Below, in pieces: positions 1-35,899 of a stretch of 35,899 nucleotides of DNA. Both the position numbers and the translations under genes were made by a program. Position 1 is the stretch's first letter. Each line of letters begins with the position of its first letter. Source of the DNA: a virus; the IMG/VR virus record IMGVR_UViG_3300025009_000268, positions 1 to 35,899 of that record; one strand, given 5' to 3'. The notes under the pieces are model-generated. The model did not search any database. It was not told where the DNA came from and was given only the letters and a program-made list of their open reading frames with translations.

Positions 1-127
1 CTTCTTCATCGTTGACCTGGTTGGTGCTGATCTTTTCCAGCTCCTCGATGTCAAATTTCACCAGCTCCGCGATATCATCCCGTACATTTGCACATTGGTT
101 TGGCCATTCTCTGGGTGTTGTAGGCAT
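1..127 (-). CDS. Partial unknown phage protein (N-terminus only)
   Basis: An ATG at 127-125 follows GAGGAGAAAGGAT, a good ribosome binding site, and the frame stays open off the left edge for at least 42 residues. The visible N-terminus begins MPTTPREWPNQCANVRDDIA and continues with an acidic, helix-prone stretch. I do not recognise a family. It lies downstream of the small ribbon-helix-helix gene on the same strand and could be co-transcribed with it from the strong promoter at 561-589, although a hairpin repeat and a 209-bp gap separate the two. The C-terminus is outside the window, so nothing can be said about its length or function. Confidence 0.55.
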   Translation of the reverse strand, partial: MPTTPREWPNQCANVRDDIAELVKFDIEELEKISTNQVNDEE

Positions 128-154
128 ATCCTTTCTCCTCGCGCTGCTTGTGCG

Positions 155-196
155 CACCCTGCGAAATCGGCATGCTTGTCGCCGAATGAGCAAGGG
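155..196. repeat. Dispersed hairpin repeat, family B copy 1
   Basis: The sequence starts CACCCTGCGA and ends GAATGAGCAAGGG, and the two ends pair imperfectly (CCCTGC with GCAAGGG). Related copies are at 14306-14338 and 17832-17864. In each case the repeat lies a short distance 5' of the ribosome binding site of a minus-strand gene. No T-run follows, so it is not a typical terminator. Confidence 0.5.
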
Positions 197-224
197 CTTC
201 TATTTTCCGGATCCGACCCGGAAT

Positions 225-255
225 CGTCCTGATTACTCCCCGATACGTCCTGATT
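225..255. repeat. Direct repeat CGTCCTGATT, two copies
   Basis: CGTCCTGATT occurs at 225-234 and 246-255, 21 bp apart (two helical turns). It is embedded in a stretch that also repeats CCGGAT/CCGGAA motifs, between the partial gene at the left edge and the small ribbon-helix-helix gene. Its role is unknown. It could be protein binding sites or the remnant of a mobile element end. Confidence 0.35.
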
Positions 256-336
256 CCACCCGGATTGCGCCGGATATGCACACCTCGGGTTGGCGTGCTA
301 CTCTAATTTCATGAAAACTATTTGCCTGATCCACAA

Positions 337-519
337 TCACGACCCCTGAGCTTCAACTTTCTCAGCATCCGCGGCCTGTATCTTCACAAAGCGATCATGG
401 ATGAGCACCTCGACCATGTTTTGTTGTGATCGCATTTCCCTGAGGCGAATTACCTCAAGCTCAGCAATGATCTCAGGGGTGAAGCTCCAAGTCTTTTGTA
501 TTGATTTTGTTTCTGCCAT
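337..519 (-). CDS. Small ribbon-helix-helix (Arc-like) DNA-binding protein
   Basis: This is a 60-residue protein with a perfect GGAGG ribosome binding site 5 bases before its ATG. The order of a short beta-prone segment (residues 5-13, SIQKTWSFT), a helix (residues 15-29) and a second helix starting QNMVEVLI fits the Arc/MetJ ribbon-helix-helix fold, in which two chains pair their strands to contact the DNA major groove. It is transcribed from the consensus promoter at 561-589, divergently from the helix-turn-helix repressor gene. That places it where phages encode Cro- or Arc-like switch proteins, and I infer such a role. The family assignment rests on pattern and size, not on a database match. 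An antitoxin of an incomplete toxin-antitoxin pair is the main alternative, but no toxin is adjacent. Confidence 0.65.
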   Translation of the reverse strand: MAETKSIQKTWSFTPEIIAELEVIRLREMRSQQNMVEVLIHDRFVKIQAADAEKVEAQGS

Positions 520-531
520 AATGCCTCCAAC

Positions 532-557
532 GAACTGTGTATTATTTATGAACTGTG
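532..557. promoter_or_regulatory. Candidate operator: direct repeat GAACTGTG x2
   Basis: GAACTGTG is present at 532-539 and 550-557, on the minus strand CACAGTTC, with a 10-bp A/T-rich gap. The repeats start immediately downstream of the -10 box of the minus-strand promoter and cover the expected transcription start and 5' leader. A protein bound here would block that promoter. Either the helix-turn-helix repressor or the ribbon-helix-helix protein could be the ligand. Confidence 0.45.
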
Positions 558-560
558 AAT

Positions 561-589
561 ATTATACAAACATAATTCTGGAATGTCAA
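561..589 (-). promoter_or_regulatory. Consensus sigma-70 promoter (minus strand)
   Basis: On the minus strand TTGACA (589-584) is followed by exactly 17 bases and then TATAAT (566-561). This is a full match to the sigma-70 consensus in both boxes and spacing. The predicted start is near 553-554, giving a leader of about 35 nt for the ribbon-helix-helix gene. A promoter this strong in a prophage is normally held off by the repressor, in keeping with the direct repeats at its start. Confidence 0.85.
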
Positions 590-619
590 GTGTTTATACA
601 TAAATAGTCTTATATTCGC

Positions 620-625
620 TATAAT
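620..625 (+). promoter_or_regulatory. -10 box of repressor gene; likely leaderless transcript
   Basis: TATAAT lies at 620-625 on the plus strand. A start site 7-8 bases further on falls on or next to the A of ATG at 633-635. The -35 region is poor: TATACA at 595-600 would need a 19-bp spacer. This suggests an activated or weak promoter. No Shine-Dalgarno sequence precedes either ATG (624 or 633). Confidence 0.5.
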
Positions 626-632
626 GAAAAAT

Positions 633-1046
633 ATGAAATCTGATGATCAAATAAGGGAAGATTGGTACGCATTTTCTAACCGAGCGTTTATTGAGTGGCG
701 CGGGGATACTCGCAAAACCCTCACAGATTTCGCGGATTGGGTTGGCATATCTCAATCACTTATGTCAAGGGAAATGCAAAAAGGCGGTGCTGTTCCTCGG
801 GATCAGAAGACCATTACCGCCTGGGTGAGCCGTTATGGCTCCAAGGTTTACGAAGTTTTAGGGCTGCCTGAGCCTGATAATGGCTCAGACCGTTTGCCTG
901 AGCCGCTCAAATCCATCTCGCGCGAAGTGCGCGAAACCCTGGCCGAATACACCGCCTCCGGCAACGCAGATCCGCCGGATACCGGCGCCATCCTGGACGA
1001 AATTATGAAAAAGTACGGGTATATCCTCAGTTCAACCGAAGATTGA
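633..1046 (+). CDS. Helix-turn-helix phage repressor (CI-like)
   Basis: This is a 137-residue protein. The region around residues 25-55 (TLTDFADWVGISQSLMSREM) reads as a helix-turn-helix of the XRE/Cro type, followed by AVPRDQKTITAWVSRYGSKVYEVLGLPEP, which packs like the rest of such a domain. The C-terminal half is acidic and unassigned. No Ser/Lys autocleavage domain of the LexA/CI type is visible, so SOS induction by self-cleavage is unlikely. A possible earlier ATG at 624 overlaps the -10 box, and the start at 633 fits a leaderless message like lambda cI made from pRM. The gene is divergent from the ribbon-helix-helix gene and lies upstream of the integrase, as expected for a lysogeny regulator. 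The function is inferred from fold and position. Confidence 0.7.
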   Translation: MKSDDQIREDWYAFSNRAFIEWRGDTRKTLTDFADWVGISQSLMSREMQKGGAVPRDQKTITAWVSRYGSKVYEVLGLPEPDNGSDRLPEPLKSISREVRETLAEYTASGNADPPDTGAILDEIMKKYGYILSSTED

Positions 1047-1120
1047 TCCAGAGGATTGGTGTAGATTCTTTTCCCCATCAGTGCTCCATTCTTTTGTGTG
1101 AGGGTCATATTGGCAGAATC

Positions 1121-1144
1121 ATTATAGAACGGTTTTTCTATAAT
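1121..1144. promoter_or_regulatory. Palindrome over a -10 box upstream of the integrase operon
   Basis: ATTATAGAA (1121-1129) and TTCTATAAT (1136-1144) are perfect 9-bp inverted arms with a 6-bp centre. The right arm contains TATAAT (1139-1144), a possible -10 box for the two downstream genes, but no good -35 box is seen. It could be an operator, a transcript hairpin, or part of an attachment site. Serine integrase attP sites are often next to the integrase gene. Confidence 0.4.
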
Positions 1145-1167
1145 TGCAACTTAAAAAGGAGGGTAAC

Positions 1168-1374
1168 ATGGGCAGAAAAAAAGGTATTCCTGGTCTTTCG
1201 TTTAGTTGGAAGCGGGCTGTCGGTATTTCCGGCGCGAAGTCAAAAATATCACGGGCAACCGGGATACCCACAACAAAATCAGGCAGAAGAAGAAAAGCGG
1301 GGGCAGCAATGGGTTGCTTACTACCAATTTTACTCATTTTTACAATGACAATTTCAATGATCTTGATTTTCTAG
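1168..1374 (+). CDS. Small basic protein with C-terminal membrane segment
   Basis: This is a 68-residue protein. The ATG at 1168 is chosen over an in-frame TTG at 1144 because AGGAGGG (1157-1163) sits at the right distance before it. The N-terminal 50 residues are strongly basic (GRKKG, SWKRAVG, TKSGRRRKAG). Residues 50-68 form a hydrophobic helix (CLLPILLIFTMTISMILIF) that would span the membrane. Its stop lies 7 bases before the integrase ATG, so the two genes are probably co-transcribed. The basic motif around TGIPTTKSGRRRK resembles small proteins I have seen near phage genes in Gram-positive bacteria, but I cannot name a function. Superinfection exclusion is one possibility for a membrane protein made in the lysogen. 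Confidence 0.6.
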   Translation: MGRKKGIPGLSFSWKRAVGISGAKSKISRATGIPTTKSGRRRKAGAAMGCLLPILLIFTMTISMILIF

Positions 1375-1381
1375 CGGAATA

Positions 1382-3013
1382 ATGCCCTCTGACGCCCCTT
1401 TCCCCCTCAATTCCCGCGTGGTGGCCTACCTGCGTGATTCAGGCGGCGAGGATCAGGATCTCTCCGTTGCCCAGCAGGAAGCCTTTGTACGCGGCTGGTG
1501 CCAGCAAAACAACCTGGTGCTCACTGCCATTTTCGCTGATGTTGCCACGCCAGGCTCCTCCACAATCGGTCGTGACCAATTCCGCAAGCTCATCGATCAT
1601 TTCCACAACCCCGACTGCCCCGATGCAGGCGTCATCCTCTGGAAGTTTTCCCGCTTCTCGCGCTCAATGGACGATGCCCAATTCTACAGGGCAGATCTGC
1701 GCCGCCGCGGCTTCATCGTTCACTCCATCCAGGATAACATCCCCGACACCACCGACGGCCGCATTTACGAAGCCCTCATCGACTGGATGAACAACAAGTT
1801 CCTGGAGGATCTTTCGATGGATGTCAAACGCGGTCTTCATCACCTGGTAACCACTTACGGCGCCCTGCCCGGCACCCCTCCCCGCGGATTCATGCGCGAA
1901 CCGGTGGCCATCGGCTCCCGCCGAGACGGCTCCCCCCACACCGCCTGCAGATGGTCCCCTGACCCTGAAAAGTGGGATCTCTGCCTGCAAGCCTGGACCA
2001 TGCGCGCCCAGGGCATTCCCGTGCGCCGCATCCACAAAGAACTGCACCTTTTCGGGTCCATCAACTCCTATTCCACGTTCTTCAAAAACCCCCTCTACCT
2101 GGGCGAGCTGCATTATGGGGATTTAGTCATCAAAGACTACACCACGCCCATGGTCACTCGCGAGATCTGGGATATCGTGCAGGAATTGAACCAGGCTAAT
2201 TCAGCCGGGCATTCTCCCCTGCACAGGAGGACCAATGACCGCCATCCCCGCCGTGAAAACAGTACCTTTGTGCTCAGCGGCTTGTTGCACTGCCCGCGCT
2301 GCGGCTCTCTGATGAACGGCATGAGCGTGCGCTCCACCAAGTCCGGGCTTTTCGAGTATTACCTTTGCAGCAACGCCAACAGCAAGGGAGATTGTGACGC
2401 CAGGCGCGTCCCCAAAGCCACCATTGAAACCTTGGTCATCGAGAAGATCCTCGAATACGTGCTGGATCCGGAAGCGGTCAAGGAGCGCGACAAGGAGATG
2501 GCGCTTGCCCAGGCAGATAATCCAAAACGCATCAAAAAAGCGCTCGAGGGATGCAATGCCAGGCTGGCCAACAACGCCCGGCGCATAGAAAACGTCACCA
2601 ACCGCCTGGCAGAGGAAAAGAAGCCACCACAATCGCTTCTGGCAAAATTACATGAGCTGGAGCTGGAACATTTGACACTTTCTGCTGAGAAAGAGCGTCT
2701 CAAATCGATGCAAAACCACGAAACCGTCTTTGTGCGCAATCCCGAACAGATCCAGAAGATGGTTGATGGCTTCAACTATTCAATGACCCATGGCACGCTG
2801 GAAGAAAAGCGGGATGCGGTCCGATCATTGGTGGTAAGGGTTGCCGCTGAGCGTGATGGTGATTTTATCCGCGGTATTGTCCGTTTCTTCAACCCAACGG
2901 ATGAAAAGCGCGGATTTATGTCTATGGCTGGCGGCACTGTGGAGGCACCTGAATATAGACATAAAATCTTCACCTTCGAGTTCTGTGTCAAAATCAAACA
3001 AAAGAGCCAGTGA
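1382..3013 (+). CDS. Large serine recombinase (phage integrase)
   Basis: This 543-residue protein has the architecture of large serine integrases. The N-terminal resolvase domain begins RVVAYLRDSGGEDQDLSVAQQ, with the nucleophilic Ser at about residue 20 in the R-x-S context, and continues with FSRFSRS near residue 90, which carries conserved catalytic arginines. A recombinase domain follows (about 150-290), then a zinc ribbon with CPRCG at about 302 and YYLCSN...GDC at about 330-340, and a coiled coil at about 375-440. Such enzymes join attP and attB through a 2-bp staggered cut. It should integrate this phage, and excision would need a directionality factor, for which the small neighbouring proteins are candidates. 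No ribosome binding site of note precedes the ATG, so translation may be coupled to the gene before it. The last three codons lie in the terminator palindrome. Confidence 0.95.
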   Translation: MPSDAPFPLNSRVVAYLRDSGGEDQDLSVAQQEAFVRGWCQQNNLVLTAIFADVATPGSSTIGRDQFRKLIDHFHNPDCPDAGVILWKFSRFSRSMDDAQFYRADLRRRGFIVHSIQDNIPDTTDGRIYEALIDWMNNKFLEDLSMDVKRGLHHLVTTYGALPGTPPRGFMREPVAIGSRRDGSPHTACRWSPDPEKWDLCLQAWTMRAQGIPVRRIHKELHLFGSINSYSTFFKNPLYLGELHYGDLVIKDYTTPMVTREIWDIVQELNQANSAGHSPLHRRTNDRHPRRENSTFVLSGLLHCPRCGSLMNGMSVRSTKSGLFEYYLCSNANSKGDCDARRVPKATIETLVIEKILEYVLDPEAVKERDKEMALAQADNPKRIKKALEGCNARLANNARRIENVTNRLAEEKKPPQSLLAKLHELELEHLTLSAEKERLKSMQNHETVFVRNPEQIQKMVDGFNYSMTHGTLEEKRDAVRSLVVRVAAERDGDFIRGIVRFFNPTDEKRGFMSMAGGTVEAPEYRHKIFTFEFCVKIKQKSQ

Positions 3014-3026
3014 TCACTGGCTCTTT
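3001..3026. terminator. Bidirectional terminator, perfect 26-bp palindrome
   Basis: AAAGAGCCAGTGA (3001-3013) is followed directly by its exact reverse complement. It holds the stop codons of the integrase (3011-3013) and of the convergent small gene (3016-3014). In the minus direction the stem is followed by a T-rich tract (CTCTTTTGTTTGATTTT). In the plus direction only a short TTTCT follows. It separates the converging lysogeny and late operons. Confidence 0.8.
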
Positions 3027-3253
3027 CTGTACATGGTCTTGATCTTCCCATCCGCCCTGCGTACCTTCACCGTCACCACCTCGCCCTGTTTTAACATTCC
3101 CCGCAGGAGATACTCACTGTATTTCAACCCATGCCCGGTGGCGCGTGAAAAATCCTCCGCGGTAAAATCTCCCGGCTGTTCCACCGCCAGCTTGTGCCCC
3201 TCCGCCAGCTCCTCGAGGAATTCATTGATCTCATTCGTAATGGTTCCATTCAT
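3014..3253 (-). CDS. Small winged-helix-like protein, end of late operon
   Basis: This is a 79-residue protein with GGAGG 5 bases before its ATG, which overlaps the stop of the phosphoesterase gene by 4 bases (ATGA), so the genes are translationally coupled. The pattern DFTAEDFSRATGHGLKYSEY followed by LLRGMLKQGEVVTVKVRRAD resembles a recognition helix plus a two-stranded wing (residues 30-75). No named family is recognised. Its last three residues (KSQ) are the same as those of the convergent integrase because both are encoded by the same palindrome. It could regulate late genes or act in lysis or exclusion. Confidence 0.6.
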   Translation of the reverse strand: MNGTITNEINEFLEELAEGHKLAVEQPGDFTAEDFSRATGHGLKYSEYLLRGMLKQGEVVTVKVRRADGKIKTMYRKSQ

Positions 3254-4152
3254 AACACCTCCACAGTCCGCACGTCAACGCTCGAATACAGCCGGTGGGT
3301 TTCGGTGATCACCCCGTTCTCGAACGCGAACACGATCAGTCCGTGCGAGATCTCGTTTTGGCTCTGGGTCGCCTGGGTGCCGTGGTCGTTGAACATCGAC
3401 CACGACGGCAGCACATACAATTCAGATTTGAACCCCTTCATTTCCAAAAATTCATATACCGGGGTGTGATAATGCCCCCTCAGCACAAGATCAGGCGGTT
3501 TTCGATGGTCCATGATCTCGCGCTGCATCAGATCTCGCATATAGAATCTTGCTGTATTTCCCGCCAGCCAGTTTCTGGATCCTGGATGAGGTCCATGATG
3601 CGCATAATCGGTCACCACGCCGCCATATTCCAAGAGCCCATGATAAAGCGGCTTGATATCCACCTCCGGATACCTCGCCGCCAGCAATTGTGCCAGTATT
3701 AATTCCAGTGATCCCTCACCGGCGTTATGCGCCTGCGTTCCGATCACCTGCCGGTATGCCTTGAGATGGCTGTAATCGAACCACGGCCGCGCATTATAGT
3801 CCCCAATCACTGCCTGATCACTTAACCTCGTGCTCACCAGTCCCTGTGGATACTTGATCCCGTGGCAGGCATCCCCCAGGTGAAGCACCAGCATTTCACA
3901 CTGATCCGCAATGGTAAAAGCATCCTCGATCGCGCGCAAACGCTTTTCCCACAAATACTCCTGGGATTTGCTCATGCTGGGCTGCCAGGGAGTGAGGTTG
4001 CCCACTTCATCTTCTGAAAAAAGTACCGTCGCCGGGTTCATCAACGCCAGCCTGAAACCCCCGTGAGTATCAGTTTCTACTGCCAGAACCTTCCGTTCAC
4101 CTCGTGCTTTGTTTTTCCCCGAACGTAGTGAGAGTGATGACGGTTTTTTCAA
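3250..4152 (-). CDS. Calcineurin-like metallophosphoesterase
   Basis: This protein is about 300 residues and starts at a TTG (4152-4150) with GAGG 5 bases before it. No suitable ATG precedes the first motif. Metal-ligand motifs are visible in the right order: D-T-H near residue 28, L-G-D-A-C-H-G near 91-97, G-T-Q-A-H near 140, H-H-G-P-H near 185, and R-G-H-Y-H-T-P near 222-228, the last being the family's GHxH motif. The usual GNHD/E is replaced by GTQAH. Such enzymes hydrolyse phosphodiesters or phosphomonoesters at a two-metal site. The substrate here is unknown, and phage members are often thought to act on nucleic acids or nucleotides. It lies between the endolysin and the last small gene of the late operon. 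Confidence 0.8.
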   Translation of the reverse strand: MKKPSSLSLRSGKNKARGERKVLAVETDTHGGFRLALMNPATVLFSEDEVGNLTPWQPSMSKSQEYLWEKRLRAIEDAFTIADQCEMLVLHLGDACHGIKYPQGLVSTRLSDQAVIGDYNARPWFDYSHLKAYRQVIGTQAHNAGEGSLELILAQLLAARYPEVDIKPLYHGLLEYGGVVTDYAHHGPHPGSRNWLAGNTARFYMRDLMQREIMDHRKPPDLVLRGHYHTPVYEFLEMKGFKSELYVLPSWSMFNDHGTQATQSQNEISHGLIVFAFENGVITETHRLYSSVDVRTVEVL

Positions 4153-4164
4153 TAGGACCTCACT

Positions 4165-5727
4165 TTAATGCAATTCCGGATGCACTGCCCACAACCTTTT
4201 CAACTTTTCAGGGTCAGTAACTTCAACTGGCACTGCTGTCACCTTACTGAAAACAACCATCCTCAGCACTTCCTCGTACCGAGATTTTAGGTCCACGGTT
4301 GCGCCGTCCCAGGTATCCATGATCACATAGCCATTGGAATTCTTGCCCTTGATCACCACCCAGTGCGGCTCCAGGGAAGTGGTGGACGGGTTGTGATCGA
4401 CCTGGGCGATCACCAGTCTCCGGCTCACCAGCACCGCATCAATCCCAGCTTCGGTAACCAACGCGGAATCCTTGATGAAATTGTCCCAGTCCACCGTAAT
4501 GTCTGGGTAGATTTTCGTTATCGCATCCCAAATAAGGAGGATGTCGCTTTCATATCCATCCTTATTGACCAGGTCCCGGTTCAATTGTCCTGGATTGGTA
4601 TTTTTTCCGAGGAAAGCAGCCACGGCAGCAAGGCAGGAAACTGCACAGCCCTTTTCACCCATCGTGGAAGTTGATGTGCCCACCGGGTCATTCTTCCACC
4701 TGTCATCTTTCTGGCTGAAAGCCGGAACGGTCATGACCGGGATGGCTACCACCGGAGGCGGCTCAACTGGCGGAGTGGTGATTATCTGCATGTAAGATCC
4801 CGACACCCACTGCCCCTCTCCGATCCTGTACCACCCATTACTGACCTCGTAAACCAGCTTCTTTTCACCGTTCATCAGGTATCCGAGAACAATGGCGCTG
4901 CCATTTGGTAGTTTCCGGATTGTCAGGCTTTTGGCGGCAGTACACTGTGCCCAGAACCCCGCGGTCACCGGAGGAGCTGGAGGAGCCTGCCCGGCGCTGA
5001 ACGTGTTCCAATCCGCAGCCGTTTTGAGCCAGATATTCAGGTCAAGCTGCCTGATTCCTGTTCCAAAAGTAAGCCCATCGCTGACCCCATCCCCATTCAC
5101 ATCACCATGACTGGCATACTGCCAGATGTACGGGGAAGTCCAGCCCTTCGTTGCAGTACACATCTTGACCACGGAGTCGGGTGTTTGATACTCGTTATAC
5201 CAGGCAACCCACAGCGGCCGTGTTCGATGAACAACTGAAAAATTGTTCAACAATCCCAATGAACAATAGATCCCGTTCCTCTTGCCATTCAGCTTATCCA
5301 TCTCGGTGAAGAAGCCATCGATCATCTTTCCCACCCTGATCCACACGTTCGTGATCGCCGGGGAATAACTGGCGTCGCCGCTTTCGATATCCAGCCACAC
5401 AATGGTACCGTCGTTATCATCCTTGATCTGCGCCCACAGGTTTTGAGCCTGCAGCTTGCCCCAATCAAAGTCGGTCATGCCATAGGCAGATGAAGCCGGG
5501 TTGTACCAGTTCGAATAGTAATCCAGATACCAGTAGACCATGCGCAGCATCACGCCCTTGCAGTTCACCCAATTTATCCTGAATTTAGGGTCAATTCTTT
5601 TACCGTGCCCCGCCCTCATCACGTTGAACAATGCCCCGGTCTTTTTTAACTCAGGCATATTCACCGTAAGATTGAACTCACTGGTGTCGACTCCTCGTAT
5701 TGCGTAGTTTCCAAAAATTATCGGCAT
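4165..5727 (-). CDS. Bicatalytic endolysin: GH25 muramidase + SH3-like + C39-like peptidase
   Basis: This is a 520-residue protein with AAAGGAG before its ATG. Residues 1-235 look like a glycoside hydrolase family 25 lysozyme (VDTSEFN near residue 14, IVWLDIESGD near 108-117, IWQYASHG near 200), which would cut the glycan strand of peptidoglycan. A calcium-loop-like DVNGDGVSDG is embedded near 210. A proline linker and an SH3-like wall-binding segment follow (about 255-315), then a second proline linker. Residues 335-500 resemble a C39-type papain-like peptidase: FSQKDDRWKN, GEKGCAVSC with Cys near 360, EPHWVVIKG with His near 454, and MDTWDG with Asp near 470. No signal peptide is seen, so release would need a holin. 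Confidence 0.88.
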   Translation of the reverse strand: MPIIFGNYAIRGVDTSEFNLTVNMPELKKTGALFNVMRAGHGKRIDPKFRINWVNCKGVMLRMVYWYLDYYSNWYNPASSAYGMTDFDWGKLQAQNLWAQIKDDNDGTIVWLDIESGDASYSPAITNVWIRVGKMIDGFFTEMDKLNGKRNGIYCSLGLLNNFSVVHRTRPLWVAWYNEYQTPDSVVKMCTATKGWTSPYIWQYASHGDVNGDGVSDGLTFGTGIRQLDLNIWLKTAADWNTFSAGQAPPAPPVTAGFWAQCTAAKSLTIRKLPNGSAIVLGYLMNGEKKLVYEVSNGWYRIGEGQWVSGSYMQIITTPPVEPPPVVAIPVMTVPAFSQKDDRWKNDPVGTSTSTMGEKGCAVSCLAAVAAFLGKNTNPGQLNRDLVNKDGYESDILLIWDAITKIYPDITVDWDNFIKDSALVTEAGIDAVLVSRRLVIAQVDHNPSTTSLEPHWVVIKGKNSNGYVIMDTWDGATVDLKSRYEEVLRMVVFSKVTAVPVEVTDPEKLKRLWAVHPELH

Positions 5728-5738
5728 TTTCTACTCCT

Positions 5739-6812
5739 TTATTTGCAACTTCCGTTGGCTCTCACCAGCGTCACTTCATGCGCCGGAGCGCCCGTCAAGA
5801 CCGCGTCCACATCAAAGGCAAACCCGCCCTTGAGCGCCGCGGTCTGCACCTTGCTCAACTCAAGCCTTACGGTTTGAGTGATCCCCGCTCCAGCCGTGAC
5901 CACGGTCATTGCAATGGATGTTGATCCGGTTTCAAAAGTCACAGTTGCCCCAGTCAAATCCGGCCAATCTGCGCTGGACCATTCAAGCGCGCGTCCGTCT
6001 GCGTTGTAGTAATCATCTCCAGAGACGATTTCAATATCCCCACCTGCAGCTACAGGACCAACCACATTAACTAATGCTGCACCGCCAGTGGCAGGCATTC
6101 TGCTGGTAATTGAGGCATTCAGATATGCCAATTTTGAGCTGTTGGCGTCCATCTCTTGCCTTATCTGTGTGACCGTTGGCACCGATGGAATTGCCGCTGT
6201 TATTGCAGCTTCCAACAGGCTCTCGTCCGCAGGATCCGTAGGCAAATTGTCAGTCTTCACCTTGACTGCATCCACAATTCCATCCACCACAGCCAACGGA
6301 GTGAGCACGTCCTGTTGGTTGGTAACCGTTGTCACCACCGGCACTGTGATATTCGTCAAGGTTTTCGGAGCTGCGGCATCCTTGATATTGTCCAGGTCTA
6401 CCCCAGCCTCGCCAGTAGCGCTCACATCCAATGTCCTGCCAGCGGTTGTTGGTCTCAAATAAGTAAGCTCGAATATCCTTGTCACAATATCCGGAGTGGC
6501 AGTGTCCCCAGCCAGCCCCTTCACGTAAAACTTCACCACATCCCCGCTATTCACCGGGATCAGTATGCTCACAAATCCCACGCTGATAATCGCTGTCGGA
6601 ACAGTAAACGTTGAGATAGGTCCTTCCATGAACGCAGCTCCTGCCCCGCCCGCCTGGATGGTCGCGTAGATCTGGTAATCACCCCCGCCTGCCACCTGGT
6701 CAAGGTGGATTCGCGCAAATATCGCCCGGTCAGCGTCCGCCGTGAAGGTATGTGCCAGCAAAAACGCGCTGATATTTTGATTACTTAACGAACTGGTTTC
6801 AAGTTGTCTCAT
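5739..6812 (-). CDS. Phage tail/baseplate structural protein, fibre-like
   Basis: This is a 357-residue protein, GGAGG-led, with its ATG overlapping the stop of the previous gene (TGATG). The N-terminal half is rich in beta-prone, Gly/Ala/Thr segments. The middle (about 125-215) has the DNIKDAAAPKTLTNITVPVV and VDAVKVKTDNLPTDP type of low-complexity sequence found in trimeric tail fibres. The C-terminal 85 residues (YYNADGRALEWSSADWPDLT onward) form a beta-rich module of the kind seen in structural proteins of many siphophages. The position between the tail tip cluster and the endolysin agrees with a distal tail fibre or baseplate component. No enzymatic motif is visible. Confidence 0.65.
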   Translation of the reverse strand: MRQLETSSLSNQNISAFLLAHTFTADADRAIFARIHLDQVAGGGDYQIYATIQAGGAGAAFMEGPISTFTVPTAIISVGFVSILIPVNSGDVVKFYVKGLAGDTATPDIVTRIFELTYLRPTTAGRTLDVSATGEAGVDLDNIKDAAAPKTLTNITVPVVTTVTNQQDVLTPLAVVDGIVDAVKVKTDNLPTDPADESLLEAAITAAIPSVPTVTQIRQEMDANSSKLAYLNASITSRMPATGGAALVNVVGPVAAGGDIEIVSGDDYYNADGRALEWSSADWPDLTGATVTFETGSTSIAMTVVTAGAGITQTVRLELSKVQTAALKGGFAFDVDAVLTGAPAHEVTLVRANGSCK

Positions 6813-7183
6813 CAGCTCACCTCCGGCTGCCTTCCATCACGATAATGTTTCACCCTGCGGGTTCTTACCAGCGTGTCAACTGCATCATAGATTTCGGTCT
6901 TGATGACATTCACCTCGCCAGTGGCATAATAAGTCCAGGTCATCACGCGCTTGCTCACCTGTACCCGCGTGTCATCGTCCCGCTCGATCTCAATTTGCGA
7001 TTCGATCTGCCCGTCCGCGCGGTATGTCCTGATGGGTTCGTCCCAATCGGTGTCTCTATCCCGTAACATGCGGATGAGTTCGCGCCGTGTGAAATTAGCC
7101 TGCAAATAAGCCGTGATACTGGCGATGATCTGTGCCTTTGTTGCTGCGCGAAGTTGCTGAATGGTCATATCTGAGATTTGCAT
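6812..7183 (-). CDS. Unknown small tail-region protein
   Basis: This protein is about 123 residues. The ATG at 7183 is preferred over an upstream in-frame start at 7207 because it follows the previous stop directly (TAATATG) and has GGGGG upstream. It contains AQIIASITAYLQANFTRRELIRM, likely helical, then a beta-rich part with repeated RTYRADGQIESQIEIERDDD and RRVKHYRDGRQPE. I recognise no family. Sitting between two tail structural genes in a tightly packed operon, it is probably a minor tail or fibre-attachment protein. Confidence 0.55.
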   Translation of the reverse strand: MQISDMTIQQLRAATKAQIIASITAYLQANFTRRELIRMLRDRDTDWDEPIRTYRADGQIESQIEIERDDDTRVQVSKRVMTWTYYATGEVNVIKTEIYDAVDTLVRTRRVKHYRDGRQPEVS

Positions 7184-7184
7184 A

Positions 7185-7985
7185 TTACCCCCGCACCAAT
7201 AGCACATAATAACTGTTTACCTTATCTACGCCAGCAGATGTTCGATTAGTCGTAGTTACCCTCTGCGCGTTTGCTGTCCCATTAGGATTGGTGGTTGAAG
7301 TCCAAAAATTAGAAGAGGGGATGGACGGGAAAGCACTACTATCTGGAAGAGCAGTAGGTGCTTCTGCGTCTAACAAAGACACAAATTCAACTTCATTTGG
7401 GACTCTCCAATTGTTGTGTCCACCCAAAGACGCAGCATTCACAGCCGCGCAAAAGGCAAAGATGTCATAGATAACCCCCGTCCACGGCATCAATCCAGCT
7501 CCAGCAATTCCCATTTTTACAGAACAATACCGCGTCCACGACAGCCCTGTATTGTTATCCAGCACCGTGTTATTCGAGATCGCTTCACGCTTCGCAAAAG
7601 TGGTCATTGGAGCATCGGCTTCATCGGCAATTGCTTGAGAAAATACAACAGTGTTCGCGGTCGCACTCACCGTAGTAAACACGCCATTATTCAAAGCACT
7701 GCCGCTTATAACAATGGTTTCGCCGCCACCCGCCTTGAATACCCCGCATTTTCCGGCATCCGTGTATGTCTTATCCGCAGAGGTAAACGCCCCGGTGTCA
7801 CTGATAAGGTGCGCCAGGTCAACATTGGTTGTGCCGCTTTGCGCCCCCGTGGTATTGATGGTGTAGGCTTTTGCAACGCCCTTCTGGTAATACCCATCAT
7901 CCAACTCAGACGAATATTGCGTAATCTGACCTGTCTTCAGCATTTTTGAGGGCACCCCGCCCCCGCCAAACGGATTAGGAAACAT
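7185..7985 (-). CDS. Tail protein with Lcl/DUF1566 C-type-lectin-like C-terminal domain
   Basis: This is a 266-residue protein with a GGAG ribosome binding site. The N-terminus starts MFPNPFGGGGVPSKML, like tail tip attachment segments. The middle is a beta-rich stretch (about 45-115, SGSALNNGVFTTVSATANTVVF). The C-terminal 120 residues match the Lcl/DUF1566 pattern: NTGLSWTRYC, GGHNNWRVPNEVEFVSLLD, SNFWTSTT, and a terminal VRG. Such domains bind ligands at surfaces and in phages can be the receptor-binding part, which I infer here. The C-terminal codons are not dominated by AAC/AAT, and no reverse transcriptase or template repeat is in the window, so it does not look like a diversity-generating retroelement target. 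Confidence 0.7.
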   Translation of the reverse strand: MFPNPFGGGGVPSKMLKTGQITQYSSELDDGYYQKGVAKAYTINTTGAQSGTTNVDLAHLISDTGAFTSADKTYTDAGKCGVFKAGGGETIVISGSALNNGVFTTVSATANTVVFSQAIADEADAPMTTFAKREAISNNTVLDNNTGLSWTRYCSVKMGIAGAGLMPWTGVIYDIFAFCAAVNAASLGGHNNWRVPNEVEFVSLLDAEAPTALPDSSAFPSIPSSNFWTSTTNPNGTANAQRVTTTNRTSAGVDKVNSYYVLLVRG

Positions 7986-8039
7986 GCATCACTCCAATCT
8001 CTCTCATACCTCTCCTACCCAACAAAATTATCCAAAAAC

Positions 8040-9581
8040 CTACACAATACTCGTGATCAATCCGTTCGTCACGGTAACGGTTTTCCCATCCACAGTCGTA
8101 AAGCTCCCTGTTGCCCCGCCCGGAGGCGCCGCAAACGTGCCATCCGCCCGCAGGAAATTGGCTGTGCCCCCCGGGTATTTTTTCATCAACCCGTGTTTGG
8201 TTGTGCTGGCGTCCAGATCCGTATTGTCATCCGGCGCGGCTAAGTCATCCACTTTCACCGCGTCCCCGCCGCCGCTAGCATGGCTGCCAGCGTGCACAGG
8301 CAGAGCTCCAAACTCGATCTGATTGGTTGCCAGCACATACCGTAATACCTGCATGTCACTGTGGGTCAGCGGATTATCCAGCGCCACCCCGTTCAGTTTC
8401 ATCACGGCAGGCGCGTTCAGCGTCCCGCCCAGGTCCCCTGCCAGCGGGCGGGCACTGTGAGCTGAATTATCCGCGTCGTGCGCATCCACCGCCGCATTAC
8501 CGTCTGCAGGCGCAGAGCTGGTGCCCCCGCCCAGGGATCCGTTGGCGATCTTGCGCATCGCGATGGCGGTTCTCAATTCCTGTTCCAGCTTGATGGAATT
8601 CAGCGTGAGTGTCACGTTGGCATACTTTTTATCGGTTTGCCACTCCAGATCAGCCCCGCGCACGCGGTAACTGCTAGGTAATGCCCCATCTCCCCAATCC
8701 ACCCCGATCCAATCCCCAACCTGGTAATCCTCTCCATAACGCGGAGGATTTGCCCCATCATCCAGCTTGACAACGATCGAGTGTACCGGGTCTTTCCTGG
8801 CTGCCAGCTCCGCGCCTGCCAGTATCAGCGCGCTCCCGGAACTGGGTGCGTTCCCCGCCTGGAAGAAAGTTTCTCTTCTCCTATAAGTTATGATCGATGC
8901 CGCGTCCGTGGCAGTGGTAATGCCCGCCTGGTAGGAAATCAAGTACGCGTTTTTCAGCGCCGAGCTTTCACGTGCTTCGCTCAGTTGCTGCGCGTTGTGA
9001 CCCAACCTCACCACCACGCTGTCGCCTCGATCAATCCCCATTGCGGATCCGTAAGCATAAAGTACGTAATCCCCGATCACCCAGTCAAACACCAGCCGGA
9101 ATTCCAGCCCAAGTTCCGAGAATTGCCGCGCTACATCCAGCAGAGACGTTCCTGTGCTGAGCGTAATTGTGGTCGAATCCGTCCACAGGTCGCCGTTGCT
9201 GTCTTCTGTGGCCGAGAACTCTGTGCGCATCGCCGGGAAACACCCGCGCGCTTTGGCTTCTGTGATCAGTGTCAGCAGGATGCTCCCCATCGTCACGGCG
9301 GTAAACGTCCGGCTGGTATCCGTGGTGGACCACACGATCGCGTCATCCAGTACCGCCAGCCCGCCCCTGCCCGATACCTTTTTCCACTGCCCGCTGCGGT
9401 CACCGCTGGCGGCAATATCATCCACGATGTTTTCAATAAAGAAGCCTCCGCTGCCTATGGGAGCGCCTCGGTACGCCATCTTGATCAGGCGCCCGCTGGT
9501 GATTTCAACCGCATTCGGATCATTTAAATTGACACTGATCTCCCCGGTATCCGGTTCATTCATAACCATGCTGAAACGCAT
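8040..9581 (-). CDS. Siphovirus tail tip protein (ReqiPepy6 Gp37-like) with fibre-like C-terminus
   Basis: This is a 513-residue protein with GAGGGG before its ATG, which overlaps the previous stop (TAATG). Residues 1-345 have the pattern of Gp37-like siphovirus tail proteins, which form the tail hub: SGRLIKMAYRGAPIGSGGFF, VSGRGGLAVLDDAIVW, GTSLLDVARQFSELGLEFRL, QQLSEARESSALKNAYLISY, and YQVGDWIGVDWGDGALP. After about residue 350 the chain changes to a low-complexity fibre: SAHSARPLAGDLGGTLNAPA, then HAGSHASGGGDAV, TTKHGLMKKYPGG and FLRADGTFAAPPGG, which are collar and knob-like motifs of tail fibres. The hub and fibre thus appear to be joined in one chain. Confidence 0.8.
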   Translation of the reverse strand: MRFSMVMNEPDTGEISVNLNDPNAVEITSGRLIKMAYRGAPIGSGGFFIENIVDDIAASGDRSGQWKKVSGRGGLAVLDDAIVWSTTDTSRTFTAVTMGSILLTLITEAKARGCFPAMRTEFSATEDSNGDLWTDSTTITLSTGTSLLDVARQFSELGLEFRLVFDWVIGDYVLYAYGSAMGIDRGDSVVVRLGHNAQQLSEARESSALKNAYLISYQAGITTATDAASIITYRRRETFFQAGNAPSSGSALILAGAELAARKDPVHSIVVKLDDGANPPRYGEDYQVGDWIGVDWGDGALPSSYRVRGADLEWQTDKKYANVTLTLNSIKLEQELRTAIAMRKIANGSLGGGTSSAPADGNAAVDAHDADNSAHSARPLAGDLGGTLNAPAVMKLNGVALDNPLTHSDMQVLRYVLATNQIEFGALPVHAGSHASGGGDAVKVDDLAAPDDNTDLDASTTKHGLMKKYPGGTANFLRADGTFAAPPGGATGSFTTVDGKTVTVTNGLITSIV

Positions 9582-9862
9582 TATTTGCCCCTCAGCACAC
9601 GCAGGATATCGATCAAGTTATTTTCAATTAACTGGATCTCAATCGGGTCATCCGGTAAGCCTCTCAAAGCCACCGCCAGGTAGGCATACAGCGCCCGTGC
9701 CAGCAGGATGGAGTACACGCCCACGTTCCATACCGCGTGCAGCCCCCGCCCGGCATAGGCTGTAAACACACCCACGTTCCAGGCAGCATGCAGACCACGG
9801 GCAGTTACAGAAGTCGTCCCTGCACCCGTATTCCACACTGCGTAAAGCGCCCGGTCGCCCAT
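9581..9862 (-). CDS. Small protein with RGLHAxWNVG repeats
   Basis: This is a 93-residue protein. The ATG at 9862 overlaps the upstream stop (TAATG), with GGAG ten bases before it. A GTG at 9871 is possible but lies too close to the GGAG. The chain is made of a repeated motif: RALYAVWNTG, RGLHAAWNVGVFTAYAG, RGLHAVWNVGVYSILLA and RALYAYLAV. A charged tail follows (EIQLIENNLIDILRVLRGK). It has no recognised family. Its place among tail tip genes suggests a structural adaptor whose repeats form stacked turns. Confidence 0.6.
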   Translation of the reverse strand: MGDRALYAVWNTGAGTTSVTARGLHAAWNVGVFTAYAGRGLHAVWNVGVYSILLARALYAYLAVALRGLPDDPIEIQLIENNLIDILRVLRGK

Positions 9863-10734
9863 TATGTCCACGCTCCTACCACGGCCTCGATCGGCGCGCG
9901 CATTGGTCCCAGCGGAGTGGGAGGCGCCAGCGTTTCACACTTCACATAAATGATCGCGCTTGAGGTTACCGGCGCCAGGCTGGCAAATGTCTTGGAAGTC
10001 GTCCACGGTCCGCCCACTGCATCCGAAACCCGGATGTTATCCACCGGATCCACCACCGTCACCACCAGGTTGCTGGCGGTCAGTGTCGCGCTGCTATTGC
10101 GCACTTTGATCTGGCGTATCACGCTCGTTCCTGCCGGGCGGTCGCCAAAGTCAAGCGGGCTGTCAAACTCGGCATCCGCGTCCTCGGCATCCAAAAAGAG
10201 AATGTCATCCGGCGTCTGCCCTGCGGTTTTATGCCCGTAAATGTGCAGCACGTACAATCCGTCTGCATAAATTCCGGTCAATGTCGGAGCGGCAAATCGG
10301 ATGGCTTTTACCCCGGTCAATCCCGTGAACGTTTTAAGTCCCTTGCGCCAATCATCCAGCAGCAAAGTGTTTGGCGGATACCCGGCGGTCATGGTGGCGT
10401 TCACCCAGGTGCCGTCCACGCCATTGGTTGTGTCCGCACTCCCCTGTAAATTGGTCATGGACACAGGGCTGATGGCCCCGCTGACGAAGATAACATCCAT
10501 AACGGCAAAGATCGCGCTGATATCCCGCAGCTCAGGGAAGAACACCACCACGTTTCCGGCGTTGTCGAGTACGGAGCTTCCCCAGTTCACCGCTGTAAAA
10601 TCAAAATCGTTGATCTCCAGCATTTCCGCTGCAGAGAACGTCTTGAGCACGCCTAATGTTGTCGACATGAAAACCACCACAGATCCATCAATGTGGTAAG
10701 GTATCGCTCGGTCCGGTATCGCTGAATATGGCAT
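9862..10734 (-). CDS. Tail structural protein, unknown
   Basis: This is a 290-residue protein with AAAGAGG before its ATG. The sequence is beta-rich with few charged helices, e.g. GSVVVFMSTTLGVLKTFSAAE near residue 17 and VKAIRFAAPTLTGIYADGLY near 145. The last 100 residues, beginning LDFGDRPAGTSVIRQIKVRN, look like an immunoglobulin-like fold of the kind found in phage structural proteins. It is encoded between the distal tail protein and the tail tip, so it is likely part of the baseplate. The 66-bp space upstream holds a copy of the family A dispersed repeat. Confidence 0.6.
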   Translation of the reverse strand: MPYSAIPDRAIPYHIDGSVVVFMSTTLGVLKTFSAAEMLEINDFDFTAVNWGSSVLDNAGNVVVFFPELRDISAIFAVMDVIFVSGAISPVSMTNLQGSADTTNGVDGTWVNATMTAGYPPNTLLLDDWRKGLKTFTGLTGVKAIRFAAPTLTGIYADGLYVLHIYGHKTAGQTPDDILFLDAEDADAEFDSPLDFGDRPAGTSVIRQIKVRNSSATLTASNLVVTVVDPVDNIRVSDAVGGPWTTSKTFASLAPVTSSAIIYVKCETLAPPTPLGPMRAPIEAVVGAWT

Positions 10735-10747
10735 TATTACCTCTTTC

Positions 10748-10790
10748 TGTCATTGCGAGCCGCGTTCTCTGCGGCGCGGCAATCTCCAAC
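10748..10790 (-). repeat. Dispersed hairpin repeat, family A copy 1
   Basis: The sequence reads TGTCATTGCGAG at one end and GCAATCTCCAAC at the other on the plus strand, with a GC-rich loop. ATTGC and GCAAT can pair. It fills most of the space between the distal tail gene and the next gene. The same repeat recurs at seven other places in this window, always in this orientation. Confidence 0.75.
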
Positions 10791-10800
10791 TAAATTTTTC

Positions 10801-11568
10801 TTACAGCCACGGCGGATAAAACTGAATCCTTACCGATCCGCCTAACGTATTTGTTTCCACCTTCAAACTGTTCACACCCGGCTCCAGCTTGAAGAAATAC
10901 GCATCACCGGCATGCACCAGCTTGTTGAGATAATTTGTAACTCCCTGCTTGCACGTGAACGCGCCGCAGTCGATCACCACCTCAACCAGGTTAGCAATGG
11001 CGCCGTTATATCCTACATAAACGCCGTTGGTCAGATTGGTCAATTTCGGGTAATCCAGCGCACCGATGAACGTCACGATCGCCGCGCGCTCTGCAGCGTT
11101 CCCCAAATTGGTGAGGTTGTAAAGTGTCGGGCTCGCGCTGATAACCTGCACATCACTCGTCTGGATGGTGGACCTGAAGAAGATCTCTGCCAGCACGAAA
11201 TCCACCGTCATCTTGGCCGAGATCGGGCTTGTCAGCTTCACATCGAATTTCATCACCTCAGCCAGTGCCCGCCGTACACTTGAATCCTCCAGCGTGCGCT
11301 GTAAATATTGTCTCGAACGCTTGCCAAATAATAATTTCAACGCATCCAGCTTCGTTTCAAAATCGCGGATGCTCGTGCCCTGCAGCACCATCCCCAGCGT
11401 CACCATGCGTTGATCAAAGTCCTTTATCAGGTCATATTTGCCCTCGCGCATGGGAATATCCGCATTGCTGCCCTTCACAGGAGGCAGATCCAGCGCGCTC
11501 GAAAGATCGGTCACGTTGGTCGCGCCCGCCAGGTTGAACCAGGTACCGCCAAAACCCCATAGATCCAT
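10801..11568 (-). CDS. Distal tail protein (Dit / siphovirus tail component family)
   Basis: This is a 255-residue protein whose ATG overlaps the tape measure stop (TAATG), with GGGAG upstream. The N-terminal half has the family layout (MDLWGFGGTWFNLAGATNVT, then IPMREGKYDLIKDFDQRMVT with a helical DFETKLDALKLLFGKRSRQ). The C-terminus ends PGVNSLKVETNTLGGSVRI and FYPPW, the typical close of phage tail proteins of the SPP1 gp19.1/Dit type. Dit forms the hexameric ring that joins the tail tube to the tip. Its place directly after the tape measure gene is standard in siphophages. Confidence 0.85.
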   Translation of the reverse strand: MDLWGFGGTWFNLAGATNVTDLSSALDLPPVKGSNADIPMREGKYDLIKDFDQRMVTLGMVLQGTSIRDFETKLDALKLLFGKRSRQYLQRTLEDSSVRRALAEVMKFDVKLTSPISAKMTVDFVLAEIFFRSTIQTSDVQVISASPTLYNLTNLGNAAERAAIVTFIGALDYPKLTNLTNGVYVGYNGAIANLVEVVIDCGAFTCKQGVTNYLNKLVHAGDAYFFKLEPGVNSLKVETNTLGGSVRIQFYPPWL

Positions 11569-13061
11569 TACGCTTCTCCCAGATACTGCAGCCGGTTCAT
11601 GCTGCGCCTCACGCTCGCATCCGAATTCTCACCGATCGGATTATTCACGTGGATGGTGATGTTCTTGCTCGAGCTGCCCCCTGCGCCCGCTCCGCCCATT
11701 CCAGATGCTGAAGCCATGCCCGGCAGAGAATTGTTACTCAGCTCGTTCATCGCACCGGATACCCCGCGCAGTCCATTTTCCCAGGGGGTCGGGCTGCCTG
11801 GCGTCATCCAATCCGGCAGCTTGATGGTCATCAGTTTTTCCGCCAGTTTCTTGAGCCAATCCCAAACAGCCATGATGGCGTTTTTTACGTCGATAAACGG
11901 TTTCAATAAAACCTTCCCAACAAAACTGGCCACGGCTTTGATCGCTGGTATGAATTTATTGTTCCAGAAGTTCACAATGCCTTCGATCACGTTCGCTGTG
12001 ATATCCCGGATCCCAAACCAGTTGTTTTTCCATGCCGAGAAGAGAAGAGCAATTACCGCGATCACCGCCGCGACAATGGCTATGATCGGCAAAATAGGGA
12101 CGATTACCGCACCGATCGCTGCCGCCGCTGGTCCAGCCAGGAAAGCCATCAAACCGCCGACCACTTTCATCACCGTGCCGATGATTGTGATCACAGGCCC
12201 GATGGCCGCCGCGATGCCGCCAATAACCAAAACGGCTTTCTGTCCGCCTGGGCTCATGCCGGAGAACTTATCCACCAGTTTTGATATCGCAGTGACCACT
12301 TTCAAAGCCAGCGGCAATAACTGCACACCGAGCTCGGATGACACGTTGGCCAGTTCCGCCTTCATGATTCGTTGTGAATTCGCCAGCCCATCCGAGGTAC
12401 GGGCAAAATCACCCTGCGCCAGCGTGGTTTGTGAAAGGACCAGCGCATAAGTTGCCTGTGCCTTTGTGTTGGCGTCAAGCTCACTTGCCTCGGAAATCAA
12501 CCCCATCTCGAGCGCTTTTTCAGCGATCAATGCCTGGTTGATGTTGATCCCGAGTTTTTTCAACGGCTCGGTTTCTCCGGTCAATCCTGCCCTGAGCGAA
12601 TCCAAAACAGTGGCCGGGTCCATGTTGTTGAAGCTCGCCAGGTCGCCTGCCAGCCCAACCAAACCCATAGACATTTCAGCGGACTTTTCTTCTGACATGT
12701 CCAGCGCCCGGAACAGGTTGCCGTAAATACCGGCCGCTGATAGCGCCTCGTTTTTGCTCATGCCAAACGCTTGTGCAGAAGTTTCTCCGAATGCCAGTAT
12801 TTTTTCCGCCTGGCTTCCGAAAACAATACCAATTTTTGAAACCGTCTCGTTGAGGTCGGAGGCGTTGTTGATCATATCGTTGGCAAGAAGCGCTAAAGGC
12901 GCACTGATTGCAGCAGTCGCCATTGCGCCTGTTTTCTGCAATTTTCCGCCCATATCGCTGAAGGTTTTGCTAACGGTAGTCTTGGCAGTCTTTACATCCT
13001 GATCCAGTTTTGTTGAATCACCAACCAGGTGGAGTACTGCCTCGCCTAAACTATTACCCAT
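11568..13061 (-). CDS. Tail tape measure protein (TP901-1 type)
   Basis: This is a 497-residue protein. Residues 1-60 begin with a short helix set (TKLDQDVKTAKTTVSKTFSD). Residues 60-230 carry the TP901-type tape measure core: LNETVSKIGIVFGSQAEKIL, ALSAAGIYGNLFRALDMSEE and ATVLDSLRAGLTGETEPLKK. A hydrophobic Gly/Ala/Ile-rich region follows (about 265-345), which would insert into the host membrane, then amphipathic helices and a Gly/Ser-rich tail. Tape measure length sets tail length at roughly 0.15 nm per residue, so this predicts a short tail near 75 nm. Internal cleavage could shorten the estimate. Confidence 0.93.
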   Translation of the reverse strand: MGNSLGEAVLHLVGDSTKLDQDVKTAKTTVSKTFSDMGGKLQKTGAMATAAISAPLALLANDMINNASDLNETVSKIGIVFGSQAEKILAFGETSAQAFGMSKNEALSAAGIYGNLFRALDMSEEKSAEMSMGLVGLAGDLASFNNMDPATVLDSLRAGLTGETEPLKKLGININQALIAEKALEMGLISEASELDANTKAQATYALVLSQTTLAQGDFARTSDGLANSQRIMKAELANVSSELGVQLLPLALKVVTAISKLVDKFSGMSPGGQKAVLVIGGIAAAIGPVITIIGTVMKVVGGLMAFLAGPAAAAIGAVIVPILPIIAIVAAVIAVIALLFSAWKNNWFGIRDITANVIEGIVNFWNNKFIPAIKAVASFVGKVLLKPFIDVKNAIMAVWDWLKKLAEKLMTIKLPDWMTPGSPTPWENGLRGVSGAMNELSNNSLPGMASASGMGGAGAGGSSSKNITIHVNNPIGENSDASVRRSMNRLQYLGEA

Positions 13062-13329
13062 GTTCCACTCCGATTCCCATTATTTTCAGCATTCCCGGTG
13101 TAGCCGCTTCCGCAGTTACCTCTGCCCCGAACGCCATCTCAGCCCAAATTTCCAGCAATCTGTCGTTCTTATCGCTGTAAGGAACCACTGCTCCCTCTCC
13201 AGCTACCATTTTCCAAACCGCCAGCACCCGTGGAATGCGCTCGATATAACTTTGGATGGCTGCCATGGGCATAACGTTGATATCTGTCCAGCCCAATCCG
13301 TAGACCGAGCTTAACAGCGCATACGTCAT
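13054..13329 (-). CDS. Tail assembly chaperone, frameshift (GT-type) part
   Basis: This is a 91-residue reading frame with an ATG that overlaps the stop of the upstream chaperone gene (ATGA) but has no convincing ribosome binding site. It contains WTDINVMPMAAIQSYIERIP and ends at the tape measure start. The frame is open back to the slippery sequence at 13347-13341, so a -1 shift there would fuse it to the upstream gene through the residues PDWG. This is the arrangement of lambda gpG/gpGT, where the fused form helps load tail tube protein on the tape measure. It is probably made mainly as the fused C-terminal part rather than alone. Confidence 0.75.
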   Translation of the reverse strand: MTYALLSSVYGLGWTDINVMPMAAIQSYIERIPRVLAVWKMVAGEGAVVPYSDKNDRLLEIWAEMAFGAEVTAEAATPGMLKIMGIGVEHG

Positions 13330-13688
13330 GCCCCAGTCTGGTTTTTTACAGCCGTCTTACCCTTTTCCAATTTATCCTGGAGCGCTTCTTCAGTGTAGAA
13401 CTCCAGGATCTTGACCTTCCAGCCAAACGGCATCTCCAGCTCGCTCAACCTGTGGTTCAGGGTTTCAATGATCTCGGTCATCATCCCATCCAGTACGGTT
13501 GGATCCGTGGTGGCATCCAGATGATTCTTGGTCCACTGTTCAAAGAGTTTGGCGAATTTTTGGTACTGTACTGGTGAAAACCCTTCCGGGCGCAATAACT
13601 CGTAAGTTGCCCCTTTCACCAGTATCTTGACCGGTTTGGCGGTCCCGAACAGCTCGTCCAGGTTTAGGACGTTATTGGGAGAGGTCAT
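13326..13688 (-). CDS. Tail assembly chaperone (gpG-like)
   Basis: This is a 120-residue acidic protein whose ATG overlaps the major tail protein stop (ATGA). It lies between the major tail protein and tape measure genes, the fixed position of the tail assembly chaperone. Sequence features are LNLDELFGTAKPVKILVKGA and a helical MMTEIIETLNHRLSELEMPF. Near its 3' end the codons GTA AAA AAC give the heptamer A-AAA-AAC in frame, five codons before the stop. A -1 slip there yields a protein of about 211 residues with the following frame. Confidence 0.8.
   Translation of the reverse strand: MTSPNNVLNLDELFGTAKPVKILVKGATYELLRPEGFSPVQYQKFAKLFEQWTKNHLDATTDPTVLDGMMTEIIETLNHRLSELEMPFGWKVKILEFYTEEALQDKLEKGKTAVKNQTGA
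13341..13347 (-). promoter_or_regulatory. -1 ribosomal frameshift heptamer A AAA AAC
   Basis: On the minus strand the upstream chaperone reads V114 (GTA) K115 (AAA) N116 (AAC), so the six A bases at 13347-13342 and the C at 13341 form the X-XXY-YYZ heptamer in frame. After a -1 slip the next codons are CCA GAC TGG GGC and then ATG of the second frame, with no stop. A GGAAAAGGG stretch upstream could act as an internal Shine-Dalgarno stimulator. Confidence 0.75.
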
Positions 13689-14275
13689 GGCAATGCCGCC
13701 GCATCCTGCATTACCAGTTTGCCGAACTTTTCAGCCTCAACGGTTGCATCCGGATCAACCAGCGCTTCAAATGCTGCCTTGATCGTGGCGTTCTTTCCGC
13801 CCTTCTCGTGCTTCATTTCGGTGTCATCGTCGAAGTAGCACATTGGCACCTGGTACTGTGAGGGATAGTTCCCGTAGGCAGATGTCCCGCGGAACAACAG
13901 CGCGAATGTCTTCACAAACCCGCCGCTGTACAGCCCAACCGAGCGTATGCCCGCAACGCCGCTGGCTGCCGGGGTATCTGTCACGGTGTTGCCCAGGTAA
14001 TCCGCCAAGTTCTCCAGGGTCAATTCTGCCAGTTGAGTCTCGATCGTTAGACCTTCATCAGCACGGGCAGCTTTCACCGCCCCGGTCTCCTGGTCAACGG
14101 TCACTTTCTCGATCTTCGAGGACTTTTTCACCGTTACACCTTCTTGCGTGTAACCCAGTGCCCGCCACGCCACCGCTGGTGTAGCATCGATCAGCGGGAA
14201 GGTGGTCCCGACAGGGGCAATATACAGATCCCCAACACCGGTCAGAATTTCATAAGGTTTTGCATTTGCTACCAT
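13685..14275 (-). CDS. Major tail (tube) protein
   Basis: This is a 196-residue protein with AAAGGAGG before its ATG, the strongest ribosome binding site in the tail region, fitting a highly made protein. The pattern EILTGVGDLYIAPVGTTFP, WRALGYTQEGVTVKKSSKIE and VTVDQETGAVKAARADEGLT is that of siphovirus major tail proteins that stack as hexamers into the tube. The second half holds FALLFRGTSAYGNYPSQYQV and NATIKAAFEALVDPDA. It lies between the tail terminator and chaperone genes. A family B hairpin lies just upstream. Confidence 0.85.
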   Translation of the reverse strand: MVANAKPYEILTGVGDLYIAPVGTTFPLIDATPAVAWRALGYTQEGVTVKKSSKIEKVTVDQETGAVKAARADEGLTIETQLAELTLENLADYLGNTVTDTPAASGVAGIRSVGLYSGGFVKTFALLFRGTSAYGNYPSQYQVPMCYFDDDTEMKHEKGGKNATIKAAFEALVDPDATVEAEKFGKLVMQDAAALP

Positions 14276-14305
14276 TTATTGCCTCCTTTGCCACGTTTGT
14301 TGTGG

Positions 14306-14338
14306 CACCCTGCGATATCGCGAAGCGAATGAGCAGGG
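14306..14338 (-). repeat. Dispersed hairpin repeat, family B copy 2
   Basis: CACCCTGCGATATCGCGAAG at the left and GAATGAGCAGGG at the right enclose the pairs CCCTGC/GCAGGG and CGC/GCG. It lies in the leader of the major tail protein gene, upstream of its ribosome binding site. No T-run follows, so it may affect message processing or stability. Confidence 0.55.
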
Positions 14339-14362
14339 TTACTAAAAATGTGAGGGCGATTT

Positions 14363-14785
14363 TTACGCTACAGCACTTTCCGCGATCTCCGCCTCGAAGA
14401 ACATCAAAGCGAAGTCCATCGAGAGATCCTCATCCATCAGCATTGATGGACCAGAAGCCTGCACCAGCCAGTACAGCAGCGCCGTATTCGCTCCCACGGT
14501 CACTGGTTCCCGGTCAACAGTCCGGCTCAGTGTGATCAGCTCGCCCAGCACCTGCAGCGCATAGAACGAATTTTCCGCATAACATCTCACTTCCAGCCGC
14601 ACGCTCTGCACCGGCAGGTCGATCTCCGGAGCGCCGCCGTCCAGCCTGACCACGATTCCGCGCGTACCAGCATTCCAGGTGTCACCATAACGGGATTTCT
14701 CCGCGATCTGAGTCACGCTCAATCCCGCGCCCTTCAGGTACTGGATCACGGTTGCCAGGGGATCAATTACCGGGGTGATCGTCAT
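14363..14785 (-). CDS. Tail terminator / tail completion protein
   Basis: This is a 140-residue protein with AGGTG before its ATG, which overlaps the previous stop (ATGA). The layout VIQYLKGAGLSVTQIAEKSR, RGIVVRLDGGAPEIDLPVQS and VRLEVRCYAENSFYALQVLG fits the small alpha/beta tail completion proteins (lambda gpU-like or DUF3168-like), with a first helix, a strand carrying a basic-to-acidic pattern, and a later helix. It lies between the HK97 gp10-like gene and the major tail protein gene, where the terminator that caps the tube is normally encoded. Confidence 0.72.
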   Translation of the reverse strand: MTITPVIDPLATVIQYLKGAGLSVTQIAEKSRYGDTWNAGTRGIVVRLDGGAPEIDLPVQSVRLEVRCYAENSFYALQVLGELITLSRTVDREPVTVGANTALLYWLVQASGPSMLMDEDLSMDFALMFFEAEIAESAVA

Positions 14786-15234
14786 TCTTTCACCTGGTGC
14801 CTTCCGATGATGGCGTCAAGTTTTCCCTTCGCTCTTTCCACGCCGTTGGTCAGGTAGTGATATCCAGAAAAAGACCCTCTCAAGCCTTTCGCCCCGGAGG
14901 ACCATCCCTGGTGGATTGCCATCGCGTAAACCAGCCCGCTGCCCAGCGCTGCAATGACTCTGTGCCCATCTTTTTTGGGCATGATTTCCCTGCCGCCTCT
15001 TTCAGGAGAGGATCCGCTGGCGGCAACGTTGTCCCCGCCAAAGTTATAATCCGCGTCATCCGCGTGGATTGAGCGCCGTAAGGTTCCGGTTTCCACGCCG
15101 TGCCCTTTGGATAACTCCTTTTTGGATTCACCCTCGGCTATCAGCGCAAACTCGGCCATGATCTCTTTCGCTTGCTCCTCACAGAGTTGGACTACCTCCT
15201 CGCCGCGCCACTTCAGATCAAAGGTTTTGCTCAC
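14782..15234 (-). CDS. HK97 gp10-like tail completion protein
   Basis: This is a 150-residue protein that starts at a GTG whose last bases overlap the previous stop (GTGA). Features are an N-terminal helix with EEVVQLCEEQAKEIMAEFAL, then ETGTLRRSIHADD, which is the hallmark segment of the gp10 family, and GLVYAMAIHQGW, followed by a C-terminal helix. These proteins finish the head-proximal end of the tail so that head and tail can join. The neighbours (head closure before it, tail terminator after it) agree. Confidence 0.85.
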   Translation of the reverse strand: MSKTFDLKWRGEEVVQLCEEQAKEIMAEFALIAEGESKKELSKGHGVETGTLRRSIHADDADYNFGGDNVAASGSSPERGGREIMPKKDGHRVIAALGSGLVYAMAIHQGWSSGAKGLRGSFSGYHYLTNGVERAKGKLDAIIGRHQVKE

Positions 15235-15587
15235 GATACACGCTCCAAATCCAGTGACAAATGGCGCAGCACTGGCCCGCGCCGTGCGATCGCATTCTTG
15301 ATCACAAACGCATCGGTCAAAACCGTGCCATCCTCAAAAGTCACAGATTTCACCCTGTCCCGCTCCTGGATCACCGTGCCGCCGGGCATCAACAGCTTGT
15401 AAACCGTTACCGCTGTTCTACCCGCTCTTTCGGTCAAAATGCGCTCCGTCTTTTCAACCAGGCGGCACATACCCGTGTAGATCAACTCAGGGACCTGGTT
15501 CACCGGCGCATTGCCGTGCAGGTCCTCTCCGGAAGTCGGATCACGTTCGATCACACAGGTATGGATCATCTGGCTGTCGAAGCTCAT
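15231..15587 (-). CDS. Head closure / head-tail joining protein
   Basis: This is a 118-residue protein whose ATG overlaps the previous stop (ATGA). It has a typical small beta-barrel pattern: HTCVIERDPTSGEDLHGNAP, ELIYTGMCRLVEKTERILTE, and TVYKLLMPGGTVIQERDRVK. It lies fourth after the capsid gene, between the connector and the gp10-like gene, so it is probably the stopper that seals the portal after DNA packaging. Sequence similarity across this family is low, so the call depends partly on gene order. Confidence 0.7.
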   Translation of the reverse strand: MSFDSQMIHTCVIERDPTSGEDLHGNAPVNQVPELIYTGMCRLVEKTERILTERAGRTAVTVYKLLMPGGTVIQERDRVKSVTFEDGTVLTDAFVIKNAIARRGPVLRHLSLDLERVS

Positions 15588-15919
15588 AACCTGAAAGCTC
15601 CGATCGTCACACTCGCAACAGCTGAGAACGTGGCCTTGATCGTCCCATCCGGCTGGTTGTAGGTGTCAGGCGGGAAAGGCCCGATGAGCTTGTCACCCGT
15701 GGTGGCAGGGATGACCACTGCCAGGTCGCCGATTGCCAGACCGTCCACAGTTCCCGGTGTCTCAATGGTCACCGTGATTGGCGACGCATCGGCATTCTTG
15801 ACCCGCAGGAACGTGCGCCCGTCATTGGGCACATAGGATCCATCCGCATTGGCCGCAGCCAGTGCCTGGCTCAACCCGGTTCGCACAATTTGTTGCACAG
15901 CTAAGGTAGTCAAACTCAT
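15584..15919 (-). CDS. Small virion-associated protein, beta-rich (head region)
   Basis: This is a 111-residue protein with GGAGG before its ATG. The sequence LRVKNADASPITVTIETPGT, followed by LAVVIPATTGDKLIGPFPPD and TIKATFSAVASVTIGAFRL, reads as a single beta sandwich, a pattern I associate with small proteins encoded in the head-connector block of many siphophages. The exact role is not known to me. A capsid-decorating or connector-associated protein is likely from its place. Confidence 0.65.
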   Translation of the reverse strand: MSLTTLAVQQIVRTGLSQALAAANADGSYVPNDGRTFLRVKNADASPITVTIETPGTVDGLAIGDLAVVIPATTGDKLIGPFPPDTYNQPDGTIKATFSAVASVTIGAFRL

Positions 15920-16429
15920 TTAAACCTCCACAAAACATAAATTTTTCAGTTCGCGCTTGATCGCTTTATCCCAATCCGGCGCGTTGAAACTGTATTCACC
16001 CGCAACACTCTCGCTGACCATTGCCGTGCGTTCCGCGTGCAGGCGTACCAGTTCAATAGTTGCCTGTTTGCGCTCTTCGCGTTGATCGACTGGTTTGTAA
16101 ACCACAACGCACACATCCCCAAACGTCTCACCCTCAGGCAGGCGTTCAACCATTCCGCTTTTTCCCCATTCCCGGTAATCGTCCGCGTCCATTACAGAGT
16201 CATCCTCCGTGATGGAAACGATGGTCGAGAAAGGCACCTTCATGAAAATATGTTCGCCTTTCCCCTCAACGGTTTCAGTGATGGTTACGGAATCGTCATC
16301 CACCTGGTAGGCTCCGATCCGGTTTTCGATGATCTTTTCGATGCGGTCGATCAGAGCTTGTAAGTTGGCATCCGATAACCGCGTGGTTACCAGTGCCTGG
16401 CATTCGTCAATGGTCAGCAAAGAAGTCAT
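15920..16429 (-). CDS. Head-tail connector (gp6-like adaptor)
   Basis: This is a 169-residue protein with GGAG before its ATG, which directly follows the stop of the previous gene. The helical pattern LLTIDECQALVTTRLSDANL, QALIDRIEKIIENRIGAYQ, an extended segment VPFSTIVSITEDDSVMD, then ERKQATIELVRLHAERTAM corresponds to the gp6/gp15-like adaptors, which form a ring under the portal. The position after the capsid genes supports this. Confidence 0.78.
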   Translation of the reverse strand: MTSLLTIDECQALVTTRLSDANLQALIDRIEKIIENRIGAYQVDDDSVTITETVEGKGEHIFMKVPFSTIVSITEDDSVMDADDYREWGKSGMVERLPEGETFGDVCVVVYKPVDQREERKQATIELVRLHAERTAMVSESVAGEYSFNAPDWDKAIKRELKNLCFVEV

Positions 16430-16744
16430 TTAGTCCTCCGAACCAGGCTCGTCCTCATCCTCATCAAGAGGAGGAAAAGGTTCAGGAACCTCTTTATTCT
16501 TTCCAGCCTTGACCGATTTATCCTCGGAGGGTTTTTGAGCCTTATCTTCGGTCGGTTTCAAGGATTTATCCTCGGAGGGTTTTTGAGCCTTATCTTCGGT
16601 CAGTTTCAAGGATTTTTCAACACTGGGCTTGCTCTCCAGCTCGTCGCCGAGAGCGGCGACCAATTCCCATCCGCGCGGATCTCCATCCTCGTACAACTTG
16701 CCGTTCTTACCGCGCCAGATCCTTCGATCACATTTCCAAGTCAT
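16430..16744 (-). CDS. Small acidic/lysine-rich protein with tandem 16-residue repeats
   Basis: This is a 104-residue protein. Residues 1-35 (MTWKCDRRIWRGKNGKLYED) look like a short folded domain. Residues 38-80 consist of two nearly perfect copies of a 16-residue repeat (KSLKLTEDKAQKPSED and KSLKPTEDKAQKPSED) plus a partial third. The end is strongly acidic (PPLDEDEDEPGSED). It lies between the decoration protein and the connector. The charged repeats are likely disordered. The role is unknown, and a head-completion or tether protein is possible. Confidence 0.6.
   Translation of the reverse strand: MTWKCDRRIWRGKNGKLYEDGDPRGWELVAALGDELESKPSVEKSLKLTEDKAQKPSEDKSLKPTEDKAQKPSEDKSVKAGKNKEVPEPFPPLDEDEDEPGSED
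16515..16610 (-). repeat. 48-bp coding tandem repeat, two copies
   Basis: Copies at 16515-16562 and 16563-16610 differ by one base (G/A in GGTCGG/GGTCAG), and a short third copy begins at 16611. Each unit is itself made of two related 24-bp halves. The length keeps the reading frame of the surrounding gene. Confidence 0.85.
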
Positions 16745-16827
16745 AGTATTTTCTCGCTCTCTCCCCCTGAGAGTTTCCCCTCAGAGGGTTTTAATTTCGT
16801 GACTTTTGTGTATTTCGTGGTGCAGAA

Positions 16828-17799
16828 CTAAGTCCCGATTGCGATCCAGTTCACGCTCTTCGCGGCATTCGCAGCCACCATGGTAGCGTCGCCATCAGCA
16901 TTGTTCTTCCAGGCTTTCAGGTACACAGACCCGGCAGCCGGAGCGCCGTTCTGGTCACCGATCGTAGCCGAGACACCCGCCAGGGTATCGCCGTCCAGGT
17001 CATCCTGGGCAGTCGCGAGCACTGCCACAACCGTTGCCAAACCTGTCACAACAGTGGCAGTTCCAGTAACAGCTTCAACTCCCCTGGCGATTTTGTAACC
17101 GGCCGCCAGACCCTGCAGCAACAGGTTGATCTGCGCTGCGGTTCGATCAACGGATGTCCCTGCGCCAGCCCCAAGTTTCAGGTCAGCCACTGCCAGCACA
17201 TCCACGTTCTTGTTAGCCCCAAGGACAAGTGCCTTACTGGCCACTGCCGTGCCTGCCACCGATCCATCGATTAAGTTGATCTCAGCCGCGCTCGCAGTGA
17301 TCCCTGAGGGGATGAACGCCTGCCAGGTTGGTGCAGCCTGGGTTCCGGCATTCACGTACAGGATTTTGTTGGTGGTATCCAGCAATAAAGCTGCTGGCAA
17401 AGCACCCAGGCATGTGGCTTCAACACCCGCCACAGATTCAGCTACAACCATCGTCACCGCAGCTAATCCAGCATCGAGCAGTGCACTGTTAACCACAGTG
17501 ATCAGCGCCTGCGCACGTTTTGCAACATTCGCACCGCTGAATACAACCGTATACACCCCGCCGTTCAGCGCCACAGCCACACCCCCCGCACCAATGGACG
17601 GGAGCGCGTTCAAAGCTGTCTGCAGATTTGCAGCCGAGATGTTCCACGCCAGCACCGCGGTCGTGTATCCCTCAAACTTCAAATACCAGGTACCGCTTGC
17701 GGGTGCTGCAGACGGCGTGATCGTCTGTTCCTCGTTCGTTCCGTTGACCGGCGCGCCTGCGTTTTGGTAGATTGCTAACGCACCTTCAATTTGACCCAT
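16828..17799 (-). CDS. Head decoration or head fibre-like protein
   Basis: This is a 323-residue protein with GGAGAGG before its ATG. The first 130 residues contain NISAANLQTALNALPSIGAG, a module of ligand-binding beta/alpha type repeated in many phage surface proteins. The central part has SGITASAAEINLIDGSVAGT and TAAQINLLLQGL, the trimeric-fibre register common in phage head fibres. The C-terminus is a beta-rich module ending AKSVNWIAIGT. It directly follows the major capsid gene, where decoration proteins are usually placed. The assignment to head rather than tail is from gene order. Confidence 0.65.
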   Translation of the reverse strand: MGQIEGALAIYQNAGAPVNGTNEEQTITPSAAPASGTWYLKFEGYTTAVLAWNISAANLQTALNALPSIGAGGVAVALNGGVYTVVFSGANVAKRAQALITVVNSALLDAGLAAVTMVVAESVAGVEATCLGALPAALLLDTTNKILYVNAGTQAAPTWQAFIPSGITASAAEINLIDGSVAGTAVASKALVLGANKNVDVLAVADLKLGAGAGTSVDRTAAQINLLLQGLAAGYKIARGVEAVTGTATVVTGLATVVAVLATAQDDLDGDTLAGVSATIGDQNGAPAAGSVYLKAWKNNADGDATMVAANAAKSVNWIAIGT

Positions 17800-17831
17800 G
17801 ATTACCTCTCCTCGCGCACGATTTTTGCGCG

Positions 17832-17864
17832 TCCTGCTCGCCCGCCGAAGCGGACGAGCAAGGA
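17832..17864 (-). repeat. Dispersed hairpin repeat, family B copy 3
   Basis: On the minus strand GCTCGTCCGC and GCGGGCGAGC can form a 10-bp stem (one G-T pair) around a TTCG-like loop. It lies between the major capsid stop and the next ribosome binding site and lacks a T-run. Such a hairpin could protect the 3' end of capsid message or lower expression of the next gene. Confidence 0.55.
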
Positions 17865-17884
17865 TTCATTGATTGGATAGAAAA

Positions 17885-19117
17885 CTAGATCCCGGTCACC
17901 GTGCAGATACCTTTCGGGCGGTAAACCACGAACGCCACCCGCTTGGTTGCCCGGATCGCCAGCTGACCCTTGATGAAATAGTCACTGTGCGAATTCGTGA
18001 TCTGGATGCTGATCTGTTTCTTGGTGAAGACCTGCATGGCCGCATCGAACGCTGCCACGATCGCGGAATTCTCGGTCATGCTTGTGGATTGAACCACCGG
18101 CAAACCCCAGATCCGTTCCGGACCGGCTTCAGCTGGGCTGCCCCAGATGTAAATGCCGTCGACTGTGCGCAGCAAGCGTACTGCCTGCCAGTCGTTCGGG
18201 TGCATCACGATCCCGCTCGCTGCCAGCCAGGCGTTGACACGAACCAGCGTCATAGCCTTGTAGATCGCGTCGGGAACAGGATCAGCGCCCTTGGCCTGGG
18301 TCTGGATGCCAACCACGTTCAGCATACCGCGCAGGTTCGGAGCGTTTCCATCGCCGCCGATCAACTGGGTTTCTTCGCGCATCCGGATGAAATAATTCAA
18401 GCGGTTGTCGATGACCGACTGCATCATCGGTGCATCTTCCAGCGCGATCTCGGTGACCGGCAGGAAGGTGCGGATATCGCGCACTGAGCTGGATTTCTCG
18501 GTGAAAGCCAGTGTCGATTCAGGTGCATCGCTCTTTTCCGATGTTTCGGCTGCCGCGTTGGTCATGGTTGTTTCTTCCATGTACACAACTGCGTTTTGGT
18601 CTGTCTGTCCGCCGGGGATCAGGTCAACCACCATCGGTCGCTCAGCGGCAAAATCCACGATCTTGCCCATGCGCACAGCCTGGGGGGCATAACCGGTTGC
18701 GGAATCAAACACGGCTTTGCGCTCGCCAAGACCCTTGGCTTCGATCTCAGACACAGGTCCGTTGCCGGATCCTTTGACGTATTCGGCGAACGCCTTGCTT
18801 TCAACAACCTGCTGCCCGAAGGATTTCTCTTCCTCCTGATTGCCGGACAGTTTCCCGCCCTTGCCGGTTTGATTCCAGGGCATGCCTTTGATTTCTTCGC
18901 CAGCTTCGATCTCGCGGCGGTTTTTCTCGTCCATGGCAGCCAGGGATTTCAGCTCATCGACTTCCTTGCCAAGATCAGCCAGCTCAAGGTTGCGGGCTTT
19001 CAGATCGGCGGCAACAGTCGCGTCCATATCCATGTTTGGATATTTGACGAAGATCTCGTGCATTTCCTTTTGCTTTAGTTCCAGTACACCTTGCTTTTCT
19101 TGCAGTTTAGTAGGCAT
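17885..19117 (-). CDS. Major capsid protein (HK97 fold)
   Basis: This is a 410-residue protein. Residues 1-100 form a charged coiled coil (the delta/scaffold domain, with LQEKQGVLELKQKEMHEIFV), which in HK97 is removed by the protease. The capsid core has SATGYAPQAVRMGKIVDFAA, EKSSSVRDIRTFLPVTEIAL, a long spine helix around SVIDNRLNYFIRMREETQLI, and a beta-rich C-terminus with RATKRVAFVVYRPKGICTVT. The G-loop LIGGDGNAPNLRGMLNV near residue 255 is typical. It builds the icosahedral head together with the portal and protease encoded upstream. Confidence 0.95.
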   Translation of the reverse strand: MPTKLQEKQGVLELKQKEMHEIFVKYPNMDMDATVAADLKARNLELADLGKEVDELKSLAAMDEKNRREIEAGEEIKGMPWNQTGKGGKLSGNQEEEKSFGQQVVESKAFAEYVKGSGNGPVSEIEAKGLGERKAVFDSATGYAPQAVRMGKIVDFAAERPMVVDLIPGGQTDQNAVVYMEETTMTNAAAETSEKSDAPESTLAFTEKSSSVRDIRTFLPVTEIALEDAPMMQSVIDNRLNYFIRMREETQLIGGDGNAPNLRGMLNVVGIQTQAKGADPVPDAIYKAMTLVRVNAWLAASGIVMHPNDWQAVRLLRTVDGIYIWGSPAEAGPERIWGLPVVQSTSMTENSAIVAAFDAAMQVFTKKQISIQITNSHSDYFIKGQLAIRATKRVAFVVYRPKGICTVTGI

Positions 19118-19118
19118 T

Positions 19119-19916
19119 TCAGTTACCCTCTCCCACGCCGTTCTGGCGCGCTTCGAATGCTATGAATTTATTGAATTCCAATTGCGCCGCAGCCTTGGAT
19201 TCATCCCCATCAATAATGGATTCCTCCAGCGCGTCCGCTCCAGTACGGAGATCTGTTGCCAGTTTCTTGATCTCCTCAACACGTTCTTCGCTGATCTCAC
19301 GGCCGTCTTCTTTCCGCAGCCCCTTGAGTGAGCGCACGCGCTCCCCCAGCGAGTCCACAGCTTCGACCACAGCCTTAACTTGAGTTTCCAGCGGTTGACC
19401 AGATTTGATCGACAGCAAAACAGTCTTGTCGTTCATGCCGACCAAGACTGGTGACCACTCGTATAAATCCCCCTCAAATAACTTTCGAATTCCAGTGTCG
19501 TTATCGCGTTCAAATTTTTTGGTTCGGAAACCAATTGAAAATTCATCAATTGTTCCAAATTTCACATCTGAGTAGGCTTCCTTGCCTCTTTGGGTCTCAA
19601 GATTAAATTGAGTCTTGATATAAAGTCCGCCTAAAGCACTCAGGCTAATTGGCAGTAGCGGATCCCCTGGCAACAACTCTTTTGCCTCCAATGTTTTTGC
19701 AATGGGCATTGACCAATCGTGCGCCCACACACCCTTTACTTTTGGTGCGCCAGTTGATGTTTTTCTCTTCGCAAGACTTTCTTTGAAAAATCCAGGTTGA
19801 ATAACATCGTCTCCATCATCGACATTGTTGAAAACAGAGACGATCATTTCTGCAATCCCCGTTTCATCGTCAAATGACTTACCGATTACATCGCGCGTTT
19901 TTCGCTCAATTTCCAT
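19119..19916 (-). CDS. Prohead protease (HK97 family, S78)
   Basis: This is a 265-residue protein with AAGGAG before its ATG. Expected catalytic elements are present: WAHDW with His near residue 66, and DEFSIGF with Ser near 127, followed by LYEWSPV, whose acidic residue completes the triad. The C-terminal 100 residues are a charged coiled coil (VEAVDSLGERVRSLKGLRKE), seen in many of these proteases and likely used to direct it into the prohead. It matures the head by cutting the capsid N-terminal domain and itself. The gene ends one base before the capsid gene start. Confidence 0.9.
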   Translation of the reverse strand: MEIERKTRDVIGKSFDDETGIAEMIVSVFNNVDDGDDVIQPGFFKESLAKRKTSTGAPKVKGVWAHDWSMPIAKTLEAKELLPGDPLLPISLSALGGLYIKTQFNLETQRGKEAYSDVKFGTIDEFSIGFRTKKFERDNDTGIRKLFEGDLYEWSPVLVGMNDKTVLLSIKSGQPLETQVKAVVEAVDSLGERVRSLKGLRKEDGREISEERVEEIKKLATDLRTGADALEESIIDGDESKAAAQLEFNKFIAFEARQNGVGEGN

Positions 19917-19931
19917 TTGAAATCTCCTTCT

Positions 19932-22031
19932 TTAGCCCTGATCAGGCTTTACATCTTCAAAAATTGGATACGAACACCTGGTGCAGTTCGGATGCTCCAG
20001 GGGATTGGCTTCAAAAAATTCGATGGTCCATACCTGCCCGTTGGCAATCTGGCACGGTTCGTCATCGTCTTCAACGCCGTTGTCCAGGATCCCAACCAGG
20101 CTCACCCCGTTGGCTTTGTACCGCTCCGATGAAGCCGCGTTTTGAGCATTTCCCAGCTCTGTTCTGGCAACCGTTGTGGACCTGTTTTTGTAGGTCTCAT
20201 CCACGATCGCCCGGATCCCTGCCTGGGACTCGTCGCCCTTCACCAGTTGCTGGATAGACCATCCGTTCTCATTGCCGTATTTCAAAGCCTCTTGCAAAGC
20301 GCTGCGGGTTGTCGCCGTGATGTCTTTGATGTCACCGCCCGCCTTCGAGAGCATCACCGTCACCGCCGGATCGGTTAACTCAAAATCAACCGTCACACCC
20401 AAAGAAAGGTTCATCGTTTCCCAGCTCGCCTGGGCAATTGCCACAAACCACCGCTTAAGCAGTTTCCCCAGGTCCTCTTCATCCTTCGGAGTCAGCAGAT
20501 CATCAACGCCTGGTAAATCGCCCTTGGATTCTGCAATAGCTTGAAGTGACTTTCCCGCCCTGCTGACCACACGGTCAGATAAGCTCGAGAAATAAGCATC
20601 CATATCCTTGGCCATGTTCGGCCACATCGACCTGCGGATCCGCTGCAGCGCCCGGCCGTACACACTGCCTTTAGCCTTGATCTCTTTCAACTCTGTCTTT
20701 GCGAGCGGGTGCTGCGAAGCAATCCCCAACTCCTTGCCTTTTCCACTTTCAGTGGTTGCGGGGTTTGCAGTTGTAGGGGCAACCGGCGGTTGCCCTTCCT
20801 CTCCTGGTTTCTCCCAGGAGTACAACATGCTCGTCTTATAAACTTCATCCTCGGGACCCGCTTTCAACCCCACAGCTCGTTTGAAATCTGACCGCTTGAT
20901 CACACCCTTATCCACTGCATTTAGCAGCCGTGTCCACAACTCATTCACGTTCTCAGCCAGCGCCTTTACCTGGTTGAGGTCATACCGCAGCTGGTATCCA
21001 CCGCCGAATTCATCCGATAATGCCATGGTGGCTTCCGAGGAGTAAGACCGCCATAACGCCACCAGCGTGGTTTCGGTATAAGATTTCCTTGCCATGCCGT
21101 CGCCGTAATCGCTCCGCTTCAATCCCACGTATAGCCCCGCGATTGTCGCAGGTACGCCAAATGCCGCGCAGATCCGGCTCTCCGGAATGTTTTTCAAATT
21201 GGATAGATCCAGCTCCTGCATATTCATGCCCAGCTTCTGGATCGTCATTCCCGCCTGCAGGAAGGCAGGCGCGCCAGTGTTGTTGCCGCCGTACCGCTTT
21301 TTCCATCCCTTTTGCAGCCGCTTTACAACTTCCTCATTCAGCTCGTCGCCCTCAGTGAGGGTCACAGCCACTGGCGGGATGGCGTTGTTCTTGAACATCG
21401 CGTACGTGTACCGTGAGGATTCCGTATCGCTGTTTACATCCCGGCTCGCGAATTCGATCGCCCCGATGCCCTTCCACGGTTGTTCCGGATCGATCATCCA
21501 CTTCCACTGGAATACATCTTTTTTCGAGAGCGGGATTTTTCGTCCATCTCCAACATCAAATAAATAACCGGCCACCAGTCCGTCTTTACTGCTCTTACCT
21601 GGCACTATCGAGACCTGTCCGTCATGCCACGGCCATAATCGCACCACTCGCCCTGCCTGGTTGCGTTCCTTCCAGATGTACACGTTCCCGCCGCAGGAAG
21701 CGTACGTGATCACAAATTGCATGAACTCAGCTTCCCCCATGTCCTGGTTTGGCTGTCTGATCAACTTCTGCAGCGCATCCGTCGACCCTGCGGGTTGTTC
21801 CCCGTCTTTGGTTTCCTTGTACGCGATCAACTGAGGTTCCGGGAAGCTGAATGCCAGCGCTCGCACGCAGGCGGAAACCGCCGAACTGGCTTTATAACCC
21901 TGCCTGATCAGCGTCCAGAAATCCGTTTCCATCCAGCTTGTTTTGATCCAATCTTGGATGAAAGAAATAGCCTGTCCGGCTTTGATTACACTGCTGGCAG
22001 CCCAGGACTTGATTTGATCAAATAATTTCAT
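19932..22031 (-). CDS. Portal protein fused to MuF-like minor head protein
   Basis: This is a 699-residue protein whose ATG overlaps the terminase stop (ATGA). Residues 1-400 are a portal of the HK97/lambda-like family: SSAVSACVRALAFSFPEPQL, YASCGGNVYIWKERNQAGRV, NSDTESSRYTYAMFKNNAIP, and KRLQKGWKKRYGGNNTGAPA. After a Pro/Thr-rich linker, residues 450-699 match Mu F/SPP1 gp7-type minor head proteins: GIRAIVDETYKNRSTTVART, ELGNAQNAASSERYKANGVS, and EPCQIANGQVWTIE with HPNCTRCSYPIF. Portal and MuF are separate neighbouring genes in most phages. The linker (about residues 434-446, GIASQHPLAK) is encoded by a family A dispersed repeat, suggesting a fusion by repeat insertion. Confidence 0.9.
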   Translation of the reverse strand: MKLFDQIKSWAASSVIKAGQAISFIQDWIKTSWMETDFWTLIRQGYKASSAVSACVRALAFSFPEPQLIAYKETKDGEQPAGSTDALQKLIRQPNQDMGEAEFMQFVITYASCGGNVYIWKERNQAGRVVRLWPWHDGQVSIVPGKSSKDGLVAGYLFDVGDGRKIPLSKKDVFQWKWMIDPEQPWKGIGAIEFASRDVNSDTESSRYTYAMFKNNAIPPVAVTLTEGDELNEEVVKRLQKGWKKRYGGNNTGAPAFLQAGMTIQKLGMNMQELDLSNLKNIPESRICAAFGVPATIAGLYVGLKRSDYGDGMARKSYTETTLVALWRSYSSEATMALSDEFGGGYQLRYDLNQVKALAENVNELWTRLLNAVDKGVIKRSDFKRAVGLKAGPEDEVYKTSMLYSWEKPGEEGQPPVAPTTANPATTESGKGKELGIASQHPLAKTELKEIKAKGSVYGRALQRIRRSMWPNMAKDMDAYFSSLSDRVVSRAGKSLQAIAESKGDLPGVDDLLTPKDEEDLGKLLKRWFVAIAQASWETMNLSLGVTVDFELTDPAVTVMLSKAGGDIKDITATTRSALQEALKYGNENGWSIQQLVKGDESQAGIRAIVDETYKNRSTTVARTELGNAQNAASSERYKANGVSLVGILDNGVEDDDEPCQIANGQVWTIEFFEANPLEHPNCTRCSYPIFEDVKPDQG
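20694..20730 (-). repeat. Dispersed hairpin repeat, family A copy 2, inside portal-MuF gene
   Basis: TGTCTTTGCGAG at the left and GAAGCAATCCCCAAC at the right (plus strand) match the family with one change. The repeat is read in frame as GIASQHPLAKTE and lies exactly between the portal and MuF parts of the fused protein. Confidence 0.75.
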
Positions 22032-23689
22032 AGGATTTTGGACTCCAAATGTTTATCCTTGCTGTACTTCGCGATCATCAACAGACCGCCGCTCATCGTA
22101 TCCACCACGTCATCATGTTTGCCGTGCGGGAAGAACGTCAATTCGCGGATCGCGAGCCGATTCCATTCACCCTTCACCAGCCACAAATGCTTTTCCTTGC
22201 CGCGCAGGCTCACCGCTTCGGCCCGATCCTCTTTTGATTCACTCGGGGTTATTTCGAGGATCTTCATCATCGCCAGTTCCGGATCACCGCGGAATTTTTC
22301 AAAGATAAGTGTTTGAAACGCCGTACTCTCGATTCCCCAGGTCACGCCTTTATTGACCTCATCCAGCATCAACTTCTTCAGGTTCTTGAGGAATTTATTC
22401 AAAGCCTGTTCACGGTACAGATCCCGCCCGATGAAATCCGGCGGTTCCTGGCTGAGCGCAACCGGCATCACCGCGTTGAAATCGCTCCGCGTGTTCTTCC
22501 CCAGCGCCAGATCCACGTAAGCAAACCAGCGTAATTTTGGCGGTACTTGTGCCGTTGCCATGATCTGGATATCACTCTCATCGAACATCCCCCCGCTGAA
22601 CGCCCTGGGGAGCTGCTGATCAAGCGAAGAAAATACATAAGCGCTTAAGTTGGATTTCTTTTTCTCGATGTAGAGCTTCGAGTATTTCCATTCCCACAGC
22701 GCCTCGCCCGGGTTCCTCCCCAGCTGATCACCTTTTGGGAACACCAGGTGTCGGTATTCTTCCGGGAAGTCTTCCGGGTTCTCGCTTTTTATCGGGATGC
22801 ACACACCCCGCAGTAGGTTTTCCTTGAATTGCTCCATCGTCGTGGGATATTCATCCGCTTCGAGTGCCAAAGCTGGCAGGAATACGAATTTCCATTGTTC
22901 GGCGTTCGGATCATCACTGCCCATTTTCTTGAGCAGCTGCCCAACCAAGTCATCCGGATCCCATCTTGTTTGGATGATCACGATCGCGCCGCCGTGGCTC
23001 AATCGCTGGTAAGCTACCGACTCGAACCAATCCAGTACCTTTTTTTGGTGGACATCAGACCTGGCTTCTTCGATATCCTTTGTCGGATCATCGATGATCA
23101 GTAGATCCGCGCCCTTACCCGAAAGACCGCCGCCGATACCTCGGGAGACACATCCGCCCCGGTGAGGCTCAGCGATATCCCAGTCGCTCTTTGAGGCGGA
23201 GTCATCCGCCACACCGACCGGGGTATCCACCGTGGATGTCTCGCCAAATACATTCTGGTAGCGCTGTGATTGAACGTAATTTCTAACCGCGCCGGAGTGT
23301 CCATCCGAAAGAGAAGAAGCATACGAAGTGATCGCAATGCGCCTGTTCGGGTTCCGCCCCAACACCCACGCTGGGAACAGCCTGGCGCCGTCGTTGCTCT
23401 TTCCATATTGCGGGGGCATCAACACGATCAAACGCCCGTTGCCCTCTTTACCGCCTGAAGCAATGAACTTTTCTACTTCCTCAAGCTCTCTCGCCAGGCA
23501 CACATTATGCGGCGCGTCCACGTACCACGGCGCCATGTAATGCCGGAAATCAACATAACTGCGCTTGGCCAGTTCACGCCTGGCTTCTTCCACCCGCGCC
23601 ATTTCAGGGGTGATCCGCGTCTTGTCATTGCGAGTCAACTTAGTCCCTGTCATTGCGAGCGGTGTTTGCGAAGCAATCTCCACCATCAT
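22028..23689 (-). CDS. Terminase large subunit
   Basis: This is a 553-residue protein. Walker A reads MPPQYGKS near residue 90-97, Walker B ADLLIIDDP near 194-202, and a coupling motif QTRWDPDDL follows near 242. The nuclease half has YVDLALGKNTRSDFNA near 390 (first metal-binding Asp) and GKHDDVVDTMSGG near 526-538 (last acidic pair), as in RNase H-like terminases. It pumps DNA into the prohead and cuts it. The first 20 residues (VEIASQTPLAMTGTKLTRND) are encoded by two copies of the family A repeat, so the true start could be the ATG at residue 13. The first ATG overlaps the small subunit stop. Confidence 0.95.
   Translation of the reverse strand: MMVEIASQTPLAMTGTKLTRNDKTRITPEMARVEEARRELAKRSYVDFRHYMAPWYVDAPHNVCLARELEEVEKFIASGGKEGNGRLIVLMPPQYGKSNDGARLFPAWVLGRNPNRRIAITSYASSLSDGHSGAVRNYVQSQRYQNVFGETSTVDTPVGVADDSASKSDWDIAEPHRGGCVSRGIGGGLSGKGADLLIIDDPTKDIEEARSDVHQKKVLDWFESVAYQRLSHGGAIVIIQTRWDPDDLVGQLLKKMGSDDPNAEQWKFVFLPALALEADEYPTTMEQFKENLLRGVCIPIKSENPEDFPEEYRHLVFPKGDQLGRNPGEALWEWKYSKLYIEKKKSNLSAYVFSSLDQQLPRAFSGGMFDESDIQIMATAQVPPKLRWFAYVDLALGKNTRSDFNAVMPVALSQEPPDFIGRDLYREQALNKFLKNLKKLMLDEVNKGVTWGIESTAFQTLIFEKFRGDPELAMMKILEITPSESKEDRAEAVSLRGKEKHLWLVKGEWNRLAIRELTFFPHGKHDDVVDTMSGGLLMIAKYSKDKHLESKIL
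23623..23640 (-). repeat. Dispersed repeat, family A copy 3, truncated
   Basis: TGTCATTGCGAG followed by TCAACT only, the left half of the family. It lies 8 bases from a full copy, so the two are in tandem within the 5' end of the large terminase gene. Confidence 0.6.
23648..23684 (-). repeat. Dispersed hairpin repeat, family A copy 4, in terminase 5' end
   Basis: This is a full copy (TGTCATTGCGAG ... GAAGCAATCTCC on the plus strand) read as EIASQTPLAMTG at the start of the terminase large subunit. The repeat gives an in-frame alternative ATG (in GCAATGACAG). Confidence 0.75.
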
Positions 23690-24321
23690 TGGCTTGCCTC
23701 GCCTTTTTTCGCAATTGCCCGCAGCTCCTCGATGCTCAAATCACTCGGATCCACCTTTTCACGCTCCACATCCACCTTCTGATGCGGCACGTAATCGGTT
23801 GTCATCGTAAAATAGGTTTTGCGGTCCTGAGCCCCGTGATGGCTGGGATCAGCCGCACTTTTAGCCAGCGCTTCAAAAGCATCCCGCCGGTGATCCATCA
23901 GCGGCGCTGCCTGCATGAGTCCAATAGTTTCATCGATCGCCGGATTCTTGCGTCTCCAGGTGCTGATCTGCCGATCAGAAGTCAATCCCAAAATAGAGGT
24001 CGAAAGCTCTTCCTGCGTACGCGGATAGCGTCCCACTTTCGGGGAACTTGCCCAGGCAATGTATGCCGCCACCCGCCACGGCCAGCCGTAATCCAGCAGG
24101 CGGTAATATTCATCGCTCCATCCGATCACAAGGGTTGAATCTTTGACTCCCGTTTTGGACTCTCGATCAAGCCGCTCTTTGAGTGCCAGGTGCGCCGTCT
24201 CACTCCGCCGCAGCGCCTCTTCCGGAGAAATAGCAATATCGCCCTCGACCTCCTCAAGATTGAGTTCGAGTGCCAGTTGGCTCAGGTTTTCACCGGATAG
24301 CTTTTTGGGATTGATCGCCAT
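23686..24321 (-). CDS. Terminase small subunit-like protein
   Basis: This is a 211-residue protein with AAAGG before its ATG. It has an internal region SILGLTSDRQISTWRRKN at about residue 110-125 that reads as a DNA-binding helix-turn-helix, followed by helices with PLMDHRRDAFEALAKSAADP, a layout common to small terminases, which recognise the packaging site and recruit the large subunit. It lies directly before the large subunit and overlaps its start by 4 bases. Its length and the helix-turn-helix position suit this family, though the sequence itself is not close to the well-known ones. Confidence 0.75.
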   Translation of the reverse strand: MAINPKKLSGENLSQLALELNLEEVEGDIAISPEEALRRSETAHLALKERLDRESKTGVKDSTLVIGWSDEYYRLLDYGWPWRVAAYIAWASSPKVGRYPRTQEELSTSILGLTSDRQISTWRRKNPAIDETIGLMQAAPLMDHRRDAFEALAKSAADPSHHGAQDRKTYFTMTTDYVPHQKVDVEREKVDPSDLSIEELRAIAKKGEASQ

Positions 24322-24332
24322 TTCCTAACCTT

Positions 24333-24650
24333 TCAATTGGACGATTTGCGAGCTGCTCTCGCACTGACCTTGTTGAAGTTCTCGCGCACATACTGATCGT
24401 GCATGTCTTGGCCGTGCTCTATTTGCTTCAGTTGTGCGCAGATCGCATTATTCAGAGCGCTGATCGCATCGATCACAGCCTTATTCCGTCTCTCGAACGC
24501 TTCATCCCTTTTGTCCAGGGCATCCAGGAATACCTTTTGGCTTTCAGCGGATCGCTTAGACATCTCAAGCGAATACCAGATGAACACACCCACAAGTGGC
24601 ACCTGGATCAACAGTGTTACCCATGACGGAACTACGGCTGTTGGGTCCAT
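24333..24650 (-). CDS. Small membrane protein with coiled coil (holin/lysis candidate)
   Basis: This is a 105-residue protein with AGGT before its ATG. Residues 9-27 (SWVTLLIQVPLVGVFIWYS) are one transmembrane helix. The remainder is a charged coiled coil (SAESQKVFLDALDKRDEAFE and further), with a basic end. It lies directly after a second membrane protein and before the small terminase. A one-span protein with a cytoplasmic coiled coil next to a multi-span one fits an accessory holin or antiholin, but this is inferred only from topology and position. Confidence 0.6.
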   Translation of the reverse strand: MDPTAVVPSWVTLLIQVPLVGVFIWYSLEMSKRSAESQKVFLDALDKRDEAFERRNKAVIDAISALNNAICAQLKQIEHGQDMHDQYVRENFNKVSARAARKSSN

Positions 24651-24657
24651 GAGTTAC

Positions 24658-25032
24658 CTATTCAACCGGTTCAGCAGATTGCTGCTTGGTTGGTGCATTG
24701 ATTTGTTTGATGGTCGGAGCTTTTTTTACCGCGCCATCAGCACCGAACAAGTTATTCCATATTTGGGTGCTGGTCCACACACCGATGCCAATAACAAACG
24801 GTGGCCACCATTTTTCAAGAAACTCGACCACGCCAAGTGGTAAGTAGAGGACAAGCGCCTGGCTGGCAATTGGCAGTAGGACGCTGACAGCTCCTACAAT
24901 CCAGAACTTTGACTTACTCGGCAGGTTCACAAACCACGCCCAGCGTACCAACAGCACCGATATCACCACACCGATGAACACCGGGCTTCCGATCAACGTT
25001 AGAAAATCTTTGAATGTACTTGGTATTTCCAT
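24658..25032 (-). CDS. Holin-like membrane protein, first gene of late operon
   Basis: This is a 124-residue protein. The ATG at 25032 is chosen because AGGAGG precedes it by 7 bases. Upstream in-frame codons are only a translation of a dispersed repeat. Hydrophobic segments are near residues 14-30 (SPVFIGVVISVLLVRWAWF), 38-60 (FWIVGAVSVLLPIASQALVL) and 70-86 (WWPPFVIGIGVWTSTQIW). The end is a polar tail rich in Lys/Gln/Pro. Small size, three spans, and position right after the late promoter suggest a holin that lets the cytoplasmic endolysin reach the wall. Confidence 0.65.
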   Translation of the reverse strand: MEIPSTFKDFLTLIGSPVFIGVVISVLLVRWAWFVNLPSKSKFWIVGAVSVLLPIASQALVLYLPLGVVEFLEKWWPPFVIGIGVWTSTQIWNNLFGADGAVKKAPTIKQINAPTKQQSAEPVE

Positions 25033-25050
25033 TTGAATCCTCCTGTTGAC

Positions 25051-25124
25051 TGTCATTGCGAGGACGCTCTTCCGACACTTGCGCCGTGCTGCGCTCTTTG
25101 CAGTGCAGGTGAGCAATCCCCAAC
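25051..25124 (-). repeat. Dispersed hairpin repeat, family A copy 5, with insertion
   Basis: TGTCATTGCGAGGACGCTCT at the left and GAGCAATCCCCAAC at the right (plus strand). The middle is about 30 bases longer than in other copies. It lies in the leader of the holin-like gene, between the terminator and the ribosome binding site. Confidence 0.7.
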
Positions 25125-25134
25125 TGGTGGTTAA

Positions 25135-25178
25135 AACAGAAAAGCGCCCTCCTTAGGCAAAAAGCCTAAGGAAGGCGC
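25135..25178 (-). terminator. Strong intrinsic terminator at the head of the late operon
   Basis: A 15-bp stem with one mismatch (GCGCC-TCCTTAGGC paired with GCCTAAGGA-GGCGC, 25144-25178) and a 5-base loop is followed on the minus strand by TTTTCTGTTTT. It lies only about 40-75 bases after the late promoter start and before the late genes. Confidence 0.85.
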
Positions 25179-25192
25179 TCGTCTCTTCCGGT

Positions 25193-25215
25193 GGTCAGAT
25201 AAGAAACCTCCGACC
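25193..25215 (-). other. 5' leader stem-loop of the late transcript
   Basis: On the minus strand GGTCGGA and TCTGACC form a 7-bp stem (one G-T pair) with a 9-base loop, right at the 5' end of the RNA expected from the promoter at 25225-25253. Such a structure next to a promoter and before a terminator could be a site for an antiterminator protein or for direct modification of RNA polymerase, as with the HK022 put sites. This role is inferred. Confidence 0.45.
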
Positions 25216-25224
25216 TGCTCTTAT

Positions 25225-25253
25225 ATTATAGCACGTTAATTCTATGACTTCAA
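25225..25253 (-). promoter_or_regulatory. Late promoter candidate (extended -10)
   Basis: On the minus strand TTGAAG (25253-25248), a 17-base spacer, then TATAAT (25230-25225), with TGC before the -10 (extended -10). The -35 box lies in the last codons of the upstream gene. The predicted start is near 25217. It should need no activator, so control is probably at the terminator just downstream. Confidence 0.75.
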
Positions 25254-25664
25254 TCCCCAATTTTCGAGTAATTGCCGGTGTGCTTCCTTCACCTCATTCC
25301 TTTTATCCACAAGGACCGCGTCCGTTATCCCATCATAATAGTCTTTCTTCCTGCCTAATTCGTCCTTGATGAACTGATCAGCAAATAACGGATACTTCTC
25401 TTCCATTCTGCGCGCCAGTCTCTTCTGCCTGATGGACTTCAGCACCTCCCGGCTCATCTCCCTTGGGAACTCCGTGATTGCCCGTATCGAATGGCTGTAA
25501 CCATCCCCAGGCTTCCACACCTCCTCGATCTCCCTTGGGCATTGTCTGCATCCTTCCACATTTGCAGGGATGAATACTTCTACCAGCACCCGCTTTCCAT
25601 CAGGAGGATTAGTATATGGGCTGTGCCATTCCAACCGGTGCAGAAAACCCAAAACTTTTGTCAC
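25242..25664 (-). CDS. Unknown protein before the late promoter (antiterminator candidate)
   Basis: This is a 140-residue protein starting at a GTG that overlaps the previous stop (GTGA). It carries one C-x-x-C (GCRQCPRE near 38-44) and a basic helical stretch SREVLKSIRQKRLARRMEEK near residue 70-90, then a charged C-terminal half. I do not recognise it. It is the last early gene and directly precedes the late promoter and its terminator, the place where lambda-like phages encode the Q antiterminator. That position and its basic helix are the only reasons to consider this role. Confidence 0.55.
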   Translation of the reverse strand: MTKVLGFLHRLEWHSPYTNPPDGKRVLVEVFIPANVEGCRQCPREIEEVWKPGDGYSHSIRAITEFPREMSREVLKSIRQKRLARRMEEKYPLFADQFIKDELGRKKDYYDGITDAVLVDKRNEVKEAHRQLLENWGLKS

Positions 25665-25996
25665 ACCTGCACCTGCGGCTTGTGCGGGTGTTGCGAGCCT
25701 GCGCCAGATGCAGGCGCGGCAATCTCCAACTTCTTTTCAACCGGTTTATACCTCGCCATCAACCGCTCATACGCCGCCTGGTTCGGCGCCCACGTGCGCA
25801 TCTTCTCGCAGATATCACAACGGATATCGATCGCGCTCTCGATCACCGCAATCACATCCACCTGCGCCGGATCCTGCGTTTCGGTGTCAATGGCATGCCT
25901 GTACAACATCAACCGGCTCGTATGCTTTCCGGTTTGCTGCACGATCCCCAGTCCGTGCCCTTGCGAACATCGCCACACCTGAACGTTCTCAGCCAT
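25661..25996 (-). CDS. Small zinc-binding-type protein of unknown role
   Basis: This protein is about 111 residues. The ATG at 25996 is preferred, although a GTG at 26005 is possible. It has a CSQGH motif near residue 10 and CDIC near residue 61, four ligands that could hold one zinc. Between them is LMLYRHAIDTETQDPAQVDV. The C-terminus (LEIAAPASGAGSQHPHKP) is a translation of a family A repeat, so the last 20 residues have been acquired. Its function is not known. It belongs to the run of small early genes downstream of the partition genes. Confidence 0.6.
   Translation of the reverse strand: MAENVQVWRCSQGHGLGIVQQTGKHTSRLMLYRHAIDTETQDPAQVDVIAVIESAIDIRCDICEKMRTWAPNQAAYERLMARYKPVEKKLEIAAPASGAGSQHPHKPQVQV
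25688..25730 (-). repeat. Dispersed hairpin repeat, family A copy 6
   Basis: GTGTTGCGAG at the left and GCGGCAATCTCCAAC at the right (plus strand), more diverged than other copies. It encodes the C-terminal residues of the zinc-binding-type protein at 25661-25996 in frame. Confidence 0.6.
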
Positions 25997-26273
25997 TTTG
26001 GCCACTCTCTTTCTCGGTTTTCTCCTTAAGCCAAAGATAAAACCCTACCTGGCTGTCACCCAAAGGAGCGCCTTCCGCCAGGTACACCTCATAAAGCTGT
26101 TTGTTGATTTTTTTGACAACCTCCATTACTTCGGTTAAGAGAGCTTCCGCACACAGTGAAACCTTCACGATTGCACTTGTCACTTCCACGGTGATCGCGC
26201 CAAGCTTTGTGGCTAATTTCTTGATATCTTCCTCATGAACTTCCTGATTGATGTGCAGCTTACTTTCACCCAT
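25989..26273 (-). CDS. Unknown early protein, helical
   Basis: This is a 94-residue protein with AGG before its ATG, overlapping the end of the upstream gene. It is mainly helical (VHEEDIKKLATKLGAITVEV, AEALLTEVMEVVKKINKQLY). No family is recognised. The two helical halves could form a dimeric coiled coil. It is co-transcribed with unknown early genes on both sides. Confidence 0.55.
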   Translation of the reverse strand: MGESKLHINQEVHEEDIKKLATKLGAITVEVTSAIVKVSLCAEALLTEVMEVVKKINKQLYEVYLAEGAPLGDSQVGFYLWLKEKTEKESGQNG

Positions 26274-26817
26274 TGACGCCTACTTTCCGGCAAACATATT
26301 TGCCATCCCTGAATTCGATTTCAGCCTCGATCAGCTCGATCCCCACGCACACATATCTTTCGGGAACCCAGCCCGCCATCCTCAACGTGACTGGTTTCGT
26401 GGGAGGATCATTTGAAAACCCTTCGATCTCATAAGACTCCGGCGCGTCCTTTGGCAGCTCGCTCACCCAGCACCTCGTGGGGTACTCACCCGTCCGCAGC
26501 TTGTACAAACTGGCTGCCATTTCGATTGCCTCACTCATGCGTTCTTTAGGCGCGATCCACCACAACACACCATATTTCAGAGGGCACCCTTGAAATTCAA
26601 CCATCTCCCTGGCATTCCAGGTGATCAGCTCATGGTGCATGTTCAAACCTTCTTCGAACCTGCGGTAGATCACCACCGATTGCCTGGCTTCACCCGGAAC
26701 CAGCTCAAACCACGGGTATACATTCACCGCACGCCCGTACCGGATGATATCCAGCGTCCGCAGCCCCAGCCGCGAAATCGAATTCTCAACCAGCGTTTCT
26801 TCCTGATTTTCTGTCAT
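26266..26817 (-). CDS. Unknown early protein
   Basis: This is a 183-residue protein. Its start codon lies in the ATGA overlap with the upstream stop, and both are within a family A repeat (GCAATGACAG). It mixes strands and helices, e.g. RQSVVIYRRFEEGLNMHHEL near residue 45 and SEAIEMAASLYKLRTGEYPT near 95, with a later strand-rich part. I know no family or motif for it. The intact length and tight packing argue that it is real. Confidence 0.55.
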   Translation of the reverse strand: MTENQEETLVENSISRLGLRTLDIIRYGRAVNVYPWFELVPGEARQSVVIYRRFEEGLNMHHELITWNAREMVEFQGCPLKYGVLWWIAPKERMSEAIEMAASLYKLRTGEYPTRCWVSELPKDAPESYEIEGFSNDPPTKPVTLRMAGWVPERYVCVGIELIEAEIEFRDGKYVCRKVGVNG

Positions 26818-26850
26818 TGCGAGGCGCTCTCTGCCGAAGCAATCTCCAAG
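26812..26850 (-). repeat. Dispersed hairpin repeat, family A copy 7
   Basis: TGTCATTGCGAGGCGCTCTC ... GAAGCAATCTCC on the plus strand. It gives the last residues (EIASAESASQ) and stop of one gene and the start codon of the next, so it bridges two coding regions. Confidence 0.75.
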
Positions 26851-27164
26851 TTAATCGGAAATCGCATGTTTTCGTACTCATCTATAATAATTTTGTCGTG
26901 GTGTAATCCGTTTATGTGATAAGCCGATTTTTCAACTATCGTTAGATCCTTCAGATACCACCACCCGACGTGCCCGGTGCCCCATTCCACCTGCCCCAGC
27001 CGGTTATCGCAATCCACCTGGAGGAGCTTGCCGTCGTGCAGCGCAGGTCGGTCAATACAATCCACCATGCAGCCCGGCCTGAAATCTTCCTTTGGCCGCA
27101 TGTCTTCCAGTTGCAAATGCTGCAAAATAAAAGAACCAGAAACAGAAAGGATGTGTTTTGCCAT
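26814..27164 (-). CDS. Unknown early protein
   Basis: This protein is about 116 residues. The ATG at 27164 has GGAGG 6 bases before it and overlaps the upstream stop (TGATG). It contains GCMVDCIDRPALHDGKLLQV, then WGTGHVGWWYLKDLTIVEK, a beta-rich pattern that resembles an SH3- or KOW-like barrel (residues 30-80), but I cannot name the family. The C-terminal ten residues come from a family A repeat. Confidence 0.55.
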   Translation of the reverse strand: MAKHILSVSGSFILQHLQLEDMRPKEDFRPGCMVDCIDRPALHDGKLLQVDCDNRLGQVEWGTGHVGWWYLKDLTIVEKSAYHINGLHHDKIIIDEYENMRFPINLEIASAESASQ

Positions 27165-27736
27165 CACTCGCCTCCGATGTTGATCAACCGCATACCCGTT
27201 TTACTTTTTTTATTCACCAGGAGCACTTCATCTTTTGGCATGTCTGGTTCTTCTACTATCGGGCAACCCAGAAAACTTAATTGCTCCGGTTGGTCTTTAT
27301 GGTCCTTACATTTTTCAAAACCGTGTTCCCGGAAGTAACCAACTGTCACACGTTCGATGATTAGTTCTTCGTCAACAGCCTCACGGAGAAATTCCTTTAC
27401 ACCGTCGGGATGAATACCGTCATCCACACACGCGCCACAGATGCATCCGCATTTTTCTCGTGTGATGTACGATGGAGTATTTTCTCTACCATCGACTGTT
27501 GGATGATCATGTCCAAGGCACCCTTTGCCAGAATAGTCAAAGTTGTCGCAGGTTCCCAACGGAATAACCTTGTGACCCTCAGATAATTCTTTCTGCAATT
27601 CAGCCCTGGCTTCTTTGCAGGTAAGGACTCTACCGTTATCGTCTTCAAAGACATTTTTCCAATCCCGCTGGAAGTCTTGCGAAGACATGCACAAAAGATG
27701 CTCTACATTCACTCTCATGTGAAAAGACCGGCTCAT
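27164..27736 (-). CDS. Unknown phage protein with Cys-rich segment
   Basis: This protein is about 190 residues. The ATG at 27736 is chosen since AAGGAG ends 6 bases before it, and the earlier ATG at 27742 touches the site. Sequence features are DWKNVFEDDNGRVLTCKEAR, GHKVIPLGTCDNFDYSGKGC, LGHDHP, and EKCGCICGACVDDG, with several Cys/His that could bind zinc. The segment around GHKVIPLGTCDNFDYSGKGC resembles one I have seen in phage hypothetical proteins. Its function is unknown. It is the first gene after the GGTACC cluster. Confidence 0.55.
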   Translation of the reverse strand: MSRSFHMRVNVEHLLCMSSQDFQRDWKNVFEDDNGRVLTCKEARAELQKELSEGHKVIPLGTCDNFDYSGKGCLGHDHPTVDGRENTPSYITREKCGCICGACVDDGIHPDGVKEFLREAVDEELIIERVTVGYFREHGFEKCKDHKDQPEQLSFLGCPIVEEPDMPKDEVLLVNKKSKTGMRLINIGGE

Positions 27737-27807
27737 ATTCATCTCCTTGTACTCAGTGTCGTTATCATTCGCTTACCTGCCCTTCCTGCCTTTCTGTAAT
27801 TCCATGT

Positions 27808-27892
27808 GGTACCCTCGCTTTTTATCTGAGTGGTACCACCGTTCGGTACCTGTCATTTCCGGTGGTACCGTCTGATAACCTCAAGCGGTACC
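27808..27892. repeat. Five GGTACC palindromes: candidate centromere or operator array
   Basis: GGTACC occurs at 27808, 27832, 27845, 27864 and 27887 (first bases), five copies in 85 bp. Most are extended as GTGGTACC or GGTACCAC. The array lies just downstream of the ParA and partner genes, in a 169-bp space with no gene. Elsewhere in the window I noticed only isolated copies (near 11540 and 17690). A cluster of palindromes next to a parA cassette is what a partition site looks like. It could also control the next operon. Confidence 0.6.
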
Positions 27893-27905
27893 CCATAAAA
27901 AGCAT

Positions 27906-28274
27906 TTAGTCTGTTTCCCACACCAGCTTGTACTCATATCGCGGGTTCCGGTCCAGCGGCACCTTGTATATGGATGGGTCCACGTCCCCGCGCTCGTAAG
28001 CCTGCAGGAACAGGTGCAGCGCGATCCCTGCCACCTGGCTTGCCGGGGTGCACAGCTCATCTGCAATCTTCTTGATCGCCTTGATCAATTCCGGATCCAG
28101 GTCATACACTGCCCGGCTGCCGTTCCTGGCTTCCTGTTTTGCCTGGCTTTTTTTTAGGTTTGCCCGCGCCTTTTTCGGCATCGCCCGCTCATTCCTGCGT
28201 TGATTTCCGCTGCCAAGTGCTGCCTGCACCGCCGGATCCAAATTCCCGTTCAAAAACCCGTTCGCATCTTTCAT
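27906..28274 (-). CDS. Putative ParA partner (centromere-binding, ribbon-helix-helix-like)
   Basis: This is a 122-residue protein. The ATG at 28274 has GGAGG 4 bases before it. An upstream ATG (MLRKSVLAMTG) only reads through a dispersed repeat. The first half is basic and probably flexible (NQRRNERAMPKKARANLKKS), as in the tails of small partition partners that stimulate ParA. The second half (SRAVYDLDPELIKAIKKIAD ... TPASQVAGIALHLFLQAYER) fits a strand-helix-helix of ribbon-helix-helix or antitoxin type. It directly follows parA and precedes the GGTACC cluster, its likely binding site. The role is inferred. Confidence 0.65.
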   Translation of the reverse strand: MKDANGFLNGNLDPAVQAALGSGNQRRNERAMPKKARANLKKSQAKQEARNGSRAVYDLDPELIKAIKKIADELCTPASQVAGIALHLFLQAYERGDVDPSIYKVPLDRNPRYEYKLVWETD

Positions 28275-28283
28275 CTTTCCTCC

Positions 28284-28321
28284 TGTCATTGCGAGGACGC
28301 TCTTCCGAAGCAATCCCCAAC
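28284..28321 (-). repeat. Dispersed hairpin repeat, family A copy 8
   Basis: TGTCATTGCGAGGACGCTCT ... GAAGCAATCCCCAAC on the plus strand, in the gap between parA and its partner gene. It shares the GGACGCTCTTCCG centre with copy 5. Confidence 0.8.
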
Positions 28322-28325
28322 AAAC

Positions 28326-29069
28326 TTAGATGATCTTTAAAAGCTTATCGAGACACTCCGCATACCCAACCAGCGCCCGCGGATGCCCTTCCAGCTCCCA
28401 CAGCGTCTTCCCAACCCGGTTAGCCACCCTGCAGTGCGTATCCTGCGCCACTGGAGGCCACACAAAGGATCCGTACGTCGCAGCCAGGTTCTCCAGCTGC
28501 GCCTGGGACTCATTCGTCACCTTGTCGTAAAACGTGGGGATGATCCCTGCCAGCTTGCACCTTGACCGCGTCGCCCGCTGCACCGAATCCAGCGATCGCA
28601 GCATCTCGATCACACCCTTGATCGCAAATTGATCCAGCTTCGTTGGGATGATCAGCAGATCCGCCGCCACCAGTGCCGCCGTGTGCAAAATATCCACGCT
28701 TGGCGGGCAATCCAGGATTACCAGGTCAAACTCATAACCCTGCAGCGCATTACTGATGATCATTTCCCTGAAATCCATGCCGCTGGCCGCCACCTTCAAC
28801 TGCGCCGTGGTCTTATTGGACCGGATCACGCTCAGCCGTTCTCTTCCGGTGGCAGTTACAGCCACTTTATCGGTGGATGCACCATTGATTAGCCAGGAAT
28901 ACAGCTCCGATCCATCATCCATACCCAGGGCATCCGCCACATTCCCCTGCGTATCCAGGTCCACCACCAGCACACTCATCCCGCGGATCGCCGCCCCATG
29001 TGCCAGGTTCACCGCCGTGGTGGTCTTCCCTACCCCGCCTTTTTGATTTGCAACTGTGATAACTGTCAT
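28326..29069 (-). CDS. parA: ParA-type partition ATPase
   Basis: This is a 247-residue protein with GGAGG before its ATG. The deviant Walker A (ANQKGGVGKTTTAVNLAHG, residues 7-25) has the signature lysine. DLDTQGN near 38 and ILDCPPSVDI near 115 give Walker A' and B. LTIIP-like LLIIPTKLDQFAIKG follows near 142. The short N-terminus with no DNA-binding domain puts it with the chromosomal-type or type Ib ParA. It would position low-copy DNA molecules along the nucleoid together with a centromere-binding partner. In a phage it points to a stage as a plasmid. The partner gene follows directly. Confidence 0.92.
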   Translation of the reverse strand: MTVITVANQKGGVGKTTTAVNLAHGAAIRGMSVLVVDLDTQGNVADALGMDDGSELYSWLINGASTDKVAVTATGRERLSVIRSNKTTAQLKVAASGMDFREMIISNALQGYEFDLVILDCPPSVDILHTAALVAADLLIIPTKLDQFAIKGVIEMLRSLDSVQRATRSRCKLAGIIPTFYDKVTNESQAQLENLAATYGSFVWPPVAQDTHCRVANRVGKTLWELEGHPRALVGYAECLDKLLKII

Positions 29070-29071
29070 AC

Positions 29072-29812
29072 TTATGCCTCCACCTTTTTGAACTCAATCA
29101 CCCACACCCACGGGTTTGATTCCCAAGGAAACCCGCGTTTGGCGTTGATGGAATCCCATAACCGTCCAAATATTTTTGGAAACTCATTTTCGAAGTACCC
29201 TGTTTTCCCCCATGTCTCACCCGGCCATTTGACGCCTTCCATGCCAATTTCAGAGAGAATAATTTCCTGCAATCTCTCCACCCTGACCTTGCCAATTTCC
29301 AGCGTGATCCGGCTTGCCCAACGAGGCATAAAGATTGACGGTGTCCAATGATTCATTCCGCCTTTTATAGTTTTTTCTGACATATATTTATGGTCAAATT
29401 GTTTAATTCCTCCAGCTCGATAAGTAACACTTACAACTTCTTTTGTGTAAGGCTCAATTCCCATCATGCAATCTATTTTGCACGTTTCGCGCACCCACAA
29501 CCTGTCACCAGGCACACCATAAGGACACTTCACTACAATTGGATTGATTTCTCGTTTTTCAGATTGTTCACCCAAAAACCAATGCCATAATCCGGGTTCT
29601 TTTTTGAATTGTTTTTTTGCAGGAGGATTGAGATAGTAATCGCTTACTTCTAATCCGCGATATCCGAGAAGTCCTAATGAGCATTGACCAATCAAACTCC
29701 CAGGATATTTATTTACATCATCAAGTCCCGTTATTCTCCTGGTCTGTGTTTTTCTGCCTTCCAGGATCGCCTTCACCATTTCACCGCTGAATAAGACCGG
29801 TCGCTCTTTCAT
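29072..29812 (-). CDS. Phage protein with ASCH/PUA-like N-terminal signature
   Basis: This is a 246-residue protein. The ATG at 29812 has AAGGA upstream and overlaps the previous stop (TGATG). Longer in-frame versions extend into another gene. The beginning MKERPVLFSGEMVKAILEGR followed by KTQTRRI is a signature common to many phage proteins with a PUA-like (ASCH) fold, thought to bind RNA or modified nucleotides. Later features are CPYGVPGDRLWVRETC and MPRWASRITLEI, also typical. The biochemical role is unknown. It is encoded between the putative origin and parA. Confidence 0.7.
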   Translation of the reverse strand: MKERPVLFSGEMVKAILEGRKTQTRRITGLDDVNKYPGSLIGQCSLGLLGYRGLEVSDYYLNPPAKKQFKKEPGLWHWFLGEQSEKREINPIVVKCPYGVPGDRLWVRETCKIDCMMGIEPYTKEVVSVTYRAGGIKQFDHKYMSEKTIKGGMNHWTPSIFMPRWASRITLEIGKVRVERLQEIILSEIGMEGVKWPGETWGKTGYFENEFPKIFGRLWDSINAKRGFPWESNPWVWVIEFKKVEA

Positions 29813-30042
29813 CAGATCTTCCTTCCCACAAATAAATGTCCCTTCAAGCAGCTGGGCACTCCAATGACCATGATCCCTTCCACCACCAACAGATCCAGAT
29901 CCTTCAGATCCTCCGGATTCGCGTTGATCACCGTCGCCGCGCATTTATATCGGAATTCATGCCGTCGTAAAGCGTCACCAGCATTCTCCGCCAGGCTCTT
30001 GCCCAGGTTCATCCTCCAGCACAAACCAACTTCACCGCGCAT
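29812..30042 (-). CDS. Small unknown early protein
   Basis: This is a 76-residue protein. The ATG at 30042 has AAGGAG 5 bases before it. A longer frame upstream lacks such a site and runs into the repeat region. It contains MNLGKSLAENAGDALRRHEF and ANPEDLKDLDLLVVEGIMVI. I recognise no family. It is the first gene after the repeat-rich non-coding stretch. Confidence 0.5.
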   Translation of the reverse strand: MRGEVGLCWRMNLGKSLAENAGDALRRHEFRYKCAATVINANPEDLKDLDLLVVEGIMVIGVPSCLKGHLFVGRKI

Positions 30043-30077
30043 ATTGCTCCTTATTTTTTTGAAATCAATGAATACCA

Positions 30078-30399
30078 ATGAACTTGCAATGAACTTGTAA
30101 AACCCTAAGTTCATTTAAAAAACGCATGTTCATTGGCTCCATAGCAAAAGCAGGGAATAATCCCCATGTCTGTTCATTGATGTTCATCAATTCATCACTT
30201 TTAAGCCTTTTTATTAATAAAAAGGCATGTTTTAACATCGATCCATAATTAATCAGATTATTAAATGAACTTATGAACTTAGAAGCCCCCCCAGCGGGTT
30301 TTGTAATTTGTTTTGTCGTATGCCTAAAAGCACATCTGCGACAAATACAAATGACAACAGTAGAATCCCAAAACAAGTTCATCAAGTTCATAAGTTCAT
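30078..30399. repeat. Candidate replication origin: 11 copies of GTTCAT/ATGAAC
   Basis: ATGAAC at 30078, 30089, 30265, 30273 and GTTCAT at 30109, 30128, 30172, 30182, 30377, 30386, 30394 (first bases). Eight are extended to ATGAACTT/AAGTTCAT. Less than one would be expected by chance in this length. The last three are spaced 9 and 8 bp, like iterons, and include the stop codon of the primase. The stretch is A/T-rich and has no credible gene from 30043 to 30395. An iteron-type origin next to the replication gene is the best explanation. Confidence 0.6.
30205..30226. other. Perfect 22-bp A/T-rich palindrome
   Basis: GCCTTTTTATT is followed by its exact complement AATAAAAAGGC. On RNA it could be a hairpin that ends the primase transcript, and on DNA an easily opened cruciform in the putative origin. 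A run of four A bases, but no T-run, follows the stem on the minus strand, so termination is only possible, not clear. Confidence 0.6.
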
Positions 30400-33344
30400 A
30401 GACCATCGTTTTTATCCACATCTGGAAGAGTAATTTGCGTCTCAACCGCCTTTGTAGGGGCGAGAGGCATCTCGCCCGGTTTGGATTTCTTGGCGTCTTT
30501 TTCCTGTGGCCCCAATTCCTCATGGACCACCCCGTACCGCCTGGAGATTGCCAGCATCCGTTTTTCATCCCAGATCACATAAAACCCTTTTGAAGACCTG
30601 TTCGTGATCTCAAATTGCAGCTTTTCTCGCAGCCTGTGACCCACCATCTGCGCGCTGATCGCATCCTTTTTCTTCTTTTTGAGCTTGCTGTCATCCTCCT
30701 CTTTATCGTCATCGTCCATATTCATTTCCTTCATGATCTGATTGGCGATGTTCTTGATATTTCCGATCTTGATCTGCTCCCGTCCATCCGGATTTCGCTC
30801 CACCATCACCAGGTGCAGATCCGGGTACTTGTAGATCTTCCACATCGCCTCGATGATCCTTGCCTCAACGCTCATCGCCTTATCCTGGATCAGGTAAAGG
30901 TGATACTCATTCATGAACTTGTTGATATCTTTCCGCAGCGCCTCATCGTTTTCCGCGATCATCAGGATGGCCACGGTCACCTGGTTGAGCCTCGCCGTGA
31001 TATTCAGATTGTAAAATTCCGGGTTGATATCCCGTTGCGGCTGCCAGTTTTCCAGCCTCCAGCGCAGGAGTAAATTCCGGATGGTCTGTGCTTCAACCTT
31101 CATTTGTTTGGTTCTTTCCAGGGGAATTCCGGCGTCCTTTAGCTCATAAGTCTCTCTCGGCTGCACCGGGAAGGTGATACAGCGGGATCCCACTGCCTTA
31201 TCGAAGAAATCTCCCTGCATTGCGACCAATTTCGGACAGAAAGTTTGGAACATGGTCTCCTGGAACTCTTCTTTTCCGTCCACGATCACCTTTTCCGTGC
31301 GGTAGATCGGGCCGTCTTCCATGGCTCCCTGGGTCAAAAACTTCACGATTTCCGCGCTGGCGCCGCTGTCTTTCAGGTCCATTTCATCCATCAGCACCGT
31401 GCCCTTGTACCGTTCCACCATTCTGAATAAGCTGGAAGTGGAGCTGGCGCCGCTGGAGCTCATTGTTCGATAGCACAGCATCCCGATGCGTTTCATCAGC
31501 TCGCTTTTACCGCTCCCCGGCTCACCGGTTGCCCGCAAATAAGGGATAGCCGCGAAACTGTCATACACCCAGGTCAGCAGCACGTAATAGGAAATGATTT
31601 TATAGAACAGGGGATTTGACAGGAGAAACACGTTCTTAATAAACTTCTCGATGATCACTGCCAGCTCGCGTGTTTCTTTTATCTCAACCAATTTTGACGC
31701 CAGCTGGATGCCGCCCTTTAAGATCGTTTCGGTTGGCGGCATGGCTGCGTATTTCTTGCCATTGATGGATACCTTGTACCCGCAATCGACTCGTTTGTTT
31801 GGTTCGCGCCAGGCCAATAAAGCCTTCCCATCATCCGGATCATAGATGTAATCCACCACCCAGCCATCGATATAACCGCCCATTGTGAAAATAAAATCTT
31901 CGCCGTCCTCGTCCTTTTTATCTTCATGCAGGAACGCCTTGATCATTCGTTTCAATTCACGCTGATCCAGACCCAAAAGTCTGCCTAAATTCCCTTGTTT
32001 TTGCGCCAGGCTCATCTCATCCATCTCGGTGATGATCTCAACCGCTTGTTTGATCGCCCGGTCTTTTTTGGATCCTTCCTCTTTGCCAGCCAGGAAAGCA
32101 AATTTTTCTACAAAAATTGTTGAGCAATTGTTGATCAGTACCCCTACCAGGTGTTTTACTTCCTCTTGGTTCATCCCCCGCTTGGCCGAGATCTTCAGGA
32201 TATCGTTTGCATCCTTGATCGATTCATCCGACTGCAGATCCTGTATGATCGCCTTGCCGATTTCCTGCCATTCCAAAATGTACGTCGATGGACCTAACAG
32301 CCTGGCGGTTTTCAGCGTATTGGCCGGTTTATGATCCGATGGTTCCGAGATGATGGAATCAAAACTTCCCGCCTTGTCTGAGTCCAGCCCAAGGTAGAAA
32401 GTAGCACATTTGTTCTCTTTGTTAGCGCCGATGAATTTTGCAACTCTTTCATCAGCCGCCACGCCGTTGAGCGCGATCGCCGGGATTTCCCACTGATCAA
32501 GCGTTATCGCGTCCGCCTGGCCTTCCACGATCACCACCAGCGGCGCCGATTTCGACCAATGACTGTTTGCATAGATCTGTCGTTCCCCCGCCAGTTCCTT
32601 GACCGGGTTGTAATGTTCCTTTTTGACCATGTCCCGCAGGGAAAAATACCCGCACCTGGCGCCGAAATAATGGGGATAAACCAGCCTACCCCAGCCCACA
32701 ACGCCCTTGATCTTCCCGTCTGTTATCCATTTCTGATCAACTTTGACGTCATAATCCCTGCCCCACTGCCCGATATCGGTCTTGCTCAGCCCGAGGATAG
32801 CAACAGCAGCAGGCGCGCGCGGATCAATTCCAGCCGCAACCAGGGCATTGTGCATCTCTTTTCGCAGGTTTTCACGCTCTTCATATTTACCGGTAAAACC
32901 CAGATGAACCCTGGAGATGGTCTCATCATTCCAGCCGCGGCCATGGGCGTAATCCAAAGCAGCAGCATCAGCCAGCAGCCATTTGTGGAACACATCACTC
33001 GCCGCAGAAAACACATCCTCGCGTTCCCTGGCTGCCACCCTGAAACTCGGATCCTGTTTGCTCCAATCCGGAGCTGCCAGGTTGCCTATCCTGCATAACT
33101 CTTCCAGCGCGCTCTTGAAATCCCAGCCTTTACGCTCCATCACCCAGCTGATCACATCGCCATGGGTACCCTTGCTGTACCACCAATAAGACTGGGTATC
33201 CACATCGATTTTGAGGCTGTCATGCTCGCTCGTCGATAATCTTCGGCCGCGTCCAGTGATGGAGAACTCACGCCCGATCACATCCTCGATCCTGACCGTG
33301 TGCTTTACTTGTTCAATAAGCTCGTCTATGCTGATATTCGCCAA
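30396..33344 (-). CDS. Primase-helicase (Toprim + AAA+-like ATPase)
   Basis: This protein is about 982 residues. I prefer the TTG at 33344, which has GGAGG 7 bases upstream. An ATG at 33362 is possible but has no such site. Residue numbers below count from that ATG. The N-terminal 80 residues have the frame of the DnaG zinc-binding domain (TVRIEDVIGREF ... YWWYSKGTHGDVISWVM), but the usual Cys ligands are absent. Toprim motifs follow: VVIVEGQADAITL near 275 and YLGLDSDKAG near 325. The ATPase has Walker A GEPGSGKS near 612-619 and Walker B VLMDEMDLKDS near 655. A charged linker and a C-terminal domain with GFYVIWDEKRMLAISRRYG come last. It would unwind DNA and lay primers at the fork. No phage DNA polymerase is present, so the host polymerase is likely used. 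Confidence 0.88.
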   Translation of the reverse strand: MANISIDELIEQVKHTVRIEDVIGREFSITGRGRRLSTSEHDSLKIDVDTQSYWWYSKGTHGDVISWVMERKGWDFKSALEELCRIGNLAAPDWSKQDPSFRVAAREREDVFSAASDVFHKWLLADAAALDYAHGRGWNDETISRVHLGFTGKYEERENLRKEMHNALVAAGIDPRAPAAVAILGLSKTDIGQWGRDYDVKVDQKWITDGKIKGVVGWGRLVYPHYFGARCGYFSLRDMVKKEHYNPVKELAGERQIYANSHWSKSAPLVVIVEGQADAITLDQWEIPAIALNGVAADERVAKFIGANKENKCATFYLGLDSDKAGSFDSIISEPSDHKPANTLKTARLLGPSTYILEWQEIGKAIIQDLQSDESIKDANDILKISAKRGMNQEEVKHLVGVLINNCSTIFVEKFAFLAGKEEGSKKDRAIKQAVEIITEMDEMSLAQKQGNLGRLLGLDQRELKRMIKAFLHEDKKDEDGEDFIFTMGGYIDGWVVDYIYDPDDGKALLAWREPNKRVDCGYKVSINGKKYAAMPPTETILKGGIQLASKLVEIKETRELAVIIEKFIKNVFLLSNPLFYKIISYYVLLTWVYDSFAAIPYLRATGEPGSGKSELMKRIGMLCYRTMSSSGASSTSSLFRMVERYKGTVLMDEMDLKDSGASAEIVKFLTQGAMEDGPIYRTEKVIVDGKEEFQETMFQTFCPKLVAMQGDFFDKAVGSRCITFPVQPRETYELKDAGIPLERTKQMKVEAQTIRNLLLRWRLENWQPQRDINPEFYNLNITARLNQVTVAILMIAENDEALRKDINKFMNEYHLYLIQDKAMSVEARIIEAMWKIYKYPDLHLVMVERNPDGREQIKIGNIKNIANQIMKEMNMDDDDKEEDDSKLKKKKKDAISAQMVGHRLREKLQFEITNRSSKGFYVIWDEKRMLAISRRYGVVHEELGPQEKDAKKSKPGEMPLAPTKAVETQITLPDVDKNDGL

Positions 33345-33362
33345 TGTTGATCCTCCAGCCAT

Positions 33363-33634
33363 ACCTATTTGAAATTGCTCACAAAATTTGTTGCAGGGGG
33401 TGCGGGTGTCTGCAAAAAAGGTTTCTGTGCTCCATTTTTGGGTATACCCCTGCGGTCCTGCGTGTTATGCGACATGAATTCACCGTGATAATCGCCCGTT
33501 TGCCCGCTTCATTCGCCTTGATCCTGGCTGTTTATGTCGCATAATCTGTTGTTATGCGACATTTACTTGGTCGGCCCAGCCTATGTTTTTTGATCACCCA
33601 CCCAAACCCTAGAAAAGAAGATGAATTTGGGAAC
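33363..33634. other. Non-coding control region upstream of the primase gene
   Basis: About 270 bases have no convincing reading frame. The region holds three copies of TTATGCGACAT (see separate entry). I find no consensus sigma-70 promoter facing the primase gene, so transcription may read through from upstream or depend on an activator. Confidence 0.5.
33464..33562. promoter_or_regulatory. Three copies of TTATGCGACAT (two direct, one inverted)
   Basis: GTTATGCGACAT occurs at 33464-33475 and 33551-33562, and the inverted ATGTCGCATAA at 33534-33544. The inverted and right copies are separated by 6 bases, giving a dyad, and the left copy is about 60 bases away. This layout is typical of operators that loop DNA. 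A related 7-bp inverted pair (TTTGTCG ... CGACAAA) is in the repeat region after the primase. Confidence 0.55.
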
Positions 33635-33865
33635 TTAGAGATTTTTATTACTACTGCTTATCTCACTGACCGCGCGCGCGTGGACTTGGGTATCTTGACA
33701 TTTACCCTCACACCCGTGAACCCCTGCGCCCCGCTGGTGATTGAGTACGTCTACATCAAGACTCTCCCAATAGGCACACAGACGCGCAAGGTTCTGACGC
33801 CATATAGCCCGCTCAGTTGGCGTGGGTGTGACATACTCAACCACCAGGTGATTACCGTTGGCCAT
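33635..33865 (-). CDS. Small unknown early protein
   Basis: This is a 76-residue frame that starts 3 bases after the stop of the upstream gene. The only ribosome binding site (GGAG) is 14 bases from the ATG. The first half (HLVVEYVTPTPTERAIWRQN, LARLCAYWESLDVDV) looks like a genuine protein with a strand and an amphipathic helix. The last third is less convincing. I cannot name a family. Confidence 0.45.
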   Translation of the reverse strand: MANGNHLVVEYVTPTPTERAIWRQNLARLCAYWESLDVDVLNHQRGAGVHGCEGKCQDTQVHARAVSEISSSNKNL

Positions 33866-33868
33866 GGA

Positions 33869-34489
33869 CTACGAAAGGACTCCGGCTCGCTTTAGTTCAT
33901 CCCGTACAATGCGCCGTATGCCATCCTCCACAACCAGGTCAGGCAGTGGCTCGGATCCATCCACGTTCACATACTGAGGTTCCTTGGCCGCCAATGTCTC
34001 ACGTTCTTCATACTCCTTGTGCAGGCGTTCACGCTCAGCCTCGAGCTTACCAAGCGCGATGGTTTGTTCCACGGCGAATGCGAGGGCACGCTCCAGGGCA
34101 TGATCCCCTGTGAAGCTTCGATCAGTTTCTTTGCTCATGCCAATAAAGACCGGTTCCGCATAGGGAACTATGAACTCATTCGGCAAACCATCGTCCCCAA
34201 AGTGAACCGTTATCGGGACCATCGACTTGATCTTGATCTGCCATTGGTAATAATTGGACACGCAGCCAGGGAAATACTCATTCCCATCCGAGACCCCAGC
34301 TGGAGCTACAAGATACTTGGCAATCTCAACGGGGAGCGCAACCTTGGCCTGTCTGTACAGCCCACGCCATTTTTGCTGCAGTTGGTATCTTTCCGCATCG
34401 ATCTTTTCTTGCTTCACCTTTTCTTCCGTAGCCAGGATGCGCTGACCTTCCTTGATCATGCTTAAGATTCTTGATTCATCCTTGTCCAT
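33869..34489 (-). CDS. Unknown early protein
   Basis: This is a 206-residue protein. The N-terminus is a charged helix (SMIKEGQRILATEEKVKQEK). The middle is strand-rich (YYQWQIKIKSMVPITVHFGD, EFIVPYAEPVFIGMSKETDR), and the C-terminal part has a second charged coiled coil and a short acidic end. No family is recognised. It overlaps the end of the previous gene by 14 bases, and the coupling supports a real gene. It is probably part of the replication operon. Confidence 0.6.
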   Translation of the reverse strand: MDKDESRILSMIKEGQRILATEEKVKQEKIDAERYQLQQKWRGLYRQAKVALPVEIAKYLVAPAGVSDGNEYFPGCVSNYYQWQIKIKSMVPITVHFGDDGLPNEFIVPYAEPVFIGMSKETDRSFTGDHALERALAFAVEQTIALGKLEAERERLHKEYEERETLAAKEPQYVNVDGSEPLPDLVVEDGIRRIVRDELKRAGVLS

Positions 34490-34649
34490 TTTTCCTCTTT
34501 TCTCTTTCTTCTTTTCTTTGGATTGCCGCCGCCTTCCTGCGATCGTGACGGTTGGGCACGTAATACCGTTTTGGCTTGACCACTTCCGGGACAGTTACGT
34601 CCTGATCCTCAAGCTTTACAACCTTTGCATCAGGAGGCTGATCAGACAT
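34476..34649 (-). CDS. Small basic protein
   Basis: This is a 57-residue protein. The ATG at 34649 has AGGA 6 bases upstream. A longer in-frame start is not backed by such a site. An acidic first half (VVKLEDQDVTVPEVV) is followed by a strongly basic end (YYVPNRHDRRKAAAIQRKEE and REKRKNG), likely to bind nucleic acid or a partner. The overlaps of 8 and 14 bases with its neighbours suggest coupled translation. Confidence 0.5.
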   Translation of the reverse strand: MSDQPPDAKVVKLEDQDVTVPEVVKPKRYYVPNRHDRRKAAAIQRKEEREKRKNGQG

Positions 34650-34851
34650 GGCTAGTCCTTTCAGGGACGGCCACAACGTGGAACTTGCGGCGCTCCTCAT
34701 CGAACCTGTCGACAAAATCGGAGGTGCATTCGATCACTTCCAACCCCTCCCCTTCAAGGAAAGCGGTCAGCTTCTCGGAGAATGCCTCGGTCTTGTCCTG
34801 ATCAGCGATGACGCGGATCTGTATGGTGCCTGGTAACGTTCGTCTACCCAT
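34642..34851 (-). CDS. Small unknown early protein
   Basis: This is a 69-residue protein with TTGGAGG 4 bases before its ATG. The strand-helix-strand pattern (TIQIRVIADQDKTEAFSEKL, then EGLEVIECTSDFVDRFDEER, and KFHVVAVPE) suggests a small ferredoxin-like alpha/beta fold. I do not recognise the family. It lies between the ParB-like gene and small genes of the replication operon. Confidence 0.55.
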   Translation of the reverse strand: MGRRTLPGTIQIRVIADQDKTEAFSEKLTAFLEGEGLEVIECTSDFVDRFDEERRKFHVVAVPERTSHV

Positions 34852-34863
34852 GTGTCCTCCAAT

Positions 34864-35763
34864 TCATTCCGATGCCAATTTTGTGATTCGTTTCACCAGT
34901 TCAACAGCCGGGCAATCCTGGCACATCTTTACCGATGCCATATCAGACAGCTCACAGCTATTACAGGTCGCCTTAGCCGCCTCTTCGATCAGCGACCATG
35001 CCGGTGCAATGCCTTCCTTGCTCAAATTGATGAATATTCTGGATGCGTTTTCCGGTTTACCTGCCATTTCCAGTGCCGGGGAAGTCTTGGTTTGTGTAAG
35101 ATCCCGATCTGTCGATTCTCCATAATGGTTCAAGATCCTTGAGAGAGAGTGTCTGATGCCAAAAACGGTCATCTCTTTTTGCGCATACCGCATCGCCATC
35201 TTCACGCGGATCGCATCCGGAAGTTTGAATAATCCATAAATCACGTTGGGGTCGATTGGAAGTTTTCCTGCCGCGAGAAGCTCCTGAATTTCTTGTTCAA
35301 ATTCGAGGAGTTTTAGTCTTAGGTCGACATGCCCGATAGACCTTCCTACCATTCTGGCAATGTCTCGAATTAACCAACGATTAGCGCGTAATTTACCAAA
35401 AGCTCTTGCTTCTTCAACTGCATTCAGATCTGATCTCTGCAGATTGGCGATGATCGCATTCACCAGGTGTTTGCCGTCCTTTGTGTGCGGGGAATCCACA
35501 ACTGCCTTGATAGTTAGGATCTGCGCTAATTTTGTTGCCCTTAGTCTGCGCTCTCCATCCACCAGGAAGTAAACCGGACCTTTGTGACCTTCAATATTGG
35601 TATATGGCCCCTCAACCCTGATCGGTTGTAAAAGACTGTGCTTTACGATCGACTCCGATAATCCCCGTAACTCTTCCGGGTCAAAATAAGCTCTCGGCTG
35701 TTCGGGGTTTGGCAGGATCTGTTCTACGGGCAACAATTCAAAAGTCTCTTCGATTTGGGTCAT
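34864..35763 (-). CDS. ParB-like DNA-binding protein
   Basis: This is a 300-residue protein. The ATG at 35763 has AGGAG 5 bases upstream. An in-frame GTG at 35769 overlaps that site and is unlikely. Residues 10-100 have the ParB/Srx core: LPVEQILPNPEQPRAYFDPE, ESIVKHSLLQPIRV, and FLVDGERRLRATKLA. The helix-turn-helix region is WLIRDIARMVGRSIGHVDLR near 130-150. The C-terminus has CNSC and CQDC (about 267-285), which could hold zinc where ParB usually has its dimerisation domain. It may bind a partition site or regulate early genes. It is far (about 6 kb) from parA, so whether they work together is open. Confidence 0.82.
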   Translation of the reverse strand: MTQIEETFELLPVEQILPNPEQPRAYFDPEELRGLSESIVKHSLLQPIRVEGPYTNIEGHKGPVYFLVDGERRLRATKLAQILTIKAVVDSPHTKDGKHLVNAIIANLQRSDLNAVEEARAFGKLRANRWLIRDIARMVGRSIGHVDLRLKLLEFEQEIQELLAAGKLPIDPNVIYGLFKLPDAIRVKMAMRYAQKEMTVFGIRHSLSRILNHYGESTDRDLTQTKTSPALEMAGKPENASRIFINLSKEGIAPAWSLIEEAAKATCNSCELSDMASVKMCQDCPAVELVKRITKLASE

Positions 35764-35771
35764 ATCCACTC

Positions 35772-35899
35772 CTAAATGTTTTCCACTGCCCGTTCCAGGT
35801 CTTCCTGGTGGGGCATGGCATACCTGGCGGTCTGTTCGATCTTGCTGTGACGCGCCAGCTGCTGCGCAATGACCAAATTACCGGTCTGCTGCAGGATGT
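35772..35899 (-). CDS. Tyrosine recombinase, C-terminal end only (partial)
   Basis: This frame enters from the right edge and ends at 35772-35774, just before the ParB-like gene. The last 41 visible residues include ILQQTGNLVIAQQLARHSKI then EQTARYAMPHQEDL. The spacing of ARHSKIEQTARYA matches the last catalytic motif (L-x-H ... Y nucleophile) of tyrosine recombinases such as XerC/D and phage integrases. With the serine integrase at the other end, this enzyme is more likely a resolvase for multimers or part of a second integration system. The N-terminus is outside the window. Confidence 0.8.
   Translation of the reverse strand, partial: ILQQTGNLVIAQQLARHSKIEQTARYAMPHQEDLERAVENI

Follow-up and report, generated by a model that had tools for sequence, protein, structure and literature searches.

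The window, that is, the whole analysed stretch of 35,899 nt of the virus record IMGVR_UViG_3300025009_000268, contains on its minus strand a compact unit of a promoter, a leader of about 80 nt and an intrinsic terminator, located just 5' of the late genes. The promoter (25225–25253), which is kept in relatives, consists of TTGAAG (25253–25248) and TATAAT (25230–25225) with a spacing of 17 nt and an extended –10 (TG). The leader begins with the hairpin P1 (25193–25215; based on fold and covariation), in which GGTCGGA (25215–25209) and TCTGACC (25199–25193) form 7 bp, and continues with the putative antiterminator hairpin P2 (25170–25189; based on covariation and loop conservation), whose arms GGAAG (25189–25185) and CTTCC (25174–25170) enclose the loop AGACGAGCGC (25184–25175). 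The terminator (25142–25180), recognized by sequence, fold and covariation, has a stem of 17 bp, a loop of 5 and a T-rich tail at 25141–25133. The 89-nt leader fold reaches –50.2 kcal/mol (z –7.4 in comparison with shuffles), and the short abundant RNA predicted from this leader is plausible. Taken singly, promoter-like matches (3 against 4.1 expected) and terminator-like matches (5 against 4.8) occur in the region in chance numbers, so that the conservation in relatives had to decide; these chance numbers are what one would expect of an ordinary early-operon terminator lying beside an unrelated promoter. This explanation is extremely improbable, since the complete unit recurs, conserved and covarying, in 47 distinct copies. 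The comparison with relatives suggested in the initial annotation thus established that the promoter, leader and strong terminator described there are real: promoter, hairpin and terminator are likewise kept 5' of late genes in diverged relatives.

Downstream of the leader, on the same strand, are a gene for a small membrane-type protein in holin position (24658–25032), a second small protein (24333–24650), the probable small terminase subunit, assigned by position and conservation (23686–24321), the large terminase subunit, TerL (22028–23689; PHROG 38, 8.8e-88), and, by family matches, a portal with a head-morphogenesis-like C-terminal part (19932–22031) and the prohead protease and major capsid protein (19119–19916 and 17885–19117, together spanning 17885–19916). 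The late genes expected in this place were found as regards TerL, portal, protease and capsid, but the label "holin-like" is accompanied by no family match; relatives of the small terminase subunit, sought in the genome contigs, were not found. Between the leader and the first late gene (window ~25037–25115) there is a copy of a dispersed repeat (GATTGCTTC...CTCGCAATGACAG type), which is present elsewhere too, and also in L002 and L003.

Members of the leader family were gathered by pattern scans and by the covariance models R1 and R2, and also via a protein homologue described below; after removal of duplicates, the 47 distinct copies analysed derive from viral contigs, from Anaerolineales prophages and from the phage Rctr41k (hereafter, W indicates the window's own leader, promoter and genes, and L, G and V numbers indicate other loci and genomes). 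The leader has no match in Rfam at either gathering or lax thresholds, and in the open-access literature no paper was found describing such a switch. In L002, whose TerL is 87% identical, promoter, hairpin and terminator are kept with compensating changes. W and L003 have 118 bp in common at 100% identity, while the genes differ on both sides: L003 carries a different first late gene downstream of the leader and, between a 140-aa gene that it shares with the window and the late promoter, a 153-aa MmcB-like or DNA-repair-like gene (L003:10420–10881) absent from the window. Among TerL relatives at 40–56% identity (L013, L015, L016, L017 and L019) the leader unit lies ~1.5–1.8 kb upstream of TerL.

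The leader is found in the chromosome of Longilinea arvoryzae as well (L034), and R1 and R2 identified ~17 leader-positive genomes out of 400 of the order to which Longilinea belongs, and a small number among 400 of the phylum; many low-scoring R1/R2 matches in Chloroflexota proved on visual inspection to be plain terminators lacking a P2 loop and were excluded. The L. arvoryzae prophage (L034/L078; NZ_DF967972.1, ~3.011 Mb) measures ~17.7 kb and is located between the 3' end of a tRNA-Gly(ccc) and a 45-nt repeat of that end; leader and late genes follow the integrase directly, and after the capsid gene comes an IS3-type transposase pair; neither tail nor replication genes were recognized in these ~17.7 kb. 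In five other loci (G001, G368, L108, L110 and L118) the leader is located between the integrase and the holin, lysin and terminase genes, in L123 it follows the portal, and in L105 one copy lies after TerL and another before the portal. Two leaders per phage are present in L105, L115, G368, G771, G835, G899, G1063 and G1088. The Anaerolineales prophages of G899, G771 and G835 (L152, L155, L156 and L168–L170) are related, and their paired leaders are variants, with arms GGCGG and CCGCC around the loop AAGATGAGCGC, ~5.4 kb apart.

The sequence between P1 and the terminator had been supposed to be a conserved, unpaired linker. In fact it forms the 5' arm of P2; the 3' arm of this hairpin is supplied by the 5' arm of the terminator. 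The arms differ widely among members (GACAG/CTGTC in L013, GGCGG/CCGCC in L015, CCAGG/CCTGG in L110, TCGGA/TCCGA in L167), and a clean double change separates the close relatives L104 (CGTAG/CTACG) and L117 (CGTGG/CCACG). Over 25 copies, 91.2% of the P2 cells are paired against 63.7 ± 3.5 in shuffles (0/500 as high), with 40 double changes against 16, and the true register is the best, all slid registers giving ≤68%. A separate shuffle test gave 76 of 85 pairs against 54 ± 3.6 (maximum 68 in 100,000 shuffles), and in the members found later 72 of 80 were paired against 49 ± 4.2 (0/20,000 shuffles as high); these shuffles keep the shared ancestry of sequences that are non-independent, yet the different arm pairs are many (17 and 16). 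Since R1 and R2 contain no P2 pairs, the members found with them constitute an independent test of P2. For P1 and the terminator, 93.3% of the cells are paired against 67.7 in shuffles, so that sequences vary and pairing is kept; in P1, changes on both sides occur at all 7 pairs and the loop is not conserved. P1, which had been indicated as a possible antitermination signal, is thus conserved, with covariation; conservation of sequence, however, belongs to the second hairpin, P2, which overlaps the terminator and had gone unnoticed. A pseudoknot in W joining the P1 loop (GUUUCUU) to the linker (AAGAGAC) was considered and rejected: in L002 the loop is AGTAACCTA and the pairing is not kept.

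The P2 loop has ~10 nt (9–11) and is nearly invariant, AGAYGAGCGC, with 1.3–1.95 bits per position, a conservation that is partly a bias, as the motif served as search pattern in viral contigs, while the copies found by covariance model or protein are free of exact-pattern bias. Rare variants are AGTTGAGCGC, ACATGAGCAC, AGTATTGCGC, AGATTGACGC and AGATGAGCTC. In L015 and L031, GAGCG is unpaired in the terminator and nevertheless conserved, which indicates that it is kept for its sequence. When the RNA is truncated at the end of the P2 3' arm, 44 of 49 members have a minimum-energy fold that contains P2; P2 is far less stable than the full terminator. P2 and terminator are mutually exclusive, as in a terminator/antiterminator switch, and the much greater stability of the terminator implies that the default is to stop and that whatever holds P2 permits read-through. 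We consider it very probable that the leader is a conserved RNA switch of this kind, controlling phage late genes and absent from the databases searched. In Shiga phages, leader RNAs of late promoters have been reported to act in trans, and the unit described here has its own promoter and terminator and a conserved unpaired loop, as would a stand-alone small RNA gene whose terminated ~80-nt product acts in trans through that loop, read-through being incidental. This is very unlikely, given that a trans-acting RNA needs neither the mutual exclusion of P2 and terminator nor a constant place before the late genes.

The architecture resembles that of the Q, pR' and tR' regions of lambda and phage 21 (PMC6606751, PMC7171158), in which a promoter, a short terminated leader and the late genes are likewise preceded, at a short distance, by the gene of a small phage protein. 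Q, however, binds promoter DNA and a sigma-paused polymerase (PMC6606751), whereas in the present case the competition is between the terminator and an RNA hairpin, and the phage proteins match no Q family. A Q-like DNA site in the promoter spacer was not detected (~0 bits over 38 promoters, where a lineage-specific site is still possible), nor was a –10-like sigma-pause element, the 18 bases after the –10 having no strongly conserved positions. The lambda-like late gate of the initial annotation is therefore well supported in its architecture of promoter, leader, terminator and late genes, but with neither a conserved promoter site nor a pause element it would be Q-like in outcome and not by the known mechanism of Q.

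The logic is closer to that of the RAT elements of the BglG/SacY family (PMC3369931), where a single hairpin also lies over the 5' arm of the terminator and a protein stabilizes it; the corresponding feature, a hairpin that is conserved by covariation and whose formation excludes that of an intrinsic terminator, is found here. RAT elements, unlike this leader, belong to sugar operons, and for the leader neither an Rfam match nor a related protein family was found. ANTAR elements also have two hairpins, the second over the terminator, with hexaloops carrying A1 and G4, and are accompanied by an ANTAR protein (PMC3369931). Such hexaloops are present in neither hairpin of the phage leader (P1 loops are variable and P2 loops have 9–11 nt), the ANTAR domain PF03861 is absent from nine virus records, G001 and G368, and an ANTAR protein was therefore rejected as the phage partner. 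A weak R1 match of chromosomal origin (L083:14637–14740; G111:C209) includes P1, a P2-like hairpin with arms GGAGG and CTTCT around TGATGAGCGC, and a terminator, just 3' of a gene for an ANTAR-domain response regulator and 5' of CO-dehydrogenase-type genes; it may be an ANTAR attenuator similar to the phage element or, alternatively, a relative of that element in the host.

The gene indicated in the initial annotation as occupying the position of Q (25242–25664, minus strand, 140 aa) lies outside the known Q families, as stated there, its only match being PHROG 27524, in which no function is assigned. As a Q analogue it does not hold: among leader-bearing phages it is present only in W, L002 and L003, in L003 it is separated from the promoter by another gene, and in several prophages that place is occupied by the integrase. 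Its relatives in Rhodobacter and Rhodovulum phages are located elsewhere, and the Longilinea genome contains no homologue. Of the new antitermination pair that had been proposed, then, the RNA half is conserved, but the 140-aa gene is not its general partner, and the gene just upstream (25661–26005, minus strand) is the better candidate.

This gene encodes a small zinc-ribbon protein (114 aa from GTG, or 111 aa from the ATG at 25996) with the pattern W-x-C-x2-GH/CG ... IRC-x-I-C-x3-R-x-W, a candidate trans-acting antiterminator whose family, which has no database name, was picked out by clustering the proteins of leader-bearing contigs. In a profile search the gene was found in 19 of 33 such contigs, in every case 5' of the leader and in the same orientation; where the contig extends ≥7 kb in that direction, the proportion was 16/19. 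In 359 kb of other contigs, used as a control, the sole significant match was in L102, where a leader is also present, 28 bp 3' of the gene and cut by the end of the stretch. Among 400 genomes, 17 have the protein, 18 the leader (model matches also showing the P2 motif by eye; adding three doubtful ones did not weaken the result) and 12 both, against 0.8 expected (p = 4e-15). The gene precedes the leader by 28 bp in G1093 and 47 bp in G1035, is adjacent to it also in V109 and V128, and is distant in G992 (15.9 kb) and Rctr41k (11.4 kb); in the latter phage the homologue was found first, and the leader was then located at 15617–15705, before the terminase (E = 3e-10). The association is not complete: six of the 18 leader-positive genomes, including the degenerate L. 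arvoryzae prophage, have no zinc-ribbon protein, no homologue was detected in G899 and G948 despite long flanks, and only a marginal one in G989, while in G950, G1034, G1054, G1086 and G1100 the protein is present and no leader was detected. At L207:1480–1900 (G1088:C7) lies a second gene of the zinc-ribbon type; the promoter and terminator located within ~60 bp after it have neither P1 nor the P2 loop.

AlphaFold gives a confident, beta-rich model of the protein (pLDDT 86), for which sequence and fold searches of the PDB returned nothing significant; in a viral fold library the one match was A0A1P8DJL1, which at 128 residues is as long as the Rctr41k homologue. Comparison with Q families in Pfam, PHROGs and NCBIfam gave no match, and the family libraries returned weak generic zinc-ribbon matches only (Pfam Zn_ribbon_Com, 0.011, for one member; PHROG 6417, 0.014, for two). 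The Com protein of phage Mu, likewise a small phage zinc protein, recognizes a sequence motif within the loop of an RNA hairpin and activates translation of mom (PMC6483171), but the resemblance of the zinc-ribbon family to it is weak, the profile comparison aligning 11 columns with a probability of 42%. The zinc-ribbon protein is likely to be the factor of the switch, and its gene, travelling with the leader in many Anaerolineales phages, suggests an undescribed way to turn on late genes.

In the mechanism that we propose, the strong promoter would produce the ~80-nt leader RNA ahead of the late operon, and in the emerging RNA P1 would fold first, followed by the small P2. By default, the stabler terminator would take over the 3' arm of P2, so that transcription would stop, with a short RNA as the result. 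At a late stage of infection, or following induction, the zinc-ribbon protein would bind P2 through the conserved loop; P2, once bound, would not be displaced, the terminator could not form, and the polymerase would enter the holin, terminase, portal and capsid genes. To this explanation as a whole, in which the protein holds P2 open and so switches the late genes on, we assign a probability of roughly 65%.

The same factor might instead remain with the polymerase, as N or Q do, if P1 and P2 were a nut-like site recruiting it for passage through this and later terminators; the length of the late operons and the position of the zinc-ribbon gene upstream of the late promoter, like that of Q, would suit such processive antitermination (PMC6606751, PMC4499122). 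We consider it unlikely, because a processive factor has no need of a P2 that overlaps and excludes the terminator itself, and because the whole switch is repeated downstream in several phages, the two copies being 4–9 kb apart, as fits a local switch. The action is thus quite likely to be local, and would be exerted at each leader.

The conserved loop could also bind another partner, and the trigger might be a host protein, a small molecule or an RNA, or the leader might act directly on the polymerase, the zinc-ribbon protein being a mere neighbour. In HK022, stem-loops of the put leader RNA also govern termination, and do so with no protein (PMC9378689), and a few leader-bearing prophages have no detectable zinc-ribbon gene. 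The put RNA, however, acts alone on the polymerase and in early operons, whereas the hairpin described here overlies part of the terminator and is associated with a protein. The strong co-occurrence of leader and protein and their frequent adjacency make a different trigger distinctly improbable, as does the coincidence of the weakest or missing homologues with variant P2 loops (G1035, G989 and G948), although this tracking of loop variation by homologue strength is suggestive only. The co-occurrence could also arise through a shared early module instead of direct binding, seeing that in G992 and Rctr41k many kilobases separate the zinc-ribbon gene from the leader.

Returning to the reading in which the zinc-ribbon protein opens P2, it appears rather probable that Anaerolineales phages possess a separate control of their late genes, with an attenuator RNA family of their own, repeated along the late operon and opened by their own zinc-ribbon RNA-binding antiterminators, which have no relative of known function. 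Late antiterminators known from phages, Q among them, act on the polymerase; if a late operon is governed by a terminator/antiterminator RNA switch and a dedicated protein, this long-studied problem would acquire a second kind of solution, in a host phylum about which little is known. The analysis yields a concrete candidate RNA–protein pair, which provides a handle for finding late operons and prophages of Anaerolineales and a candidate orthogonal switch for the control of read-through.

Follow-up and report, generated by a model that had tools for sequence, protein, structure and literature searches.

A spaced GGTACC array beside a parA cassette as a candidate partition site in a putative temperate Anaerolineae phage

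Five copies of the palindrome GGTACC stand within 85 bp beside a parA gene in IMG/VR virus record IMGVR_UViG_3300025009_000268. What might such a cluster do in a phage genome? The record was analysed over its whole length of 35,899 bp (the window), which also holds a terminase, further phage-like genes and a large serine integrase. An earlier note on this DNA had taken the cluster for the partition site of a ribbon-helix-helix (RHH) partner of ParA. This candidate assignment gained support from the ParA domain, the RHH-like predicted fold of the partner, an array that tracks the partner among relatives, and a search by DNA pattern alone. The features of the locus are as follows.

27164-27742, minus strand: gene of unassigned product after the array
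27782..28323, minus strand: segment of 542 bp exchanged between the window and the related locus L007, holding the partner gene and the array (plus the constant box) (blastn)
27788..27796, minus strand: CAGAAAGGC, the window copy of the constant box CAGGAnGGC (from enrichment after arrays)
27808..27892, no strand: candidate partition-site array of five GGTACC palindromes, with 79 bp between the outer sites (layout shared by relatives that have other words)
27808..27813, no strand: site 5, GGTACC
27832..27837, no strand: site 4, GGTACC, core of the full 10-bp palindrome GTGGTACCAC
27845..27850, no strand: site 3, GGTACC, degenerate in L005 and L006 (GGCACC) and in L011 (GGTAAT)
27851..27863, minus strand: spacer between sites 2 and 3, containing GGAAA (alignment)
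27864..27869, no strand: site 2, GGTACC
27887..27892, no strand: site 1, GGTACC, nearest parA
27906..28274, minus strand: RHH partner, putative centromere-binding protein, 122 aa (AlphaFold2 and Foldseek)
28101..28115, minus strand: codons of Arg54 (28113-28115), Val56 (28107-28109) and Asp58 (28101-28103), expected base-reading beta-strand positions (weak CopG profile alignment; the triple tracks the site type)
28326..29069, minus strand: parA, 247-aa Walker-type ATPase with the motif NQKGGVGKTT (Pfam AAA_31, 9.5e-41, and CbiA, 4.8e-20; PHROG 164, ParA-like partition protein, 4.8e-44)
30396-33362, minus strand: primase

The array and the cassette

Every gene around the array lies on the minus strand, and the order is therefore parA, partner, array and next gene. 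This agreed with the earlier description of the cluster as following parA and a small basic protein, the latter with a predicted pI of 9.2 and an RHH-like fold.

The five copies were found where they had been reported, starting at 27808, 27832, 27845, 27864 and 27887, and the chance expectation of about 0.02 copies was reproduced by calculation (0.021 per 85 bp for uniform composition, 0.009 at the rate elsewhere in the window). Outside the array the window contained four more copies, each of them isolated. Among all 64 six-base palindromes, GGTACC formed the tightest group of five (79 bp), and the next one took 861 bp. Three GGTACC at such spacing were never seen in 100 dinucleotide shuffles. 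The statement that most copies are extended to GTGGTACC or GGTACCAC was true for three of the five (27808, 27832 and 27864). Among 27 sites from six distinct loci, selected as exact GGTACC copies, the flanks were weakly and symmetrically biased toward G at -5 and C at +5. In each of the six distinct GGTACC arrays aligned, the spacer between sites 2 and 3 carried GGAAAA or GGAAA.

ParA is a deviant Walker-A ATPase in which AAA_31 spans residues 1-169. No N-terminal HTH domain or family was found in it by Pfam. It is thus a ParA-type Walker ATPase without an N-terminal DNA-binding domain, as in type Ib systems.

The partner gave no confident domain in Pfam or PHROG, and only the comparison of folds provided one. 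A ribbon-helix-helix was predicted at residues 50-97, within an AlphaFold2 model of mean pLDDT 78.8 that had confident helices at 61-74 and 78-95; the beta-strand was not formed in the monomer model. Foldseek matched the model to CopG bound to DNA (1b01; probability 0.72, rmsd 1.4 over 37 columns). A second look gave a list made up mostly of RHH proteins (PutA, CopG, CdbA, omega and Arc), with Z of 3-4.7. Modest scores of this kind (Z < 5) are what one expects of a 45-residue domain modelled as a monomer. The assignment of the partner as RHH-like is thus supported by predicted fold, with modest scores, and the sequence-profile matches were weak. On this fold-based assignment, the small RHH protein beside parA also resembles type Ib. 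Type Ib partners have a flexible N-terminal region whose arginine finger stimulates ParA. In the window partner, residues 1-52 form a basic N-terminal region (pI 11.0), in which Arg37 was invariant in the partner alignment, and the C-terminal tail is conserved.

Arrays among the relatives

Searches with ParA found close relatives in IMG/VR, in Chloroflexota genomes and on a single closed plasmid (212 kb) of Leptolinea sp. HRD-7 (AP024711). On the plasmid, tblastn with the window ParA hit a single place, having a partner and a five-site array. The partner protein used alone as query found no relatives among viral contigs or annotated phages, and a nucleotide search of annotated phages returned only a 53-bp match within the ParA-coding stretch. 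A profile built from the partners found more cassettes, some of them in 46 of the 147 genomes of a family containing OKU9 ('uncultured Anaerolineaceae bacterium'). The relatives are phages, prophages and the closed plasmid of Anaerolineae (Chloroflexota), where the host statements rest on L168, L169, L178 and the plasmid.

At nearly all viral loci ParA was accompanied by an RHH-like partner and then by a short repeat array, and the RHH partner was present in 14 of 14 related loci. The DNA word varied by locus:

GGTACC: the window, L005, L006, L011, L012, L280, L416, L433
GGATACC/GGTATCC: L007, L008, L009, L013
GGGATATC: L010
GGTAGACC: L415 (same locus as L168)
GGCGACC: L248, L437, L419, L435, L017
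GGTGTCC/GGACACC: L421, L015, L423, L426
GGTTGC: L014, L027, L032, L430
GCTGGC: L025, L026, L029, L035, L427
ACGGTGGGG: L019, L020, L022
CCGCTTAC: L028, L037

GGATATC also occurred among the array words of relatives. Farther groups had mostly 11-13-bp tandem repeats, and the Leptolinea plasmid and its relatives had the array upstream of parA. Arrays were detected by simple repeat counting, some records being fragments; weak automated picks, as at several Anaerolineaceae-type genome loci (e.g. L440-L444 and L450-L452), were set aside uninterpreted.

Over many of these loci the word changes with the partner. The window and L007 provided the clearest case. Their DNA was 92.6% identical over parA to 2 bp past its stop, and 87% identical again from 27781 into the next genes, while the 542 bp between, with the partner and the array, did not align by blastn. 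ParA and the downstream gene product were each 95% identical and the partners about 50% (48% in the multiple alignment), and the word was GGTACC in the window against GGATACC in L007. With the flanks alike and both partner and array replaced, this indicated that the two had moved as one unit. L016, L019, L020 and L026 were also discordant, with ParA 62-67% alike, partners 25-34% alike and different arrays. Moreover, L007 and L008 (GGATACC) have a ParA nearer to that of the window than L011 and L012 (GGTACC) do, as expected if the site follows the partner and not ParA.

The window spacings are 24, 13, 19 and 23 bp by plus-strand starts, or 23, 19, 13 and 24 bp in the parA orientation. Calling them irregular, as was done earlier, is literally correct and misleading all the same, in that equal spacings recur in relatives. 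The distance from first to last site was 79-82 bp in GGTACC, GGATACC, GGATATC and GGCGACC arrays of the window clade and its plasmid cousins, and the six-site GGTAGACC array measured 104 bp (81 + 23). Inner spacings were about 23, 22, 13 and 23 bp, in this order or reversed, and some loci lacked single sites or had them in degenerate form. Words of odd length stood in both orientations within one array (L013 and L248). By these comparisons, the spacing is a conserved ruler in the clade of the window, whatever the word. A layout conserved while its letters change suggests a complex of defined geometry.

A constant box also accompanied the arrays. Within the 45 bp that follow the array, CAGGAnGGC occurred with 0-1 mismatch at 14 of 43 loci, where random stretches taken from these loci would have given 1.2; the enrichment is descriptive, because the box had been noticed in the counted loci beforehand. 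In most cases about 8-12 bp separated it from the last repeat, and it went with many different repeat words. Besides the window, L005, L006, L010, L011, L030, L417 and L420 had it after their arrays.

Searching DNA alone for spaced GGTACC, we found that every match with the exact layout of this family was a ParA and RHH cassette. Outside the family, many matches formed regular series with 12-bp spacing that are probably coding repeats, or were situated within replication-type genes, and clustering of GGTACC is therefore not diagnostic alone.

Two of the outside matches (L333:4799-4979 and L337:2856-3037) had eight GGTACC at 23-24 bp spacing with one 34-bp gap, adjoining a small protein whose start looks RHH-like (KRYTLRLTAELEEL). 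No ParA match was found in these stretches; perhaps they represent an independent use of spaced GGTACC. In L335, L323 and L321, GGTACC arrays of 11/22/33-bp spacing were situated inside genes resembling phage replication proteins. These are probably origins and not partition sites.

Strand residues and the DNA word

In RHH proteins, alternating positions of the strand (4, 6 and 8 in CopG) face the DNA. A weak profile alignment (E 0.43) placed residues 55-92 of the partner profile on CopG 4-41, and Arg54, Val56 and Asp58 on CopG 4, 6 and 8.

Each of the eight loci with Arg-Val-Asp at 54/56/58 had four to five clustered GGTACC, and every other locus had at most two such copies. The eight included L280 (with L310, the same virus), which had been found by DNA pattern alone, without protein information, and whose partner has Val56; L416 and L433, found by the protein profile, fitted as well. 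Once near-copies were removed, the eight loci came down to six distinct lineages. In a tree built without the strand, the Arg-Val-Asp partners formed one clade (support 98/96). Cause is therefore suggested and not proven, and the link between Val56 and GGTACC may have a single origin.

Over 48 non-redundant loci, identity of the strand triple was correlated with motif similarity after overall partner similarity had been removed (partial Mantel r 0.22, p 0.002; some weak motif picks were included as noise). The code is loose. Arg-Met-Asp was paired with GGTGTCC at some loci and with GGTTGC at others, and Arg-Thr-Asp was paired with GGCGACC and also with further words. A three-residue code as a strict rule was rejected, since each of these triples pairs with more than one word. 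In the close clade, most words kept the GG...CC flanks together with Arg54 and varied in the centre. From this we propose that Arg54 may read GG and residue 56 the core.

It seems to us somewhat probable that, in Anaerolineae phages and plasmids, a fixed frame (five sites over 79-82 bp, often with CAGGAnGGC) has been kept while the word was re-coded with the beta-ribbon residues, and that partner and site have been swapped as one module beside an unchanged ParA.

Partition and its alternatives

We consider it very likely that the array is the parS of a partition cassette, made up of ParA, RHH partner and DNA site, on a temperate Anaerolineae phage, and we propose that it acts as follows. One partner dimer would bind each two-fold symmetric GGTACC through an antiparallel beta-ribbon, in which Arg54 probably reads the outer GG and Val56 probably the central TA. 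On the fixed layout (about 23-22-13-23 bp), four to five such dimers would build one compact, probably wrapped complex, and the basic N-terminal tails of the partner would stimulate nucleoid-bound ParA-ATP. In the excised or replicating state of the phage, its replicated circular genomes might thereby be moved apart. The analysis shows the cassette, the prediction of an RHH-like fold, an array that tracks the partner and was exchanged jointly with it, and the conserved layout; we infer binding, one dimer per site, the residue roles, wrapping, ParA activation and the stage of the life cycle.

An Anaerolineaceae-type genome has the virus of L005, a sister phage, at 100% identity, with one short gap, within one of its contigs of 114 kb (G873:C46:26798-60626), and a serine integrase 48% identical to that of the window adjoins this prophage. 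Its flanks look chromosomal by ORF reading, L9-like ribosomal and RimO-like proteins being encoded to one side and an LDH-like protein to the other. L005, at least, thus integrates. It is also a counterpoint to partition, of which a chromosomally integrated phage has no obvious need. For SXT/R391 elements, partition of excised or replicating circles has been shown, with another type of system (PMC4489591).

An RHH protein could instead serve as a repressor or activator of the following gene (27164-27742) or of its own operon, with no role in partition. RHH proteins are often repressors, the array does separate the partner gene from the start codon that comes next, and the type Ib site often doubles as an operator (PMC5016525; PMC9499535). 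The first ORFs past the arrays, however, were unrelated among 13 loci, except for the window and L007. In L006 and L012 other ORFs intervened, the array being 291 or 782 bp away from the partner, and on a plasmid (L248) it was upstream of parA. A scan of 27100-29500 gave no sigma-70-like promoter match, which is a weak test. Autoregulation is usual in type Ib, and this negative result, with the lack of any array found near the start of parA, also counts against the partition reading. We regard a purely operator function as improbable. An even smaller chance is left for a replication origin, with the repeats as iterons for the neighbouring primase/helicase or another replication protein. A primase gene is indeed nearby, and GGTACC arrays do lie inside replication-type genes of other viral contigs (L321, L323 and L335), but primase similarity failed to predict the word: that of the window was 62% identical to those of both L006 (GGTACC) and L008 (GGATACC), and was farther from those of L005 and L011 (48-51%, GGTACC), some matches being partial. 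Another repeat cluster (ATGAAC/AAGTTC, 30007-30270) is also nearer to the primase.

The window does encode a ParB_N/HTH_ParB protein (34864-35769, minus strand), far from parA, and the array might be the parS of this canonical ParB, the RHH protein being irrelevant. Yet the array changes with the RHH partner, and relatives of the HTH ParB were matched in only three of 14 related records, one of them partial, against 14 of 14 loci for the RHH partner. No canonical HTH-ParB parS (TGTTTCACGTGAAACA) was found in the window with up to three mismatches. With no TGTTTCACGTGAAACA-type site and an RHH-like cassette partner, the locus differs from the HTH ParABS (type Ia/chromosomal) systems, and we give this reading almost no weight. 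Just as negligible is the probability that the palindromes work at the RNA level (as an attenuator or a terminator) or have clustered by chance. A scan did flag one terminator-like hairpin formed by two copies, but clustering was far beyond chance, the array was conserved with changed letters, odd-length words were in both orientations within one array (L013 and L248), and Rfam gave no match.

The ParA, RHH partner and partition site interpretation is thus strongly supported, as far as comparative sequence analysis goes, and we assign the locus as a type-Ib-like partition cassette with unusual site geometry. It shares with pSM19035 delta/omega and TP228 ParF/ParG a small ParA without N-terminal HTH, a small RHH partner with a basic N-terminal region, and short binding sites (here predicted) arrayed beside the operon. 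The pSM19035 sites are contiguous non-palindromic 7-bp repeats that overlap promoters, and their contiguity is needed for ParA activation (PMC9499535). Here, in contrast, separate palindromes stand 13-24 bp apart, in the window and in relatives, and downstream of the partner at most loci. The type Ib centromere is upstream of the par operon (PMC5016525), as is the array in L248; in the window it comes downstream, after the partner, and the start of parA has no GGTACC near it.

The units were said to be symmetric unlike most known sites. They are palindromes, as claimed, but are not unique in this, because archaeal SegB, an RHH protein, also binds palindromes (13-bp TCTAGASTCTAGA; PMC12284271). 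SegAB likewise combines a ParA-type ATPase with an RHH protein. Its sites are dispersed over the chromosome, two of them upstream of segAB, whereas the present phages and plasmids have a single compact array of 79-82 bp, with a word that changes between relatives. A SegB chain was not noticed among the sequence or fold matches of the partner, the second-look list being not exhaustive.

Joint diversification of an RHH partner (ParR) and its site (parC) is found in ParMRC of Clostridium perfringens, where both have split in parallel into families between which there is no cross-binding (PMC9426499). ParMRC differs in having an actin-like ParM instead of ParA, and direct repeats; its families differ in both repeat sequence and spacing, whereas here the spacing is kept and the word changed. 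SrpMRC of the SXT/R391 ICE resembles the present case in that partition genes are on a chromosome-integrating element (PMC4489591), although it is type II (ParM-like) and the element is conjugative. In the literature, of which our coverage is partial, we found no description of a conserved ruler with changing words or of a clean module exchange.

Partition specificities and incompatibility avoidance are usually inferred from distant families, whereas in the present case a single exchanged module distinguishes close relatives, and the new word coincides with a change at the expected base-reading residue. Evolution of RHH-DNA recognition, and the shares of geometry and sequence in a partition complex, are thus directly testable here. 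The cassette adds a putative partition system for Anaerolineae phages and a plasmid. If the reading of a fixed frame with a re-coded word is true, segregation identity tags could be switched by one recombination, and the locus would offer an approximate natural RHH recognition code.

Two other repeat elements were observed in the region. An interspersed repeat, CATTGCGAGG...GAAGCAATC, is present at 25054, 26815 and 28287, the last copy between parA and the partner gene; in L011 a similar element stands in opposite orientation between partner and array. The ATGAAC/AAGTTC cluster lies just past the end of the primase gene, and its repeats are possible replication iterons. Similar AAGTTC repeats were found upstream of parA in L025 and L026.
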